Below are positions 1-62,510 of a DNA stretch of 62,510 nt, piece after piece. Below the pieces are notes generated by a model that worked only from the letters and a program-made list of their open reading frames with translations, had not been told where the DNA came from and did no database searches. Positions within the stretch are counted from its first letter, which is position 1. Each line of letters opens with the position of its first letter. A program made the position numbers and the translations under genes. This stretch comes from a virus: positions 1 to 62,510 of IMG/VR virus record IMGVR_UViG_3300025570_000014. The stretch is one strand, 5' to 3'.

Positions 1-573
1 TAACCATTTCTGGATTTGGTCAGGCTCGCCAAGTGGTGTTTGCTTCGTTTTAACACGAACCGAAGACTTGTTATAAGCGGTACCTGTAACATCAGGGCCT
101 ACAGTATCTACTGTAATGTCTCGTCCTTGATGGATGTCAGTATAATCACCAATATCTTCATCATCAGCTAGTGAAAGGAATTCTAGGTAAGTATTCTTAC
201 CGAACTGCCAAAGCTTAACACCTTGGTCTTCCTCCCCCCGAACAACTACGGGAACGAAAACACGCATTTTGGGGTCAAGCTTCTTAGCCAAACGCCAGTT
301 TTCCTTATCGCTTGTTGTACGAAGTTGTTTCGCAAACTCTACGATTGGGTCCTTTTCATCAAAATTAATTGGTGAAATCATTGTACGTTCTCCAATCCCA
401 TAATGGAAGTATACTTCCGTAAAAGGATTAGACTTATTAAATTTGTTGGGAACAATACGAACTGTTTGTTTACCAATACTTGGTTTCCAAAACAAGCTCT
501 TGCTGTTGTTTCCGTCTCCCTTGTTTGTTTGCTGCAAGGAGTTCAGCTTACTGCGAATTGCATTTAAATCCAT
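1..573 (-). CDS. 32: Single-stranded DNA-binding protein, gp32-like (3' end cut by window edge)
   Basis: The first 191 codons are visible from an ATG at 573; the end lies beyond base 1. The protein coats single-stranded DNA during phage replication, recombination and repair. The visible part resembles gp32 of marine T4-like phages: an N-terminal stretch with RSKLNSLQQ, then VRIVPNKF, an FHYGIGERT strand, and a late core segment KLWQFGKNTYLEFLS followed by GRDITVD. The Cys/His zinc knuckle found in T4 gp32 is not seen between the two halves of the core; that region has no cysteine. A host-like promoter lies directly upstream at 609-640, so this gene can be read separately from the polymerase operon before it. 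Identification is by pattern, fairly sure. Confidence 0.85.
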   Translation of the reverse strand, partial: MDLNAIRSKLNSLQQTNKGDGNNSKSLFWKPSIGKQTVRIVPNKFNKSNPFTEVYFHYGIGERTMISPINFDEKDPIVEFAKQLRTTSDKENWRLAKKLDPKMRVFVPVVVRGEEDQGVKLWQFGKNTYLEFLSLADDEDIGDYTDIHQGRDITVDTVGPDVTGTAYNKSSVRVKTKQTPLGEPDQIQKWL

Positions 574-608
574 GTGTAACTAAAATTTTAAAAATGTAAC
601 TTATTGCG

Positions 609-640
609 TAAATATACGAACGCTAACTCAAAATACCAAA
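609..640 (-). promoter_or_regulatory. Bacteroidota-type promoter for the gp32 gene
   Basis: On the coding strand TTTG (637-640) is followed by exactly 20 bases and then TATATTTA (609-616), matching the Bacteroidota TTTG / TAnnTTTG pattern in all but the last base. The element is preceded by GTTCG and sits in the gap between two genes, about 36 bases before the gp32 ATG. The same 14-mer, GTTCGTATATTTAC, recurs at 53576-53589. Confidence 0.6.
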
Positions 641-1027
641 TTATAGTTCAATAATTTGATGAATTTTTGTCTTTAATTGATTCAACTCGTTGTGCTGGGT
701 GAGTAAAATTGTATTGCGATAATGTTGCCAATTGACTTTATATCGTACATCTACTACTCCTCCATTTAACAGTTTTATTAGCTCATTTAGAGCATTTATT
801 GTGTAAAGAGTATTGGACTCTTTTTTTCTATGTACTAAAATAGTGTTGGGTAAAATTGCTTCTATACTAGAAGGTTCTACATTATAAGTACAGACATACT
901 CGTCATTACTTTTTATATGGAGCACAAAAATTTTCTTATAAAGAATGTCGTAGCTAGATTTCACCTCCACTAGCGTTTTCTCCAACTCCTCTAATGTAGT
1001 AAAGGTGCAAAATAGCTTGTTATTCAT
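641..1027 (-). CDS. Hypothetical protein, 128 aa
   Basis: I do not recognise this protein. It is a soluble, mixed alpha/beta-looking sequence without signal peptide or membrane segment, rich in Leu, Asn and Glu. It lies between the family A DNA polymerase (ends 11 bases upstream, at 1039) and gp32, so a replication-associated role is a guess from position only. A late-type motif, ATATTTATAT on the coding strand, lies three bases before its ATG. The start at 1027 is the only Met that gives a full-length product in this frame. Confidence 0.6.
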   Translation of the reverse strand: MNNKLFCTFTTLEELEKTLVEVKSSYDILYKKIFVLHIKSNDEYVCTYNVEPSSIEAILPNTILVHRKKESNTLYTINALNELIKLLNGGVVDVRYKVNWQHYRNTILLTQHNELNQLKTKIHQIIEL

Positions 1028-1038
1028 GTATATAAATA

Positions 1039-2313
1039 TTATACCCTCCCTAAAGAACCATAGGTGCTACCTGCGTCAACTTTTGTATTAAATTTAAATT
1101 CTTTGAACGTGTCCAAAATACACTCTATTGCCTCTTTCTCGGATTTATCCACATCTAAAAGAAATGAATCGTATGTGTAGTGAACTATACGGGTATTTTT
1201 ATTCTTTAATATAGATATAATTTTCTCTAAAATAAGAACATTATAATACGTTTCCGTATTTTGAAGTATGTAATTAAACAGTTTCTCCTTCTTCATATCC
1301 GTTTTAAAGACGTATCCAGACTTACAGACAACTTCTTCTTTCCTACTTATATCATCTATATATTTTCCTACTCGCTTAAAGAATTCTAAGTCTTTGTAGT
1401 TATCAAATACTCCTCCGTACAGCTGTTTGAACGTTAGTTCTTTAGCTTTCTTATAATCTACTCCGTACATATCAGCAAACGCTTGGTGTATGTCCTCGTG
1501 TTCGAATTCATAATCTACTAATTGTGCCGCTAGTGTAGGGTGGTAAGCACTAATGTCGATCTCCATTAAGAAATCATTATCGGGAATAAACGCATCTCTA
1601 CAACCCGATTTTTTATCTAAAGCAGCATAATTAATTCCCCCAAATGAGTTTGAAGGTCTCGTAGTTGTCGTTTTTAGGTTAAACTGGGAGTAAGTCCAAT
1701 CTCGTTCTACACCAAAATGTTCTTCAAAGAGTTTAGGATCAACTCTAATTCCTTCTGCTTCAATCCAATAGAATACATTTGTCGCCTTGTGGTTGTAAAA
1801 CTCAAAGTGCGGTGGTTTATCCATAGCGAACACATGTTTAACAGCGTTGTATAGCGTTTCACAGCGTTCATAATGCTTTACTATCGGTATGATGCTACCT
1901 ATGTTGGCTATGTGGGGGTATTTGTTATAGAAGAAATCGTGGCACGGGAACGAGTCGGGTATATCTGTAGGAGATATGAAATGTATGTCGCTAAGCTGCT
2001 TTAAAGGTACTATATGGAGAAATTCCTTTCTATCTCTTACAAATATTTCTTTAAATCCTCCTAATAATTCGTATACTTTAGATGAGTCACATGAAGTAGC
2101 TTCACTATGATTTATATTAAGAATAAAACCTTTTCTATGATTAATTTCTCTAATATAGAATCCTACTATACCCCTTAAAAAGGGGTGTTGATTGTCATTA
2201 GAGAAAAGGGGTTCAACGAATACTCGTTTAAATCCCTTTTCTTTAAATTCGTTTAGTTGTTTGTTATTTTCTATGAGCCAAAACACATCACAAGATACGA
2301 TCGATTCCTTCAA
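1039..2313 (-). CDS. Divergent family A DNA polymerase without a recognisable exonuclease
   Basis: Probable phage replicative or repair DNA polymerase. The three palm motifs of family A are readable in order: motif A EIDISAYHPTLAAQL around residue 251 with Asp253, a motif B-like KKAKELTFKQLYGG at 288-301, and motif C HYTYDSFLLD with Asp382. A TTTTRPSNSFGG segment at 215-226 corresponds to the template-binding TxRxSS region. At 424 residues it is far shorter than Pol I, and the first 200 residues show no clear DxE exonuclease motifs. T4 itself uses a family B polymerase (gp43), so this is a departure; whether a gp43 exists elsewhere in the genome cannot be seen. The start overlaps the end of the glycosyltransferase gene by 26 bases, implying co-translation. 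Confidence 0.75.
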   Translation of the reverse strand: MKESIVSCDVFWLIENNKQLNEFKEKGFKRVFVEPLFSNDNQHPFLRGIVGFYIREINHRKGFILNINHSEATSCDSSKVYELLGGFKEIFVRDRKEFLHIVPLKQLSDIHFISPTDIPDSFPCHDFFYNKYPHIANIGSIIPIVKHYERCETLYNAVKHVFAMDKPPHFEFYNHKATNVFYWIEAEGIRVDPKLFEEHFGVERDWTYSQFNLKTTTTRPSNSFGGINYAALDKKSGCRDAFIPDNDFLMEIDISAYHPTLAAQLVDYEFEHEDIHQAFADMYGVDYKKAKELTFKQLYGGVFDNYKDLEFFKRVGKYIDDISRKEEVVCKSGYVFKTDMKKEKLFNYILQNTETYYNVLILEKIISILKNKNTRIVHYTYDSFLLDVDKSEKEAIECILDTFKEFKFNTKVDAGSTYGSLGRV

Positions 2314-4591
2314 TTACCAAGTCAGGAGTAATAGTCTCTATTTTATACCAATCTTCCATTAAATTTATTTTTTGGAAGGGATACCAATTCCAATTTGAAA
2401 CATCCATTCTATGGGTGCTAAAATATCCTGAAGGGGAGGTGTCATTGTATATTCGGGTGGTGTTTGATTTGAACTCACAATGATTTGGGTGGGTAAATGA
2501 AGAGATTAAAACTGTAGGGATGTTTAGAGCCCATGCTATCCAGGAAAGACCAGAACTAATACTAACATGGAATTCTGCCCCACTAATTATAGACATTACT
2601 TCATCTAGGGGTTTGTTGTGGAAGTGGTAATCACATTGAGGGGAACTATTCATAAAATTTTTAATTCCAAAATTTTTATGTTGGTCTACTGCTATTACTT
2701 TATATCCTTTGTTTTGTAGATGCTTTACAATTTGTTCCCAACCCCCAGGATAATTCCAATATTTGCATTGTGATGTAGATTGGATAGCAATAGTTACGTA
2801 TTTTTCTTTTATGGGGGAAATATTGGGAGATTTAAATCTAGGTATAATTTCTTTATATTCTAGTCCTAAAATATCAGATGATGTTTTTTGAAGAGGTTGG
2901 GTTTTAATATTATGGGGGTGATAAGAAGTATTAATTTTATCATTTTCATAATACCACCCTATTCCATAAGAAGTATGTAAATCTCCTACAGGGGTGCCAG
3001 GGGATACAAATTCTATTTGGGGATATTTTGACTGGAACCAATCGTTATGGAATGTAGAGCAAGTGACTTTGCAGTTATGTTTTTTTCTAAATTCTTCTAC
3101 ATAAGGGAACCATGCAATGGTGTCACCTATAGATTTACTATCTAAGTGTATGTAAACTTTTTTATCAGCTAGATCGAAAATATGCTCATGAATTTTAGTA
3201 TCGTTTTCCCAAATTTCTACTCTCCATTTTATAAAAGATTTATAATTGGGGGAAGTCCACATATTATTGGTAATAATACCCTCATGGATTAACTTATTAT
3301 TAATATCATTATAAAATTTAATTTGGTAATCTTGATTTAGGGGGCCTAGAATTTCACACTTTGCTCCATCTGTAAAGTCAAGGAGAATTTCGTTTTTAAG
3401 CTTTTTAGTTTTAAAATCTTTTAAGGTATCTATGCCTATTTCTGCTACCTTATCCCAATTAAAATCTCGATGGATTAGTTTTGCTTCTTCTAAAGCCCGT
3501 TTTTTATGGTCTGTGTAGTTTTCAAAAGCGTCTCTCATTACACGTGCTAAGTCTTGGAAATCGGGTTCATAGTAATTACCTACTGAAGAATTAAAATGGT
3601 TATAATCAGCATCCATTACGGGTTTTTCTCCTAATATCTTTACAGGAAGACCCTTTCCTTCAGCAAATTCCATTTGACCACTACATGCTGAATAGATTGA
3701 AGGAGTACCACAAGCCATAGCCTCAATTAAGGGTAAATTCCATCCCTCACTTCTAGCACAGGATACAAATACATGACCATTTTTTAAATAAGTAATATAA
3801 TCTTCTCTTGAGGGAAAATGTTTAATTTTTATTCTTTTATCAACAAGCCCATTGTGTTCTAAACGTTTTTCTGTAGTGCCGTGATTATCGCCTGAGAAGG
3901 GGTTATCAACTGATATAATTAAGTCTATAGGTTCGGATGGGTCAAATTCTTTAAGAAAAGTCTCTATAATTTCTTTAGTAGATTTTCTGTAGTCCCATCT
4001 CCCAAATAAAACAAATTTAAATCTTTTATCTTTGTAATCTAGTTTTTTAGAAAAAGGAGAAGGTTTAAAAGTATTAATATCTACCCCTTCAGGTACTACT
4101 TTAACCATATCAGGATCTGCTCCTTGTTTTATAGTACATTCAGCTTGCCATTTTGAGGGAACCCATATTTGATCATACTCCAATAACTTTTTAAAAAAAT
4201 GAGGAGGTTGGAGGGTAGATTCCCAAACATTATAGGCAATTTTGGGTTTGTTATAAGAATTATAAAAGTAGTGATGGTCTGTTTCTACTAAAACTAAATC
4301 AATATCTTGCTCAAACTTATTTTTATAATTGGGGTATATGGGAAATTCATCTCGTGTGTTCTTTCCCGTAGTTAGGGTTTGTTCTACTAATAATTTTTTA
4401 TCTAAATTATCAAGGTATAATTCACCGTTGTGGGGTTCATCATTATTTCCTTTCCAACTTTTTCCTACAGTAAAATTACGAATTTTTAAATCTACTTTTT
4501 CAGATAATTTTCTAAAAAAATCTCTAGAATGGTGATTATATCCGGTGGTTCCTATGTAAGAACAATGAACCTTTAATTTAGGTAATGACAT
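2288..4591 (-). CDS. Two-domain glycosyltransferase: GT4 joined to a GT9/heptosyltransferase-like domain
   Basis: The 767-residue protein has two sugar-transfer domains. Residues about 1-395 are a GT-B, GT4-type domain: VPEGVD near 167, GRWDYRKS near 197, and the donor-binding signature CARSEGWNLPLIEAMACGTP at 278-297. Residues about 478-767 resemble GT9 heptosyltransferases, most like the autotransporter O-heptosyltransferase (TibC/BAHT) group: HLDSKSIGDTIAWFPYVEEF at 482-501, IQSTSQCKYWNYPGGW near 603, and ISSGLSWIAWALNIPTVLI near 678. The C-terminal cysteine cluster that binds iron in TibC-type enzymes is not apparent. It lies downstream of the giant Ser/Thr fibre and its companions in the same transcriptional direction. 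The acceptor could be that fibre or a host surface glycan. The domain calls are firm; the substrate is inference. Confidence 0.85.
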   Translation of the reverse strand: MSLPKLKVHCSYIGTTGYNHHSRDFFRKLSEKVDLKIRNFTVGKSWKGNNDEPHNGELYLDNLDKKLLVEQTLTTGKNTRDEFPIYPNYKNKFEQDIDLVLVETDHHYFYNSYNKPKIAYNVWESTLQPPHFFKKLLEYDQIWVPSKWQAECTIKQGADPDMVKVVPEGVDINTFKPSPFSKKLDYKDKRFKFVLFGRWDYRKSTKEIIETFLKEFDPSEPIDLIISVDNPFSGDNHGTTEKRLEHNGLVDKRIKIKHFPSREDYITYLKNGHVFVSCARSEGWNLPLIEAMACGTPSIYSACSGQMEFAEGKGLPVKILGEKPVMDADYNHFNSSVGNYYEPDFQDLARVMRDAFENYTDHKKRALEEAKLIHRDFNWDKVAEIGIDTLKDFKTKKLKNEILLDFTDGAKCEILGPLNQDYQIKFYNDINNKLIHEGIITNNMWTSPNYKSFIKWRVEIWENDTKIHEHIFDLADKKVYIHLDSKSIGDTIAWFPYVEEFRKKHNCKVTCSTFHNDWFQSKYPQIEFVSPGTPVGDLHTSYGIGWYYENDKINTSYHPHNIKTQPLQKTSSDILGLEYKEIIPRFKSPNISPIKEKYVTIAIQSTSQCKYWNYPGGWEQIVKHLQNKGYKVIAVDQHKNFGIKNFMNSSPQCDYHFHNKPLDEVMSIISGAEFHVSISSGLSWIAWALNIPTVLISSFTHPNHCEFKSNTTRIYNDTSPSGYFSTHRMDVSNWNWYPFQKINLMEDWYKIETITPDLVIEGIDRIL

Positions 4592-4650
4592 AACAATTAA
4601 TATAATTAATCTAATTTAGGAAAACAAATTATTATAGGAGAGTCTTAAAT

Positions 4651-6828
4651 TTATAGTTCTACCCAATCGTTGGATGGGTTAAAGAATACTAGGTTTGTGC
4701 CTACTTTATATCCCATTATTCTAACTACATCACCCGCTGCCGTAGGGGCTGTTGTAGTTAATCTTCCTGTAGCTGTTGATAGATATACTACATCTCCTAC
4801 TGACCCTCCAGGATCAGCAAATACATAGACAATGCCACGTATTACCATACCAGTATTAGAGTTGGTTGAGGTTGATACTCCCATAAATCCTTTAGAAGTT
4901 GATACGGCATCGGCATCTGAGAAAGTCCAAGCAGAACTACCAAGATAATAAACTCCTCCTGCTACAACTGTGTTACTATAAAAAGTAACTGTTTCAGCAT
5001 TAAATCCCTTATCGCCTGCAGATGATGCAGGACCCGCTGAGGATGCTATTTCACCTACTTCTAAAACAGATCCATTACCTGAAATGGTACTTGTAACAGT
5101 AATATCTCCGACAACAGACATAGTTGAGCCATTAAATGTAAAATTAGATTCAGCATTTAGAGTACCATTACCTACTGCTGTTACTACTCTATTATTAGCA
5201 TCATTTGCTATTGTAGGAGAAGTACCTGATGTACCTGAAGTACCTGAGGAACCGTCAGCACCGCTAGTTCTAGTTTTTACGTTACCACTACTATCTACTG
5301 TAAGGAATGTAGTTTCACTACCCACAGGAATAGAAGTAAATTGAGCATTTGATGCTGTTATAAATCCTCCAGCTTTAATATTATCGGATACTTCTAATTT
5401 TTCACTAGGTGAAGTAGTACCTATACCAAAATTACCTGTAGTATTGATATAACTATCCTTTGAGGCATAAGTTCTAAATACTATTTTTTCTGTATCATTA
5501 TCAAAGATACGAAGTTCCCCAGCATTTGTATCAGGAGGTGCTTGTGTATCATTTCCAATTTTAATAATATTTTCATCCGCTTCATTTTTTATAAAAATTC
5601 GAGGATTTTGAAAACCCCCCATTTCTATACTAGAACTAACAGCTATTCCAATATTTTGGCTATCGTTAGCAAAAAGTCCGTGCCCTATTTCAATAGCTTT
5701 TAAATCCCTTTCAGGGAGGTTAGGTCCATCTACTTCCAATACTAAAGACCCATATTGAAATGATGATTGTTCTCCTAATACTCTAGAATATATAGCTCCG
5801 GTACTTCCGGATACTAATAATTTACTTCCACTAAGTGCAGTATCTTCTATAACAAATGCTAATCTACTAGATTCAGCTCCTTCAGTAACGGAGCCACTAG
5901 GTACTGATAATATAAAATCAGGGGCCTCTTTACTAGAACCTTGTCCTGTTTTAAGTTCAAAAGTAGAAGCAGGTTTATCAGTTCCTATGCCTATTCTCGC
6001 ATCATCCCCTGATTTGGAAATAAAAAGGACTTCTTTAAGAACTTCATTAGTTTCTCCTACTAAAAATTTTATAGCTCTACTAGCTGTATCATAATTTATT
6101 TGGGCTGAGGCGCTTACAGGTTGTAGGGATCCTGAGATTGAAGCACTAGCGTCTGTATTAAAAAAATATATGTTGGGGACAGGGGTAAGTAATACTCCAC
6201 TTCGAGGGTCGGGGGAGGATGAAGTAACACTACTTAAAGTAATTTGACCCCCTCCTATTACAAGATTAGGACCATGGTCATTCCCTCCTCCTCCGGTAGG
6301 TTCATGAGTATCGTCACCATCAGATCCTGAGGGGTAAATTGTAATGTCTTTATTGTAAATTATATAATTATTAGGGTATTCACTTTGAGGTAGAACTCCT
6401 AATAAGAATATAGGTTTTTCTGTTTCTTGGGGGGTTACAAACGTGTATGCTAAGGATCCTTGTTCTCTAAATCCTGAGGTAGCATTAATTCCAGTTAAAC
6501 CGTTGTAATCTAAGGGTTGGTTTGATAAAAAGAGAGAGGTGTTAGTAGTAATAAACCCATTATCCGTTACTCCTTGGAGAGTATATTCGACATCTGCTAC
6601 TCCACTACCGGCATCACTGACGTCACCATTTACAAAATTAAGTGTAGTTGTAGGGTTAACAGTAGCTGTAATAGGGGTAGTTTTGGTAATTAAAGTTCCT
6701 CCTCCTCCAATAGAACTTGTTAAGGCAAAACTACCACTTGAAGCGTCCCATATAACCGCTCTATCTACAGAGGGAAATTCGGTAGGATCTAGTTCTACTT
6801 TTACATTATAATTAGTTTTTGTAGCCAT
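4651..6828 (-). CDS. Tail fibre / appendage protein, 725 aa
   Basis: Ser/Thr/Gly-rich structural protein with the look of a phage fibre. The middle has the common fibre phrase GNFGIGTTSPSEKLEVSDN, followed by a short GSSGTSGTSGTSP linker of the same kind as in the giant fibre. The last 150 residues form a separate module with GDVVYLSTATGRL and an IMGYKVG ending; the analogous YLGGSNGELV and VIMGYVID occur in the fibre at 54090-55217. No transmembrane segment or chaperone domain is seen. A late-type motif lies a few bases before the ATG. It probably belongs to the adhesion apparatus together with the genes at 6849-17645. The exact position in the virion is unknown. Confidence 0.6.
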   Translation of the reverse strand: MATKTNYNVKVELDPTEFPSVDRAVIWDASSGSFALTSSIGGGGTLITKTTPITATVNPTTTLNFVNGDVSDAGSGVADVEYTLQGVTDNGFITTNTSLFLSNQPLDYNGLTGINATSGFREQGSLAYTFVTPQETEKPIFLLGVLPQSEYPNNYIIYNKDITIYPSGSDGDDTHEPTGGGGNDHGPNLVIGGGQITLSSVTSSSPDPRSGVLLTPVPNIYFFNTDASASISGSLQPVSASAQINYDTASRAIKFLVGETNEVLKEVLFISKSGDDARIGIGTDKPASTFELKTGQGSSKEAPDFILSVPSGSVTEGAESSRLAFVIEDTALSGSKLLVSGSTGAIYSRVLGEQSSFQYGSLVLEVDGPNLPERDLKAIEIGHGLFANDSQNIGIAVSSSIEMGGFQNPRIFIKNEADENIIKIGNDTQAPPDTNAGELRIFDNDTEKIVFRTYASKDSYINTTGNFGIGTTSPSEKLEVSDNIKAGGFITASNAQFTSIPVGSETTFLTVDSSGNVKTRTSGADGSSGTSGTSGTSPTIANDANNRVVTAVGNGTLNAESNFTFNGSTMSVVGDITVTSTISGNGSVLEVGEIASSAGPASSAGDKGFNAETVTFYSNTVVAGGVYYLGSSAWTFSDADAVSTSKGFMGVSTSTNSNTGMVIRGIVYVFADPGGSVGDVVYLSTATGRLTTTAPTAAGDVVRIMGYKVGTNLVFFNPSNDWVEL

Positions 6829-6848
6829 TGATTATAAATATAAATAGT

Positions 6849-7112
6849 TTAAGTAGCAGCAATTTTAATACAATATTCAGCTGTTAGGTATTTAACAGGT
6901 TCATAACTAGCAAGCAAGCTAGCAGTTAAAGCGGCATTTAAAGTAGTAGTTAAAGAAGCATCTAGAGAAGCAGTTAAAGAAGCATTAAGTTCTTCAACAT
7001 TCCACAATGTAGAATCTATTGTAAGGGTAGGAAAGTTAGATCCTAAAAGGGGACCTCCAACTATACCTGTTAAAATGGATCCTGTTAAACTTGCATCTAG
7101 ATTACAACTCAT
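6849..7112 (-). CDS. Small Leu/Ala/Ser-repeat protein, 87 aa
   Basis: Unknown function. The C-terminal half is a short-period repeat of the type LxASLxASL (LNASLTASLDASLTTTLNA), predicted here by eye as an amphipathic helix that could form a coiled coil. The N-terminal part starts MSCNLDASLTGS and contains GGPLLGS. It overlaps the last base of the preceding gene's stop codon, so the two are probably translated together. Position among fibre genes suggests a fibre-associated or assembly-helper role, which is inference. Confidence 0.5.
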   Translation of the reverse strand: MSCNLDASLTGSILTGIVGGPLLGSNFPTLTIDSTLWNVEELNASLTASLDASLTTTLNAALTASLLASYEPVKYLTAEYCIKIAAT

Positions 7113-7522
7113 TATATTGGTCTGTACCCATCAGAAGTAAATATTGATTTCTTAGGTATGAAGGTCCCTACGGCTGCTACTAAACTTGTATCTTCATCAC
7201 CCGTAGGACTAACTACTAATTCGGTATAATATGTTACGTTTTCTGTTAGGACTCCACCACTATTTACAAAATCCGCTTGGGTAAAAAATACTTGGATTTG
7301 AGTTCCTCCGTTGGGGATAACAACTTGGAAGGGTGAAGAAGGCATACCTGGTACCCATACACTTGTGCATTTCTCTAATACTGATACTCCTCCTTCAGTT
7401 AAAGAACACCCCCACCATGCATCCCAGTTAGTATCAAAGTTGGAAGTTAAATCTGTGAAAGTATATAGTAAAAGAAAAGTATCGTCTTCAAATTTTATAA
7501 AGTCTTGATTAAAAGATGCCAT
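7112..7522 (-). CDS. Fibre-associated protein, WWGCS family, 136 aa
   Basis: Paralogue of the next upstream gene (7562-8284). Both begin with FNQ-x2-I/F-x-FED, carry WWGCS followed by GGVS(V/I)LEK-x2-S-x-W, and end with SIF(T/S)-x-(D/E)GYRP. The middle has alternating hydrophobic residues typical of a beta-sandwich. No catalytic motif was seen. It lies directly downstream of the giant fibre and its larger sister, and is likely a virion accessory such as a fibre tip or connector. A motif close to the late box occurs about 30 bases before the ATG. The function is not known. Confidence 0.55.
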   Translation of the reverse strand: MASFNQDFIKFEDDTFLLLYTFTDLTSNFDTNWDAWWGCSLTEGGVSVLEKCTSVWVPGMPSSPFQVVIPNGGTQIQVFFTQADFVNSGGVLTENVTYYTELVVSPTGDEDTSLVAAVGTFIPKKSIFTSDGYRPI

Positions 7523-7561
7523 TTTTTATTTTTTATATTATATTAATAAATATTGTAATGA

Positions 7562-8284
7562 TTAGGGTCTATATCCTTCAGCACTAAAAATTGAGGGTCT
7601 TACTTGTAAAGTACCTTGAGCTATTACTTGGGTAGGTACATTGTAGATAGCACTATAATTTAAGGTTTCACCTGCAATCAATTCCCAATAATAAGTTTCG
7701 CCTGTTTCTAAGGGGCCTCCACTAGCTTCGTAATCATCTTGGGTAAATTCTACAGTAACAAGAGCAGGACCCGTTCCATTATCTGTAGCAGTAAGGTATA
7801 TGTTTCCTGTAGAGGGAGGTATTTCCGTTGGGAGATTATTGGATGTTAAAGTTATAATAGCATCTGTAGTACTTCCAAGAGCAGATGATGGTAGGGTTAA
7901 AGTGTCTCCATCTTCATATCCTACTCCTCCATCATTTATAAAAGCATAAGTGATCACACCCGCAGTTTGTTGAGTAGTAATTTTAGCCCCACCACCATCT
8001 TCTCCGGGTAGAGTGGGTATGGTGTATTGAAAAAGATTGATGGTTGCATCTGTTGTATTAGTAGTAATAGAACTTAATATGTTTCCTGTAAAGATCCCTC
8101 CATCCCAGTTACTATTTGCCTTTTCTAAAATAGAAACACCTCCAAAAGTGGTAGAACATCCCCACCAAACATTATCATCTGCTGCTAAGTTATATTGAAT
8201 ATTATATTGAATAGGAATTACAGGAAATTCTACATTAAAAAATTCATCTTCAAATGTTATGATTTGTTGATTAAATGTATTCAT
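7562..8284 (-). CDS. Fibre-associated protein, WWGCS family with inserted domain, 240 aa
   Basis: Larger sister of the gene at 7112-7522. The shared frame (FNQQIITFED start, WWGCS, GGVSILEK, SIFSAEGYRP end) is split by an insert of roughly 100 residues containing INDGGVGYEDGDTLTLP. That insert resembles a segment near the C terminus of the giant fibre (VTDGGSGYSTTTAITIDG), so a module has apparently been shared between neighbours. It starts 10 bases after the giant fibre ends. A virion accessory or fibre-tip protein is the best guess. Confidence 0.55.
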   Translation of the reverse strand: MNTFNQQIITFEDEFFNVEFPVIPIQYNIQYNLAADDNVWWGCSTTFGGVSILEKANSNWDGGIFTGNILSSITTNTTDATINLFQYTIPTLPGEDGGGAKITTQQTAGVITYAFINDGGVGYEDGDTLTLPSSALGSTTDAIITLTSNNLPTEIPPSTGNIYLTATDNGTGPALVTVEFTQDDYEASGGPLETGETYYWELIAGETLNYSAIYNVPTQVIAQGTLQVRPSIFSAEGYRP

Positions 8285-8294
8285 TTTTTAATTA

Positions 8295-11200
8295 TTACAA
8301 ATCGTTAAAAATTCTAAATGTTAATGAATGCTTGTAGAATAAGCTATAATCAAGAGTATTGTATACTTTAAATCTTAGAATGTTGTTTGTAACATCAACA
8401 TCCTCTGCTTGAATGTATATTTGTTCCAAGTTTAGTCTGGATTTAGTGTATTCAGGAACTAAGTATGGGATCGTAAGGTTTAACACTACATCATCGGTGG
8501 ATGTTGTTCCTCCTATATCGGCCCCATCAATTGTGATTGCTGTAGTTGTTGAATATCCACTTCCCCCATCTGTTACTATTATTGAAGTAGCAAGTCCTGT
8601 ATTTCCTATTACAACTGTGGCTTGTGCTCCTGTTCCTCCTCCTGTAATACCAACAGGACCATAGGACCCTTGGGTCTTATTTCCGGGGTCTGTGGCTACT
8701 ATACTTATTAATTGGGTTTGAGCAATTTCAGTAGTTACACTTTGTGAAACGAATGTTCCATCTACTTCAGTAATAGTAAAATCATATAGATAGTTTTTAC
8801 TTAAAAATGCCCAAAGGGTACCTGTAAATTTCAATGTAGCACCTGCTCTGATGAAGGGGTCAGCAACGGTTCCTGTTCCGCTATTATTTCCTTTTAATAT
8901 AACCATTCCATCAAATTCAACTACATCGAATGTGCCAAAGCTAAGCCCCGTATTAAAAATATCAGTTCCTGGGTTACCCACGGATCCTGCAGGTACACTA
9001 TCTAATATAGACCAATTTTCTGTGATTGATGTACCTGAAGTACCTGATGAGCCTGATGTGCCTGATGAACCACTAGTACCTGAAGAACCTGATGTGCCTG
9101 AAGAACCAGATGTACCCGAAGCTCCCGTCATACCTGAAGAGCCTGAAGTACCTGAAGAACCTGAAGTGCCTGAGGAACCACTAATACCTGAAGTACCTGA
9201 AGAGCCTGAGGTACCTGATGAGCCACTAGTACCTGAAGAACCTGAAGTACCTGATGAACCTGATGTGCCTGAAGCACCTGTCATACCTGAGGAGCCAGAA
9301 GTGCCTGAAGAGCCTGAGGTGCCTGAGGAACCACTTGTACCTGATGAACCACTTATACCCGAAGTACCTGATGAACCACTTGTACCCGAAGAACCATCTA
9401 TACCTGAAGTGCCTGATGAACCTGAAGTACCCGATGAACCATCTATACCTGAGGTACCCGATGAACCACTTGTACCTGAAGAACCGTCTATACCTGAAGT
9501 ACCTGATGAACCACTTGTGCCTGAAGAACCATCTATACCTGATGTACCTGATGAACCTGAAGTACCTGAAGAACCGTCTATACCTGAAGTACCTGATGAA
9601 CCACTTGTACCTGAAGAACCGTCTATGCCTGAAGTACCTGAAGAACCTGAAGTACCCGATGAACCGTCTGTGCCTGATGAACCTGATGAACCTGAAGTAC
9701 CGTCTATACCTGAAGTACCTGATGAACCACTTGTACCTGAAGAACCATCTATACCTGAAGTGCCTGAAGAACCTGAAGTACCTGAAGAACCATCTATACC
9801 TGATGTACCTGATGAACCACTTGTACCTGAAGAACCATCTATACCTGAAGTACCTGATGAACCACTTGTACCTGATGAACCATCTATACCTGAGGTACCT
9901 GATGAGCCACTTGTACCTGATGAACCGTCTATACCTGATGTACCTGATGAACCTGAGGTACCCGATGAACCGTCTATACCTGATGTACCTGATGAACCTG
10001 AAGTACCTGAAGAACCACTTGTTCCTGAGGTGCCGCTAGAACCTGAAGAGCCACTAGTACCCGAAGAGCCTGAAGTACCTGAGGCGCCTGTCATACCTGA
10101 TGAACCGGATGTGCCTGAAGAGCCGTCTATACCTGCAATCCCTGAAGTACCCGATGAACCACTGGTGCCTGATAAACCACTTGTTCCTGAAGAACCTGAA
10201 GTGCCTGATGAGCCTGATGTACCTGAGGAACCACTAGTACCTGAAGAACCTGAAGTACCTGAAGCCCCTGTCATACCTGAAGAACCCGAAGTACCTGAAG
10301 AGCCTGAAGAGCCTGAAGTACCTGAAGAACCTGAGGTGCCCGATGAACCATCTATACCTGAAGTACCTGAAGTGCCTGAAGAACCTGATGTACCTGAAGA
10401 ACCTGATGCTCCTGGGGCTCCTGCTAGGTTTATACACCATGTATAAGAGGTAATTGAAGACCAAGACCCTGTGGAAGAAGTAACATTAATTTCAATATTT
10501 CCAGTTCCTGAGTTATAATTGTTTACGGTACCCTCAATAAAATTAGAGGAATCAATTGCTAATATTATGTTCTGCCCCGCAGTATAAGCTAATCCGGATC
10601 CTATAGCAATAGTAAGAGGGGATGAAGGAGGGTTTGAAATTGTAAGGTTATTAACACATGCAGCATAGATATCTCCATCGGTTCCTGAAGCACCTGATGA
10701 GCCTGAGGTACCTGATGAGCCTGATGTGCCTGAAGAACCACTAGTACCTGAAGAGCCATCTATACCTGAAGTGCCTGAGGAGCCTGAGGTACCCGATGAG
10801 CCGGATGTGCCTGAAGCACCTGTCATACCTGATGAACCTGAAGTGCCTGAAGAACCTGAAGTGCCTGATGAACCCGAAGTGCCTGAAGTGCCTGAAGTAC
10901 CTGATGAACCGTCTATACCTGAAGTGCCTGAAGAACCTGAAGTACCTGAGGCACCTGTCATACCTGAAGAACCTGAAGTGCCTGAAGTGCCCGATGTGCC
11001 AGAGGAACCCGATGTGCCTGATGAACCTGAAGTACCTGATGAACCTGAAGTACCTGAAATACCCGATGAACCTGAGGAACCACTAGTACCTGAAGAACCA
11101 CTAGTGCCTGAAGAACCTGAAGTACCCGAAGCTCCGGTCATACCTGAAGAGCCTGAGGTGCCTGATGAACCTGAAGTGCCTGAAGAACCATCAATACCTG

Positions 11201-14200
11201 AGGTGCCAGAAGAACCACCGGTACCTGAAGAACCTGAAGTACCTGAAGAACCACTAGTACCCGAAGAACCGCTAGTACCTGATGAACCATTAATACCTGA
11301 AGTACCCGAAGAACCACTGGTGCCTGAAGAACCTGATGTACCTGATGAACCTGAAGTACCTGAAGCACCTGCCATACCCGAGGAACCTGAGGTACCTGAA
11401 GAGCCACTTCCACCTGTAGCTCCTGAGGTACCTGAAGAGCCACTAGTGCCTGAAGAACCACTAGTACCTGAAGAACCTGATGAACCTGCAGTACCTGATG
11501 TACCTGAAGAACCTGATGTTCCTGAGGCTCCTGTCATACCTGATGAACCCGAAGTGCCTGAAGAACCACTAGTACCTGAAGAGCCTGAGGTGCCTGATGA
11601 GCCACTTTCACCTGTTGCTCCTGATGAACCTGATGTACCCGATGAACCTGAAGTACCTGAAGAGCCGTCTATACCTGAAGTACCTGATGAACCACTTGTA
11701 CCTGAAGAACCATCTATACCTGAAGTACCTGAAGAACCACTAGTACCTGAGGAACCTGAAGTACCTGAGGAACCTGAAGTACCTGAAGCTCCTGTCATAC
11801 CTGAAGAGCCTGAGGTACCTGAGGAACCTGATAAACCTGATGTACCTGATGTACCTGAAGAACCACTGGTGCCTGAAGAACCACTAGTACCTGATGAACC
11901 CGAAGTGCCTGAAGAACCTGATGTACCTGAAGAACCTGATGTTCCTGAGGCTCCTGTCATACCTGAAGAACCTGATGTGCCTGAAGAACCACTTATGCCT
12001 GAAGTACCTGATGAACCTGCAGCACCTGAAGTACCCGAAGAACCATCTATACCTGATGTTCCTGAAGAGCCTGAGGTACCTGAGGAACCTGATACACCTG
12101 ATGTACCTGATGTACCTGAAGAACCACTAGTACCTGAGGAGCCACTGGTGCCTGAAGAACCTGATGTACCTGAAGAACCTGATGTGCCTGAAGCTCCAGT
12201 CATACCTGAAGAACCTGATGTACCTGATGAACCCGATATACCTGATGTACCTGATGTACCTGAAGAACCAGATATACCTGAAGAGCCTGATGTACCTGAA
12301 GAACCTGAGGTACCTGATGAACCATTTATACCTGAAGTACCGGATGAACCACTAGTACCTGAAGAGCCTGATGTACCTGAAGAACCTGAGGTGCCCGATG
12401 AACCATCTATACCTGAAGTGCCTGATGAGCCTGATGTACCAGAGGTTCCTGATGAACCCGATGCCCCTGGGGCTCCTGCTAAGTTTAAACACCATTCTAT
12501 AGTACCTGAGAATGTTCCCGTGTAAGTTAAATTAATTAATACTATTACCCCTGAATTGGGAGTATAACTATCTACTGTTCCTTCAATAAATTGGGTAGCA
12601 CTATGTGCTAATATTACATTCTGTCCTGCGGTATAAGCTAAATCAGTAGCAAAAGTTAAAGTAAGTGATGGTGGAGGGGTACCACTAGTAATAGTTTGAT
12701 TTGCACAATCCGCGTATACATCACCATCCGCTCCAGCAGCTCCTGAAGAACCTGAAGTGCCTGAAGTGCCTGAAGAACCATCTATACCTGAAGTGCCTGA
12801 TGAGCCTGATGTGCCTGATGAACCACTAGTACCTGAAGAACCTGATGTACCTGAAGCTCCAGTCATACCTGAAGAACCTGATGTACCTGATGAACCCGAT
12901 ATACCTGAAGTACCTGATGAACCTGCAGTACCTGATGTACCTGAAGAACCTGAAGTGCCTGAGGCTCCTGTCATACCTGATGAACCCGAAGTGCCTGAAG
13001 AACCACTAATACCTGAAGAACCCGAAGTACCTGATGTACCTGATGAACCTGATGTACCCGATGAACCTGAGGTGCCTGAAGAGCCGTCTATACCTGAAGT
13101 ACCTGATGAACCACTTGTACCTGAAGAACCATCTATACCTGAAGTACCTGAAGAACCACTAGTACCTGAGGAACCTGAAGTGCCTGAAGAACCTGATGTG
13201 CCTGAGGCACCTGTCATACCTGAGGAACCTGAGGTACCTGAAGAGCCACTTTCACCTGTAGCTCCTGATGTGCCTGAAGAACCACTAATGCCTGAAGAGC
13301 CACTGGTGCCTGAAGAACCTGAAGTACCTGAAGAACCTGAAGTACCTGAAGCACCTGTTATACCCGAGGAACCTGAAGTTCCTGAAGAGCCACTTTCACC
13401 TGTAGCTCCTGAGGTGCCTGATGAACCTGACGTACCTGATGAACCTGATGTGCCTGATGAGCCATCCTCACCTGTAGCCCCTGAAGTACCTGACGAACCT
13501 GATGTACCTGAAGAACCACTAGTGCCTGAAGAACCATCTATACCTGAAGTGCCTGAGGAGCCTGAAGTACCCGATGAGCCTGATGTGCCTGAAGAACCAC
13601 TATCCCCTGTAGCTCCTGATGTACCCGAGGAACCACTAGTACCCGAAGAACCAGAAGTACCTGAGGCTCCAGTCATACCTGATGAACCACTAGTACCTGA
13701 TGAACCGCTAACACCTGAAGAGCCTGAAGTGCCTGAAGTGCCTGAAGAACCTGAAGTACCTGATGAACCGCTAAAACCTGAGGAGCCACTAGTACCTGAA
13801 GTACCTGATGAACCACTAGTACCTGATGAACCACTAGTACCTGATGAGCCTGAAGTACCCGATGAACCTGATGTACCAGAGGTACCTGATGAACCACTAA
13901 TACCTGATGAGCCTGAAGTACCCGATGAACCTGATGTACCTGAAGAACCACTAGTACCTGAAGAACCTGATGTACCCGAAGTACCTGAGGAGCCTGAAAT
14001 ACCCGATGAGCCTGATGTACCTGAAGTTCCCGATGAGCCCGAAATACCTGAGGAGCCTGATGTACCCGAAGCACCTGTCATACCTGATGAACCGGAGGTG
14101 CCTGAAGAGCCACTAATACCTGATGAACCACTGGTGCCTGCAGAACCACTAGTACCTGATGAACCTGAAGTACCCGATGTACCCGATGAACCTGATGTAC

Positions 14201-17200
14201 CAGAGGTACCTGATGAACCACTAATGCCTGATGAGCCTGAAGTACCTGATGAACCTGAGGAACCACTAGTACCTGAGGAACCTGATGAGCCTGAAATGCC
14301 TGAACTACCTGAAGTTCCTGAAGAACCTGAAACACCTGAGGTGCCTGAAGAACCTGAGCTGCCTGAAGTACCTGATGAACCTGATGTGCCTGAGGCCCCT
14401 GTCATACCTGATGAACCACTAGTACCTGAAGAGCCTGATGTACCCGAAGTACCTGAGGAGCCACTAATACCTATGGCGCCTGAGGTGCCTGAGGTGCCTG
14501 ATGAACCTGATGAACCTGAGGTGCCTGAGGAACCACTAATACCTGATGTGCCTGAAGAACCTGAAGTACCTGAGGCACCTGTCATACCTGAAGAACCTGA
14601 TGTGCCTGAAGAACCACTTATGCCTGAAGTACCTGATGAACCTGCAGCACCTGAAGTGCCTGATGAACCTGAGATACCTGATGTTCCTGAAGAACCTGAG
14701 ATACCCGATGTACCCGAAGAACCTGATGCTCCGGGGGCTCCCGCTAGGTTTATACACCATTGTTGAGAACCACTAAAAGTCCCTGTAGAAGAGGTAACTA
14801 TAATACTAATGCCCCCTGTTCCCGAATTATAGGACCCAACCGTTCCTTCAATTAGGTTATTAACATTACCTGGGGTAGCCAATATTATACTTTGTCCCGT
14901 TGTATAAGCTAATCCAATTCCTATAACAAGATTAAGGGTACCCGAAGCGGGGGAAGTGAGGGATTGGGTACTACAATTGGCGTATATGTCACCATCCTCA
15001 CCTGATGAACCCGAAGTACCCGAAGAACCACTAGTACCTGAAGAACCTGATGTACCTGAAGAACCTGATGTTCCTGAGGCACCTGTCATACCTGAAGAAC
15101 CTGATGTGCCTGAGGAACCTGAAGTACCTGATGAGCCAGCTGTACCTGAGGTACCAGATGAGCCTGATGTGCCTGAAGAGCCACTAGTACCTGAAGAACC
15201 ACTAGTGCCGGAAGAACCACTAGTACCTGAAGAGCCACTAGTACCTGAAGAGCCACTAGTACCTGAGGAACCCGAGATACCACTAGTGCCTGAGGAACCA
15301 CTAGTACCTGATGTACCTGAGGAACCACTAATACCCGATGTACCTGAAGAACCTGAAGTGCCAGATGAACCCGAAGTGCCTGAAGTTCCTGAAGAGCCAT
15401 TTATCCCAGAGGTGCCGGAAGAACCTGAGGTACCCGAAGATCCTGAAGTGCCAGATGAACCATCGATACCCGAAGTACCTGATGAACCTGATGTGCCCGA
15501 AGCCCCCGTCATTCCTGAGGAACCTGAGGTGCCTGATGATCCTGAAGAGCCGGCGGTGCCTGAGGTACCTGAAGAACCACTAGTACCTGAAGAACCTGAG
15601 GTACCTGAAGAACCATCTATACCTGAGGTACCTGATGATCCTGAAGAGCCGGAGGTGCCTGAGGTTCCTGAAGAACCACTAGTACCTGAAGAACCTGAGG
15701 CACCTGAAGAGCCTGATGTACCAGAGGTACCTGATGAACCACTAATGCCTGATGAGCCTGAAGTACCTGATGAACCTGATGTACCTGAAGAACCACTAGT
15801 GCCTGAAGAACCACTAGTACCTGCAGAACCGCTAGTACCTGAAGAGCCTGAAGTACCTGAAGTACCCGAAGAACCGTCTATACCTGAGGTACCCGACGAT
15901 CCTGATGAACCTGAGGTGCCTGAAGAACCTGATGTGCCTGAAGAACCACTAGTACCTGCCGAACCGCTAGTACCTGAAGAGCCTGAAGTACCTGATGCAC
16001 CCGTCATACCCGAAGAACCTGAAGTACCTGATGAACCTGCAGTACCTGAAGAGCCATCTATGCCTGAAGTGCCCGATGAACCTGAAGTGCCTGATGAACC
16101 ACTAATACCTGATGAACCACTAGTACCTGAAGTGCCTGATGAACCACTAGTACCTGATGTGCCTGATGAGCCACTAGTACCTGAAGAGCCACTGATGCCT
16201 GATGATCCCGATGTGCCTGAGCTACCTGAGGTGCCTGAGGAGCCTGAAAAACCTGAAGTGCCTGATGAGCCGGATGTACCTGATGTACCTGATGAGCCTG
16301 AAGAACCACTAGTACCTGAAGAACCTGAGGTACCTGAAGAGCCATCTATACCTGAAGTACCCGAAGAACCACTAGTACCTGAGGAACCATCTATACCTGA
16401 GGTGCCTGAGGAACCTGAGGAACCTGAGGTACCTGACGAACCTGATGAGCCTGATGAACCCGAGGTACCTGAGGCACCTGTCATACCTGAAGAACCTGAA
16501 GTACCTGATGAGCCTGATTCTCCAGATGTACCTGAAGTACCTGATGAACCTGATATTCCAGATGAACCTGAAGTACCTGATGAACCTGATGTGCCTGAAG
16601 AACCTGAAGAACCTGAAGTGCCTGAGGAACCGTCTATGCCTGAGGTACCTGAAGAACCTGAAGAACCTGAAGTACCAGATGAACCTGAAGTACCCGATGA
16701 ACCCGATATACCTGAAGTGCCCGATGAGCCTGAGGTGCCAGATGAGCCTGAGGAGCCAGATGTGCCCGAACTACCTGAAGTACCTGAAGAACCGGATGTA
16801 CCTGAAGCACCTGTCATACCTGATGAACCGCTAGTACCCGATGAACCCGATGATCCTGAAGTGCCTGAAGTGCCTGATGATCCTGCTGCTCCTGGAGCTC
16901 CCTCTAGGTTTATACACCATTGTAGAGAAGTAGGGGTAGGCCAATTCCCTGTTTGGGAAGTAATATCGATTTCTATATCCCCATTTGATGAGTTATATGA
17001 ATTAACTATTCCTACTATATACTGTGTGGCACTATATGCTAGTATTACAGTTTGACCTACTGTATATGCTAGTCCTGCGGCTATGTTTATATTAAGGGGG
17101 TCTCCAGGGGGATCGGTAATGGTTTGAGTGCTACAATCGGCATATATGTCACCATCTTCACCAGATGAACCCGAAGTGCCTGAAGTACCTGAAGTACCTG

Positions 17201-17645
17201 AGGAGCCTTCGGCACCCGATGATCCTGATGTACCTGATGAGCCGCTTCCTCCTCCTCCTGTTCCGTCATTATAATCTAATACAATACAAACTTCTTCCTC
17301 AGCATTTAATGGAAAATTACCAGATTGAGCACTAGCTCCTGCAGTTATTGTAAAAGATATATAATTAGTATTATCCGTTACAGCTGTGTAAGGAAAAACT
17401 GCGTAGTTAGCAGGATATTTTTTACTGTGTATTGTTAAATTACCTTTAGTACTATCTTTTAGGTAATCCGATATGTTAATATTATTAAGGTCCGATATGT
17501 TAATATCAACACGAGTTGTATTTCTAACATCTAAACTACTATAAAGACTTAATCTACCAGGGGAGGGGATTGTAGAGGGAGTTGAAACCTTGTAAGGTAT
17601 ACAAAATGCTCCTAAATCTCTATCTATAATAAATTTTTGTGCCAT
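8295..17645 (-). CDS. Giant Gly-X-Y repeat tail fibre, 3116 aa
   Basis: One uninterrupted 9.35-kb reading frame. Residues 1 to about 130 form an N-terminal domain. From there to about residue 2870 the protein is almost entirely Gly-X-Y triplets, mostly GSSGTS, with scattered GMTGAS, GIDGSS, GISGSS and GATGES triplets. Four related globular inserts of about 85 residues interrupt the repeats, each with DG(D/V)xYAxC at the start, LAYTxGQ inside and WC(I/L)NLxGAPGA at the end. The last 240 residues form a C-terminal beta-rich domain. Gly in every third position allows a collagen triple helix or polyglycine-II packing, giving a fibre of several hundred nanometres. There is almost no proline, so stabilisation by sugars on Ser/Thr is plausible and a glycosyltransferase gene lies downstream. 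A late-type motif sits at 17663-17673. Gene call certain; fibre role very likely. Confidence 0.85.
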   Translation of the reverse strand: MAQKFIIDRDLGAFCIPYKVSTPSTIPSPGRLSLYSSLDVRNTTRVDINISDLNNINISDYLKDSTKGNLTIHSKKYPANYAVFPYTAVTDNTNYISFTITAGASAQSGNFPLNAEEEVCIVLDYNDGTGGGGSGSSGTSGSSGAEGSSGTSGTSGTSGSSGEDGDIYADCSTQTITDPPGDPLNINIAAGLAYTVGQTVILAYSATQYIVGIVNSYNSSNGDIEIDITSQTGNWPTPTSLQWCINLEGAPGAAGSSGTSGTSGSSGSSGTSGSSGMTGASGTSGSSGTSGSSGTSGSSGSSGTSGSSGTSGISGSSGTSGSSGTSGSSGSSGTSGIDGSSGTSGSSGSSGTSGSSGTSGSSGISGSSGTSGTSGESGSSGTSGSSGMTGASGTSGSSGSSGSSGTSGSSGSSGTSGIDGSSGTSGSSGTSGIDGSSGTSGSSGTSGSSGSSGTSGTSGSSGTSGFSGSSGTSGSSGTSGSSGISGSSGTSGSSGTSGTSGSSGTSGTSGSSGISGSSGTSGSSGTSGIDGSSGTAGSSGTSGSSGMTGASGTSGSSGTSGSAGTSGSSGTSGSSGTSGSSGSSGTSGIDGSSGTSGTSGSSGTSGSAGTSGSSGTSGSSGTSGSSGTSGSSGISGSSGTSGTSGSSGASGSSGTSGSSGTSGTSGSSGSSGTSGIDGSSGTSGSSGTSGSSGTSGTAGSSGSSGTSGSSGMTGASGTSGSSGTSGIDGSSGTSGSSGTSGSSGTSGINGSSGTSGTSGSSGTSGSSGTSGISGSSGTSGTSGSSGTSGISGSSGTSGSSGTSGSSGTSGSSGTSGSSGTSGSSGTSGSSGTSGTAGSSGTSGSSGTSGSSGMTGASGTSGSSGTSGSSGTSGSSGTSGSSGEDGDIYANCSTQSLTSPASGTLNLVIGIGLAYTTGQSIILATPGNVNNLIEGTVGSYNSGTGGISIIVTSSTGTFSGSQQWCINLAGAPGASGSSGTSGISGSSGTSGISGSSGTSGAAGSSGTSGISGSSGTSGSSGMTGASGTSGSSGTSGISGSSGTSGSSGSSGTSGTSGAIGISGSSGTSGTSGSSGTSGSSGMTGASGTSGSSGTSGSSGSSGTSGVSGSSGTSGSSGISGSSGSSGTSGSSGSSGTSGSSGISGSSGTSGTSGSSGTSGTSGSSGTSGSAGTSGSSGISGSSGTSGSSGMTGASGTSGSSGISGSSGTSGTSGSSGISGSSGTSGTSGSSGTSGSSGTSGSSGTSGSSGISGSSGTSGTSGSSGTSGSSGTSGSSGTSGSSGTSGTSGSSGFSGSSGTSGSSGTSGTSGSSGVSGSSGTSGSSGMTGASGTSGSSGTSGSSGTSGATGDSGSSGTSGSSGTSGSSGTSGIDGSSGTSGSSGTSGSSGTSGATGEDGSSGTSGSSGTSGSSGTSGATGESGSSGTSGSSGITGASGTSGSSGTSGSSGTSGSSGISGSSGTSGATGESGSSGTSGSSGMTGASGTSGSSGTSGSSGTSGSSGTSGIDGSSGTSGSSGTSGIDGSSGTSGSSGTSGSSGTSGTSGSSGISGSSGTSGSSGMTGASGTSGSSGTSGTAGSSGTSGISGSSGTSGSSGMTGASGTSGSSGTSGSSGTSGSSGTSGIDGSSGTSGTSGSSGAAGADGDVYADCANQTITSGTPPPSLTLTFATDLAYTAGQNVILAHSATQFIEGTVDSYTPNSGVIVLINLTYTGTFSGTIEWCLNLAGAPGASGSSGTSGTSGSSGTSGIDGSSGTSGSSGTSGSSGTSGSSGTSGINGSSGTSGSSGTSGSSGISGSSGTSGTSGISGSSGTSGSSGMTGASGTSGSSGTSGSSGTSGSSGTSGSSGTSGTSGVSGSSGTSGSSGTSGIDGSSGTSGAAGSSGTSGISGSSGTSGSSGMTGASGTSGSSGTSGSSGTSGSSGTSGSSGTSGSSGTSGTSGLSGSSGTSGSSGMTGASGTSGSSGTSGSSGTSGSSGTSGIDGSSGTSGSSGTSGIDGSSGTSGSSGTSGSSGATGESGSSGTSGSSGTSGSSGTSGSSGMTGASGTSGSSGTSGTAGSSGSSGTSGSSGTSGSSGTSGATGGSGSSGTSGSSGMAGASGTSGSSGTSGSSGTSGSSGTSGINGSSGTSGSSGTSGSSGTSGSSGTGGSSGTSGIDGSSGTSGSSGTSGSSGMTGASGTSGSSGTSGSSGTSGSSGSSGISGTSGSSGTSGSSGTSGSSGTSGTSGTSGSSGMTGASGTSGSSGTSGIDGSSGTSGTSGTSGSSGTSGSSGTSGSSGMTGASGTSGSSGTSGSSGTSGIDGSSGTSGSSGTSGSSGTSGSSGASGTDGDIYAACVNNLTISNPPSSPLTIAIGSGLAYTAGQNIILAIDSSNFIEGTVNNYNSGTGNIEINVTSSTGSWSSITSYTWCINLAGAPGASGSSGTSGSSGTSGTSGIDGSSGTSGSSGTSGSSGSSGTSGSSGMTGASGTSGSSGTSGSSGTSGSSGTSGSSGTSGLSGTSGSSGTSGIAGIDGSSGTSGSSGMTGASGTSGSSGTSGSSGSSGTSGTSGSSGTSGSSGTSGIDGSSGTSGSSGTSGIDGSSGTSGSSGTSGIDGSSGTSGSSGTSGIDGSSGTSGSSGTSGIDGSSGTSGSSGTSGIDGSSGTSGSSGTSGIDGTSGSSGSSGTDGSSGTSGSSGTSGIDGSSGTSGSSGTSGIDGSSGTSGSSGTSGIDGSSGTSGSSGTSGIDGSSGTSGSSGTSGIDGSSGTSGSSGTSGIDGSSGTSGSSGTSGISGSSGTSGSSGTSGSSGTSGSSGMTGASGTSGSSGTSGSSGTSGSSGTSGSSGTSGISGSSGTSGSSGTSGSSGMTGASGTSGSSGTSGSSGTSGSSGTSGSSGTSGTSITENWSILDSVPAGSVGNPGTDIFNTGLSFGTFDVVEFDGMVILKGNNSGTGTVADPFIRAGATLKFTGTLWAFLSKNYLYDFTITEVDGTFVSQSVTTEIAQTQLISIVATDPGNKTQGSYGPVGITGGGTGAQATVVIGNTGLATSIIVTDGGSGYSTTTAITIDGADIGGTTSTDDVVLNLTIPYLVPEYTKSRLNLEQIYIQAEDVDVTNNILRFKVYNTLDYSLFYKHSLTFRIFNDL
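10425..10690 (-). repeat. Globular module 4 of the giant fibre
   Basis: Fourth and most C-terminal copy of the roughly 85-residue module, beginning GDIYAACVNN and ending TWCINLAGAPGA. It is related to the copies at about 12475-12735, 14735-15000 and 16900-17160. The two conserved cysteines, one near each end, could form a disulphide. Confidence 0.75.
12475..12735 (-). repeat. Globular module 3 of the giant fibre
   Basis: Third copy, beginning GDVYADCANQTI and ending EWCLNLAGAPGA. The spacing to module 4 is about 600 residues of Gly-X-Y repeat. Confidence 0.75.
14735..15000 (-). repeat. Globular module 2 of the giant fibre
   Basis: Second copy, beginning GDIYANCSTQSL and ending QWCINLAGAPGA. 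The spacing to module 3 is about 665 residues of repeat. Confidence 0.75.
16900..17160 (-). repeat. Globular module 1 of the giant fibre
   Basis: First copy, beginning GDIYADCSTQTI and ending QWCINLEGAPGA, only about 25 residues after the repeat begins. The spacing to module 2 is about 630 residues of repeat. Confidence 0.75.
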
Positions 17646-17672
17646 AGATTAGTGGTTCTTCGTTATAAATAT

Positions 17673-18269
17673 TCAAGGTTTATAGTACCTTAAATATTTC
17701 TCTTGAAGATATTTTCCTAATCCATAAAAACCTTCATTTTTTTCTTTTAATTTTACTATACTATGATTTGTACGATATACTTGATTTTCATCTCCTGTTA
17801 ATGTCCAAGGTATATTAAAAGGTACCCAGTTTTGGAAATCTATAGTTGGACTATTTTGAACTAATGCGTTATAGTCAGATTCGGAAGTTTCTAAATAAAT
17901 AAATTCATTTCTACTTTTACAAAAAAATCTTCTAAATTCACCAAGTTGGTAATCCTGTTCAGTGGGTTGTGTAAAGAATAGTTGGGGGGAATTTCGTAAA
18001 TTATTTCCTGAGATTCCTCTTAAGAGTTTATAATTTTCATTTTCAACATTGTCTTTAATATAGACTTGAGTTTGGTTAGCTTGTACTGGTTCAGGAATTG
18101 GGATTAGGAGTCTATTGGGTTTATTATCAGGATTTTTTCCTGTAAATAATTGGCCCTTATATGTTTTGTAGTAGTACCCAATGTAAGGTTGGGTTGTTCC
18201 TTTGATTACATAGTTCTTTCCCGCAGTATACAGATTAGTTTGAATTCTACTTTTGGGAACATAGGGCAT
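17673..18269 (-). CDS. Virion-associated hypothetical protein, 198 aa
   Basis: Not recognised. Rich in Tyr, Asn and Pro, starting MPYVPKSRIQTNLYTAGKNY, with GTTQPYIGYYYKTYKGQLFTG near residue 25; this Tyr-rich beta-strand look is common in tail and baseplate parts. No membrane or signal sequence. It lies between the putative baseplate hub protein and the giant fibre, so it may attach the fibre to the baseplate (inference from position). A late-type motif GATAAATATT (plus strand) stands three bases before the start codon. Confidence 0.55.
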   Translation of the reverse strand: MPYVPKSRIQTNLYTAGKNYVIKGTTQPYIGYYYKTYKGQLFTGKNPDNKPNRLLIPIPEPVQANQTQVYIKDNVENENYKLLRGISGNNLRNSPQLFFTQPTEQDYQLGEFRRFFCKSRNEFIYLETSESDYNALVQNSPTIDFQNWVPFNIPWTLTGDENQVYRTNHSIVKLKEKNEGFYGLGKYLQEKYLRYYKP

Positions 18270-18284
18270 ATTGATAAATATTAA

Positions 18285-20732
18285 TTAAAACTGATTTTGG
18301 GGGCCCGTAAAGAGGGGATTATCCTCTGTAATAGGTTCACTTAGTCTAGCTTTGGGCATAAACTGCCCTTCAACATTAGTAATCCATCCTGAACCATCTA
18401 TGGTATGGTTTATGCCTTTAATAATAAATTCTATATTATCCCTATAACTTTGGGGGAGAAATTCATCTGTGATAGTGTATTTTTGAAAAATTTTCATTCC
18501 AGAAAGACCATCCATAGTAAGAGATAATGAAATAGGAATTAAAACGGGAGATGTTAAAGAATTATCCTTTTTTATATTTTCAGAAGATCGTATTTCAAAG
18601 TATTTATTTATGGCTGTAGAAAGTTTGTAAAGATTCGCACTATAACTAAAGGTACTATTAAGCATAACTGCTATTTCTGTACTTTTTACAGTTTCAGCAT
18701 ATTTTAATCTTCTATCCTGCCTAATTTGTTCTTCTTTTGCTGTTGTTGATTCAGCAGAAGTTTTTTTATCTAAAACTATTCTGTCTGTGTATCCCCTATT
18801 CCAATTTGAAAAAGAAAAGGAATTTTGGTCTACGCTAGTGTTGTTAGCTTGAGCCCCTATTGCTATTTGGGTTGCAAAATTAGGAGGGATTGTTGAGTTT
18901 ATAGAAATATTTTTTACAAAACTACCCTTTTGAATACCTGTTATGTTTCCTTGCCCACTATTATAAAATCCTATTTGGAATTTTGAAGCTTCCTTTTCAG
19001 AATCAGGTAAAATGTTATTCGAGTTTCTTTTATTAACTATATATAAAATATTATCATCGGTATCATGGAATGGGGTTAATTCGGTTGCATTAGATAAAGA
19101 TGAATTTATTTGGGTGCACAAAGCTAGTAGAAAGTCAATTAAAGCTAAGTTTCCTGCGCTGTTTATGTTTTTATCAAGTATATTAAAAATTAAATCTATA
19201 TTTAAATGAATATGCATAAAATTATAAGTAAATTTATCATTTTTTTTATCTTTACTAGTTAAAAAATCTGATCCTAAAATCTGGTTAATTTTTTTGAAAT
19301 CAAAAGTATTTTCAAATCCTAATTCATCGGAACCTTCAAGAGAAAATTCTACTACTCCGGTTTTAAATCTAGAGGGTATTAAGCAAGTACGAGGATCTGA
19401 TGAAAATAAATCTTCAAGGGGGATAAAGCATTGATTTTCATCATATTCCCAATTTATACCTATTATAGGAGTAGAATTTTCGGTAGTATTATATAATAGA
19501 AGAAAATTTTGAATTATCCTTAATAACGCCCCAAATTTAATATAATAAAAAGCTTCGTCTGAGTTTTCTCCTTCAAGTTTTATTAATTCTTTAAGGGGTT
19601 GAGATGAAGGGGGAGAAATAATTTCATCTTTGTAGGGATTTAAATCTTCTAGGTTGGCACTTAATTTTATAGAGTCATTGGTAAGGTTAGAATTAAAATA
19701 AGATGCCTTACGTGGGGTTGGAACAACAATACCACTATATACGCCCAAATTTTCAGTTTTAAGTTCTCCAAGAGGGGAATCATCGCTTGAAAAAATAGAG
19801 ACACCATCAAGACGTTTTTTAAAGTCTCCCAATATTCTTCCTATAGTTGTTGATTCAATTTTATTTTCTATTCCCGAAGAAGGGGAATCGGGTTCTGAAC
19901 GTTTGTCACCGGGTAGATTTGTAGATATAGAAAGAGATTCTATAATATCTCCTGGGGAAAGAACTTTTACAGTTATATTATATTCCCCTTCAGGAGTAAC
20001 TTCCCAATTATAATTGAGCACTCTACCTAACATACCATCATAGTTACCTGAGGAATCTGATCTAGTTTGTTTTATTTTATTTTGTATGTAAGTTTGAGGG
20101 TCTTCATCATTTCCACTTTTAGCTTGAAGAAACTCTTTATATACCTGGTTACCCGAGGTGACATCACTTTCGAGGGATTTATCATTTTTAAAATATATAG
20201 TGTGTCCCCATTCTAAAAGTAAAGTATATCCTAATCTCAAGTAAAGAGCTTCAATATGATTAAATTGTTGTACGTTATAGCATTTAATTTTAATTTCTCC
20301 TTCTATTAAAGAACCATTATTTTTAGGTTTAATATTAAAAGAAGTAACACCTGGGAGTGGAGTTAAGCCATAATTTGCAGTTGAATCAAATCCATAGGAA
20401 GCATTTTTTAATATAGAATCAGTATAATTGTCTACAATTCCTCCTTTAGGTTTTGAAGAAGTTGTAGTATTATTGGCCCCCCCAAATAAAACATATCTCT
20501 CAGCTAACCCAGATCCCTCAGGAATTCCACCTTTTCCGATGGGGGTGCCGGGGAGGTTGTTAAGTCTAGTTTGGTCTATGTTAACTCCTGATGTTAGGCG
20601 TAACCAACTATCTTTACTTGTAGTATATGAAATAAGTTCGTTATCGTAAGTAGTAGATCCTAATTTTTCTTGTCTAACTTTTATTTGTTTATCTACAAAA
20701 GGAGCGAAATTTTCACCTATAATTTTCCCCAT
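18285..20732 (-). CDS. Putative baseplate hub protein, 815 aa
   Basis: Large structural protein. Near residue 130 it has TSFNIKPKNNGSLIEGEIKIKC-type strands and LRLGYTLLLEWGHTIYF; the extreme C terminus reads IKGINHTIDGSGWITNVEGQFMP. The C-terminal pattern (a property of x followed by GW-T-x-LEG) is what baseplate hub proteins of the gp27/VgrG/late-control type show near their ends. It sits next to a LysM-like baseplate protein and downstream of the tape measure, the expected place for hub genes. A central nuclease or lysozyme domain is not evident. The hub assignment is moderate and the structural role more certain. Confidence 0.45.
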   Translation of the reverse strand: MGKIIGENFAPFVDKQIKVRQEKLGSTTYDNELISYTTSKDSWLRLTSGVNIDQTRLNNLPGTPIGKGGIPEGSGLAERYVLFGGANNTTTSSKPKGGIVDNYTDSILKNASYGFDSTANYGLTPLPGVTSFNIKPKNNGSLIEGEIKIKCYNVQQFNHIEALYLRLGYTLLLEWGHTIYFKNDKSLESDVTSGNQVYKEFLQAKSGNDEDPQTYIQNKIKQTRSDSSGNYDGMLGRVLNYNWEVTPEGEYNITVKVLSPGDIIESLSISTNLPGDKRSEPDSPSSGIENKIESTTIGRILGDFKKRLDGVSIFSSDDSPLGELKTENLGVYSGIVVPTPRKASYFNSNLTNDSIKLSANLEDLNPYKDEIISPPSSQPLKELIKLEGENSDEAFYYIKFGALLRIIQNFLLLYNTTENSTPIIGINWEYDENQCFIPLEDLFSSDPRTCLIPSRFKTGVVEFSLEGSDELGFENTFDFKKINQILGSDFLTSKDKKNDKFTYNFMHIHLNIDLIFNILDKNINSAGNLALIDFLLALCTQINSSLSNATELTPFHDTDDNILYIVNKRNSNNILPDSEKEASKFQIGFYNSGQGNITGIQKGSFVKNISINSTIPPNFATQIAIGAQANNTSVDQNSFSFSNWNRGYTDRIVLDKKTSAESTTAKEEQIRQDRRLKYAETVKSTEIAVMLNSTFSYSANLYKLSTAINKYFEIRSSENIKKDNSLTSPVLIPISLSLTMDGLSGMKIFQKYTITDEFLPQSYRDNIEFIIKGINHTIDGSGWITNVEGQFMPKARLSEPITEDNPLFTGPQNQF

Positions 20733-20735
20733 AAT

Positions 20736-21035
20736 TTATTTATTTAAAACTTTATATGCCTCTATAATATCAGAAATATTAGAGGGTATTCTTATTTGGT
20801 GGCCCAATGTAGGGTACAAACTATTAGGTTTGAATCTAGGGTTTGCGGATGATATAACCCACCATAAAGTAACATCCCCATAGTATTGATAAGCTAATAG
20901 ATCGTATCTATCCCCTTCTTCGGCTATAACGTAGAAATCATTATCGCTAAAGGGAATTTCAGGATATTTTACATTAGCTCTATATCTTTTCCCTACAGGA
21001 GTACGAAATATGGGAATATTATTATATCTATTCAT
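20736..21035 (-). CDS. LysM-like baseplate protein, gp53-like
   Basis: This 99-residue protein has a LysM-type core: a FYVIAEEGDRYDLLAYQYYG segment, then LWWVISSANP and a closing HQIRIP strand. Small LysM-like proteins of this kind in contractile tails (T4 gp53 and tail protein X families) join baseplate parts around the hub. It starts in the stop codon of the 557-residue gene upstream (one-base overlap) and is followed four bases later by the putative hub gene. The LysM-like fold is clear; the gp53 equivalence is likely but not proven. Confidence 0.6.
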   Translation of the reverse strand: MNRYNNIPIFRTPVGKRYRANVKYPEIPFSDNDFYVIAEEGDRYDLLAYQYYGDVTLWWVISSANPRFKPNSLYPTLGHQIRIPSNISDIIEAYKVLNK

Positions 21036-22708
21036 TATTGATATGAAATAAATTTGCTATCACTGCTTACTAATCCTTTACTATTATCAGTTATTGGAGT
21101 AAAATTAAACCCACTTACTTTAATGGATTTTGGGAGTTGTTTCCCCTTATCTATATCAAACCCAGCTTCAAATATTGGAGATAATGTAAAACCAGTTACA
21201 ATTCCGGGTACGTCATTCAAATAATCTCCAAATGTCAATTTAACAAAATTTCCACGTATATAACCGCTATTACTGTAGTTAGGGGCTAAATTTTGTATTA
21301 ATTTATTTAATTTAGCATAAATAGGAATTATTTGATTTGGATTTTCGGCTACTATTGTAAAGTCTAAATTTATTGCCCTACTAAACCCCTTATACTTATA
21401 TGAAGGATATCCTCTACCGGTATAAGTGTATTCATCATATTGGGCTCCTATAGAATCTGAGAAGTTGTCTACATAAGCTTGCCAGTAAAGGTATTCGTTA
21501 TCAGAGGGGTTATCAGGGTTAAGAAGATTTAAATAAAATTTAAATAATTGGGATTCTCCAAGTTCTTCTGCGCTTGACCCACTACTAACATTTAATAAGT
21601 TGGTATTTGTTGCACTAAATTTATCCCCTGTGTAAGTATATTGTTTACTCCCACTTACAGGAGATGCTAAGTTACCATACTTTCTAAGTATAAAATCTGG
21701 GTTGGATTGATATGAACGTTGGGTATAACTAGTGACAGAGTCATTAGTTAACTCATTAGGAGAGTTTGGATGGTATTCAATAGAGCTTCCATCAGGTTTT
21801 TTGTATGCCGTAGTAAGTGTTACAATAGAGCCAGAATTAACTACCCCCTTAGGAAAGTTTTCAGCACTATTGTATGTGCCTGCTTCAATTCCCTTTAAAG
21901 TAATTGGACCTAAAGGTGTATTAATTTCTTGTTCTTTAGAAGAGTAATTAGTATTAAAATAAGTTTGAGCTGCTGATACTTTGTTGAAGGAATTGTCTAA
22001 AAAAGATCCAGTAGTCCACCCGTATTCATTTTTGCCTGTAGTATAGGTTGCTCTTTTAGTTATAGTCTTACCTACACCTAATGTGGATCCCGGCCCCCCA
22101 CTATAAGATAGTATATTAAGGTCACTAGAAGCAACTAGAGGGTTTTTAGGAAATAGTGAACCTAAAATTTTAGTATCATATAAAGATACTAATCTATTAT
22201 TACTACTATCTCCTAATTGATTATTTTGGTCGTGGACCGCTTGTTCATATCTAATAAGACCCCCTCCAGGGAATAACCCTCCTTCAACTATCCCAGCCAT
22301 GGGAGAAGTTGGATCCAAGCCTAATAAATTTAAATGAGTGCCTCCAAATCCAGCCACAACTTGAGCTAGGGTAGAAGAGGGAACATAAACTCCTTGATTA
22401 ATGGTACCTGCAGCGTAAGCAGGGCCGGTAGTTGCTTCTGTTTTTACTGATGTTCTAGATAGAAGATTAGTAGTAGTTGTAAAGTTAAGACCTTTAGTAG
22501 TAGAAAAAAGTAATTTAGTTAATCTTGAAACATCTTCAACTCCTCTTCCGATAGCTCCTTGGCGTAGGAGAAAGTCGTTAGAAGCCCCAGGAGTTTCCCC
22601 TTCCGGAATAGGTTCTGTAATAAAAGGTTCTTTACTACTACCCCCACCAGGGCGATCCTTTCCATAGGTTAGAGACTTAAGGTCTGTTTTAAGATCAATT
22701 AAGGGCAT
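21035..22708 (-). CDS. Putative baseplate / tube-initiator protein, 557 aa
   Basis: The first 380 residues are low-complexity, Ser/Asn/Gly-rich and hard to interpret. The last 170 are more ordered: GRGYPSYKYKGFSRAINLDF, then IPIYAKLNKLIQNLAPNYS, GYIRGNFVKLTFGDYL and PGIVTGFTLSP. Similar strings occur in proteins that cap or start the tail tube and link it to the baseplate. It lies between a 76-residue protein following the tape measure gene and the LysM-like protein, consistent with a baseplate part. I cannot tell which T4 counterpart (gp48 or gp54) it represents. Confidence 0.4.
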   Translation of the reverse strand: MPLIDLKTDLKSLTYGKDRPGGGSSKEPFITEPIPEGETPGASNDFLLRQGAIGRGVEDVSRLTKLLFSTTKGLNFTTTTNLLSRTSVKTEATTGPAYAAGTINQGVYVPSSTLAQVVAGFGGTHLNLLGLDPTSPMAGIVEGGLFPGGGLIRYEQAVHDQNNQLGDSSNNRLVSLYDTKILGSLFPKNPLVASSDLNILSYSGGPGSTLGVGKTITKRATYTTGKNEYGWTTGSFLDNSFNKVSAAQTYFNTNYSSKEQEINTPLGPITLKGIEAGTYNSAENFPKGVVNSGSIVTLTTAYKKPDGSSIEYHPNSPNELTNDSVTSYTQRSYQSNPDFILRKYGNLASPVSGSKQYTYTGDKFSATNTNLLNVSSGSSAEELGESQLFKFYLNLLNPDNPSDNEYLYWQAYVDNFSDSIGAQYDEYTYTGRGYPSYKYKGFSRAINLDFTIVAENPNQIIPIYAKLNKLIQNLAPNYSNSGYIRGNFVKLTFGDYLNDVPGIVTGFTLSPIFEAGFDIDKGKQLPKSIKVSGFNFTPITDNSKGLVSSDSKFISYQ

Positions 22709-22711
22709 CTA

Positions 22712-22942
22712 TTAGAATGATCTATTTTCAGGAGCGTTATCCCTATAATTATCTGCAGGAGTAATGCCTCGCAAACCTAGAGAGGTTGGAGAGGGTAAAC
22801 TAGGTAATTTAGGATTAGCATTTAAAGAATACTCATCATGGAGTTTTGATAAATTAGTTCCAAAAAATGAGCCTGCAGGAACCGTTGGGGGTCTACTTGC
22901 AAGATCAGAAGGTGATGTGTTGTATAGGTTAATAATTGACAT
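22712..22942 (-). CDS. Small structural-region protein, 76 aa
   Basis: Pro/Leu/Ser-rich peptide beginning MSIINLYNTSPSDLASRPP, with PKLPSLPSPTSLGLRGITP in the second half. No recognised domain. It has a perfect late-type motif (22956-22966) just before the start and is followed three bases later by the baseplate gene at 21035-22708, so it is very likely expressed with the tail genes. The function is unknown. Confidence 0.5.
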   Translation of the reverse strand: MSIINLYNTSPSDLASRPPTVPAGSFFGTNLSKLHDEYSLNANPKLPSLPSPTSLGLRGITPADNYRDNAPENRSF

Positions 22943-22969
22943 GATTGTGATTTTGTTATAAATATTAAA

Positions 22970-25108
22970 TTATTGTAATTTATAAGATCCTACTGTTAAG
23001 GCAGTTCCTACTTTTGTACCATCCAATGTAACCGTACCCTCTTTACCTAAAATAGCATTTAAGGTAGCATTCATTTTATTCATTTGTTCTACTAAAGGAG
23101 CTATGTTTATTGAGGTAGGAGAACTTTCAGTATTGTTATTATTATTAGTAACAGTTTCAGTATTGTTATTATTTGTAATAGTTTCAGTTATACCCATTTG
23201 TGGGGGTGATACTATATCATCTCCCATTTTTAAATCAGTACCTGCTACTATAGTATCTTTATCATTTAGGGAAATTGCACCTTCAGGACCAAATAAGGTA
23301 CGTTTACCGTATCCTGATCCTCCTTGTGATGGAGAGATAATATCGTCTCCCTGGAATGTGCCTAAAAGTGCTGCTGTTGCTAATCCCGCAGTGGCTGCCA
23401 TAGCAATTGCAGCTATAGGACCAAAGAAAATTCCTGTTAAAGCTCCTGCAAAAACAGCGGCAGCTATAGCAGAAAATTCTAATATTCCTGCCAATTTTTC
23501 AGCAGCACCCGCTAATCTTTGTTGGACCGATAATGCTGTAGCTGCTTCTTCTGCTCCTTCGGCAGTTCGTTCCGTAAATTTATCTGCTTCTGATGATATG
23601 CTTTCTTGAGTTCTAAGAGAATTAGCTAATTCATCAGCAGTTAATCCAACAGCATCCGCTAACGCTTGTTGTTGAATTACATTCATAGCTTGGAATTCAG
23701 CAGCACTACCTACTTGTTTAGCTATTTCAGCGGCCGCTCCTGCTGTATCTCCATTTAATGCTAGTAATCTAGCTTGTTCAAGATTAAGTTGTTTACCAGT
23801 TAAAAGTTCAGCTTGCATTTCAGCTTCAATACTTGATTCAAAATCAAGTAACTTTCCAGCCATTTTAGCAGTTTGCTCTACTTCTAAACCTAAAGCAGTT
23901 GCTTGAGCTACCGCTTTAACTAAACCTCCAGGGGTTTTTTCTAGGTTTAGTCTTAGGGCTCCTGATATTTTGTTAGCTTTATCTAAAGCGGCATTTGTGT
24001 TTAAGTTAACTTTTAAGGTTTTTTCAGCTGCTACTAAAGATTCTAATTGGTAATTTTTTATACTTTCTAAAGAACGACCCGTAGCTAATGCTTCTTTAGT
24101 AACATTACCTAAAGCTTCTTCAGACATATTAAATCTTTCTCTTAAAAAGGTAGCAGATACTAGTAAATCTTCATCAAATATTATAGCAGTACCTCCTAAT
24201 GATGAGTTTAAATCATTAACGGATTTAGTAAGGGTATCAACATTAACTCCTATTTTGTTGCTCGTGAAAGCGGTCATAGCAAGTTTATCATTTAGGTTAG
24301 TAGCTTCACCAGCACTTAATCCTAAATTTTTTCTTAAACCTACTACTCTAGTATCTATTTTTTTAAGAGCTTGGGAACTTTTAACTAAAAGAGCAGTAAA
24401 TATATCAGTGGGTTTAATGTTTGATAATAAGTTTTTACCTATTTGTTTAATAAAAAATCCTAATTTTTTAGAATTTGAAATTTCCTTACTACTTATTTTT
24501 AATCTACGACTCATAACATCTGTCATACGAGATGTTTGATTAGTAGCCCCCTCTATATCTAAAATAGAAGATAATTTTCCAGACTTATCAAAGTTTTTTA
24601 GAATTCCATTTAACCCCCCCGTAAGTTTTCCTACAAGGCCTAAAGATTTACCTCTTTCATCATTTTGTTCTTCTAAATCCTTTAAAATTTTACGTTCTAA
24701 CTTAATTTGATTTTGAAGTTCTACTGTAAGTTCTTCGCTTATTCCTACTCCATTCATCTGAAGTAAATTAATACGGGATTGGAGTGCTACTATGTTTTGT
24801 TCGCTTTTTTCTCTAATAGAAAGAATTTCTTTACTTATATCTTGACCTTTGTTTATCTTTCTTTGAAGATCAAGTTGAGTATCCAGGCTACTGACTATTC
24901 CCTTAACGGATTTAGTTAAATCCCTTTCATAAGTTTTAGCTATTTTTTGGCTAATTTTATCTAACCCTTGAGCAGAGTCAATAGCATCCGTAATAGCATC
25001 CGTAATAGTAACACCTAATGAAGAAAAGGCATCAATTAAAAAAGTGGTTTCTTGAGTTAATTTTTGAGTTTCTTCTCTAGCTCTATTGATGTCGTCTCCT
25101 GCTGCCAT
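22970..25108 (-). CDS. Tail tape measure protein, 712 aa
   Basis: Sets tail length by being the template on which the tube polymerises, and may pass into the host envelope on ejection. The first 260 residues are heptad-rich coiled coil (SLDTQLDLQRKINKGQ, LERKILKDLEEQND). The centre is alanine-rich helix. Near residues 545-590 lies a strongly hydrophobic stretch (AAVFAGALTGIFFGPIAAIA, then a second apolar segment), typical of tape measures. At about 0.15 nm per residue the length predicts a tail near 105 nm. It lies directly after the gp26/gp51-like chaperone pair, the canonical position. A late-type motif is at 25121-25131. Confidence 0.8.
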   Translation of the reverse strand: MAAGDDINRAREETQKLTQETTFLIDAFSSLGVTITDAITDAIDSAQGLDKISQKIAKTYERDLTKSVKGIVSSLDTQLDLQRKINKGQDISKEILSIREKSEQNIVALQSRINLLQMNGVGISEELTVELQNQIKLERKILKDLEEQNDERGKSLGLVGKLTGGLNGILKNFDKSGKLSSILDIEGATNQTSRMTDVMSRRLKISSKEISNSKKLGFFIKQIGKNLLSNIKPTDIFTALLVKSSQALKKIDTRVVGLRKNLGLSAGEATNLNDKLAMTAFTSNKIGVNVDTLTKSVNDLNSSLGGTAIIFDEDLLVSATFLRERFNMSEEALGNVTKEALATGRSLESIKNYQLESLVAAEKTLKVNLNTNAALDKANKISGALRLNLEKTPGGLVKAVAQATALGLEVEQTAKMAGKLLDFESSIEAEMQAELLTGKQLNLEQARLLALNGDTAGAAAEIAKQVGSAAEFQAMNVIQQQALADAVGLTADELANSLRTQESISSEADKFTERTAEGAEEAATALSVQQRLAGAAEKLAGILEFSAIAAAVFAGALTGIFFGPIAAIAMAATAGLATAALLGTFQGDDIISPSQGGSGYGKRTLFGPEGAISLNDKDTIVAGTDLKMGDDIVSPPQMGITETITNNNNTETVTNNNNNTESSPTSINIAPLVEQMNKMNATLNAILGKEGTVTLDGTKVGTALTVGSYKLQ

Positions 25109-25145
25109 GTTAAGGATTTATTATAAATATTTAAAAATAAAACCT

Positions 25146-25472
25146 TTATCGATATGTGGTTCGTTTTAAATGTTCTGGGGATTTGACCTTTCCAGATGAA
25201 TCTATTACTGTGGTTTGGTTAGGGGTTTTAGATTGGGATTCTTTAGCATTGTTAGATTTTTGATTATAATAATCTTTAATTTGCTCAAAAGTAAATTTTT
25301 TAAGCCATAAGGGCATATTATACACAGTTTCCCAATCATATCCCCCTTGCCCATGAAATACTATTTCATGTATTTGAGTAAATGTAGACTTTCTTAAATA
25401 AGCTGCCTTACTCGAAGTCAGGATAAAAAAAGCGGATACCAATTGGGAGGGGGAAAGAATCCCCTCCATCAT
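25146..25472 (-). CDS. gp51-like tail/baseplate assembly ORF overlapping gp26
   Basis: This 108-residue frame overlaps the end of the gp26 gene by 65 bases in a different frame and ends 37 bases before the tape measure start codon. The likely conserved part is residues 20-75 (KAAYLRKSTFTQIHEIVFHG, then WLKKFTFEQIKDYYNQK), followed by a polar tail. This is the arrangement of tail-assembly chaperone pairs upstream of tape measure genes. The product may be made from its own double ATG (25467-25472) or as a gp26 fusion by a +1/-2 slip on one of two T7 runs in the coding strand. The T4 gp51 equivalence is by position. Confidence 0.55.
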   Translation of the reverse strand: MMEGILSPSQLVSAFFILTSSKAAYLRKSTFTQIHEIVFHGQGGYDWETVYNMPLWLKKFTFEQIKDYYNQKSNNAKESQSKTPNQTTVIDSSGKVKSPEHLKRTTYR

Positions 25473-26142
25473 CGGGAAAAAAAGTTAAATCAACGTCGGG
25501 TTGAAATTCAAGAACATATTTTCTAAAAGCTCTGGCATCTTTAGCTAGTAAGTAATTATCTACAAATTCTCTTATATCCTTAGGTTCCCTACTTTCCCCT
25601 ACTGAAGTAATGATATACTTTAATCTTGTAGAACCATCGGGATTAGATTGGTTTAGTTTTTTAATACCTGCAAGTTCTTTTTGGATTTTTTTCTCATCAC
25701 CATGGGATAGTAATTTAAAAGTGATGTCGGTATCTGTATGAGGTAAGGTATAACTAAATTCATTTACTCCGGAGGTAAAAAGAGATTCATCGAAGGGTTT
25801 ATTTTCAATTTGGGTAAGATCTACAATATGAGTAGTATCTCCTACAGTAAACTCATAGTCTTTACCATACCCCAATACACGTGCTGCTATTAAAATTGCG
25901 TTTTTATCCCCAATTAATAAGTCATCATACTTAATACTTGAAACTATTAAAGATTGAAGAAGTTTATCAATTACTGTTCCGTTTTTAATGTAAGCAGAGT
26001 TGGTTAAAATATCTTCTTCCCTAGCAGTCATATACTTCATTTCTATGGTTCCGGAAGAAAGGGGGTTGTCTTTTGGGTATAAAAGACCTTTTGAAGGGAG
26101 TTCTACAGTTTCTGTAGGTAACTTTAGGTTGTCGAGTGCCAT
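25408..26142 (-). CDS. 26: Baseplate hub assembly protein gp26-like
   Basis: Matches the T4 baseplate family (PF12322) by recognisable strings: LPSKGLLYPKDNPLSSGTIE at residues 16-35, then MKYMTAREEDILTNSAYIKN and DKLLQSLIV, with a C-terminal PLPIGIRFFYPDF ending. In T4 the protein helps assemble the central baseplate hub; in these phages it also looks like the first half of a tail chaperone pair. The gene lies between the tail tube gene and the gp51-like ORF. The coding strand contains two runs of seven T (25477-25483 and 25425-25431) close to its end. A terminator and a late-type motif are immediately upstream (26163-26210). Confidence 0.8.
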   Translation of the reverse strand: MALDNLKLPTETVELPSKGLLYPKDNPLSSGTIEMKYMTAREEDILTNSAYIKNGTVIDKLLQSLIVSSIKYDDLLIGDKNAILIAARVLGYGKDYEFTVGDTTHIVDLTQIENKPFDESLFTSGVNEFSYTLPHTDTDITFKLLSHGDEKKIQKELAGIKKLNQSNPDGSTRLKYIITSVGESREPKDIREFVDNYLLAKDARAFRKYVLEFQPDVDLTFFPDDGGDSFPLPIGIRFFYPDFE

Positions 26143-26162
26143 TATGGATAACTATTTGTTTG

Positions 26163-26174
26163 ATATAAATATAT
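26163..26174 (-). promoter_or_regulatory. Late-type promoter motif before gp26
   Basis: The coding strand reads ATATATTTATAT about 20 bases before the gp26 ATG and directly after the terminator of the tube gene. A motif placed between a terminator and the next gene favours a promoter over a translation signal. Confidence 0.45.
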
Positions 26175-26182
26175 AATAAAAT

Positions 26183-26210
26183 AAAAAGAGCGCACTTTCG
26201 TACGCTCTTT
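26183..26210 (-). terminator. Rho-independent terminator after the tail tube gene
   Basis: On the minus strand AAAGAGCG pairs with CGCTCTTT around a short loop, followed by TTTTATTTTATT. It lies 22 bases after the end of the tail tube gene (gp19), so it should cap an abundant tube message. Confidence 0.7.
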
Positions 26211-26231
26211 CTTTATATTTTGTATTTTGTA

Positions 26232-26717
26232 TTAGAAATTCAATACACAGTAATCAGGTTGTACTGTCATTGAGATTTCAACAGCACCCTCACTATCGTA
26301 ATTGTAATCACCAAATGTTGCTTCGGTAATTATAGCTCCTTTAATGATCCATTCTGAGACTACATCACCTACAGGACCCAAGACATTTACTGTCATATCC
26401 TTTTTATAGAAATCAGAATAACCATCTCGGCCTGTTACTGATTCGTGGTGTAATCTTACCCATTCCATTACTGATTGAGCTCCAGAAGGAGTAATTGCAT
26501 CAAATAATGTCATTGATATGGTACCCCAAGTGGTTTTGCCTTTTACAAACCTTTGAACGTTAATGTGATTCAAAGGAATTGTTGCTTGGGATACTGAAAC
26601 TGCTCCTAATCCTTTAATAAGGTAAGCGGGAAATCCATCTACATACAAAACAAATCTATTTTGTTGTTTTGGTTCAAACGGGGTGAAAAATATTTCGTTG
26701 GGATCTAATACTGCCAT
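26232..26717 (-). CDS. 19: Tail tube protein gp19
   Basis: This 161-residue protein, the usual size for T4-like tube subunits, builds the rigid inner tube of the contractile tail. Characteristic strings are PKQQNRFVLYVDGFPAYLIK at residues 16-35, then TIPLNHINVQRFVKGKTTWG and EWIIKGAIITEATFGDYNY, ending VEISMTVQPDYCVLNF. It follows the sheath gene by 40 bases, as in T4 (18-19). A perfect late-type motif (26730-26740) precedes it and a terminator follows, so it is set up as a highly expressed single message as well as part of the tail run. Confidence 0.92.
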   Translation of the reverse strand: MAVLDPNEIFFTPFEPKQQNRFVLYVDGFPAYLIKGLGAVSVSQATIPLNHINVQRFVKGKTTWGTISMTLFDAITPSGAQSVMEWVRLHHESVTGRDGYSDFYKKDMTVNVLGPVGDVVSEWIIKGAIITEATFGDYNYDSEGAVEISMTVQPDYCVLNF

Positions 26718-26729
26718 TGTCGTGTTTTG

Positions 26730-26740
26730 TTATAAATATT
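26730..26740 (-). promoter_or_regulatory. Late-type motif before gp19 (representative of a family of sites)
   Basis: Coding strand AATATTTATAA, 12 bases before the ATG. Sites with the same core ATATTTAT(A/C)A precede genes at these plus-strand positions: 1030-1040, 6832-6843, 17663-17673, 18273-18282, 22956-22966, 25121-25131, 28755-28764, 31417-31427, 38950-38960, 44253-44262, 45795-45804, 47200-47210, 51397-51407, 57437-57447, 58717-58727 and 62112-62122. The core is the reverse complement of the T4 late box TATAAATA. Confidence 0.55.
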
Positions 26741-26757
26741 ACAAATTCAATTTCTTA

Positions 26758-28473
26758 TTATGCGGGGAATTCAGCTCCTGTTGGCAATACGTTGAAATCG
26801 AGGATTATAAATTCTGCTGTTCTGGTTGGCTGTAAGAATATCTGGCCTACCATTTGATTTCTATCGATTACATCAGGAGTGTTATTAGACGCATCCATTA
26901 CTACCTTAAAGGCATATACACCTTGTCTTTGTTGCACACTTTCCATGTATGGATTTACTTGGGCTAAGAAGTTATTTCTAGTAGCTGCAGTATTTTGTTC
27001 AAATACTAAGTTGTTAGCAACTTGACCAATATAGCTCTTAAGGGCAATTAATAACCTTCTAACATTTACACGATCAAGTGCAGATGCTTTCTTTTGTAAT
27101 GTCTTTTGTCCAAATACTACTGTTCCGGTTGCAGGGAAATTAGCAATTGGGTTTACATTGCTCTCGTACAAAGTATCTCTTTGTGATCTTTGTAATTTTC
27201 TTTCAGGACGGATTACTTGAGATAAACCTCCTCTATTAATACCTGCAGGTGCAAACCACGGTTCAGAAGCATTGTCATTAAAGGCATATACACCTGGGAT
27301 TAATGTTGATGCTGGAACCCAATTAGTTTTTCCTGTATTAGGATTAATAATCTGACACCAAGGCCAGTATGAAGCTGCATAGCTAGAGTTAATGCCTGAA
27401 GTTTGGTTTGTGGTAGAAGTAATAGTAGATCCATATTTTGTAAGATCAACTACAGCGATCGCATCTCCTCTATTTTGAGTATTAGCTATTAATGTGTTTA
27501 ATACGCCAGTATGTGCTGCTATACCGTGGAACAATCCAGGAGCGGTGATTACGTTGTATTGGTATTCGTCGTTGTTAGTTAACAAACTAAATGCGTCGCT
27601 ATAATCCTCAGCTCTTAAGCCTTGAGTATTAGTATCAATTTTTTCATTAAATAAAGCTTGTTCACTGCCTGTTAATTCACCTAAGCCTTGTAAGAAAGAT
27701 CCACTTGCAACTACAGGGATAGATTCTTCATAAGCAACACTTGCAGCGGACCCTGTGTTATTAAAGAAATTAGGGGTAGGTTGCAATACTTCACTTACAT
27801 AAACATAATTACTTTTATTAGGATAAGATCCAGTTACTTGTAAATACTTATTTCCATCACTATCAGATAGGAGTTGTTGAGAACTGTCACCTATTACTTT
27901 AGCTACATAATTATCTTGGAAAGGATCTAATGATACTCCGGCATAAGTTTCTAATACAGATTTGTCGTTGGTTAAATCGTTACCCTGTCTAATTAAAAGA
28001 TTAAAAGTTCCAGATCCTGTGTCTGAAAAAGATACTTCCCATCTTACATTGCTATCAGTTCCATTTGGTAAATCCCCATCATTTCCTTCAACTCCCCCAC
28101 CACTATTCATAATAGTACCTTCAGAAATAGTTTTAAGTATAAGAGATGTAGATGAGTCTCCGTCAATCCTGGATTCAGCAGACGTAAATGAACCTGTTAC
28201 AACTCTAGTTACCAACAAAGTATTACCTCCGTTTTGGAAGTAATTATATGCTGATACCGCTGTTAAATGGGAATAAACTTGCCCACCACTTACAAAAGTT
28301 GAGCCAAATCTATTTTGGTATTCACTATAAGAAGTAACTATAGTTGGGATTTCAACAGGGCCTAAAACAGTAGGGCCTACAATTGCAGCTCCTACTTCTA
28401 CAGGTTGTTGTGTGATAAATGACTGGTCGTTTTCTCTTGTGAATACTCCAGGTGATACTATTTGTTCTGCCAT
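26758..28473 (-). CDS. 18: Contractile tail sheath protein gp18
   Basis: This 571-residue protein polymerises around the tube and contracts to drive it through the host envelope. The N terminus MAEQIVSPGVFTRENDQSFI is the standard sheath start. Residues 25-45 contain VGAAIVGPTVLGPVEIPTIV, and the C-terminal third carries the conserved domain that handshakes between subunits (LQKKASALDRVNVRRLLIAL, NPYMESVQQRQGVYAF, then VGQIFLQPTRTAEFIILDF). It is shorter than T4 gp18 (659 aa), with a reduced middle protrusion domain, as in many marine relatives. The gene lies between an 84-residue coiled-coil protein and the tube gene. Confidence 0.95.
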   Translation of the reverse strand: MAEQIVSPGVFTRENDQSFITQQPVEVGAAIVGPTVLGPVEIPTIVTSYSEYQNRFGSTFVSGGQVYSHLTAVSAYNYFQNGGNTLLVTRVVTGSFTSAESRIDGDSSTSLILKTISEGTIMNSGGGVEGNDGDLPNGTDSNVRWEVSFSDTGSGTFNLLIRQGNDLTNDKSVLETYAGVSLDPFQDNYVAKVIGDSSQQLLSDSDGNKYLQVTGSYPNKSNYVYVSEVLQPTPNFFNNTGSAASVAYEESIPVVASGSFLQGLGELTGSEQALFNEKIDTNTQGLRAEDYSDAFSLLTNNDEYQYNVITAPGLFHGIAAHTGVLNTLIANTQNRGDAIAVVDLTKYGSTITSTTNQTSGINSSYAASYWPWCQIINPNTGKTNWVPASTLIPGVYAFNDNASEPWFAPAGINRGGLSQVIRPERKLQRSQRDTLYESNVNPIANFPATGTVVFGQKTLQKKASALDRVNVRRLLIALKSYIGQVANNLVFEQNTAATRNNFLAQVNPYMESVQQRQGVYAFKVVMDASNNTPDVIDRNQMVGQIFLQPTRTAEFIILDFNVLPTGAEFPA

Positions 28474-28495
28474 TTTGATATATTGTTAAAATATT

Positions 28496-28750
28496 TTATT
28501 CCGTTTTTGAAAACATCCCCGATTCTAAATCGACGGTTCCGTTCCCATATTTTTCTGTTAAGTCTTGTCCTGTTTTTGTTTCTCTAGTTTGTAACTCACC
28601 CATAGCTTCTACTAATTGGTCTTTTTGCAACTCTAACAACTGCATTTGGTATTCTAATTGCCCAAATTGGGTAATAAGATTCTGTTGCTGGGATTGTAAC
28701 TCTTTAATAGAATTTATTTCTTCTTGAGATAGTTTAATTTGTTCACTCAT
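28496..28750 (-). CDS. Small coiled-coil protein, 84 aa
   Basis: Gln/Leu/Glu-rich, with heptads throughout residues 5-55 (EINSIKELQSQQQNLITQFG, then MQLLELQKDQLVEAMGELQ). No other motif. It precedes the sheath gene by 22 bases. Such short coiled coils in tail operons may be assembly helpers or minor tail parts; nothing in the sequence decides between these. Two tandem late-type motifs lie upstream (28755-28764 and about 28788-28797), suggesting that a late transcript starts here for the sheath and tube genes. Confidence 0.55.
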   Translation of the reverse strand: MSEQIKLSQEEINSIKELQSQQQNLITQFGQLEYQMQLLELQKDQLVEAMGELQTRETKTGQDLTEKYGNGTVDLESGMFSKTE

Positions 28751-28817
28751 TTTTGATAAATATTAAATTTTTATTGAAACTGTTTGTCATAAATATTAAC
28801 TTTTTTCTAAAAAAACA

Positions 28818-29741
28818 TTAAAGAAAAATATTTGTATCAGTATTTTGAGGATTTCTGGTGTCGATGGGTTGGTTGATTTGGGCTTGATTAAGATCATTTA
28901 AATTAGCTACAGTTTCTTGTTGTACGACAAACTGAGCTTGGCTGAATCTTTTCTTATCTACTGTAAGGTCTTTTTGAGGGATATCAGGAATGATATACCC
29001 CATTAGATTTACATCAAAATTAGCTCTAACAGTACGATCTTTCCCAGCACTTACTTCAGTTACTGTAGTGAAGGAATTAATAGTTGCTTTAAATTTAAAT
29101 CTTTCGGGATTTCCCCAATATGAATCTGCAGCATAATTTACAGATTCAATTATTTTATTTAATTGTTCTACATAATATGTGTATACTATGCAGCTATAAG
29201 TCATTTGAACGTAGTTGGGGACTACAATAGTATGAAATTCTCTAACAGGAACCCTATTATTAAGAATATTAAACTTATCATACGCATTTTGTTTATTATA
29301 AGAAGTTTGCGAATAAGCTACGTTAACCGGGTGGTTAGCATCCAATTTATTATACTGCCCCTTAATAGGAGTAAGTGAATTACGTTTAAACATAATTACA
29401 GGAGACATAAGTTTACCTCTCTGGTCTCTCATGTATCCATCACGTTGGACTGTTTTCCATCTTTCAGGAGAACCATATATTAAAGGAACTTCAATACGTT
29501 GTCCATTCTGCATTACAAAAGGTTTAATAACATTTTGAAAGTAATACATTATAGACTCATCTATATCCTTAATTCCTACTGAAAAAGGCTTAGCAGTGTC
29601 ATCTCTAAGAGATGTTTTATTACCTCTATTTAAATCTTGAGGTTGGTTTGGATTACCCCTTGCAGTATCAAAGGGTTCAATAAAGCTATTAGCTATCTCT
29701 GCTTGAGTTTTTGGTATTGGTATTCTTCCTTGTGTAGCCAT
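28818..29741 (-). CDS. Tail completion / sheath-terminator protein, gp15-like
   Basis: This 307-residue protein follows the neck gene gp14 with a one-base overlap, the position of gene 15 in T4. gp15 caps the sheath and tube and joins the tail to the neck. The centre has VPLIYGSPERWKTVQRDGYM, then MSPVIMFKRNS and VPNYVQMTYSCIVYTYYVEQ, a layout seen in T4-type gp15 proteins. The N-terminal 80 residues are Asn/Gln/Pro-rich and look flexible. A gp3-like tube terminator is the main alternative. The assignment rests on order plus modest similarity. Confidence 0.55.
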   Translation of the reverse strand: MATQGRIPIPKTQAEIANSFIEPFDTARGNPNQPQDLNRGNKTSLRDDTAKPFSVGIKDIDESIMYYFQNVIKPFVMQNGQRIEVPLIYGSPERWKTVQRDGYMRDQRGKLMSPVIMFKRNSLTPIKGQYNKLDANHPVNVAYSQTSYNKQNAYDKFNILNNRVPVREFHTIVVPNYVQMTYSCIVYTYYVEQLNKIIESVNYAADSYWGNPERFKFKATINSFTTVTEVSAGKDRTVRANFDVNLMGYIIPDIPQKDLTVDKKRFSQAQFVVQQETVANLNDLNQAQINQPIDTRNPQNTDTNIFL

Positions 29742-30253
29742 TATAATCTTTCTTTAGTTATGCCGGGTTTATCACCAGGGACATAATGAGTTTCACAAAT
29801 AATAGAAAAATTAGATCCAAAAATTTCTAAGCCTGGGTTGAGTGGATTTACATTATATGGGTAATCCGGGTCTTTACCTACAATAAATTGGTTAGCATTA
29901 GTGTTTTCTATCTCATAGTAACCTCCATAATATAAAATTATATCTCCTACTTCGGGAACTAATTTGGCATCTTGTAAATCTTCACGAAGAAATCTAAAGG
30001 TAATGGGCCATTCAAAATCAGGAAGACCCATATCATCTATGGGGTTTGCTTGGACTTGTCTTTCAATTAAACAATTGAATAAAACCGGCCCATCGTAATA
30101 CTTATCTTCAGCAGATTCACCATATATGTTTATAGTAGTCTGGTTTAGGTTATATTTGTAAAATGCACATTCTTGGGTTATAATATTCCCTAACAACTCT
30201 CTATTGACAGTTGTAAATAAATTTACATCTCGTGTTCGTCCAAAAAATGCCAT
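29741..30253 (-). CDS. 14: Neck protein gp14-like
   Basis: This 170-residue protein starts MAFFGRTRDVNLFTTVNREL, typical of marine T4-like gp14. In T4, gp14 with gp13 closes the filled head and forms the site for tail attachment. The middle has FNCLIERQVQANPIDDMGLP and ITFRFLREDLQ. It is translationally linked to gp13 upstream and to the gp15-like gene downstream through one-base stop/start overlaps, so the three neck/tail-connector parts are made together. Confidence 0.7.
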   Translation of the reverse strand: MAFFGRTRDVNLFTTVNRELLGNIITQECAFYKYNLNQTTINIYGESAEDKYYDGPVLFNCLIERQVQANPIDDMGLPDFEWPITFRFLREDLQDAKLVPEVGDIILYYGGYYEIENTNANQFIVGKDPDYPYNVNPLNPGLEIFGSNFSIICETHYVPGDKPGITKERL

Positions 30254-31407
30254 TAGCCTATAAAGATTGTCCAGGGTGCTGCACTAAGATCCTTTTGTAT
30301 AAACTCGGCGTTTGCTGCTTTCTTTTCTAATAACCTATTTCTTGATGTTTCTTCTAGATATGCTCTTAATCTTTCAATTAAAGCTGTTTTATCTGTAGTG
30401 GCGGATTGGATTAGATCTGCCTGGTTGAGGGTTACTTCAGCTCCCGGGATAGGTACTGTTGTATATTTACCTCTTACATAACCTAATATTTCTTTAGATA
30501 GAGCTAAAGTGTATTCAAATATCCATTGTCTGCCAATAGAATTAATGTATGAATAAGTTGGATTTGTATAGGGTACTGTGGAGATATCTGTTACTACTCC
30601 TATTCCCATACTTCCAGATACTACTGCCCTATTTCTATCAGTTTTTAAAATGTATTTAAAACGTAGCTTTCCGGGACCATTAGGAATAGGGAATATTCTT
30701 AGTTGATTATTTATTAATTCAAAACTATAGTTAGATCTTCTAATAGTATCATTAAGCTCAATAGCTTGTAAGACTTGTAAGTCATAGTTAATGGGCATCA
30801 TCATGAAATTGATACCCGGAGACATGTTTCCAAATCCGAATTGGTCCATCATCCCTCCTACATCAGAACCTCCAACACCTGCGTAGGGGTCAAAGAATCT
30901 TACAATAGCGGGAGTAGATTCATAAAATATTTGTTTAATTTCTAAATTGCCTGCTTCTATACCTGAACCCGTTGCCCAGGCTGTCATGTCATAAGTTTGA
31001 ACATTAGCTGATAGATCGAGGCTACCATCTCTCCAAGTTACAGTACCTCCTACACCTGCTTCTTCACCATATTGTTCAGATAAACGAACAATTCCTGCTA
31101 AGTTAGGTTGTTGTAGTTTATAATTTAATAGTGATCCCGTTGTCGACCCCTCTAGTGAGAGATAGTTTTCACTCGCTTGAAACGCGTATACTTCATTACC
31201 ATACGTGGTTACTGCTTCCTCAAACGCAGCATAAAAGCTAATATCTTGCAATTCAACATCTGTTAAAGGGTATCCTAAACGGCGAGCACAAAATACAGAT
31301 ACGGCATCAGCATCAGTTTGGAATTCAACATCACTGTCATAAAAACCGAATGGTGTTTCACCCGGGGCAAATGAAGATGAACCGGGCCAGATGGGAGTAT
31401 TGGGCAT
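30253..31407 (-). CDS. 13: Neck protein gp13-like
   Basis: This 384-residue protein, longer than T4 gp13 (309 aa), forms part of the connector ring under the portal. Residues 35-80 read as a typical head-completion helix pair (VFCARRLGYPLTDVELQDIS, then AFEEAVTTYGNEVYAFQ). The C-terminal half contains GMGIGVV and GRQWIFEYTLALSKEILGYV followed by LRAYLEETSRNRLLEKKAA, which matches the helical tail of marine gp13 homologues. It starts a three-gene overlapping run 13-14-15. A late-type motif (31417-31427) lies 10 bases upstream, so this is probably the head of the neck/tail message. Confidence 0.7.
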   Translation of the reverse strand: MPNTPIWPGSSSFAPGETPFGFYDSDVEFQTDADAVSVFCARRLGYPLTDVELQDISFYAAFEEAVTTYGNEVYAFQASENYLSLEGSTTGSLLNYKLQQPNLAGIVRLSEQYGEEAGVGGTVTWRDGSLDLSANVQTYDMTAWATGSGIEAGNLEIKQIFYESTPAIVRFFDPYAGVGGSDVGGMMDQFGFGNMSPGINFMMMPINYDLQVLQAIELNDTIRRSNYSFELINNQLRIFPIPNGPGKLRFKYILKTDRNRAVVSGSMGIGVVTDISTVPYTNPTYSYINSIGRQWIFEYTLALSKEILGYVRGKYTTVPIPGAEVTLNQADLIQSATTDKTALIERLRAYLEETSRNRLLEKKAANAEFIQKDLSAAPWTIFIG

Positions 31408-31467
31408 GTTGTTTTGTTATAAATATAGCAGGATTTTAAAGGAGGTTAGGTTTTAATTATTTATAAA

Positions 31468-31743
31468 TTAAATAGGGTACCATTCATTAGGATTAGGAGG
31501 GTAAGGGATACGTACGTCATCTCTCCAATACCAATCACTAATCCCATTAATCAATTCAATATAATCAGCAAGGGATTGTTCATCATTAAAAATACTTAAA
31601 AATTGTTGACCTGTGGTTAATGTTTGTTCAGGTTCTATATAACCAATTTGTTGGGGTGTTAGCTCAATTCCATTAGAATATGCAACCCAAAATTTGGGTC
31701 CTGTTTCTTCTGTGCATTGGAAAGTAGTAGTAGTTAATTGCAT
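31468..31743 (-). CDS. Hypothetical protein, 91 aa
   Basis: Not recognised. It starts MQLTTTTFQCTEETGPKFWV and is rich in Thr, Gln, Tyr and Trp, with WYWRDDVRIPYPPNPNEWYP near the end. No signal sequence. It follows the BspA-repeat adhesin by 15 bases and precedes the neck operon, so it may accompany the adhesin. A gap of 60 bases with a late-type motif separates it from gp13. Confidence 0.45.
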   Translation of the reverse strand: MQLTTTTFQCTEETGPKFWVAYSNGIELTPQQIGYIEPEQTLTTGQQFLSIFNDEQSLADYIELINGISDWYWRDDVRIPYPPNPNEWYPI

Positions 31744-31758
31744 TTTTTAATTTAAAGA

Positions 31759-33774
31759 TTATTGACCATTATCACCCGCATCTAAAATAGTCCACCCGTA
31801 AGTACCGGTAAGAGTGTTTCGTGCAGAACTTGCAATGGATCCTGAGTATTGGGTTAAATTAGCCTCAAGGGTTACATTAGATTGTATATTAGGAGCTTGG
31901 GCAGCCCATCCTATAAGAATATTACTATAGTTTTCGTCTGAAAGGTTAGGTACATTTCTAAACATTCTAGACATATTAGTTACACCACTTATATCCCAAC
32001 TTCCTAAATCTTGGTTAAATCCAGTTCCTGTAGGGGCACCAAATCCTGCTCTAAAAAACATATCTTGAAATGTAGTAGCGGCACTTGTGTTCCAATTAGA
32101 TATATCTTGATCAAAATCACGACAATCATAAAACATACTAGTAAAATTAGTAACATTAGATACATCCCAACTGCTAATATCTTGATCAAAAGCATCGGCA
32201 TTATAAAATACCCGTTGCATACTTGTTAAATTACTTACATCCCAACTTGATATATCCTGATTAAAAGATGTTGCATTAAAAAATATAGTATCTATAGTAG
32301 AAACATTACTAATAGAACTTGACCAACTTGTGAGGGGTTGATCAAAATTAGTACAACCATTAAACATTCCATAAAGAGAACCCCCAGAAATATTCCAATT
32401 ATCAATATTTTGGTTAAAGCTAGAACAATTTTCAAACATTTCAAAAAATGTAGTTCCGCTAGAAACATCCCAAGTTGTAACATTTCCATTAAAAGCAGTG
32501 GCACCTGTAAAAACTTCAGTAAAATTAGTAATGTTACTCACATCCCACCCTGAAAGGCTTTGGTTAAATGATGTAGCTCCTTGGAACATTCTACGCATAG
32601 AAGTAGCAGTAGAACTTAAAGTCCAATTACCTATGGGTTGGTTAAATACGGGGGCGAAATTAAACATAAATTCATAGGTTGACGCGCTACTGACATCCCA
32701 ATTTGATATATCAGCATTGAATATAGGATTTTCTTGAATAAATCTTAGGAAATCTGTAACATTACTCACATCCCATAAAGAAACATCAGGATTGAATGAT
32801 ATTCCTGCAAACATGTAACTCATAGCTGTTAAAGAACCCACATCCCAACTACTAATATCTTGATTGAATGAGGAGGCATTTAGGAACATGGACCTCATAT
32901 CCGTTACACTACTTACATCCCAACCTGAAATATCCTGGTTAAATGAAGTAGCTCCGTTGAACATCGCATTCATTCTAGTTATTAAACTTGTATTAAAATT
33001 TACAATCTCGGGATTATTATAAACAGTATTTCCGGCAAATAGTGAGTTAAATGAAGTTACATTACTAATGTCCCAATTAGATATAGATCCTGTAAATTGG
33101 GTATCTTGAAATACTCCCTCCATTGCGTATGGGGGTGAAGTACTTGAAAGTCCTATGGTAGCATGAAAATTAATATTTGGGTTGTCAGATCCTTGTGCAA
33201 ATTGTCTAAAGTCTCCTGTTATAGGGCTCCCAGAAGTACCCCAAGAAGTAAAATCACCTACAAGAGAATTATTATTTATAAAGGTTTGATAATTACCACC
33301 TCGAGGAATATCTTTAGATCCAAAATTAGGAACATCCGTAGCAGTCATATACCAGTTTTCACAATTTTGAAAAATTTTATCAGAAAGATATATTTTTACA
33401 GGACCCCAAGATTTTACATTTATTAATTTAAGCCTATCATTAGCAGCAGTTGCTGTACTGCCATCTTGGGCTGCCCATGAAATATGGTCAACCCCATTAG
33501 AAATATTTTCAGAAATAATGATATCATATATCCCAACAGAATTATACGTGTGAACAACTTCAGATTGATTCCAAGAAGTGATATTATCAGAGGTACCATC
33601 ACCCCAAGAAACACTAAAATCATAAGTTCCTGTAGATATTGTGGGAAGTCTATATTGAAATATTGTGGTACTTCCAACTTCAGTATTTCTAGTATCTATA
33701 GTAAAATTAAAAGGTAAAACATTTGTTGATGTTCTTGGATAAGCGGCAGCAGATAATTCAAAAAGAAAAGCCAT
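31759..33774 (-). CDS. BspA/DUF285-repeat adhesin with PKD-like domain, 671 aa
   Basis: The N-terminal part (about 45-100) is PKD-like: YDFSVSWGDGTSDN, then VVHTYNSVGIYDIII. From about residue 225 it carries some fourteen repeats of about 25 residues with the signature FNQDISSWDVSNVT-x-M, the DUF285 (BspA-like) surface repeat that is common in Bacteroidota lipoproteins and mediates binding. It has no signal peptide, so it is more likely built into the virion than secreted. I take the ATG at 33774 rather than a TTG two codons earlier; it lies in the end of the upstream fibre gene. It probably serves as a receptor-binding tip. The repeats are certain and the role is inferred. Confidence 0.75.
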   Translation of the reverse strand: MAFLFELSAAAYPRTSTNVLPFNFTIDTRNTEVGSTTIFQYRLPTISTGTYDFSVSWGDGTSDNITSWNQSEVVHTYNSVGIYDIIISENISNGVDHISWAAQDGSTATAANDRLKLINVKSWGPVKIYLSDKIFQNCENWYMTATDVPNFGSKDIPRGGNYQTFINNNSLVGDFTSWGTSGSPITGDFRQFAQGSDNPNINFHATIGLSSTSPPYAMEGVFQDTQFTGSISNWDISNVTSFNSLFAGNTVYNNPEIVNFNTSLITRMNAMFNGATSFNQDISGWDVSSVTDMRSMFLNASSFNQDISSWDVGSLTAMSYMFAGISFNPDVSLWDVSNVTDFLRFIQENPIFNADISNWDVSSASTYEFMFNFAPVFNQPIGNWTLSSTATSMRRMFQGATSFNQSLSGWDVSNITNFTEVFTGATAFNGNVTTWDVSSGTTFFEMFENCSSFNQNIDNWNISGGSLYGMFNGCTNFDQPLTSWSSSISNVSTIDTIFFNATSFNQDISSWDVSNLTSMQRVFYNADAFDQDISSWDVSNVTNFTSMFYDCRDFDQDISNWNTSAATTFQDMFFRAGFGAPTGTGFNQDLGSWDISGVTNMSRMFRNVPNLSDENYSNILIGWAAQAPNIQSNVTLEANLTQYSGSIASSARNTLTGTYGWTILDAGDNGQ

Positions 33775-33776
33775 TA

Positions 33777-35639
33777 TCAAGTAGTTGCTCGTTCACCTGT
33801 TAAAGTCCATGTATTAGTACTGACTCTTTTTAAAGCTATAACAGCATATTGACCTGACGTTACAAGAGTTGCTGAGGAATTAATTGTAACTCCGCTCCCT
33901 GCTGCTATAGTAATAGGAAAGGCATTACCCTGTTCAAAAGCTACTTCACATGAATCAGGCCATGAAACATCTGATTGGGGAGGGACTGTGTAAGTAGCTC
34001 CTGGGGAGGAAGGAGAACATTTTATATAGGTTAAATTATCACTTAAAGCAAGTGTTCTTCCTGTACTTTCTAAAGAAACTGAAAAAGAAGTACCAGCTTG
34101 CCCTGCGGGGCCTGCTGGTCCAGCAGGACCTTGTAAAGCGGGATTATCTACTTTAGTTAATTGAAAATATCCTTGTTGGGCGTTGCAAGTACCGCTTGCT
34201 GCATAGTTAGCTACTTTAATTTCTATTTGTTCATTACCGCCAGGACAATAAATAATTCTAGAAAGAGTACAACTAGCCTCATCAGCCCCACTAGCATTTC
34301 TTATATAACCATAAGCTCTACCTTGTACTTCAACCCCATTAATAAAGATATTCATTCCAGGAGTAGTTCTTGCCCCACCTGTATTAAAGGCAACTGCAGC
34401 ATCTACTTGGTAATATCCTGCTTCAGAAATAGTAATTACTGATGTATTACTCCCTGTTGAAGGGGTTAAAGAACTTCCTTGGTTGTATTCAATTTGGTCA
34501 AACTGAACATTTATAGGGGTAGTTACGTTATAGTTTACTGAAGTATTTATAAAAAAAAGTCCTGCGGACTTAAATGCAGGTTCTAAACCTAGATTAATAG
34601 AAGATGCTAAAGAAAAATCTACAATAGAACCTGATGTGATAAGTGAACCTGTAATGTTAGTATCTCCTATTACCTCTAAACTACCACTAATTATAGCACT
34701 TCCTGTATATGGGAATGGATCTTCATTAAATGATGATGTAGGTGTTGCAACCGCATTCCAGGTACTATCTCCTACCCAAGCATAACCTGGTTGGAGGTTA
34801 GGTATATCATTACTTCTCCCCGCTCCTAATACTGTTATTTCTCCATTATTGGCAACTCTTCCTACTCTAGCGATTTTTTGGATTAAAGCAGAACCTGTTG
34901 GTCTGTTAGGAGTTAAGATTCCTTCACCTACATATAAACTTTGATTAATTGAATACCCATTAGTATCAACCCCTCTTACGGCACCTAATAAAGTAGCATA
35001 ACCCTGATCGTTGGCATTTAATGTTTGGTCTAAAATACCAATAGAGGGCATGGTGTTAGCTTCTGAAGCAGAAGCAGGGGCAATTTGAAATATAGAAGCT
35101 CCCTGGAAGCCACTTATGTATACAGGTGTTCCTATAGGTAAGGTTATCCCATATGTATTTTTTACATCTATGTTAGTTCTATCAGACCAATCAAAACTTA
35201 GATTACCACTACCATCAGTAGTAATAAATTGTTTTTCACCCCCATCAATAGCAGGGTAGTTAAGTCCTGAGGCTGTTAAGTATTGTATTTCTGTAGATCC
35301 AGTAACTACTAAACTACCACTAATTATAGCACTCCCTGTGTATGGGAATGTATCAGGGGAGTTTAAAGCATAAGAAGCTGTTAAAGCATAAGAGGCAGAT
35401 ATGGAGGAGGTGGATAATCCTGATTCTTTGGCGTAATCGGCATAAGAAGAGGATACTTCTTTTATAATCTCATGGGAAGCAGATACAGCATATTCAGCAT
35501 AAGAAGCAGTTACCGCGTAAGAAGCACTTATAGGGAGAAAAACTGACCCAGTACCATCATATATAACAGTGCCATCAGTTTGTAATACCCTTTGATAAGT
35601 ATTTTCTATATTTTGCCCTGTTAAATCAGGTAATGCCAT
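33777..35639 (-). CDS. Tail fibre with collagen stretch and C1q-like domain, 620 aa
   Basis: Fibre-like protein. The first 120 residues contain Ala/Ser/Tyr repeats (ASYALTASYAL, SASYAVTASYAEYA) that look like a trimeric stalk. The phrase FPYTGSAIISGSL occurs twice, at about 98 and 310. Residues about 350-500 look like a C1q/TNF jelly roll (GLFFINTSVNYNVTTP, SEAGYYQVDAAVAFNTG, GYIRNASGADEASCTLS). A short collagen run GPAGPAGPAGQAG follows, and a beta-rich tail ends the protein. C1q heads are trimeric binding domains. The gene lies between the BspA-type adhesin and two small proteins. Very likely part of the receptor-binding machinery. Confidence 0.7.
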   Translation of the reverse strand: MALPDLTGQNIENTYQRVLQTDGTVIYDGTGSVFLPISASYAVTASYAEYAVSASHEIIKEVSSSYADYAKESGLSTSSISASYALTASYALNSPDTFPYTGSAIISGSLVVTGSTEIQYLTASGLNYPAIDGGEKQFITTDGSGNLSFDWSDRTNIDVKNTYGITLPIGTPVYISGFQGASIFQIAPASASEANTMPSIGILDQTLNANDQGYATLLGAVRGVDTNGYSINQSLYVGEGILTPNRPTGSALIQKIARVGRVANNGEITVLGAGRSNDIPNLQPGYAWVGDSTWNAVATPTSSFNEDPFPYTGSAIISGSLEVIGDTNITGSLITSGSIVDFSLASSINLGLEPAFKSAGLFFINTSVNYNVTTPINVQFDQIEYNQGSSLTPSTGSNTSVITISEAGYYQVDAAVAFNTGGARTTPGMNIFINGVEVQGRAYGYIRNASGADEASCTLSRIIYCPGGNEQIEIKVANYAASGTCNAQQGYFQLTKVDNPALQGPAGPAGPAGQAGTSFSVSLESTGRTLALSDNLTYIKCSPSSPGATYTVPPQSDVSWPDSCEVAFEQGNAFPITIAAGSGVTINSSATLVTSGQYAVIALKRVSTNTWTLTGERATT

Positions 35640-35641
35640 TC

Positions 35642-36214
35642 TTAACCTATTTTAGACAACCCTGTTAATACTCCTTCAATGATGGTTTCCTTTTGATTAG
35701 AGGCAATTTCATTTTCTTGTAAGTAAGTACCAACAAGATTGTTGAGTTTATCTTTTTTAATAGAGAGATTTTCTAAATTAATATCTTCCTTAATCAACAA
35801 CCGTAGTAGGGTAATGATATGTTCCCTTTCGTGGAGAGACACGCTATTTTTAACATTCTCTACAGAGACTGTAGGTTTTGATTCAGTTAAGACTTCTAAA
35901 TCTTCTTGAGATTTAACTTCTACGGTAATCTTTCGTGAAGTATCTACTGTAAATTTTGATTTCCATGGGGTAAAATAAGTATCATCCGCAATTACTTCCA
36001 ATTTGATATCTCCACTGATGTTTTCATCTAAGAGACCTTTTAATTTTTTAATAGGAATTTGGCATTTGCCTGTTGAACTTATAGTGCCCTTAAACATAAG
36101 GTTTAAGCCTTCAGATTCTACTAATAGACGTGCTTGACTATTCTTTAAAGAAGCCCCTTCTAATTTTATATTACACTCAAAGAGTTCGGTTTTGTCAGTA
36201 AATAATTTGTACAT
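35642..36214 (-). CDS. Hypothetical protein, 190 aa
   Basis: Unrecognised. The first 100 residues look like an immunoglobulin-like beta domain (LFECNIKLEGASLKNSQARL, then GDIKLEVIADDTYFTPWKSK). The rest is helical, with HEREHIITLLRLLIKEDINL and KKDKLNNLVGTYLQ. It sits two bases after the C1q fibre start side and overlaps the next small gene by one base, so it belongs to the fibre operon. A role as chaperone or connector for fibres is possible from position; nothing in the sequence confirms it. Confidence 0.5.
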   Translation of the reverse strand: MYKLFTDKTELFECNIKLEGASLKNSQARLLVESEGLNLMFKGTISSTGKCQIPIKKLKGLLDENISGDIKLEVIADDTYFTPWKSKFTVDTSRKITVEVKSQEDLEVLTESKPTVSVENVKNSVSLHEREHIITLLRLLIKEDINLENLSIKKDKLNNLVGTYLQENEIASNQKETIIEGVLTGLSKIG

Positions 36215-36531
36215 TATATGTCTATTTTTAAATCTATTCCTAATACTTCCTTAGCAACTAGCGCTACATCCGTAATACGTATTTGCCTTTCCTTTACCTC
36301 TTTAGTTTCTTTGTATTCTACGCCTTCTATTTGGCATATGAGTTTTATAAAGCGTTTTTTCTTTTTTTTATCTTTAAATACTTCACCATAAGCTCTTCCG
36401 GCTTGTATTACTTCTTCAACTAGAGCGCAATCGTCCCATGTAAAGGGGTTACGGCTTTGTCTTGCTCCAAATGGGTTAGTGTTCCAGGCAAAATTAGCAT
36501 TACCCCATTCAAATGGTATTCTAGAAGACAT
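36214..36531 (-). CDS. Hypothetical protein, 105 aa
   Basis: N-terminal 35 residues are Asn/Trp/Phe-rich (PFEWGNANFAWNTNPFGARQ); the middle is a basic helix with DKKKKKRFIKLICQIEG; the end is ITDVALVAKEVLGIDLKIDI. No known domain. It is translationally coupled to the 190-residue gene downstream and lies six bases after the YadA-type fibre, so it is probably co-expressed with adhesion proteins. Function unknown. Confidence 0.5.
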   Translation of the reverse strand: MSSRIPFEWGNANFAWNTNPFGARQSRNPFTWDDCALVEEVIQAGRAYGEVFKDKKKKKRFIKLICQIEGVEYKETKEVKERQIRITDVALVAKEVLGIDLKIDI

Positions 36532-36537
36532 TAATTA

Positions 36538-38934
36538 TTATCCTAATGAAATTTTTAAGTTAACTCCATCTCTCCATACTTGGCCTATAAATTCGGGGTC
36601 TGATGTGGGTAAGCTTTGAGCATCTAAGAATATTGAAGCCGTATTGATTACTACAATATTTTTTCTACTTCCATCGTTAGTACCATTACTTACAATAAAT
36701 AAAGCTTCATCGATTTTTCCTATCCCATCAGCATCACCGAATTTTGTAAATTTACCTACCGCAGTTGAGTAATCCCTTTGGGCAATTGTATTATCACCTG
36801 TAGAAAATGAACCGGTACCTTGGGCTCTTGATCCAGAACCTGCTGCAAATGAGTAAGAACCATTTGCTAGAGTTGTGAATCCTTGAGCATGTGATGATTC
36901 TCCTATAGCTAGTGTAAGGGTACCTTCAGCATGGGAAAAATCACCTGAGGCGGATGTGAAAGATCCTTCGGTATGGGATCCCCTTCCAAAGGCAAATGTA
37001 TCGTACCCTTCAGCATGGGTAAATGATCCTGTTGCATGGGTGTTATAACCTCCAGCATGAGATCCCCTCCCTGAGGCAAGTGTGGCTTCGCCTTCAGTAT
37101 GAGAGAATTGACCTGATGCTGTAGTTAGGTAACCTTCAGCGTGAGAGTAGTTCCCTAAAGTTTGGGTTTCACGGCCCTCAGTGTGGGAGTAAACTCCATT
37201 AGTTTTTGTAGTGCGTCCTTCAGCATGAGATCCTTCAGCCCCCGCTACGGTTCCATTTCCTTCAGCATGTGAATATCCTGCTTGTGTTATAGTATCATAT
37301 CCTTGTGCATGGGAGTATAAACCTCCAACAATGTTAAATTGGCCTTGAGCTAAACTTCCTGTGATAACTACAGTTCGGGAAGAAGTAACATTTAAATTAT
37401 CAGCGGTTATATACCAATCAGTATCTTCCCCTCCACTCCCCCCAGAAGAATATGAACCTGTATATTCGAATTGACCTGTTGTAGGATCATATACTACAAC
37501 ATTAGTACCACTACTATTAGTATCTTCAGGGATAGCGGCATATAAAGCACCACTAGCTGAGATGAGAGATGCTGTAAGGTCGTTTTTAAATTCAATGCCA
37601 TTAGAATTAAATAAAGCTAAGTCACTTCTAGCTCCATCGCTAACACCGTTTCCTATAATCATTAAGGAAGTAGTATTATCATGGGTATTATATTTACCTT
37701 GAACGTGTTGAGCTGACCCCGATGCTATGGTATAAAATCCTTCAGCATGAGAGGAAACTCCTAGTGCTATAGTTCCAAATCCTTCGGTATGAGATGTAGC
37801 CCCATATGCTATAGTTAAGTAACCTTCAGCATGGGAAGCTTCACCACTTGCTATAGTTTCTTTACCTTCGGAATGCTGTCCTCCTCCTGATGAGCCTGTG
37901 GTTAGAGTATTTAGACCTTCAGCATGTGAATAAAATGCAGAAGCTGTGCTATATGATCCTTCAGCGTGGGCATAAGCACCAAATCCATATACTGTAGGGC
38001 CTAAGACTGCATCCGTAGAAGGATTAGTTGTTGTGTGATGTCCTTCAGCATGAGAGTAGTATCCTGCTATTGTTTGGAATCCTGTAGTTAGAGAGTTAGA
38101 TCCTGAGATTTTACTTTGGTAACCTAAGTTAGCAAAAGAAGAAAAAGAAGATGTTCCGTTATTGTACATCCATATTTGATCGTTTCCTGAAGCAAGGGCA
38201 CCCAAAAAGGTTTCATCTGCAAAGGGACTTAAGGGAAAGATACCTCCCCCTGATCCTGTTTCTCCTGCTCCCAGCACAAGGTCTCCTAAAGATAAAATGC
38301 CTGGGGAATTAGATTTAACTATAATAGATCCTGTTACTTCGATACTCCCAGAAGGAATATGAAGATTTCCATAAAGTGTGTTAGTACTAGAAGAACCACT
38401 TAAACCTATTAAAACTTGAGAGCCTGTAAGGTCTAATAAAAGGTTTGATCCTATAGATGTATAAATTCTATCTGGGCCTAGTCTGAAGTAGCTAGTATCA
38501 ACCCCTTCAGAAAATATTGCTTGAGTTGTAATCCATGAACCCGAATTAATTCCCCCTTTTGATCCTGTAGAAGCGGATTTACCTTCTTTTATTGAGTCTA
38601 ACTCCGCTTTAGTAAAAGAAGATATATTTGACCCCGATACAAAATTTATAGATCCATCGGATACATAAATTTCGCTCCATGCCGAGTTAGGTCCCCCTAA
38701 ACTAAAAGAAGAAACGGTTTCACCCGGTGCGGTATTGGGTATTATACTACTTGAGATATAAATAGTGCCTGAGATAAATTGGCTTCCTGTTGGGGAAGAG
38801 CCTGTGTTTCCAGTTTGGGCCTCTATTATATCATATAAGGTGTTAACTGAGGTTTTGGTTTCGTTAAATATAGATGCACTAACCTCACTGTTAGATCCAG
38901 AGTCTGCTCTATTAGCCCATTCAATTTTTGCCAT
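36538..38934 (-). CDS. YadA-head-repeat fibre protein, 798 aa
   Basis: Contains two blocks, about residues 290-415 and 535-745, of roughly twenty 14-residue repeats of the type (Y/F)SHAEGxxTxASG, the YadA/trimeric-autotransporter head motif that forms a left-handed trimeric beta-roll and binds surfaces. A Gly/Ser linker and a GSLAQGQFNIVGG phrase separate the blocks. The C-terminal segment (DEALFIVSNGTNDGSRKNIV, then QVWRDGVNLKISLG) is a fibre-end motif found in phages. No membrane anchor domain is present, so it is a virion fibre rather than a bacterial autotransporter. A late-type motif at 38950-38960 precedes it. Confidence 0.75.
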   Translation of the reverse strand: MAKIEWANRADSGSNSEVSASIFNETKTSVNTLYDIIEAQTGNTGSSPTGSQFISGTIYISSSIIPNTAPGETVSSFSLGGPNSAWSEIYVSDGSINFVSGSNISSFTKAELDSIKEGKSASTGSKGGINSGSWITTQAIFSEGVDTSYFRLGPDRIYTSIGSNLLLDLTGSQVLIGLSGSSSTNTLYGNLHIPSGSIEVTGSIIVKSNSPGILSLGDLVLGAGETGSGGGIFPLSPFADETFLGALASGNDQIWMYNNGTSSFSSFANLGYQSKISGSNSLTTGFQTIAGYYSHAEGHHTTTNPSTDAVLGPTVYGFGAYAHAEGSYSTASAFYSHAEGLNTLTTGSSGGGQHSEGKETIASGEASHAEGYLTIAYGATSHTEGFGTIALGVSSHAEGFYTIASGSAQHVQGKYNTHDNTTSLMIIGNGVSDGARSDLALFNSNGIEFKNDLTASLISASGALYAAIPEDTNSSGTNVVVYDPTTGQFEYTGSYSSGGSGGEDTDWYITADNLNVTSSRTVVITGSLAQGQFNIVGGLYSHAQGYDTITQAGYSHAEGNGTVAGAEGSHAEGRTTKTNGVYSHTEGRETQTLGNYSHAEGYLTTASGQFSHTEGEATLASGRGSHAGGYNTHATGSFTHAEGYDTFAFGRGSHTEGSFTSASGDFSHAEGTLTLAIGESSHAQGFTTLANGSYSFAAGSGSRAQGTGSFSTGDNTIAQRDYSTAVGKFTKFGDADGIGKIDEALFIVSNGTNDGSRKNIVVINTASIFLDAQSLPTSDPEFIGQVWRDGVNLKISLG

Positions 38935-38958
38935 GTTAAGTCGATTTATTTATAAATA

Positions 38959-39657
38959 TTAGAAAATGGGGTTATCTTCATAATAATCACGTAAATCTTC
39001 TACAATTTCATTGCGGTGGTTAGATTGGAGTGTAATAGCTTCAAGATTTTTAATTTTTCGTGATGCTTTGTAAAGATATTTAAATCCAGAGTCTGATTTT
39101 TTCTTTAAATCTGTTTGGTGAGCATCACCACATACCATCATTTTGGACCTTAAACCCAGACGTGTTGTAATCATTTCCATTTGATCGTGGGTTACATTTT
39201 GAGCTTCATCTACAATAACACATGCATCTAAAAATGTTCTACCTCTCATAAATGAAACAGGTACAATTTCTATTTTACCATCTGCTATAAGTTTTTCGAT
39301 TTTAGCCTTATCATATAACATAAATAAATTTTGATAAATAGGTTGCACCCAGGGGTCCATTTTTTCTCTTAAATCACCTGGGAGGAAACCGATTTCTTCT
39401 TTACTTACTGTAGGACGAGTAATAATGATTTTGGTGTAGATTCTTCTAAGTAAACCATCTAAAGCTACTTGACAAGCTAATAGGGTTTTACCTGATCCTG
39501 CTTGACCCGCTAATAGTGTAATTGTGTTGTCTAGTATTAGTTGTTTTGCTTCTTTCTGTTCATCGTTTAATTGTATTTTAAACTTTATAGGGTTTTTTGC
39601 TACTTTTTTTTCTCTAAAAATTTCTTTAGCTTCTTCGGTCGTATTGAAATGGGTCAT
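38959..39657 (-). CDS. phoH: PhoH-family ATPase
   Basis: A 232-residue P-loop ATPase of the PhoH group, common in marine phages. Walker A LLAGQAGSGKTLL is at residues 48-60. The helicase-like ITRPTVSKEEIGFLPGDL follows, then Walker B DACVIVDEAQN near 145, MVCGDAHQTDL and LQSNHRNEIVEDL. It is probably an RNA-related ATPase or helicase; its job in phage infection is not settled. It overlaps the end of the phosphatidylserine decarboxylase gene by 32 bases, so the two are translated together. Confidence 0.93.
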   Translation of the reverse strand: MTHFNTTEEAKEIFREKKVAKNPIKFKIQLNDEQKEAKQLILDNTITLLAGQAGSGKTLLACQVALDGLLRRIYTKIIITRPTVSKEEIGFLPGDLREKMDPWVQPIYQNLFMLYDKAKIEKLIADGKIEIVPVSFMRGRTFLDACVIVDEAQNVTHDQMEMITTRLGLRSKMMVCGDAHQTDLKKKSDSGFKYLYKASRKIKNLEAITLQSNHRNEIVEDLRDYYEDNPIF

Positions 39658-40375
39658 TATTAAAGTTAATTTTAACTAGTTTATCTAATCCGGCGTTTAC
39701 ATGCATTTCATTCTCTAAAACAAGGTCAAAGTTAAATCTATCATCCAGTGGTAAAACTAGGTCAACTTGTGAGCCCCATCTTATAAGTGAAAAACGTTCA
39801 TTTTGTGATACAGGTGAATTCTGGTCATTAATGAAGGGAGCTATAACATTTACGTCCTCGTCTGCTATTTGGACTAAGTAATAAGTATAATCTAATTGTG
39901 GAGAGTAAATTTTATTCCACATTCTTTCATTATACTTAAGATATTCTAAATTATTAGGGTTAATAGCAGCATTTAAAATATCTTTTTCTATAGCTAACAT
40001 AGGTTTGTTAGTAGATTCTATAGGATCTAAACCTTTATATTGTAATATACCAGGGTAGGGTATTCTATTTATATGAACATCATAAAATGACATAAATATG
40101 CCAATTACAAGAGAAGGTTTATCGTAAGTTTTATCCCCAAGTACATCTTGAATTGTATAATTCATACCCTTAATTTCTACTATAGGGTCAGTAGCGTTTT
40201 GAACTACCTTTTGATATAAAATTGTTCCGTCGGCTGGGGAGTAAAAGTGTCTGTGGTCTACATAGTTAGGGCGCATTGGGTCTCTAAAAAAGAAAGTATT
40301 TGATAATTCACCTACTTCCAATTTTGATAATTCTGCAACCTCCCCCTCTAACCAGTCTTCTAAATATTGAGCCAT
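39626..40375 (-). CDS. psd: Phosphatidylserine decarboxylase proenzyme
   Basis: Converts phosphatidylserine to phosphatidylethanolamine, using a pyruvoyl group made by self-cleavage. Signature parts are all readable: FYSPADG (residues 44-50, catalytic Asp49), IKGMNYTIQDVLG (68-80), FMSFYDVHINRIPYPG (94-109, His101), and the cleavage site IRWGSQVDLVLP with Gly201-Ser202. At 249 residues it resembles the compact Psd form. It starts one base inside the end of the amidinotransferase gene and overlaps PhoH, so it is part of a tight three-gene unit. No membrane segment is seen. No phosphatidylserine synthase gene occurs in the window, so it presumably acts on host lipid. Unusual cargo for a phage. 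Confidence 0.88.
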   Translation of the reverse strand: MAQYLEDWLEGEVAELSKLEVGELSNTFFFRDPMRPNYVDHRHFYSPADGTILYQKVVQNATDPIVEIKGMNYTIQDVLGDKTYDKPSLVIGIFMSFYDVHINRIPYPGILQYKGLDPIESTNKPMLAIEKDILNAAINPNNLEYLKYNERMWNKIYSPQLDYTYYLVQIADEDVNVIAPFINDQNSPVSQNERFSLIRWGSQVDLVLPLDDRFNFDLVLENEMHVNAGLDKLVKINFNNDPFQYDRRS

Positions 40376-41301
40376 TATAGGAGGGATTTATCGTAATCTA
40401 CATAATTCAAATGCATTATCATACAGCTTAACATAGCTCCTGACTTCATGTATTCTGAGATATTGAAAAATACTGGTTCGAGTCCTTCGTTAAAGCAGAT
40501 TTTTTCTAAGCTTTCAATTTTATGTTTTTCTGCTTCATAATTTTCATCTGCTCTAGTCATTTCAGAAATATTTGAAGCACATAAAATTGTGTTGCCCAAA
40601 CGTACTGAATTTGCCATTCCGTTAAGGGCGTCGTCACCTTCTATGTTTATTACGTCAGTATATTGTGATAATTCAGCTAATTCAACATCATCATATAGTT
40701 CCGTGCAAACCAATGTTTTTTCTTTAGTTAACGGGAAAATAGAACAATCTAAGTGGTATAGATATTCATCAACCATCTCAAGTTTAATGATTTTCATACC
40801 AAATTCTTTTTCCATCCATTCATAGGCTTGAATATCTGAGCGCATTCCATAACCCCCTACATAAACATTGTCATAGAGATATTTTAAATCTGCTTCACCT
40901 TCCCATTTAAAGGGACACATATGAACTTTATAACCCATGGATTCAAAAAATGGTTTTCCAACTTCTTCTTCCCCTTGTCGAGGTTCAGAAGTAAAGTTTG
41001 CCATAATAATATTATTTGAATCTTTAATATGAGGTAAATAAATACCTAAATTTGCTACATATACCAAATCTTGGAAATCTCCATCAGCGGGTAGTACATA
41101 AGCTAAGCTATTGCCTGCTACAAATTGATATAAATCTAAAAATTGACGATAAGCAGTTCCTTTATTTATTTTAAGTGCTTCTTCTTCCATTTCTTGCATC
41201 CAAATATTATTGGGGTTTGCAGTAGATAATGTGAAGGGAAAATTCATAACGAATGCCGGTATAGGCAGTTGTGAGGGGGTCTCTTTCATTTTATATAACA
41301 T
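40375..41301 (-). CDS. Amidinotransferase / DDAH-like guanidino-group enzyme
   Basis: A 308-residue protein of the arginine-modifying pentein superfamily. In order: DLVYVANLG (78-86), FTSEPRQGEEE (103-113), EGEADLKY (134-141), the catalytic-type YHLDCS with His183, and SGAMLSCMIMHLN with Cys293 near the C terminus. These match the Cys-His hydrolases and transferases acting on arginine derivatives (dimethylarginine dimethylaminohydrolase, amidinotransferase). The exact substrate cannot be read. A second in-frame ATG lies four codons downstream. The gene follows the strong terminator of the capsid gene and an inverted repeat (41314-41330), so it appears to have its own control, and leads into psd and phoH. 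Confidence 0.8.
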   Translation of the reverse strand: MLYKMKETPSQLPIPAFVMNFPFTLSTANPNNIWMQEMEEEALKINKGTAYRQFLDLYQFVAGNSLAYVLPADGDFQDLVYVANLGIYLPHIKDSNNIIMANFTSEPRQGEEEVGKPFFESMGYKVHMCPFKWEGEADLKYLYDNVYVGGYGMRSDIQAYEWMEKEFGMKIIKLEMVDEYLYHLDCSIFPLTKEKTLVCTELYDDVELAELSQYTDVINIEGDDALNGMANSVRLGNTILCASNISEMTRADENYEAEKHKIESLEKICFNEGLEPVFFNISEYMKSGAMLSCMIMHLNYVDYDKSLL

Positions 41302-41313
41302 TTTTAATTACGT

Positions 41314-41330
41314 GTATACATATAGTATAC
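41314..41330. promoter_or_regulatory. Inverted repeat GTATAC-N5-GTATAC before the amidinotransferase gene
   Basis: Two GTATAC hexamers separated by ATATA lie 13 bases before the start codon and just downstream of the capsid-gene terminator. It could be an operator or part of a promoter; no late-type motif is present here. Confidence 0.35.
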
Positions 41331-41340
41331 TACTAGAGAA

Positions 41341-41368
41341 TAAAAAAGCCCCGCATAAGCGGGGCTTT
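41341..41368 (-). terminator. Strong rho-independent terminator after the major capsid gene
   Basis: On the minus strand AAAGCCCCGC pairs perfectly with GCGGGGCTTT around a TTAT loop and is followed by TTTA. A ten-pair GC-rich stem in this AT-rich genome is conspicuous. It lies 25 bases after the gp23 stop. Confidence 0.9.
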
Positions 41369-41392
41369 CTCTTAGTATATTCTAAAGTCTAA

Positions 41393-43030
41393 TTAGAGGG
41401 TATTCAAACCGTTCACATAGATCTTAGCATAGTATTCAGGTCTTAACATCTTCTTAGCATAGCGAGTCAAGAGGCCTTTACGTGGAGTGAAGGTCTGTGG
41501 ATCGTATACAAGAGGAGTCATGATCAATGGAATATAAGGAGCAAAAGTAGCACCTGTTTCCAAGAACTGAGAACCTCTAAATCCTAATAGGATAGTGTTT
41601 TCAGTCATATATGGGTTCTTATAAACATCAAACTTGGTGTTTAAGTTACCTACTTTTTGGATACCAAACGCGTAGTTCATAGTATCAGCATCCGCTCCAT
41701 CTGTAGCAGCAAATCCTGGGATTGATTCCAAGATAGTACCGATTGTTGGAGAACATACCATAAAGTTAGCGCCTCCTCTCAAAGTTAACTGGTGGATCTT
41801 GTTAGATACCTTGTTTAACTTAGTACCTAGAGTTTGGAACCATTGGCCTTGAGTATTATAGAAAGTACCATTGTTGGTTTCACCATTAGCATCAAATGTT
41901 TCATTGTTCCTAGCTGACCAGTAGTCAGTAGTAAGAGCATTTTCAATTAACATACCTAGGATCTCCAAATCAATTTCAAGAGCAATGTACTCACTCATGA
42001 TGCTTGTCAATTCAGCTTCAGCATCCAAAGAATGGTAAGCGTTCAAATCTTGAGCAAATTCTGGAGTCCATACAGCCTTAAGTTTCTTAGTCTTAGCAAC
42101 GATTGCTTCAGACTTCATCTTAATGTTGATTTCTGGGATATCGATCGGGTTGTTATTTCCGTTCAAAGTGGTGTTACCATCTTCGAAATCACCTCTTCGG
42201 TTATCCTGTGGTGCCTGTACATAAGTGATAGTAAAGGCAGTTGGGTCAGTGGCACCCGCGGTACCTTGAACGTATAAAACAATATCATTAGCACTTCCTG
42301 AGGCATAATTGTATTGAGGAATATTAACTCCAACACTAGTACCGTCTACAACGAATCCTCTAACACCATCAAGGTCTGGGAAGGCGAATGATGATGAGTT
42401 GAATACTAGTCTCTTTAAGGTACTAGCAGTTCCTGCAATAGAAGCAGATAACGCTGAGTCGAATCCAACTTCGGCCCATGAGGCTGAGCTGATACTCGCA
42501 GCGGTTGCAATTGGGCCTGATGAAGTTACATTGGTAGAGTAAGTCCACTTACCTGCACCGTATAAACCATCAGTAGGGGCACCCTCAGTGTTAGTAACAC
42601 CATACATAGAGCCTGCACCAAATACATCACCACCTACATTGAATTTAGAACCAGACTTAGCTGTTCCATATTGAAAATCGAGGAAGAAAACAAGTCCTGA
42701 AGGTAAGCTCATAGGTTGAACACTTACGAAATCTTTCGCAGCAATCATACCGAATACTTTTCTTACCAAAGGAAGAGCAACTCCTGCCCATTGTTCACCT
42801 GTTCCAGGAGTAAATGAAGCACCTGCTACACCACCACCAGTTTGTGAAGATTCAACAACAAGCTGTTTAGCTTGGTTTTCGAGAATCAAAGCCATATTGT
42901 TTTTGTCAGTCTCACTATTGAGTCCTTCTAACAATCCTGTCTGATTCCATTTGTTAGCTAATCTAGCGGAGTCCGATTGGACGTTTTTCCACTGATTTGC
43001 GCTCTCTAAAAGAGAATTTAAATTTGACAT
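41393..43030 (-). CDS. 23: Major capsid protein gp23
   Basis: A 545-residue HK97-fold shell protein. Recognisable segments: GEQWAGVALPLVRKVFGMIA near residue 75, MSLPSGLVFFLDF, then a variable surface insert, IKMKSEAIVAKTKKLKAVWT near 305, EFAQDLNAYHSLDAEAELTS, and the C-terminal YDPQTFTPRKGLLTRYAKKM. In T4 the N-terminal 65 residues are removed by gp21; here GLLE (about 33-36) and LVVE (about 52-55) are candidate cleavage points. It follows the scaffold gene and is closed by the strongest terminator in the window. Confidence 0.96.
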   Translation of the reverse strand: MSNLNSLLESANQWKNVQSDSARLANKWNQTGLLEGLNSETDKNNMALILENQAKQLVVESSQTGGGVAGASFTPGTGEQWAGVALPLVRKVFGMIAAKDFVSVQPMSLPSGLVFFLDFQYGTAKSGSKFNVGGDVFGAGSMYGVTNTEGAPTDGLYGAGKWTYSTNVTSSGPIATAASISSASWAEVGFDSALSASIAGTASTLKRLVFNSSSFAFPDLDGVRGFVVDGTSVGVNIPQYNYASGSANDIVLYVQGTAGATDPTAFTITYVQAPQDNRRGDFEDGNTTLNGNNNPIDIPEINIKMKSEAIVAKTKKLKAVWTPEFAQDLNAYHSLDAEAELTSIMSEYIALEIDLEILGMLIENALTTDYWSARNNETFDANGETNNGTFYNTQGQWFQTLGTKLNKVSNKIHQLTLRGGANFMVCSPTIGTILESIPGFAATDGADADTMNYAFGIQKVGNLNTKFDVYKNPYMTENTILLGFRGSQFLETGATFAPYIPLIMTPLVYDPQTFTPRKGLLTRYAKKMLRPEYYAKIYVNGLNTL

Positions 43031-43054
43031 TTTGTTTGTTTTTAAAGTTTAAAA

Positions 43055-44152
43055 TTAATTAATACCTGCTAATCTTTTAAAGCGTGACACCATAGCATCC
43101 TCTGGAATGATATTCTCAGTTAGAGGGCGTTTTGGAGCTACACCTGCAGGCTTGGAAGCCATACCCATTGCTTCTCTTATATTAGACTTAGGAGATTTAA
43201 CAACTAAGTTTTCGCTAAGAGTAGAATAAATAGCTTTAGCTTCTTTTACTGTTTCGGCTCTATCAAAAGCCTTTAAAACCTTAATTTTCTGATTTTCTGT
43301 TAAGGTTTTAGCCTTGAAAATCTTATTAGTATAGAGTAACTTGGAATTTAATAAATTGACTTCATTAAGTTCAGAACGTAAATGAGAAATTGCGGATTGG
43401 GATTCTTTAAGATCTTTTTCAAGCTTCTTCTTTTCATCAGCCTTTCCATCTAGATAGCCTTCTTCTTCGGCATCTGTTCTAGCATTTTCTTCCAATTCAA
43501 TTTCTTCAGTATCAGTAACATCAACTGTTACGTCTACATCTTCAATTTCCTCTTCGTCATCAACAAATTCAACAGCGTCTCCGCCTGCTTCTAAGTCGCC
43601 TGAGGATACCATGTCTTCGATTACATCTTCGATCATAGCTTTTAATTCCTCTTCACTCATATCGTCCAGATCAATTTCATCATCGTCCTCACCTGCTTCT
43701 TTGCCCTTTTCGTATTCAAACTTGTCTACGTCAGCGCGTTCAGCTTCTGATTCCTCTGATAAATCTTCCTTTTCGTCTTTCATGCCATCTAAATAGCCCT
43801 CTTCTTCGGCATCTGTTCTAGCATTCTCATCTAAACCTTCTAGCTCAGCTAGAATTTCATCAAGGTTGAATTCCTCATCGAGTTCCTCTTCCTCTTTGAT
43901 TTTTCGCATCTTCATAGTTTCGGCTTCCGCCTTATTATCGTAAGTGCGATCATCTCCTTCTGCCTTTTCTTTTTTAGTCATGTATTCTTTCTTTTCGTCG
44001 AGTTCCTCCATTTCGTGGATTTTCTCAGAAAGCATGTCTTTAAGATGAGGTGTGAAGGCTTCTTCTAAAGCTGCTTTCGCATTAGCGATAGCAGTTTCTC
44101 TGACAGCTTTTGCATCAGCAATAGCTTCTTCTAACAAATTTCTATTTGCCAT
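43055..44152 (-). CDS. 22: Prohead scaffold protein gp22-like
   Basis: A 365-residue, highly charged helical protein between gp21 and gp23, the scaffold position. Residues 1-45 are Ala/Glu-rich helix; the centre is strongly acidic (EEEIEDVDVTVDVTDTEEIE). The C-terminal third has KESQSAISHLRSELNEVNLL and ends FKRLAGIN, typical of gp22. The module NARTDAEEEGYLDG occurs twice here and once in the core protein at 44940-45791; one pair is identical over 60 bases. Scaffold is degraded by gp21 before packaging. A terminator and late-type motif in the 170-base gap upstream suggest its own promoter. Confidence 0.85.
   Translation of the reverse strand: MANRNLLEEAIADAKAVRETAIANAKAALEEAFTPHLKDMLSEKIHEMEELDEKKEYMTKKEKAEGDDRTYDNKAEAETMKMRKIKEEEELDEEFNLDEILAELEGLDENARTDAEEEGYLDGMKDEKEDLSEESEAERADVDKFEYEKGKEAGEDDDEIDLDDMSEEELKAMIEDVIEDMVSSGDLEAGGDAVEFVDDEEEIEDVDVTVDVTDTEEIELEENARTDAEEEGYLDGKADEKKKLEKDLKESQSAISHLRSELNEVNLLNSKLLYTNKIFKAKTLTENQKIKVLKAFDRAETVKEAKAIYSTLSENLVVKSPKSNIREAMGMASKPAGVAPKRPLTENIIPEDAMVSRFKRLAGIN
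43447..43486 (-). repeat. Diverged third copy of the NARTDAEEEGYLDG module
   Basis: Encodes the same core peptide within the scaffold but with several base changes and a different flank (GKADEKKK instead of GMKDEK), so it is an older duplicate. Confidence 0.7.
43769..43828 (-). repeat. 60-base identical repeat, copy 1 (in scaffold gene)
   Basis: Base-for-base identical to 45216-45275, in the same reading frame, encoding the NARTDAEEEGYLDG module with its flanks. No synonymous differences are present. Confidence 0.9.
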
Positions 44153-44252
44153 TGTTCCTAAATTTTTTTGGAAAATACGCTTATTCTGTAGAAGCGTAAT
44201 AGTGATTAATAATTTAAATCAAATGTTGTATAGACTGACAACATATTCTTGT

Positions 44253-44262
44253 GATAAATATA
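44253..44262 (-). promoter_or_regulatory. Late-type motif in the gp21-gp22 gap
   Basis: The coding strand reads TATATTTATC immediately after a terminator and about 100 bases before the scaffold ATG. This distance excludes a ribosome-binding role at this site and supports a promoter function for the motif family. Confidence 0.5.
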
Positions 44263-44263
44263 T

Positions 44264-44300
44264 AGAAAAAAAGAGAGACACAATTTCTTGCATCTCTCTT
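44264..44300 (-). terminator. Probable terminator after the prohead protease gene
   Basis: On the minus strand AAGAGAGA pairs with TCTCTCTT around a 14-base loop and is followed by TTTTTTT-C. It lies about 23 bases after the gp21 stop. The stem is AT-rich, so its strength is uncertain. Confidence 0.55.
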
Positions 44301-44322
44301 ACTCTTCTATACCTAGAAAAAA

Positions 44323-44940
44323 TTATATAATAGGGCACTGTCCATTATTACAAAGGATCTCTGTAATAATTTCGTTTATTTTATGATATGTGTTGGGAAC
44401 CGTAGTAGAGGGGTCTAAACCTTCACTTATAGGGTGGACATATGCTCCTGGGGTAGAGGGAGTTGATACAAAATCCCAACATAGTAATTCGAAATCATCT
44501 TGTACTTCTTGGACTCCATTAGAATTAGGTTGTAAACTACCCATTCCTCTAGATGAAACACCGACTGTAATCCCGTTTCGGAATAACTCTGTTAGAATAT
44601 TACCTGATGGGGTGGGGAGGATTTCAATAGTGCCTACTACATCATCACCTTCCCAACGGATATTTTTTATATTATGTGAAACATTTTTTAAATTGATAAT
44701 AGAGGAATCAGGGTGATCTAATTCACCTAATGCTCTATTTTCTTTAATAGGACCATCAATATAGTTTTTTACTTCTCTTTCTAAAATTTCTCTAGGATAG
44801 TACCTACCATTACCGTTTTTTGTTTCGGCGGTTTGTAGTCTACCCTCAACTATTAAATTACCATTATCCGTTTTAAGGGCTTCGGTAATTGCTTGGGGTG
44901 CAATTTTAAAAAACTGAGTATCTATGAGGGTCTGTCTCAT
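44323..44940 (-). CDS. 21: Prohead core protease gp21
   Basis: A 205-residue serine protease that matures the prohead. The catalytic His76 lies in ALGELDHPDSS and the catalytic Ser in GITVGVSSRGMGSL (Ser129/130), the same order and spacing as T4 gp21. Other family strings: NLIVEGRLQTAETKNGNGRY and YYPREILEREVKNYI. T4 gp21 cuts after (L/I)-x-E; such sites occur in gp23, the core proteins and the leader proteins of 55-61 kb. The ATG overlaps the stop of the upstream core gene by one base. Confidence 0.93.
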   Translation of the reverse strand: MRQTLIDTQFFKIAPQAITEALKTDNGNLIVEGRLQTAETKNGNGRYYPREILEREVKNYIDGPIKENRALGELDHPDSSIINLKNVSHNIKNIRWEGDDVVGTIEILPTPSGNILTELFRNGITVGVSSRGMGSLQPNSNGVQEVQDDFELLCWDFVSTPSTPGAYVHPISEGLDPSTTVPNTYHKINEIITEILCNNGQCPII

Positions 44941-45791
44941 TATCCCATAGTATTAGCGTCAGCCGTTACTTCCATTAACTTTTTTTCTAATAAAGCAACT
45001 TCTTTTTGGACTGATTGTACTGCTGATTGGTTAATGAATTCAGAAATAGATTCATCTTCGTTTACCATAAGAGCACTTTTTCTTTCAGCAATAGCTCTTT
45101 CGTAGATTTTAGCTTCAACTCTTTTTTTAGCTACTTCTCCTAGACGTTTTGCTTCTTTCATAATGTCTTTCATACCCATTCGGCCCTCTTTCTTAGCTTC
45201 TTTTTTCTTATCTTTCTTTTCGTCTTTCATGCCATCTAAATAGCCCTCTTCTTCGGCATCTGTTCTAGCATTCTCGGATAAATAAGCTTCAAATTTAGTT
45301 TCATAAGAGGTTTGTTTGCGTTCTGCAAATGGGTTTCCTATTGAGGGGATACCTGCTACTGCTTCTTCTAATAGTTCTTTTAATTGTTCGGACTTTTTCA
45401 TGTTATTTTCTTTTATATCTCCATAGCCGGAGGATTTATGTTCACCTTTAGGTTCTTCTTGTAATTTAGATTCTTCATAACCTATACCATCAACTTGAAA
45501 TGCTGCATTTTTCATATAGTATGTAGGGTCTTCTCCTAATTTTTTAACTACTATGTCTATAGCTTCATCTTTGTGGAGTTTAGGGTTTTGTCTAATTTCA
45601 AAAGATACCCCATTATGAAGCTGGCCAGGGTTTAGATTATTAAAAAGTTTATGGTCTTCATAATCCCACCCTTTAGTATCCTGCTCGTTTGCTTTTTTAG
45701 TAGCTTTCTTTTTAGTAGCTTTCTTTTTAGTAGATTTCGTTTCCGCTTCTGCTAAATAGTTTTTAAAATTATATATGATATTGCTTGACAT
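44940..45791 (-). CDS. Putative prohead core / internal head protein, 283 aa
   Basis: Lies directly upstream of gp21, where T4 has small core genes. The first residues MSSNIIYNFKNYLAEAETK contain a leader of the F-x-x-Y-L-x-E type with a gp21-like site (LAE). A histone-like tract KKKATKKKATKKA follows, then a folded centre, the NARTDAEEEGYLDG module shared with the scaffold, and a basic helical end. A mature protein beginning with Lys/Ala repeats would bind DNA inside the head. Core or internal protein is a well-supported inference; exact function unknown. A late-type motif stands at 45795-45804. Confidence 0.55.
   Translation of the reverse strand: MSSNIIYNFKNYLAEAETKSTKKKATKKKATKKANEQDTKGWDYEDHKLFNNLNPGQLHNGVSFEIRQNPKLHKDEAIDIVVKKLGEDPTYYMKNAAFQVDGIGYEESKLQEEPKGEHKSSGYGDIKENNMKKSEQLKELLEEAVAGIPSIGNPFAERKQTSYETKFEAYLSENARTDAEEEGYLDGMKDEKKDKKKEAKKEGRMGMKDIMKEAKRLGEVAKKRVEAKIYERAIAERKSALMVNEDESISEFINQSAVQSVQKEVALLEKKLMEVTADANTMG
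45216..45275 (-). repeat. 60-base identical repeat, copy 2 (in core protein gene)
   Basis: Second copy of the perfect 60-base repeat found at 43769-43828. The flanking sequences differ completely, so only this module has been copied between the two genes. Confidence 0.9.
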
Positions 45792-45802
45792 GGTGATAAA
45801 TA

Positions 45803-46330
45803 TTAATCTTTATACAAATCTATATAATCAACGGCTTTAGATTTTTTTCTAAGTTCTTTTTGATTAACGGGTTTGTATCCTATTGAGGTGTATTGAGAGG
45901 TATTGGCTTTACCAAACGCATAAGGAGTATTGTACCCCATTCCTGCCATTTCTTTAATGCTACTTTTTACTAAGGAGTATTGATCCGGATAATTTTTTCT
46001 AAAATAAGTCCTAAATGAGTTAAATGTATCAATTACTTGGTTAGCTTCTTTTTGAAAGGGTACATCTCCTTTTAAATCGGGGCTTGAATAAAGGGATTTA
46101 GCTGAGTTTTTGGCTTGTCCTAGATTTTTATATAAGTCAACAAAACTAGCTAAACGCAATACTAGATGTTCTTTGCCTCCTCCTTCTGATTTATATTTGG
46201 GGTTATATTTGTAATAAGTAGCTAAGTTCGGGCTAAAGAAATCTTCTTCAACATTAACTTCCCCATACCGATCTTCAACCCTTTTAAGGAATTCAGGTGA
46301 TAAATCTTTAGGTTTAATAATTTCAGCCAT
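45803..46330 (-). CDS. Head-module hypothetical protein, 175 aa
   Basis: Unrecognised soluble helical protein. N terminus MAEIIKPKDLSPEFLKRVED; a centre with LVLRLASFVDLYKNLGQAKN; C-terminal basic motif ELRKKSKAVDYIDLYKD. It is linked by one-base overlap to the upstream 285-residue gene, and both lie between portal and protease genes, the place of T4 core genes 67 and 68. Homology to those was not recognised. A prohead assembly role is inferred from location. Confidence 0.5.
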   Translation of the reverse strand: MAEIIKPKDLSPEFLKRVEDRYGEVNVEEDFFSPNLATYYKYNPKYKSEGGGKEHLVLRLASFVDLYKNLGQAKNSAKSLYSSPDLKGDVPFQKEANQVIDTFNSFRTYFRKNYPDQYSLVKSSIKEMAGMGYNTPYAFGKANTSQYTSIGYKPVNQKELRKKSKAVDYIDLYKD

Positions 46331-47187
46331 TATTTAGTTGTTTTAGATAATTCCTCAGTTAATTCATAATACTGTAGGAGGTTAATTAAATCATTATTGT
46401 TAATTCTTGAACCTTTATCTATTTCTTTAAGCAATTTTACTACTTCCAACAATTTAATTTTAGTAACACTATCTTCTACTTTTTCAGCTTGAGTATTTAG
46501 TGTCACTTTCACTTCAGCAATTTTAGTATTATATATTTCTTTTAAACGTGGAGTATTATCAATAGAGTTAATGAATTCTCTAAGAATTTCTTTTTGCCCT
46601 TCATTTAAATTAGAGTATTTACCATTAAATTTTTCAAGCATTACTTTGTAAGTAAGAATTCTTAAATCTTTATCATACTTACCAAATTCTTCTATTAAGT
46701 TTTCTTTAACTTTTTTTTCATTTACTATTTTTTCTGTTAAGTTTTCTAATATAGTTACTTTATTAGAAATAATTTCATCAGTTTCAGATAGTTTGTCTGA
46801 GTTGTAGATTTCTACTAATTTATATAATGCAGCGTATCCTTTATAATTAGGAACTTGGTGTTTAAAAAATTCCTCTAAATTATAATTTTTACGAATCTCG
46901 TTTATTAAATTGTATTTTTCCCTTCTTAAGGTACTCCTATTTAATTTTCGAGCAGCTTCTAATACAGTATTTAGTGTAATTTCAGCTTTGGTTTCACTAA
47001 TATTTTTATTTTTAAATAAAGTTTCGTAAAGTTTATATTCTTTTCCTAATTCAGTCTTAGCAAATGATTTTTTTAGAATTTTAAGTGAGGCAGATTCACC
47101 TCCTGATAGGGCATCAGCAGTTATCTGTCTTACTAAAAGCTCAAATAAAAGGCCGGTGTTTTTATACTTAGAATGTTTGATTCTCAT
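46330..47187 (-). CDS. Head-module hypothetical protein, 285 aa
   Basis: All-helical, Lys/Glu/Leu-rich protein starting MRIKHSKYKNTGLLFELLVR, with LRREKYNLINEIRKNYNLEE near residue 107. No catalytic motif. It follows the portal gene by 32 bases, with a late-type motif at 47200-47210 in the gap. Proteins with this opening are seen in the head gene cluster of marine T4-like phages as I remember them, but I know of no assigned function. A core or portal-assembly factor is possible. Confidence 0.5.
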   Translation of the reverse strand: MRIKHSKYKNTGLLFELLVRQITADALSGGESASLKILKKSFAKTELGKEYKLYETLFKNKNISETKAEITLNTVLEAARKLNRSTLRREKYNLINEIRKNYNLEEFFKHQVPNYKGYAALYKLVEIYNSDKLSETDEIISNKVTILENLTEKIVNEKKVKENLIEEFGKYDKDLRILTYKVMLEKFNGKYSNLNEGQKEILREFINSIDNTPRLKEIYNTKIAEVKVTLNTQAEKVEDSVTKIKLLEVVKLLKEIDKGSRINNNDLINLLQYYELTEELSKTTK

Positions 47188-47219
47188 CGATGGGCTTTTT
47201 TATAAATATATAAAGATTT

Positions 47220-49121
47220 TCACTCCTTTAAGTTACCTTCATCTAATAATGACTCATCTTGCTCAAATACTAATTGTTTGCGATTAACAGGTATTTTTTT
47301 AAGCATATCTTTATTCTGCAGATATGTTGTTTTGGCTTCTAAAGCTAAAGGAGAATTTCCTTTATATGTAGATTTTCTAGAATCAGACTCATTTTCAACA
47401 CCTTTCATAGCCTTTACACCTAATCTATCTTTACCAAAGGCGTTATCTTGAGTATTACGATTTGATGAATTTTCTTTGGGTCTGCCTAGATCACTTTGAT
47501 TATAATCAGTAGGTACATTATCAGGTTCATCATAATATCTACCTTTACCATACATAGTAGCTAAATCATGTGGAGTACCATATGAAGCTCCGGTTTCTTG
47601 AGGATCGTTTCCTTCGGTTTCGATTTGCGCGTTACGGAAGGCACGTTTAGCATCCTCTCTAACCAAATCTCTAAATTCTACATACTCATCTTCACTCATA
47701 TCAAACAGGTGATCATAAATAAAGTCTGTAGGGAATAGCTTAGTCTCCATCATTTGAGCTGCTAAGTCCATTTTTTCTTTCATTAATACAACTCTCTCCT
47801 GTTCATAAATGATAGAAGGTATAGTTAAATTAAGTTCGAAATTTGTTAATTCTTCCCCATCATAACCTTGGGTGTAGAGGTGAACAACTGCAATTTTATA
47901 TAATTCTGAGAGAACGATCTTTTGGATACGTTCTACAGTGCGTGCAAATCTAATATCTTCTGATGCTAAAGTTGCTTTACCTCCTGTGTTTTCATCATAT
48001 CCTAAAAATGCCTTTGGTACTTTAAGAGCTGCAAATAATTTATCTCTTAAGTATTCAACGTCTTGAATTCCATCATATTGTAAGCCTGGGGTGGTATCAA
48101 TTTTAGTAGTGGTGTCATTACCTCTCATAGGAATATAAAAATCCTCTAACATGTTTTGCATGTTATATTTGAGATTATAGTCCCCAGTTTCTTGATCCAT
48201 ATAGGGAGTGCGTTTCATTTTTGAAATAGTCTTCTGCATGAAGTTTTCTATTTCAGCAGGTGGTATAGCTCCTACATTTATATAAAAAATACGTTTTTCA
48301 GGTGCTCTTACAATTCTATGTACTAACATAGCATCCTCCATTAAAACATACTGTTTAAAGAGTTTACGTGCGGGTTCTATGTAGCTTCTACCATATGGGA
48401 GGTAGTTTACATCTGAGAGTAGTCTAAAGTGGGCAATTTCATAATTGTCAAAGTAAATAGCATTCCGATTGTTATAGTCTGAAGTTGAGGTTGAGGTTCC
48501 ATAGTAACCCCCGTATTCACCACCCCCACTTAACCCATCAGGATCAAATTTAAATTTGACTTCTACATCATGTTTATTTTCTCCAATTTTTTCTTCTCTT
48601 ATGATATTATAAGCAGTATAAGGTATAACATTATATACACCAAATTTATCTGCTATTTCCAATTTAAGAAAAAAGTCACCATACTTACACATTTGGCGAA
48701 CCCACATCCATAAATTAAATTCTATATTTAATACATCATAAAATAAATTATATAGAATTTTTTGTAAATGCTCATCAGAACTTTTTATTTGGATCACCTC
48801 ACCCATTGAATTTTTAAGAGTGGATTCATCAGCTATTATATCAAGGGCTGATGCTACTATAGCATCAGTATCCATAGCTTCGTAATCCCTATAAAGTTGT
48901 GGTCTAAGGGTTTGGTAATTTATTCCAGGGTTGTAAATTCCTATTGAGTTAGTAGTATACAAACGATTGTACCTATCAACCATGGAATTAGTTTCTAATT
49001 GACCTGCTTGTTGAAATTCATCAAAGTCTAAAACTTTAAGTTGATTTCCTCCGGTATTGCGGATTATTACATCCGTAGAGAATAATCTCTTTAATCTTGT
49101 AAATATGCTTGTATCGGCCAT
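47220..49121 (-). CDS. 20: Portal vertex protein gp20
   Basis: A 633-residue ring subunit through which DNA enters and leaves the head. Family strings: YRDYEAMDTDAIVASALDII at about 74-93, FNLWMWVRQMCKYGDFFLKL near 137, RIVRAPEKRIFYINVGAIPP near 274, and GKATLASEDIRFARTVERIQ near 385. It is longer than T4 gp20 (524 aa), with a C-terminal extension. The gene follows terminase as in other marine relatives. It has both promoter types upstream: a Bacteroidota-like element (49129-49160) and an AATATTTAT late-type core inside its spacer. Confidence 0.95.
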   Translation of the reverse strand: MADTSIFTRLKRLFSTDVIIRNTGGNQLKVLDFDEFQQAGQLETNSMVDRYNRLYTTNSIGIYNPGINYQTLRPQLYRDYEAMDTDAIVASALDIIADESTLKNSMGEVIQIKSSDEHLQKILYNLFYDVLNIEFNLWMWVRQMCKYGDFFLKLEIADKFGVYNVIPYTAYNIIREEKIGENKHDVEVKFKFDPDGLSGGGEYGGYYGTSTSTSDYNNRNAIYFDNYEIAHFRLLSDVNYLPYGRSYIEPARKLFKQYVLMEDAMLVHRIVRAPEKRIFYINVGAIPPAEIENFMQKTISKMKRTPYMDQETGDYNLKYNMQNMLEDFYIPMRGNDTTTKIDTTPGLQYDGIQDVEYLRDKLFAALKVPKAFLGYDENTGGKATLASEDIRFARTVERIQKIVLSELYKIAVVHLYTQGYDGEELTNFELNLTIPSIIYEQERVVLMKEKMDLAAQMMETKLFPTDFIYDHLFDMSEDEYVEFRDLVREDAKRAFRNAQIETEGNDPQETGASYGTPHDLATMYGKGRYYDEPDNVPTDYNQSDLGRPKENSSNRNTQDNAFGKDRLGVKAMKGVENESDSRKSTYKGNSPLALEAKTTYLQNKDMLKKIPVNRKQLVFEQDESLLDEGNLKE

Positions 49122-49128
49122 AGTATAT

Positions 49129-49160
49129 TAAATATACGAATAAATATTACAAAAGCCAAC
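49129..49160 (-). promoter_or_regulatory. Bacteroidota-type promoter for the portal gene
   Basis: The coding strand has GTTG (49157-49160), then 20 bases, then TATATTTA (49129-49136), preceded by TTCG as at the two other sites. The ATG is only seven bases beyond the -7 element, so the transcript would be nearly leaderless. An AATATTTAT motif lies in the spacer. Confidence 0.45.
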
Positions 49161-50718
49161 TAAAATCCTCAGTTCCCCCTTTTCCATCATCCATAGTATA
49201 AGGATTATCTAGTCCTGTAGAGAAGTAAGCTCCTTGGTAGTTGGTTGTGGTTTTTGAAAAGGATCCTAAAGCTGCCTTTGTTATATCTACTCCGTGTTGT
49301 TTAAATTTTAATGCTGTGTCTCTAACGTATAATCCCATACCAAAACTCATAATTAAATCGTCATTATAGCCTCCTTGAGCTTCAGCCCTGCCATGTTTCC
49401 ATATAAACGTTTTCATTTCTTCTAGTAAGCGTTTTGATTGGATTGTAACACCTCTATCTGCTACATATTCTTGAAATTTACCTATTACCATAGGGCGAGT
49501 TCTTGTTGACATAGTAAAACCTGCAGTCATACTTGAATTATTTTCATAATTTTGTAAATAAGAATCTACATTTATATTATCGGATTTAGGTGAGTAGTAT
49601 AAATTAGAATAATTACGTTCAATAATAGTTTGAATTGTACTCCATCCAATGTTAGCATTTTCCACTATGAGTAGGGCATTGTTATATTCGGTAGCAATTG
49701 CTGTAAGAATATTACCAAAGTCTTTAGTACCTACTTGGCCTTTATATTCACCTACTTGAGTAGCCGATTCTACATCAAAAATGTGAAAAGCTGAGTAATC
49801 CTTACCATCTCCTCTAGCTACGTCTGCTGAGATAAGGTATTGTCTTGAATAATCGGCTGATTCCCAAATCCATAAATTTTGGTCTGCACCTCTTCTTTCT
49901 AAAGGTTCTTTAAGTGTAGATTTTTCTATAAATTCTAGATATTCAGGGTAAAATACAATGTCACCTGAGGTGCTAAAGTCGCAGTCACATTCTTGTGCTG
50001 CCATTCTAGGATCTCCTAGTAGTTCATCTTGTCTATCTCTCCACACTTGGTCTCGTTCAGGGTGGACATACCAAGGTAATTTAATAGGTAAGAATTCATT
50101 TTCTGAGGATTCTGCTCTAACCCATGTTTGGTGGAACCAATTTCCAGTACCATAAGGTGTTGAAAGAGCAATACACCCTCCACCAGTAGCGAGTGTTTGT
50201 TGAGCCGAGGCCCATATTTCTCCAATATTATCAATGAAGGCAGCCTCATCAATTAGCAAAAGGGAAACTGCTTCGGATCTACCTGCATCACTAGATGCTG
50301 ATGTGGCTTTAATTTGAGACCCGTTTGTTAGTCGAAGGGTTAGTTTGTTGTTTTCTTCAAAATCTACTTTAAGCCAAGAAGGTAAATTTTCATACATAAA
50401 TTTAACCTTTGTAACCATGTTTTTAGCGGTTTCTTGCTTGGTAGCTATGCATAAAATATTTTTATCTTCATGGAAAATCATCATCCATAGCGAGTACCCC
50501 GCAGATAGTGTTGAAATGCCTAATTGACGCGATTTTAAAATAATAGAATAAGGATTGTCTTCAAATAGTTTTAAGACTTTTTCTTGAAAAGGGTATAAAT
50601 GGAACTGTATTCTACCCCTTTGTGGGTGTTGAATCATACAATACTTCTTCATGAAGTGTATAGGATCCTGGGCGCACTTTACATATTCTTGCCTTATTAT
50701 TTTTTTAAGGTTACTCAT
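49147..50718 (-). CDS. 17: Large terminase subunit gp17
   Basis: This 523-residue packaging motor combines ATPase and nuclease. Walker A-type SRQLGIST is at 63-70, Walker B LLLIDEAAFID around 153-163 (Asp157-Glu158), and the coupling motif ALSTPYGTGNWF near 184. The C-terminal RNase H-like nuclease has SADVARGDGKD with Asp299, IVENANIG with Glu353, and a late acidic YNDDLIMSFGM. It is slightly shorter than T4 gp17 (610 aa). The stop of the upstream signal-peptide gene is overlapped by its start, and the portal gene follows within 25 bases. Confidence 0.96.
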   Translation of the reverse strand: MSNLKKIIRQEYVKCAQDPIHFMKKYCMIQHPQRGRIQFHLYPFQEKVLKLFEDNPYSIILKSRQLGISTLSAGYSLWMMIFHEDKNILCIATKQETAKNMVTKVKFMYENLPSWLKVDFEENNKLTLRLTNGSQIKATSASSDAGRSEAVSLLLIDEAAFIDNIGEIWASAQQTLATGGGCIALSTPYGTGNWFHQTWVRAESSENEFLPIKLPWYVHPERDQVWRDRQDELLGDPRMAAQECDCDFSTSGDIVFYPEYLEFIEKSTLKEPLERRGADQNLWIWESADYSRQYLISADVARGDGKDYSAFHIFDVESATQVGEYKGQVGTKDFGNILTAIATEYNNALLIVENANIGWSTIQTIIERNYSNLYYSPKSDNINVDSYLQNYENNSSMTAGFTMSTRTRPMVIGKFQEYVADRGVTIQSKRLLEEMKTFIWKHGRAEAQGGYNDDLIMSFGMGLYVRDTALKFKQHGVDITKAALGSFSKTTTNYQGAYFSTGLDNPYTMDDGKGGTEDFSWLL

Positions 50719-51083
50719 TTAGGAAGTGTATAATCTACAGCATTTAAAAAAAGTATAGTGCCTACTACCCCTATCCAGGGTTTATTGTACCATTTATCTA
50801 CTTGATTTAAACGTTTATCATACAATTCAATTTGTTCATTTAATAGTTGAACTTCTTGATTTTTATAAGATAATAATAAACTATCTTGTGTGGTTAAATT
50901 TTTAAGTAAAACCAATTCAGTTTCTAAATTAGAAATATAAATAGTTTTAATAGAATCTTGAGTTTGTAAAGTATCTAGGGCTAAGAAAAACTCCTCAAGT
51001 TCCGATGAAGGAATTTGAAGAGTATCTTGTGAATAGCAAATACTAGATATTCCTAATAGTAATAACGTTAGTAATTGCTTCAT
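50715..51083 (-). CDS. Exported coiled-coil protein with C-terminal hydrophobic segment, 122 aa
   Basis: Residues 1-19 form a signal peptide (KQLLTLLLLGISS-type core) with a probable cut after YSQ, a pattern typical of Flavobacteria. A long coiled coil follows (LETELVLLKNL, then EVQLLNEQIELYDKRLNQVD), and the end has KPWIGVVGTILFLNAV, a short hydrophobic segment. An envelope-spanning protein of this size beside a second membrane protein is reminiscent of spanins or other lysis factors, although no endolysin or holin is near. The start of the terminase gene overlaps its stop. Export is well supported; lysis role is speculation. Confidence 0.6.
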   Translation of the reverse strand: MKQLLTLLLLGISSICYSQDTLQIPSSELEEFFLALDTLQTQDSIKTIYISNLETELVLLKNLTTQDSLLLSYKNQEVQLLNEQIELYDKRLNQVDKWYNKPWIGVVGTILFLNAVDYTLPK

Positions 51084-51394
51084 GATTTAGTTTTTGGACG
51101 GCCCGGGCCTTTTTTACGATATTTATCTTCAAAATTTTTAACCGTTTTTTTAGCAGTAGTAGTATCCTTAACTTTAGCTTTTATTTCGGATGTCTTAATT
51201 TTTTGATTTTTAATAGCTTTTTTAGTTTCTACTTTTTTAGTTTCTACTTTTTTAGCTTGAGTTTTTATAACTTTTATTTCTTCTTTATTATCTTTTATTT
51301 GATTTTTAGTTACTTTTTTGTTTTTAAAGTAAATAAAAGTAAACAAAAGTACGAAAAGTAAATTAATAATAACGTATATTTTCCAAGATTCCAT
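51080..51394 (-). CDS. Membrane-anchored basic protein with AT-hook-like tail, 104 aa
   Basis: Residues 6-22 are a single transmembrane helix (YVIINLLFVLLFTFIYF), followed by about 75 residues dominated by Lys, Thr and Val (KKVETKKVETKKAIK and similar). The C terminus ends KKGPGRPKTKS, which contains a GRP core flanked by basic residues, as in AT-hook DNA-binding motifs. By the positive-inside rule the basic part faces the cytoplasm. It may tether phage DNA or nucleoid to the membrane, or act in lysis with the overlapping exported protein. Function is inferred. Late-type motif at 51397-51407, only two bases before the ATG. Confidence 0.55.
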   Translation of the reverse strand: MESWKIYVIINLLFVLLFTFIYFKNKKVTKNQIKDNKEEIKVIKTQAKKVETKKVETKKAIKNQKIKTSEIKAKVKDTTTAKKTVKNFEDKYRKKGPGRPKTKS

Positions 51395-51405
51395 GATTAT
51401 AAATA

Positions 51406-51927
51406 TTAATATTTAATAGTTTTTAAAACCTGGTTAATGCGTTCTTCAGTTGTTCCACTAATAGTATAAAAGACAGGACGATGTTTAGATAAAAGTTTTT
51501 GAATAGTTTTATCAATTTCATTTCTATATTCAATATTTGTTTCACGTACCCCATTATCTTCAATATCTAGTCCCTCTGGGGAGATATAGAATATGTAATC
51601 GTATTGGTAAAGGAAGCGCTTAGCATATGTTTCAAAGGCATCAGCATCTATATAACTCGTATAAGTAGCACAATTAGTAAAAGCCATTACATCAAGAATC
51701 GTTCTATCAGTAACAATTTTTTCTTGCATTAATTCAGTAACACGTTCTGCTAAAAATATAGTTTGCCCTTCAATAGTAGTTTTATGATTCAATGGTATCC
51801 CCAATGAATTAAGATATTTACTACGTTCTGTTGCAAATTTATAACCCTTAAATTCAGGTAATTCTTTCAACGCATTTACAAGCGTTGTTTTACCTACTGA
51901 CATTGTTCCACAAAAACCTATTTTCAT
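51406..51927 (-). CDS. NadR-like P-loop kinase, 173 aa
   Basis: A P-loop kinase of the AAA_28 / NadR ribosylnicotinamide kinase-like group. Walker A GFCGTMSVGKTTLV is at residues 4-17. ATERSKYL (37-44) takes the place of the ESSR signature, DRTILDVMAF follows, and YIFYISPEGLDIEDNGVRET with an IDKTIQKLL helix forms the lid region. The family phosphorylates nicotinamide riboside or nucleosides; the substrate here cannot be read. Its neighbour is an FAD-dependent oxidoreductase, so a cofactor or nucleotide salvage role is possible. Confidence 0.7.
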   Translation of the reverse strand: MKIGFCGTMSVGKTTLVNALKELPEFKGYKFATERSKYLNSLGIPLNHKTTIEGQTIFLAERVTELMQEKIVTDRTILDVMAFTNCATYTSYIDADAFETYAKRFLYQYDYIFYISPEGLDIEDNGVRETNIEYRNEIDKTIQKLLSKHRPVFYTISGTTEERINQVLKTIKY

Positions 51928-51928
51928 T

Positions 51929-52186
51929 TTAACCAGCGTTTCGGGTTGATTCTCTCATTGCAGGATTCTTGTACCAAGGTACACCATTCTTTTCTCTTTT
52001 AACTTCCTTCCATTCATCTTCAGTATGGTAGATACCGTAAATATAATATTCCCTTTGCCGGTAAACACCCTTACGTATAAGAGCAGGCCCTTCCCAATTA
52101 TGTAATTTACCATCCCAATGGTGTACTATAGTTCCATCAGGAGTTTTAGTTCGTTTTGGCTTAGGCCATTTGTTATTTTGTTCCAT
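51929..52186 (-). CDS. Conserved-looking hypothetical protein, 85 aa
   Basis: Trp- and Tyr-rich protein with WPKPKRTKTPDGTIVHHWDG at the start and HNWEGPALI followed by REYYIYGIYHTEDEWKE, a compact beta pattern. It ends PAMRESTRNAG. I recall similar short proteins from other phages, but no function. It overlaps the end of the FAD oxidoreductase gene by 14 bases and precedes the kinase gene by one base, so the three genes form one unit. Confidence 0.55.
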   Translation of the reverse strand: MEQNNKWPKPKRTKTPDGTIVHHWDGKLHNWEGPALIRKGVYRQREYYIYGIYHTEDEWKEVKREKNGVPWYKNPAMRESTRNAG

Positions 52187-53558
52187 TTTCTTTTAATATT
52201 TGTTCTGCTACTAATGTACCCTGTGCTCCTGATACTGTTATACCTCTAGCACTTAATGCATCTCCTACAAAATGTACATTAGGGTATGTAGTTAAACTTA
52301 AATCCTCATAGTTTACAAGTGGTTCAGGTGAAAGGTACTTAACTTCAGGTACATAAATTCCCCAATCATCTCCAAGTGTTGGGAATACTTTTTTCATATC
52401 CCCAATAAAGTCTTCAATATATTTAAAATATCCTTTAAATGCGTCTCTTACTTCTTGAAGACCTGATTCACCAATGTAATGTGCTTTAACCCAATCACCT
52501 TCAGATGTAAGTGTTTTATCTTTACCTGCAGGACTATAATAAAGACCTGCTTGATACTTTATTTGGAAACGACCTAGTGCTTTTTGACCACTCCCTCCTT
52601 CATTAGATACAATAGTATTCCTTTGTACTTTAGAAACTAACTCACGTGACCAATCAAATGGTTTATCAATACCTTTAACTTCCATTAAGATACCAAAATT
52701 AGTCATATTGTTTCTATGTTCTTCTCCTTTTTTAGCATGACCATTGTAGCTATAATCACCATATGTTTCTTCTAGGGCCACATAAGCTGCATTGTTATTA
52801 GTGCAGAATGAACGAAGTGATACACCTTCATCTTCAAACTTACGATACAATTTAAAATCATAACTTACATCAATTAGTTTTTGGAAGTGTTTTTGTGGTG
52901 CTTCAAATCTAACACCAATTTGTACTGGTTTTGATTCCGTTGGTAATTCATATTGTTCAGCTAATTTTTTACCAAAGTCAATTCCAGATTTACCTACACC
53001 AAAAATGAGTTTATCATATCCTACCCAATCATTATCTTCTGTACTTTTATCAGTGTGGAGTTGTTGAGCATCAAAATCAATTGATGTTACCTTAGTTTTC
53101 CAAATAAATTTAACACCTTTATCACAAAGAAAATCATACCAATTTTTACCAATTTCATGCAAGTAATCTGTACCAACGTGCCATACAGGAAATAAACGGA
53201 GTCCAAAATATGGTTTAATAAAATCAGGTTCTGCTACAGGATTAGAACATTGTACTTCTTCTGGCTTAGGGTGGAAGCGTTTAAAGTTGGTAATTACCTG
53301 ATCCATTAACTCCATTGCTTTTTCATCGCCCGTATACTTAGTTAAATGACCACCTATTGAAGTATGGTATGTAAGTTTACCATCACTCCACCCACCAGCA
53401 CCCATAAACCCTGTCATTACTTCTTCAGGTTTCCTATTGTACGGATCATTACCCATATCAATAATTGTGATACAACTTCCATCGTATCCATTATCTACTA
53501 ATTTAGTTGCAGCATTAACACCTGCCACACCGGCTCCAATTATTACTATTTTTTCCAT
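52173..53558 (-). CDS. FAD-dependent oxidoreductase, 461 aa
   Basis: Rossmann-type flavoprotein. The N terminus MEKIVIIGAGVAGVNAATKL carries the GxGxxG dinucleotide signature, a second GVGKSGIDFGKKL lies near residue 210, and the C-terminal VHFVGDALSARGITVSGAQG is the FAD-contact motif of the uncharacterised FAD-dependent dehydrogenase group (COG2509-like). The longer frame begins with a TTG inside the promoter, so I start at the ATG at 53558, 12 to 15 bases after the expected transcription start. Substrate unknown. A flavoenzyme like this is unusual in a phage and was probably acquired from a bacterial host. It has its own promoter at 53577-53608. Confidence 0.8.
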   Translation of the reverse strand: MEKIVIIGAGVAGVNAATKLVDNGYDGSCITIIDMGNDPYNRKPEEVMTGFMGAGGWSDGKLTYHTSIGGHLTKYTGDEKAMELMDQVITNFKRFHPKPEEVQCSNPVAEPDFIKPYFGLRLFPVWHVGTDYLHEIGKNWYDFLCDKGVKFIWKTKVTSIDFDAQQLHTDKSTEDNDWVGYDKLIFGVGKSGIDFGKKLAEQYELPTESKPVQIGVRFEAPQKHFQKLIDVSYDFKLYRKFEDEGVSLRSFCTNNNAAYVALEETYGDYSYNGHAKKGEEHRNNMTNFGILMEVKGIDKPFDWSRELVSKVQRNTIVSNEGGSGQKALGRFQIKYQAGLYYSPAGKDKTLTSEGDWVKAHYIGESGLQEVRDAFKGYFKYIEDFIGDMKKVFPTLGDDWGIYVPEVKYLSPEPLVNYEDLSLTTYPNVHFVGDALSARGITVSGAQGTLVAEQILKENGTK

Positions 53559-53576
53559 TATTGTATTAATATTATG

Positions 53577-53608
53577 TAAATATACGAACAAAAAGTGACG
53601 TCTCCAAA
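53577..53608 (-). promoter_or_regulatory. Bacteroidota-type promoter for the FAD oxidoreductase gene
   Basis: Coding strand: TTTG (53605-53608), 20 bases, TATATTTA (53577-53584). The GTTCGTATATTTAC core is identical to the gp32 promoter. The -33 element lies in the loop of the preceding terminator hairpin. Confidence 0.65.
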
Positions 53609-53619
53609 GGAGACGCCAC
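53590..53619 (-). terminator. Rho-independent terminator after the Hc1-like gene
   Basis: On the minus strand GTGGCGTCTCC pairs with GGAGACGTCAC around a TTT loop, with one mismatch, and is followed by TTTTTG. The stem occupies 53595-53619. It overlaps the promoter of the following gene. Confidence 0.85.
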
Positions 53620-53671
53620 AGATGTCATGTTTTTTTAGTTACGACTGGCTATGAATCAGTCTATATGTTTT

Positions 53672-53842
53672 TTACTTCTTATCTTCAGCTACAGATGCTT
53701 TACGATATTCAGTTACTAATTTTTTAATTTCACCTAAGCATTTACGAGCTCTGCCGTGTGCTGCTTTAGATTTACCTTCATGTTCGGTTTTAAATGTTTC
53801 ATATAAACCTTCGATTTGTTCAAATAACTCTTGAGTATTCAT
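53672..53842 (-). CDS. Small Hc1-type histone-like protein, 56 aa
   Basis: Short gene from an ATG that overlaps the stop codon of the cupin-like gene (ATGA). The protein begins MNTQELFEQIEGLYETFKTE, and its second half, GKSKAAHGRARKCLGEIKKL followed by VTEYRKASVAEDKK, is the pattern of the Hc1-like histone H1 proteins of Bacteroidota (KAAGxRARKxLxEIKKLxxEYRKAS). The basic helix pair should bind DNA. It may condense phage DNA or act on the host nucleoid. It closes a transcription unit: a strong terminator follows about 50 bases later. Confidence 0.75.
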   Translation of the reverse strand: MNTQELFEQIEGLYETFKTEHEGKSKAAHGRARKCLGEIKKLVTEYRKASVAEDKK

Positions 53843-54090
53843 TTTTTTATAATTTTTATTGTTAAATTTTCGCTACCTTTTATTATCCTATGTAAATATC
53901 CACAAGGGATGTCAAAATTGAGATTTTCTGTGAGTTCAAATGGGAGTTCTTCATCAAATTGGAATTTCCATCCATTCCCTTCTATAACTTCTATTGTTCT
54001 ATCTTCTTGATCTTCATGCCAAATTAACGACATTGGGTCTACATTTTCTGAGAATGTTCTTATGTTTGAATTATCTGTGTATGGGTTCAT
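53839..54090 (-). CDS. Small cupin-like protein, 83 aa
   Basis: Starts MNPYTDNSNIRTFSENVDPM and continues LIWHEDQEDRTIEVIEGNGW, then WKFQFDEELPFELTEN and IPCGYLHRIIKGSENLTIKI. The pattern of short strands with a final P-x-G-x-x-H-x-x-x-x-G matches a minimal cupin fold, and similar small proteins are found in T4-like marine phages. Metal ligands could be His27 and His68, but this is not certain. It overlaps the fibre gene upstream by one base and the Hc1-like gene downstream by four. Confidence 0.5.
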   Translation of the reverse strand: MNPYTDNSNIRTFSENVDPMSLIWHEDQEDRTIEVIEGNGWKFQFDEELPFELTENLNFDIPCGYLHRIIKGSENLTIKIIKK

Positions 54091-55217
54091 TAACTTAGTC
54101 TTGTTGCTGTAATTTTAACAGCAGGTGTTGCTGGTCTAGTAGGGGTAGATGATGCTGCAGTGTATTTTAATATCATATCCGTATCATCGGTTGCCCAATA
54201 GAATTGAATATAATCTCCTGCTTCAAGTACTATTACAAGATTTCTATCTAATAAGGTTGCAGCAGTACCGGTATTTCCTGTTATGTCTATGTTGTTATTT
54301 GAATTTGGAACATCTACTCCATTTTTCTTTGCCCAAAAATACATGGAGGCGGTGCCTGAACTTGAAACTCTGTTTATTTGGGATATCATTGTAAATTCAT
54401 ATAATCCAGGGGTTGATACTGTAAGTTTAGAATTATCTACAAGTGTTATTCCGCTCTGTACCTGTGGGGTATCTATATCTATAAGAGTTTCTGTATTAGC
54501 AATAGACGCAGTATGGTTGGATAGGTTATACCCAATTGCGTATTGTGGGTATTCAAAACCACTTCGAACATTAACATATAGTGAACCTGTTGTTGCAGAG
54601 TTATCAATAACATAACCCATTATTACTGTAAGGGCAGGAGGAGTAGGGGGTATATTTACTAATTCACCATTAGATCCACCTAAATATAAAGTATCACCTG
54701 CTGTGTATGCACTCATATCTACATTTCTAACTAAACCTTGAGTAGTTACAAATCCTAAATCTCCACTGCCTATGTTCTCGGTTACAATTCCTATAGTATT
54801 TTCTGAAGCTTTTCTTGATAAATTATCAGCTAAATTTACGGACGGATAATTACCGACTGACCCGCTAATGAAAACAGCCTTATATTCTGATTCTAGAAGT
54901 GGTGCTCCTGTATTATTACGAGTATAGATTACATTCTCTTGACCTATTTGTAATGTAACGTTTCCCCCTTTAAGGGTTAAATCTAATGTACCGTCATTAT
55001 CGTTCCATCTTAATCTACCGGGTTTACCTGTTACTGAAGCTGTAGTATTAAAATCTACAAAATCTGAGATTATACCGCTAGAGGTAATGGGTAGATTTGC
55101 ATTGAGTATATCTTGTACTGTTTGTTGTTTTGTAACCCCACCTTGAACATTAACTAATAATTCTGTTCCGTCTAATGATGTTACGGCAGGTAATCCTGAA
55201 ATTGATAAGTTAGCCAT
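54090..55217 (-). CDS. Fibre protein with C1q-like C-terminal domain, 375 aa
   Basis: The first 60 residues (MANLSISGLPAVTSLDGTEL, then LLVNVQGGVTKQQTVQDIL) are a short fibre-base type module. Residues about 115-220 include YLGGSNGELV and MGYVID, a module also at the end of the fibre at 4651-6828. Residues about 225-375 look like a C1q/TNF jelly roll (GYNLSNHTASIANTETLIDI, STPGLYEFTMISQINRV, GDYIQFYWATDD). Probably a short trimeric fibre or tip. It is followed by the cupin-like gene and lies far from the main fibre locus. Confidence 0.65.
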   Translation of the reverse strand: MANLSISGLPAVTSLDGTELLVNVQGGVTKQQTVQDILNANLPITSSGIISDFVDFNTTASVTGKPGRLRWNDNDGTLDLTLKGGNVTLQIGQENVIYTRNNTGAPLLESEYKAVFISGSVGNYPSVNLADNLSRKASENTIGIVTENIGSGDLGFVTTQGLVRNVDMSAYTAGDTLYLGGSNGELVNIPPTPPALTVIMGYVIDNSATTGSLYVNVRSGFEYPQYAIGYNLSNHTASIANTETLIDIDTPQVQSGITLVDNSKLTVSTPGLYEFTMISQINRVSSSGTASMYFWAKKNGVDVPNSNNNIDITGNTGTAATLLDRNLVIVLEAGDYIQFYWATDDTDMILKYTAASSTPTRPATPAVKITATRLS

Positions 55218-55220
55218 ATC

Positions 55221-55490
55221 TTATGTTATTATTATTTTATTATTATCTTCTTGTAGAATATCAAATCCATCTTCTTGTAAGAGAAAACCTACATCTTGAA
55301 CGGGTTGTTCGGGTTTAATTCCTCCCCTATTACCCTCAAGCCAATTTAACTGTTGGATATAATGTTGGCGTCGGTTTTGTAACTCATTTAAATATTGATT
55401 GTAGTGGTTTACCTGCTCATTGAGAGATAAACTACGCACTTCATTCAACTTGATGAATTGGGGCCACAATATTTCATTAAATATATCCAC
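55221..55490 (-). CDS. Hypothetical protein, 89 aa
   Basis: Helical N-terminal two-thirds with many Gln, Asn and Leu (SLNEQVNHYNQYLNELQNRR) and an acidic end (LLQEDGFDILQEDNNKIIIT). It ends three bases before the C1q-tipped fibre start. Coiled coil is likely at residues 20-50. No function known; it may be a partner of the fibre. Confidence 0.45.
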   Translation of the reverse strand: MDIFNEILWPQFIKLNEVRSLSLNEQVNHYNQYLNELQNRRQHYIQQLNWLEGNRGGIKPEQPVQDVGFLLQEDGFDILQEDNNKIIIT

Positions 55491-55527
55491 TATTTATTTA
55501 TCTTGAATTTTTCTGTGTATGGGTTCA

Positions 55528-56109
55528 TTATCCTCCTATGTCTGCTATTACATCCTTAAAAATGGAATGAACTTCTTTACCTTTAACGGCTGATTTGAGT
55601 CCGTATAATCCTCCCTTAAGGTAACTTGCTTTTTTAAGATAGGAAGCAGCATCACCTCCTGCTTGACCCGCCATCAATAGAATTACAATAGCGTAAAGAA
55701 TTTCTGAAATTTGTTTCTTCTTTTTTTCATCCTTAGTAAACAGTCCTACTATTCTTTTAATTGGAGCTTGAAATGCTTTCTCATTATCGTGAGTCCATTT
55801 ATAGATATTTTTTGCTGCTTCTTCACCTTTACCCCAATTGTATTTTTTAGACATTTTTTGGGCAAACTTAGCAAGCATATTAGCTACAGTATTAGATAAT
55901 AGGATATAACCTATAATACCTACTACACCTGCAACCTCATCTAATTTTTCTTCTTTACCTTTTAATTCACCTTTTATAGCGGTAGCTAATTGAGCTCCTA
56001 AAGCATCAAATTCATTATCAAATGCTTTTTCTTCGGATCCATTATCTTCTAATTCTTCTTTAAGAAGAGGATTATTTTTTAAATATGCTTTGTAATCGAA
56101 AGTATCCAT
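55528..56109 (-). CDS. Putative internal virion protein with two hydrophobic helices, 193 aa
   Basis: I use the ATG at 56109, which forms a TAATG overlap with the upstream stop, rather than a TTG two codons earlier. The start MDTFDYKAYLKNNPLLKEEL has a leader of the same type as its neighbours, with LKE as a possible gp21 site. Two apolar stretches follow: VVGIIGYILLSNTVANMLA near 65 and ISEILYAIVILLMAGQAGG near 137. If packed and ejected, these could insert in the host membrane. Holin-like behaviour is an alternative. Function unknown. Confidence 0.5.
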   Translation of the reverse strand: MDTFDYKAYLKNNPLLKEELEDNGSEEKAFDNEFDALGAQLATAIKGELKGKEEKLDEVAGVVGIIGYILLSNTVANMLAKFAQKMSKKYNWGKGEEAAKNIYKWTHDNEKAFQAPIKRIVGLFTKDEKKKKQISEILYAIVILLMAGQAGGDAASYLKKASYLKGGLYGLKSAVKGKEVHSIFKDVIADIGG

Positions 56110-56750
56110 TACCAATAGGTATTCATTTTAGGTCCTAAACCGAGAGCGGGAGCATATCTAGGGAGATTACAACTCCAATATCCCGCAGTTGTTCTATCTT
56201 TCTTTTGGTCACAATTGTGACGAGCTGCAAAGGCGTTACGGGCTTCTTTATCTTTAATTTTTGCTCTTAAACCACCTGATCCAAATGAGACTTTTTTAAC
56301 TTTGTCTCCATCCATCACATAAACATAGTAAGCTTTAGAACCACCACGTTTTGGTTTACCTATTTCAACTTCTTTACCTTTAAATTCTGCTTCCTCTATG
56401 TTTTTGGGTAAGTCAAGTGGTACTTTTTTACCTTCATAAATTCCAAACTTACCAATGTCAGTATTTTCTATTAGGTGTAGACTATTTTCATCTAGACTAA
56501 TAGTTTTCCACCCATTCAGCATACGAGCTTCAGCAAATAATTGTAGGTATTTTTTAGATCCGATTCTAAATACATTGTCTTGCAATGAGACGCCATTATC
56601 GATGTGATACCGTAGACCTTCGCTTATAGGCGCTTTAGTCTCGAGTAAAGCGATTTTAGGTGCCGTATCACAACCACCACAACCACATGAACATGGTTCT
56701 TGTGGGATTTGATATCCCTGTATTGCTTCTTGAATGTATTTTTTAATCAT
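56109..56750 (-). CDS. Putative internal protein with Cys-rich N-terminal and basic C-terminal domain, 213 aa
   Basis: Begins MIKKYIQEAIQGYQ, a leader with IQE as the possible gp21 site, followed at once by a cysteine cluster EPCSCGCGGCD that could bind metal. The C-terminal 80 residues, from KPKRGGSKAYYVYVMDGDKV through VSFGSGGLRAKIKDKEARNA to FAARHNCDQKKDRTTAGYWS, form a motif found in head-gene regions of many marine T4-like phages. The cleaved product would start at the metal cluster. Likely packaged with the DNA; the biochemical role is unknown. Confidence 0.55.
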   Translation of the reverse strand: MIKKYIQEAIQGYQIPQEPCSCGCGGCDTAPKIALLETKAPISEGLRYHIDNGVSLQDNVFRIGSKKYLQLFAEARMLNGWKTISLDENSLHLIENTDIGKFGIYEGKKVPLDLPKNIEEAEFKGKEVEIGKPKRGGSKAYYVYVMDGDKVKKVSFGSGGLRAKIKDKEARNAFAARHNCDQKKDRTTAGYWSCNLPRYAPALGLGPKMNTYW

Positions 56751-56774
56751 ATTAATTGTAATTTATTTCATTTA

Positions 56775-57425
56775 CTAATTACCCGTATAAGCATTAAATA
56801 CTTTTTTTCTTAGAGAATTTGCTCTTGCATTATCCCAATTGCTATGAGAAAGGAATATTGTGTTTTTGGGGTCAAAACGTCCCCTTACATATACTAAATC
56901 GTCGGGTCTGCGTAATTCGGCTGTTAACTTACTAAAAGCTAATATTGCTTTTGGAATACCTTGCCATAGATTATTAGGTCTTAAATGACCATCAACATAT
57001 GCCATAAAAGCACGTTCTTGCTTTTCATTAAAAGGATTTTCAAATTTTAACAATTCAGTCTCTAACCTGTCATCAAAAGGAATTTCTTCATTAGATGGTT
57101 TATATAGTATTGTATCTTCGTAGTGTTCTATTGCTCCATCAGCAAAGTCTTCAGCAGAAACTTCTATTTCTTCTGGGTCAGATCCTTTAGCATTACTCCT
57201 GGCTTCATTATACCATGTATCGTTCATTACTTCTATAGATTCTTCTAGGTCTTCATCTGAAATATCAGGATGTTTTGCTTTAATAAAGTTTATTACTGCT
57301 TCTTTATATTTTGGTCCTGCTTGTTCTATATCTGCACTATCTTCTGATGCCTCTATATACCATATATCATCTTCATATAGCTTACCTTCTGCGAGGAATT
57401 GTCTAAAAATATTTAATTCTTTCAT
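56775..57425 (-). CDS. Leader-bearing small protein A, 216 aa
   Basis: N terminus MKELNIFRQFLAEGKLYEDD is nearly a sister of the next two genes' starts and closely resembles the T4 internal-protein targeting sequence (MKTYQEFIAE as I recall it). FLAE-G would be the gp21 cut. The rest is acidic in the first half (YNEARSNAKGSDPEEIEVSA) and more basic at the end (NARANSLRKKVFNAYTGN). No known domain. A late-type motif at 57437-57447 precedes it. Probably an internal head protein delivered with DNA (inference). Confidence 0.55.
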   Translation of the reverse strand: MKELNIFRQFLAEGKLYEDDIWYIEASEDSADIEQAGPKYKEAVINFIKAKHPDISDEDLEESIEVMNDTWYNEARSNAKGSDPEEIEVSAEDFADGAIEHYEDTILYKPSNEEIPFDDRLETELLKFENPFNEKQERAFMAYVDGHLRPNNLWQGIPKAILAFSKLTAELRRPDDLVYVRGRFDPKNTIFLSHSNWDNARANSLRKKVFNAYTGN

Positions 57426-57445
57426 TTTATTTTTGTTTATAAATA

Positions 57446-58066
57446 TTAATTGTAATTATCCATACCGAAATCGGCAATTTTACCTTTCCATAAATCAGCA
57501 TCTTTTTCTCCAAATGGATCTAAGTCACTAAATACACCTAGATTTGATACTCCGGCGAACTTGAATGAGTCTACATATTCTTCATCCATGTATTGTTGGG
57601 TAAGCATTTTGGCTTCTTCTTCAGTGTCTGCTGCTACATAAAGAATTACCTCTAAACTTTCCATAGGATCCCTAAATGAAGTAGAAAAGATAGTTTGGTT
57701 GGGGTCAATGCTATATTGTGTAGTATCAATTTCTAAACTATCATCATAATCTCCTGCCCCTGCACTAGTGTTAGCAAATTGAGGAACGTACCAATTCCCT
57801 AACTCAAATACTCCTTCATCTTTAAGGTTACCTTCAAATTCTTTTTGCCCTTCATCACTTATATCTATGAAGCCTACTGTATCATCTGTAAATGGGAATA
57901 AAGGTCCATATTTGTCTTGTACATATGATTTAGCAATTTCTTTAGCTTTGAACTTATCGTCCGCTTTTACACGAATAATTGTCTGCTTTCCCTTCCTGTA
58001 GTTTTTAAATTCAGTAGTGTATATTTCTTCGTTGAGAAATTGTCTAAATCTATGTAATTCTTCCAT
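57446..58066 (-). CDS. Leader-bearing small protein B, 206 aa
   Basis: Starts MEELHRFRQFLNEEIYTTEF, sharing FRQFL-x-E with protein A. The mature part appears to contain two similar halves: KNYRKGKQTIIRVKADDKFK with KEIAKSYVQDKYGP, and FRDPMESLEVILYVAADTEE with AKMLTQQYMDEEYV. Each has a strand followed by a helix ending in YxxE or similar, so an internal duplication of an alpha/beta unit is likely. No enzyme motif. It lies 20 bases upstream of protein A. Confidence 0.5.
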   Translation of the reverse strand: MEELHRFRQFLNEEIYTTEFKNYRKGKQTIIRVKADDKFKAKEIAKSYVQDKYGPLFPFTDDTVGFIDISDEGQKEFEGNLKDEGVFELGNWYVPQFANTSAGAGDYDDSLEIDTTQYSIDPNQTIFSTSFRDPMESLEVILYVAADTEEEAKMLTQQYMDEEYVDSFKFAGVSNLGVFSDLDPFGEKDADLWKGKIADFGMDNYN

Positions 58067-58082
58067 TTTAATTTATTTTATT

Positions 58083-58496
58083 TCAGCTAGGTAATTCTTC
58101 TCTAGTATCACCAGGATAAAGATCTTTATTTGCATTGAAAAATTCAGAGTAATCTTTATCTACATACTTTCCATAAGTAAAAAAATCACTATCTTTCCAA
58201 TAATCATCGGCCCAAATCTCAACCATATCTTCATTTTGGTATTTAAATATATCGTCCTTCGATAATTTTAAATCATACGCTACCTGACCTTTGGAAAGAT
58301 GGGTTATTAAAGACTGAATGATTTGATTTTTTTTATATTTAGAAAATTCAGATAATGGTTTTTTGGCAAAAGGATTTTTATCATAATAATCAATTACCTC
58401 TTGTGGTGGGTTGAATTTATTTATAAATTTAATATTACCATCATTTTCGTATAGCCTACCTTCAGTTATGTATTTTCTTAAATCGAAATTGTCCAT
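58083..58496 (-). CDS. Leader-bearing small protein C, 137 aa
   Basis: Starts MDNFDLRKYITEGRLYENDG; YITE-G fits the (I/L)-x-E cleavage rule, and GRLYEND repeats the GKLYEDD of protein A right after the cut. The remainder is acidic and aromatic (DMVEIWADDYWKDSDFFTYG) with a predicted helix at FSKYKKNQIIQSLITHL. The acidic, DNA-mimic-like surface could suit an inhibitor of host DNA enzymes; this is speculation. No family recognised. Confidence 0.5.
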   Translation of the reverse strand: MDNFDLRKYITEGRLYENDGNIKFINKFNPPQEVIDYYDKNPFAKKPLSEFSKYKKNQIIQSLITHLSKGQVAYDLKLSKDDIFKYQNEDMVEIWADDYWKDSDFFTYGKYVDKDYSEFFNANKDLYPGDTREELPS

Positions 58497-58510
58497 TTTA
58501 TTTTATTTTA

Positions 58511-58705
58511 TCAGATTTCTGTAAATCCTAAAGATTTAAGCATATCATATTCAAAATTATCTCTAATGTATTCTGCTAAGTCAGCACGTTCTTCATCGTG
58601 ACCCCCTGCATCAAGGATATTATGTATTTTGATAAACATGTCTGCTTGTATATCGTCATTTTCACCTTCTATAAGGAATCGTTGGAATTTAGTTAGTTTT
58701 TTCAT
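58511..58705 (-). CDS. Leader-bearing small protein D, 64 aa
   Basis: Very short: MKKLTKFQRFLIEGENDDIQ, then an acidic helical region ending FEYDMLKSLGFTEI. FLIE-G matches the leader family. After cleavage only about 50 residues would remain, comparable to the smallest internal proteins of T4. A perfect late-type motif at 58717-58727 lies 11 bases upstream, so proteins D, C, B and A may share one late message. Confidence 0.5.
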   Translation of the reverse strand: MKKLTKFQRFLIEGENDDIQADMFIKIHNILDAGGHDEERADLAEYIRDNFEYDMLKSLGFTEI

Positions 58706-58725
58706 TTTAGTTTTATTTATAAATA

Positions 58726-59871
58726 TTAGTTGAAATCAATTTCGTTATTAAATTCAATATCAACATCTTCATTAGAGGGTGAAATAAATTTAGTAATATA
58801 TTCAATTCCAGTATTAAGTAAACTTTTAACTTGGTTTACAGTTTTACTTAATAAATTTTCTTGAAGAGATTTTGAAGGATTAAAAATAAGAGATACTACA
58901 CTCCAAAATCTATATTTACCCGTTTTGCCTTTAGGATTTTCAGAAGATTTAAGGTCTGCGCTTTTAGTTGATGTAGATTTAAATCTTACAGTAAGATTTA
59001 TTTTATCTGCTATTTTAGCCACATATGAATCGTCATTAACTGAGTTAATAGAAGCTTTAGATAAGGAGGGGTCAGCAGATAATACCCAATCTGCGGAAGC
59101 AGCATCATTTACCCCAAATTTTTTATACCCAGACATAGCTTCTTTAGCAAAAGCTATTTTGAATTCTTCACTTTTATTAAATAAAGCTTGAAGTTTACCC
59201 CGCATTTCTTTATGTGCTTTATCTCCATCTATAATTATAGAGTCTTCACCTTGTTTTAAGCTTTGACCTACAGTACCCATTTTGGTTACCCCAGATTCAA
59301 CAAATTTATTAAAAGTATTTATTACATCTTGGGCTTCAGCAGAATCTAATAATTCAGGAGTATCCTCCATCGCAGCATAAAACGTAGCTAGAGACTCAGC
59401 TTTACCTCCACTCATTAATTGAGAAGGGCCTACTTTAACTGAGATCATTTTATCTCCTAAAATTACATCAGTTTTGGGAGTTGTATTTTTAGCTCCAAAT
59501 TTACTCCAAAAGGGGGTAATAGAAGTTTCTAATCCTCTTCCAGTCCCTTGAGCTGAGTCTCCTCCTGAAAGGTTTAGGTCTTGGATTATAGCTTCTGATT
59601 TTTTAACCATTTGAGGGTTTTGGGTTAATTTTTTAATTTCTTTGGGATCTATAGCTCCTTCTGGTGGGGTTAATTTATTTACATTATACCAAGCTTGGAC
59701 TAAAGCTGCTTCAAATAAAGTAGCATCACCTGTGTCTGCTTCATTTAAGTCAATCCCCATCTCCTTTAACATTCCCTCTAACATAAGCATATCCTGAGCA
59801 TCATTGATGTCAGGATATCCTTTTGGAAATTTGTATGAAACTTTCCTTAAAAATTTTTCTAATATATCCAT
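58726..59871 (-). CDS. Putative PD-(D/E)XK-like virion nuclease, 381 aa
   Basis: Has a possible PD-(D/E)XK core. A helix ATLFEAALVQAWYNVNK carries Glu54; after a spacer comes KTDVILGDKMISVKVGPSQL with Asp135 and Lys146, the D-x(n)-x-x-K hairpin, although the acidic residue before Lys is Ser. I recall similar strings (KTDVILG, SVK, QLMSGGKAES) from other marine T4-like phages. The first residues MDILEKFLRKVSYKFP are leader-like but lack the (L/I)-x-E cut. The C-terminal third is Ser/Lys-rich. It may cut host DNA after ejection, or be a structural relic of the fold. It is linked by one-base overlap to the 114-residue gene. Confidence 0.5.
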   Translation of the reverse strand: MDILEKFLRKVSYKFPKGYPDINDAQDMLMLEGMLKEMGIDLNEADTGDATLFEAALVQAWYNVNKLTPPEGAIDPKEIKKLTQNPQMVKKSEAIIQDLNLSGGDSAQGTGRGLETSITPFWSKFGAKNTTPKTDVILGDKMISVKVGPSQLMSGGKAESLATFYAAMEDTPELLDSAEAQDVINTFNKFVESGVTKMGTVGQSLKQGEDSIIIDGDKAHKEMRGKLQALFNKSEEFKIAFAKEAMSGYKKFGVNDAASADWVLSADPSLSKASINSVNDDSYVAKIADKINLTVRFKSTSTKSADLKSSENPKGKTGKYRFWSVVSLIFNPSKSLQENLLSKTVNQVKSLLNTGIEYITKFISPSNEDVDIEFNNEIDFN

Positions 59872-60215
59872 TATTTAACTTTCAACTGTTTTAATGTCAT
59901 AAAGATTTTAGAAATAGCACTTGGATCCCCAGACTTCATCATAGCGTTAAAAGTTTTTACTACTTCATCTTTATGTTTAATGTTAGTAATACCTTTCCCA
60001 TTAGCTAGTAAAGTAATAGCTTGTTTGAGAAGAGATGTATCTATGCTACTATCTAAATCAGCCATTTTTGTCGTAAAACTTAAAATAGGACCTGAGAGTT
60101 TTTCTGATCCTTTATCAGGAGTTTCTTCGGATACTTGTTCTAGGAGGGCTTCTTTTATAAGTTGTTTTAATTCTAATTTTCTCATTGTATTTTTTAATTC
60201 ACCGTAGGTTTCCAT
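59871..60215 (-). CDS. Hypothetical helical protein, 114 aa
   Basis: From the first ATG the start is METYGELKNTM; a second ATG ten codons later gives MRKLELKQLIKEALLEQVSE, which fits the leader family with LIKE as a possible cut. The rest is helical (SLLKQAITLLANGKGITNIK, then VVKTFNAMMKSGDPSAISKI). It overlaps the nuclease-like gene by one base. Possibly a small partner or inhibitor of that protein; this is position-based only. Confidence 0.5.
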   Translation of the reverse strand: METYGELKNTMRKLELKQLIKEALLEQVSEETPDKGSEKLSGPILSFTTKMADLDSSIDTSLLKQAITLLANGKGITNIKHKDEVVKTFNAMMKSGDPSAISKIFMTLKQLKVK

Positions 60216-60217
60216 AA

Positions 60218-60721
60218 TTATAAATCTTCTACTGATGCCGGTACTGCAGGTTCAATATCAACACTAATGTCTTCACTTTCTCCACCTCCTATTGGATCTC
60301 CTCCAATTGGTTCGTCTAATTCTTCGTCTTTAGGAACAGTTGCAAATTGGTATCTTAATAATCTTGAAATGGCTTCACAAGCCTGTTGTTCTTCTGATAG
60401 GGATTCCAGCCAATATTTTTTACCCGCTACGTTTGCTGTGTAGAGTCCTTTATTGGCTTCGTCACCTTCATAAATTAAATAAAAATCTGCACCATTTACA
60501 AGCATAACTCTAAATGTAGTAGGTTTTGGTGCTACCCATTGAATGTCTTTAACGAAAGGTTCATATTGAAAATCAAATAAATCATCCATTACTCCCTTTA
60601 AAGAAGGGAAGCTATCAATCATAGGAAACTTATTAGGAACCAACTCAGGTTGGTCAGTCTTTTCAGCATAAATATCCTTAGCTAATAGACGGATTTTTTC
60701 TTTGAATTCCGACTTTTTCAT
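60218..60721 (-). CDS. Hypothetical protein, 167 aa
   Basis: Starts MKKSEFKEKIRLLAKDIYAE, sharing MKKSE(F/L)KE with the internal leader-like segments of the gene at 61383-62105. The middle has beta strands with FRVMLVNGADFYLIYEGDEA; the end is an acidic, Gly-rich tail (GGDPIGGGESEDISVDIEPA). No known domain. One-base overlap with the gene before it. It belongs by context to the internal-protein cluster. Confidence 0.5.
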   Translation of the reverse strand: MKKSEFKEKIRLLAKDIYAEKTDQPELVPNKFPMIDSFPSLKGVMDDLFDFQYEPFVKDIQWVAPKPTTFRVMLVNGADFYLIYEGDEANKGLYTANVAGKKYWLESLSEEQQACEAISRLLRYQFATVPKDEELDEPIGGDPIGGGESEDISVDIEPAVPASVEDL

Positions 60722-61383
60722 TATGATTTTTTTAATTTAGCAGTTACTTCTTTGAATAGTTCATCTTTAGTAATATCTCTACCTAATGCTTTTGTAAAGG
60801 CCTTTATCATATCGATTTCAGTACTAGCACCGCGTTTAAGTTGTTTAAGAACTCTTATTAATTCTCTTTCAGAAAAATCATAATCAACTTTAGCTTCAGC
60901 TATCGCTTTTTTACCTCTTAATTTAGCAATTGCATTATCAATGCGATTTAATTTTCTACCATACTCATTTGCAATTGGGCCTCCTTCTGGTTCAGCTTCT
61001 TGCTCCATATCTCTCATTAATTGAGCTTTTTCTTTTTCAAGAAATTTAATCTTAGAAGCATTTTTAACTGCTGCATAATTAGGATTAATAGATTTTTTAG
61101 GAGTTGATTTAGGAGCATTAGCTGCCTTTTCTCGCTCCATTCTATCTGCTCTTTGTTTTACTAAAACAGGATCATTAAAATCCATAAGTTCTTTTAAATC
61201 AAAGGTATCCTTAAACTTCATTACATGGTCCTCTTTTTTATTCTCTTCACCTTTAGTTAACTTACGTTCATTTTTAGGTGTTTGAGGCTTACCATGTTTA
61301 GCTATATTAGTAGCTAAAGCGTATGCTAAAGATGTTCTTTCATCTTTAGACATTTTTTCTAATTTAGTTTTTTCCTTAGCCAT
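60721..61383 (-). CDS. Hypothetical basic helical protein, 220 aa
   Basis: Lys/Glu/Ala-rich throughout; MAKEKTKLEKMSKDERTSLA at the start, a helix-rich centre (KIKFLEKEKAQLMRDMEQEA) and a folded C-terminal 70 residues (ERELIRVLKQLKRGASTEID, then AFTKALGRDITKDELFKEVT). It is coupled by one-base overlaps to both neighbours. No membrane segment. Scaffold-like or DNA-binding are both compatible with its composition. Confidence 0.5.
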   Translation of the reverse strand: MAKEKTKLEKMSKDERTSLAYALATNIAKHGKPQTPKNERKLTKGEENKKEDHVMKFKDTFDLKELMDFNDPVLVKQRADRMEREKAANAPKSTPKKSINPNYAAVKNASKIKFLEKEKAQLMRDMEQEAEPEGGPIANEYGRKLNRIDNAIAKLRGKKAIAEAKVDYDFSERELIRVLKQLKRGASTEIDMIKAFTKALGRDITKDELFKEVTAKLKKS

Positions 61384-62105
61384 TATACCTCAGGTGTAAT
61401 TGCATCAAACTGTGTTTTAGAAGAGAATTTAGCTGAGTTAAGGATTTGGTTTGCTAATTCTACGAATCCTGCTTCTTTTGCTCGTCTAGCTATTACTACT
61501 AATTCGTCGGTCATACCATCTAATGTAGCTTCATCTGGGGTGGGTTCAAGTGATACTTCATCTTCAACTTCTACATCATCAGTTACATCAATATCAACAT
61601 CAACTTCTTCTTCTTCTTCAAGTTGAACATAGTCTGGTTTTTTCTTTTTAAAAGATTTAGGTTCGGATCCCGGATCAATATTTCCTGCTTCTGCTAAAAT
61701 TTCATTTTTAAGATATTCCTTAAATTCAGATCTTTTTATTTTACCTTCCATAGTAGAGGTTAATTTTTTAGTTATTTCAAGTTCTTTATTAAGTTCTTTC
61801 TGGCTATCTATTTCTTTAGAAGTTGCTTCACTCATTCGAAGAACTTCGTTTTTTAGATATTCTTTTAATTCAGATTTTTTCATTTTATTTATTTTTTTAC
61901 CTGCTTTTACAGCGGACTTATAATCATCGGAGTTACCATGAGAAGGTTTTCCACCTCGCTCTTTTTTAGCACGGATATTATCCCATAAACCCGGTTTTCC
62001 TTCTTCAAGTTTATTATACTTTATAGTATAACCCCCTTTAATGGTAATTTCTCCATCATTATGAAGTTTTTCCATATCATCCGAATTGAGTTGTATAGTA
62101 TTCAT
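61383..62105 (-). CDS. Protein with two leader-like repeats and an acidic tract, 240 aa
   Basis: The first 65 residues are basic with GLWDNIRAKKERGGKPSHGN, a string I recall from other marine phages. Two copies of the segment K-x-SE(L/F)KEYLKNE(V/I)L follow, at about 77-91 and 125-139, each resembling an internal-protein leader. An acidic run EEEEEVDVDIDVTDDVEVED recalls the acidic centre of the scaffold. The end, ELVVIARRAKEAGFVELANQ, is a helix hairpin. Probably a core or internal head protein. A late-type motif is at 62112-62122. Confidence 0.5.
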   Translation of the reverse strand: MNTIQLNSDDMEKLHNDGEITIKGGYTIKYNKLEEGKPGLWDNIRAKKERGGKPSHGNSDDYKSAVKAGKKINKMKKSELKEYLKNEVLRMSEATSKEIDSQKELNKELEITKKLTSTMEGKIKRSEFKEYLKNEILAEAGNIDPGSEPKSFKKKKPDYVQLEEEEEVDVDIDVTDDVEVEDEVSLEPTPDEATLDGMTDELVVIARRAKEAGFVELANQILNSAKFSSKTQFDAITPEV

Positions 62106-62126
62106 GTTGTTGATAAATATATAAAA

Positions 62127-62498
62127 TTATTTAATCTTTAAATTTTTTAAATATTCAAGTCCTTCTTGAAGTTGAGATTCAAGATCTTCTTTTTTAAAAC
62201 CACCTTTCCAACTTTCTACATCTCCTGATTCTGTAACGTATCCTTCACTATTTTCGTTTAATTTTTCTTTTATAAAAGATTCGTACTCAGAAATTACATT
62301 ATTAATATTACTATTGTGGATATTATTGTGATATTCTTCTAATTTACCTTGTTTTTGAAGTTCGGCTTCAAAATCTACTATACAATCAAAGCATTTCTGG
62401 TATGCTGGGAAGACTTTTTTATCAAGGTGTTTTTTCATGAGGGTATTACATTCCGGACAAAATAGAGGCATTTTCCCTATTTTTTTAAATTTGTCCAT
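62127..62498 (-). CDS. Zinc-ribbon protein, 123 aa
   Basis: Two CxxC pairs, Cys14-Cys17 (LFCPECNTL) and Cys36-Cys39 (YQKCFDCIVD), form a zinc ribbon in the first 40 residues. The rest is a charged helical region with NSEGYVTESGDVESWKGGFK. Zinc ribbons of this kind bind nucleic acid or protein partners; a transcription factor role is possible but cannot be told from sequence. The start at 62498 is 12 bases from the window edge, where a partial late-type motif (TAATATTT on the plus strand) is seen. Confidence 0.65.
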   Translation of the reverse strand: MDKFKKIGKMPLFCPECNTLMKKHLDKKVFPAYQKCFDCIVDFEAELQKQGKLEEYHNNIHNSNINNVISEYESFIKEKLNENSEGYVTESGDVESWKGGFKKEDLESQLQEGLEYLKNLKIK

Positions 62499-62510
62499 TT
62501 AGTAATATTT

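What the first reader, a model, noticed from the sequence alone, without database searches (positions are those of the whole stretch)
55528..62105. A cluster of small proteins with capsid-targeting leaders: a putative injected-protein arsenal
Consecutive small genes begin with near-identical short leaders that end in a gp21-type site: FQRFLIE-G (58511-58705), LRKYITE-G (58083-58496), FRQFLNE-E (57446-58066), FRQFLAE-G (56775-57425), KKYIQE-A (56109-56750), LKQLIKE-A (59871-60215, second ATG), KAYL with LKE-E (55528-56109), and FKNYLAE-A next to gp21 itself (44940-45791). Outside the leader the proteins are unrelated to each other. This is the layout of T4 internal proteins, which are targeted into the prohead by an N-terminal peptide (MKTYQEFIAE as I recall it), trimmed by gp21 and ejected into the host. 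T4 IPI protects phage DNA against a host nuclease. Here the set is larger and unstudied, and includes a metal-cluster protein, a two-helix membrane protein and a nuclease-like protein.
Basis: partly seen in the sequence, partly recalled or inferred. Interest (0 to 1): 0.87.

Follow-up and report, generated by a model that had tools for sequence, protein, structure and literature searches.

The report
Phage cargo proteins with capsid-address tags
This aquatic T4-like phage fragment carries a row of otherwise unrelated small proteins that share a short removable address tag like the one T4 uses to load proteins into its head; the same tag sits on more than 70 different protein types in related phages, and in a related cyanophage enzymes found inside virions carry it, so it marks a large unstudied set of proteins that are probably injected into the host.

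Summary
In 55.5-60.2 kb, 6 of 8 consecutive genes start with PHI-x-x-PHI-[LI]-x-E within 21 residues (window: 8 observed, 1.8 expected; clustering p=0.0005). That spacing is the one shown by mutation for T4's capsid-targeting sequence (MKTYQEFIAE). A gp21 protease and T4-order core/gp22/gp23 genes with matching L/I-x-E sites lie nearby.

Relatives show the leader is a separable module. MDNFDL[RK]KYLxE heads at least 157 proteins in 71 unrelated body families. It is common in viral contigs, and its only two hits among 84,980 prokaryote genomes are phage contigs. Three window cargos occur elsewhere on other leaders.

Independent published virion proteomics agree. In cyanophage S-CREM2 the packaged cytidylyltransferase (MKNFSSFLTE), SAM hydrolase, kinase and Cas9-like nuclease carry this leader; the nucleotidyltransferases in S-SCSM1 and S-SZBM1 virions do too.

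Best reading: T4-internal-protein-type capsid targeting, trimmed by gp21, cargo ejected. Packaging in this phage, cleavage, ejection and cargo function are untested.

The parts
58667..58705 (-). leader MKKLTKFQRFLIE|G of 58511-58705 (64 aa)
   Evidence: body occurs as C-terminal domain of a class A-type leader protein in L195
58461..58496 (-). class A leader MDNFDLRKYITE|G of 58083-58496 (137 aa)
   Evidence: 45 further loci share mainly the first ~17-20 residues with unrelated bodies
58028..58066 (-). class B leader MEELHRFRQFLNE|E of 57446-58066 (206 aa)
   Evidence: class B leader on 23 proteins
57387..57425 (-). class B leader MKELNIFRQFLAE|G of 56775-57425 (216 aa)
   Evidence: same cargo occurs behind class A leaders in L122, L123, L132, L251, L301
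56727..56750 (-). leader MIKKYIQE|A of 56109-56750 (213 aa, CSCGCGGC cluster, PHROG 7595 domain)
   Evidence: phrog_7595 2.9e-15; C48C1 protein with the same EAEF/EAEYQGKKV segment starts MKKFKQYIDE|G
56056..56109 (-). leader MDTFDYKAYLKNNPLLKE|E of 55528-56109 (193 aa, helical, putative membrane protein)
   Evidence: homologs carry class A leaders in L141, L234, L129, L127, L128, L130, L198, L252 and MKKSELVKLIKE in immuto
59740..59871 (-). 44-residue leader ending IDLNE|A of the restriction-endonuclease-like protein
   Evidence: leader-only matches L017-L022 at 78-87% identity, L023 weaker, with other bodies; L-x-E|A kept at the junction in fused homologs
58726..59739 (-). mature body of the endonuclease-like cargo (residues 45-381)
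   Evidence: model aligns from residue 46 to MspI Z 8.3 and HinP1I Z 7.8; next unrelated Z 2.7
60150..60185 (-). leader MRKLELKQLIKE|A of 59871-60215 if the second ATG is the start
   Evidence: start codon uncertain
45747..45791 (-). leader MSSNIIYNFKNYLAE|A of prohead-core-type protein 44940-45791
   Evidence: gp67/gp68 position; homologs keep F-x-x-[YF]-L-x-E plus internal FEAYL[AS]E|N repeat
44323..44940 (-). gp21 prohead protease (Peptidase_S77), N-terminal site AITE|A
   Evidence: PF03420 1.1e-31, phrog_207 1.5e-55
43055..44152 (-). gp22-type scaffold with ELEE|NARTDAEEEGYLDG repeat
   Evidence: synteny and shared repeat
41393..43030 (-). major capsid protein gp23, conserved propeptide site ILE|NQAK
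   Evidence: invariant in the six relatives aligned

Best explanation
The genes at 55.5-60.2 kb encode cargo proteins that the phage loads into its own head. Each is made with a short N-terminal capsid-targeting leader (two hydrophobic or aromatic residues three apart, then L/I-x-E) that binds the scaffold core of the forming prohead; gp21 (44323-44940) then cuts after the Glu, leaving the mature cargo inside the head with the DNA. The cargo is probably ejected with the genome and acts early in the host, most likely against host defences or in host takeover. The leader is a swappable module: leaders and cargos recombine independently across aquatic phages. Shown by sequence: grammar, gp21 presence, module exchange. 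Shown by others in related phages: packaging of leader-bearing enzymes. Inferred: packaging and cleavage here, ejection, function.
For: T4 CTS: residues 4 and 7 target, 8 and 10 process; gp21 site L/I-x-E (PMC9026906). Window leaders share the spacing; 8 vs 1.8 expected; clustering p=0.0005. Enriched genome-wide in immuto 21/7.0, IMG/VR 162 kb 21/4.7, T4 21/6.9; gp21-less T5 9/3.9, SPO1 8/4.4, crAss001 2/2.9. gp21 present; 15 of 25 leader contigs hold gp21, 8/8 of those >51 kb; 13/13 examined keep core-gp21-gp22-gp23 order or a close variant. Class A leader: 157 proteins, 71 body families; conservation ends near residue 15, third codon positions vary most (0.70 vs 0.96/0.90), no upstream DNA motif. 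Homologs of class A cargo with another N-terminus: 23/44 have another grammar leader, background 12%. >=120 viral stretches vs 2 in genome contigs, both phage-like. Virion MS: S-CREM2 gp154 MKNFSSFLTE, gp6 MKDFDSFLEE, gp13 MKDLHSFLTE, gp14 MKRFDAFLTE, gp12 RFASFMAE; S-SCSM1 MKSFLQFLKE, S-SZBM1 MRFRQFIIE.
Against: No proteomics exists for this phage or immuto. The loose grammar is mildly enriched in T5 (p=0.02) and SPO1, so single hits are not proof; S-PM2 shows no enrichment. In S-CREM2 most non-structural virion proteins lack the leader and 7 non-virion ORFs have it. Mel-JY01's homolog of the endonuclease-like protein has no leader. Class A bodies are acidic (median pI 4.6) whereas T4 internal proteins are basic. 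MS detection in CsCl-purified virions can include carry-over, as PMC9602691 says. No cargo function was shown.
Confidence: 0.82

Rival explanations
1. The leader marks prohead-core or scaffold components that help build the head and are degraded or stay structural; nothing is injected.
For: 44940, in the gp67/gp68 position, carries the same leader plus internal sites; a class A-type leader is found on a protein with the scaffold repeat (L243) and another beside gp21 (L328).
Against: 71 unrelated, mostly accessory body families with patchy distribution do not look like scaffold; leader-bearing proteins found in mature cyanophage virions are enzymes; T4 precedent is injection (PMC12373910).
Confidence: 0.13
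2. The N-terminal motif is a different tag (for example a docking peptide for another phage compartment, or a translation or stability element) and its resemblance to the T4 leader and gp21 sites is coincidental.
For: Leader is short and helical; mild N-terminal enrichment of the loose grammar also in T5 and SPO1.
Against: Glu-specific in the window and T4; L-x-E|A kept at the leader/body junction when everything upstream differs; co-occurs with gp21; matches virion mass-spectrometry data; synonymous variation and no upstream motif argue against a DNA or RNA element.
Confidence: 0.05

Closest known systems
T4 internal proteins IPI, IPII, IPIII (and Alt) with the capsid-targeting sequence MKTYQEFIAE, cut by gp21
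   Same: Hydrophobic pair three residues apart followed by L/I-x-E; gp21 homolog present; one leader on unrelated bodies; accessory and variable genes; delayed-site variant (IPI MKTFKEFTSTTTPVSTITE, resembles 55528)
   Different: Other leader sequences (MDNFDLRKYLxE, MKELxxFRQFLxE); far more cargo families; acidic cargo; no recognised similarity of the mature parts to T4 IPs; fused multi-domain cargos with internal leader remnants; a long 44-residue leader
Virion-associated enzymes of T4-like cyanophages (NMNAT/cytidylyltransferase, SAM hydrolase, kinase, Cas9-like of S-CREM2, S-SCSM1, S-SZBM1)
   Same: Same leader grammar; detected in purified virions; nucleotidyltransferase homologs occur in the window's relatives
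   Different: Other cargo; leader not pointed out in the passages of those papers read here
phiKZ/SPN3US inner-body and ejection proteins cut by gp175-type proteases at S/A-x-E
   Same: Protease-trimmed propeptides on packaged proteins
   Different: Different cut motif; no short leader shared by unrelated accessory cargos was described in the passages read

Membership tests
T4-type CTS internal proteins | Short N-terminal leader with hydrophobics at i and i+3, then L/I-x-E | tested here: met
   PMC9026906
T4-type CTS internal proteins | gp21 (Peptidase_S77) and T4-order prohead genes in the same genome | tested here: met
T4-type CTS internal proteins | Leader conserved while the rest of the protein is unrelated and exchangeable | tested here: met
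T4-type CTS internal proteins | Protein present in mature virions | not testable with these tools
   No proteomics for this phage; met in S-CREM2, S-SCSM1, S-SZBM1 for leader-bearing relatives
T4-type CTS internal proteins | Leader removed by gp21 after Glu | not testable with these tools
   Needs N-terminal peptides from virions
T4-type CTS internal proteins | Ejected into the host with the DNA | not testable with these tools
   Needs an infection experiment
MspI/HinP1I-like restriction endonuclease (58726-59871 body) | Same fold | tested here: inconclusive
   VIA Z 8.3/7.8/7.5, others 2.7 or less, but model pLDDT 65 and Foldseek E 0.4-0.6
MspI/HinP1I-like restriction endonuclease (58726-59871 body) | PD-(D/E)xK-type catalytic residues and nuclease activity | tested here: inconclusive
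   D135, S144, K146 invariant in the 12-row alignment; no PDB sequence match; activity untested

The most novel reading that the evidence does not exclude
A universal head-loading tag, readable from sequence, marks a large shared pool of injected effectors in T4-like phages of aquatic bacteria: leaders and cargos recombine freely at the tag, giving each phage its own set of anti-defence or takeover proteins (including a packaged restriction-type endonuclease), and the same tag explains why cyanophage virions contain NMNAT, SAM hydrolase, kinase and Cas9-like enzymes.
Probability: 0.5. Interest if true: 0.9.

Novelty: new member of a known kind. Interest (0 to 1): 0.77.

Why it matters
Which proteins large phages inject with their DNA is known for few systems. 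In T4 the three internal proteins each block a distinct GmrSD restriction enzyme (PMC12373910). A leader that can be read from sequence turns thousands of metagenomic phage genes of unknown function into ranked candidates for injected anti-defence or takeover proteins, and it accounts for enzymes already seen in cyanophage virions. The isolate immuto carries four such leaders, so the idea can be tested now. The leaders may also serve as loading tags for head engineering in phages of other hosts.

Tried and rejected
Leader as a DNA-level element or recombination artefact: rejected, upstream DNA is only A-rich and third codon positions vary. Family-blind test of [LI]xE next to the start of body homology: uninformative, because ordinary proteins swamp it (D scored higher than E); replaced by the seed-based test. 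tblastn with the 20-aa leader against phages: no hits. Avoidance of CCGG/GCGC as a sign of a packaged endonuclease: none in the window. PDB sequence search with the endonuclease profile: nothing. Structure of the 55528 protein: pLDDT 51, not used. Defence and Pfam scans of 50 cargo families: 4 Pfam hits, only DUF5872 strong, and one weak PADLOC hit. S-CBWM1 as a further proteomics test: not T4-like by its genes; its NMNAT starts MLGHIDPAVLDYV, no leader.
Full report
WHAT WAS CHECKED. The window is a 62.5 kb linear viral record with its predicted genes on the minus strand and a T4-type head module: gp23 41393-43030, gp22 43055-44152, gp21 44323-44940 (PF03420, 1.1e-31), portal 47220-49121, terminase 49147-50718. 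Nearest named phages by gp21 are Microcystis Mel-JY01 and Flavobacterium immuto, at about 51% identity.

MORE THAN CHANCE. PMC9026906 reports that in T4 IPIII (MKTYQEFIAE) targeting depends mainly on residues 4 and 7 and processing on 8 and 10, and that gp21 cuts after L/I-x-E. I fixed the motif PHI-x-x-PHI-[LI]-x-E from that before scanning. First 21 residues, observed/expected from internal positions: window 8/1.8 (p=5e-4), immuto 21/7.0, a 162 kb IMG/VR relative 21/4.7, T4 21/6.9, C48C1 10/5.3, HTVC008M 11/4.4, Mel-JY01 13/7.0, Melnitz 8/4.5, S-PM2 6/5.2; phages without Peptidase_S77: T5 9/3.9, SPO1 8/4.4, crAss001 2/2.9. Replacing Glu by D, Q, K, N or S removes the enrichment in the window. 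In T4 the motif recovers IPII, IPIII, gp68, gp24 and Alt; IPI has the hydrophobic pair but a delayed site, ITE-19. In the window six hits fall in eight consecutive genes (permutation p=0.0005).

THE LEADER IS A MODULE. (a) The 381-aa protein 58726-59871 begins with a 44-residue leader ending LNE|A. Loci L017-L022 match only residues 1-45 (78-87%) and continue into other proteins (L023 is a weaker case); L003-L015 match the body behind a fused 60218-like domain; Melnitz has the body behind MQGFKTFLSE|A. Where the upstream sequence differs, L-[NKT]-E|A remains at the junction. (b) Using 58083 as query gave 45 further IMG/VR loci sharing mainly the first ~17-20 residues. The set holds 157 distinct proteins in 71 body families. 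With one representative per family, conservation ends near residue 15; residue 14, which the pattern leaves free, is always K or R; third codon positions vary most; the DNA upstream is only A-rich. (c) Of 44 homologs of class A cargo with a different N-terminus, 23 carry another grammar leader against a 12% background. Examples: DUF5872 bodies behind MDNFDLRKYLAE, MTRLEKIINE, MNRLQKIIQE; the GEGAAKIAS...TWHH body behind MDNFDLRKYLAE, MIKLKDILTE, MRLLELLRE. (d) The window's own cargos: 56775 occurs behind class A leaders in L122, L123, L132, L251, L301; 55528 behind class A leaders in many phages; the 58511 body is the C-terminal domain of a class A-type protein in L195. A second leader class, M[KE]ELxxFRQFLxE, is on 23 proteins. 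L301, L311 and L312 show a domain inserted behind a class B leader with an internal leader remnant (DLAEG[RK]), as expected if recombination uses the leader. The four best leaders of the window (58511, 58083, 57446, 56775) form an island: apart from a near-identical contig, relatives L018-L023 run directly from the 58726 position to the 56109 homolog.

LINK TO gp21 AND THE PROHEAD. 15 of 25 leader contigs, mostly fragments, encode gp21, including 8 of 8 longer than 51 kb; one of these, G022, is a distant match whose leader is internal. The base rate is about 5% of phage records (2516 of 50,697). Thirteen gp21 neighbourhoods keep the core-gp21-gp22-gp23 order, with one in which a class A gene lies directly upstream of gp21 (L328) and one whose locus ends before gp22. 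gp21's own N-terminus (AITE|A), the gp23 propeptide (ILE|NQAK), the core protein 44940 (FKNYLAE|A and FEAYL[AS]E|N) and gp22 (LEE|N) carry the same kind of site.

INDEPENDENT VIRION DATA. Cyanophage S-CREM2 encodes gp21 and has a published proteome of purified virions (PMC10665884). Its packaged non-structural proteins include cytidylyltransferase gp154 MKNFSSFLTE|A, SAM hydrolase gp6 MKDFDSFLEE, gp13 MKDLHSFLTE, kinase gp14 MKRFDAFLTE and Cas9-like gp12 (RFASFMAE|A at residues 18-26). With the pre-set motif, 5 of 26 non-structural virion proteins against 7 of 154 non-virion ORFs (p=0.017); with a tighter aromatic form chosen afterwards, 5/26 against 2/154 (p=7.5e-4). In S-SCSM1 and S-SZBM1 the nucleotidyltransferases detected in virions start MKSFLQFLKE|A and MRFRQFIIE|A. 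PMC3037559 reports the same family (T4-GC190) in S-SM1 virions, and S-PM2's T4-GC190 gene is homologous to the leader-bearing enzyme of C48C1 (MIKNFSQYLLE). A search of the open-access library for the class A leader strings found no paper.

CARGO. Of 50 body families scanned, 4 hit Pfam, only DUF5872 convincingly. The 58726 body models as an MspI/HinP1I-type restriction endonuclease (VIA Z 8.3, 7.8, 7.5; next 2.7), aligned from residue 46, just after the predicted cut; confidence is moderate (pLDDT 65, Foldseek E 0.4-0.6). 55528 is helical, possibly membrane-bound, and recurs under several leaders. T4 precedent (PMC12373910): Ip1-Ip3 share only the leader and each inhibits a distinct GmrSD enzyme.

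MECHANISM. Leader binds the core; prohead forms; gp21 cuts after Glu; cargo stays with the DNA and is ejected. Shown in this work by sequence: motif, gp21, modularity. Shown by others in relatives: packaging of leader-bearing enzymes. Inferred: cleavage, ejection, anti-defence or takeover role (I put ejected effectors at about 0.65 and anti-defence at about 0.4).

LIMITS. Start codons are predicted; leader positions 2-6, 8 and 12 of class A are fixed by the search pattern; body families are single-linkage BLAST groups; IMG/VR contigs include near-duplicates, so distinct proteins were counted; the loose motif has a real background, so single hits outside clusters are weak.

Noticed in passing
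43055-44152 and 44940-45791: The gp22-type scaffold and the core protein share a near-identical repeat ENARTDAEEEGYLDG(M)KDEK, each copy preceded by L-x-E, which would release repeated peptides on gp21 cutting.
   Followed up: partly
L301 7408-7878, L311 873-1289, L312 9536-10135: Cargo domains strung behind one leader with internal leader remnants (DLAEG[RK]): possible packaged polyproteins cut apart by gp21.
   Followed up: no
L183 10488-13415: A 975-aa protein carries the 55528-type cargo as its C-terminal 175 residues.
   Followed up: no
Mel-JY01 genome (PP395634): GATC and CTAG are absent from the 180 kb examined (335 and 148 expected): strong restriction-site avoidance or a self-directed nuclease.
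   Followed up: no
NC_000866 18966-19130: A 54-aa T4 reading frame starts MKTFKEFIKED, a probable further CTS protein; I did not check its annotation.
   Followed up: no
OR473000 7704-13331: S-CREM2 gp12-gp15 form a contiguous block of virion-detected proteins (Cas9-like, small protein, kinase, hypothetical), at least three with the leader: looks like an injected-effector cassette.
   Followed up: partly
L200 3003-3833: A class A leader protein lies between tail-tube and downstream tail gene homologs, so tagged cargo genes are not confined to the head region.
   Followed up: no
62127-62498: This ORF is the C-terminal part of a 191-aa conserved gene cut by the window end (complete in L001).
   Followed up: yes
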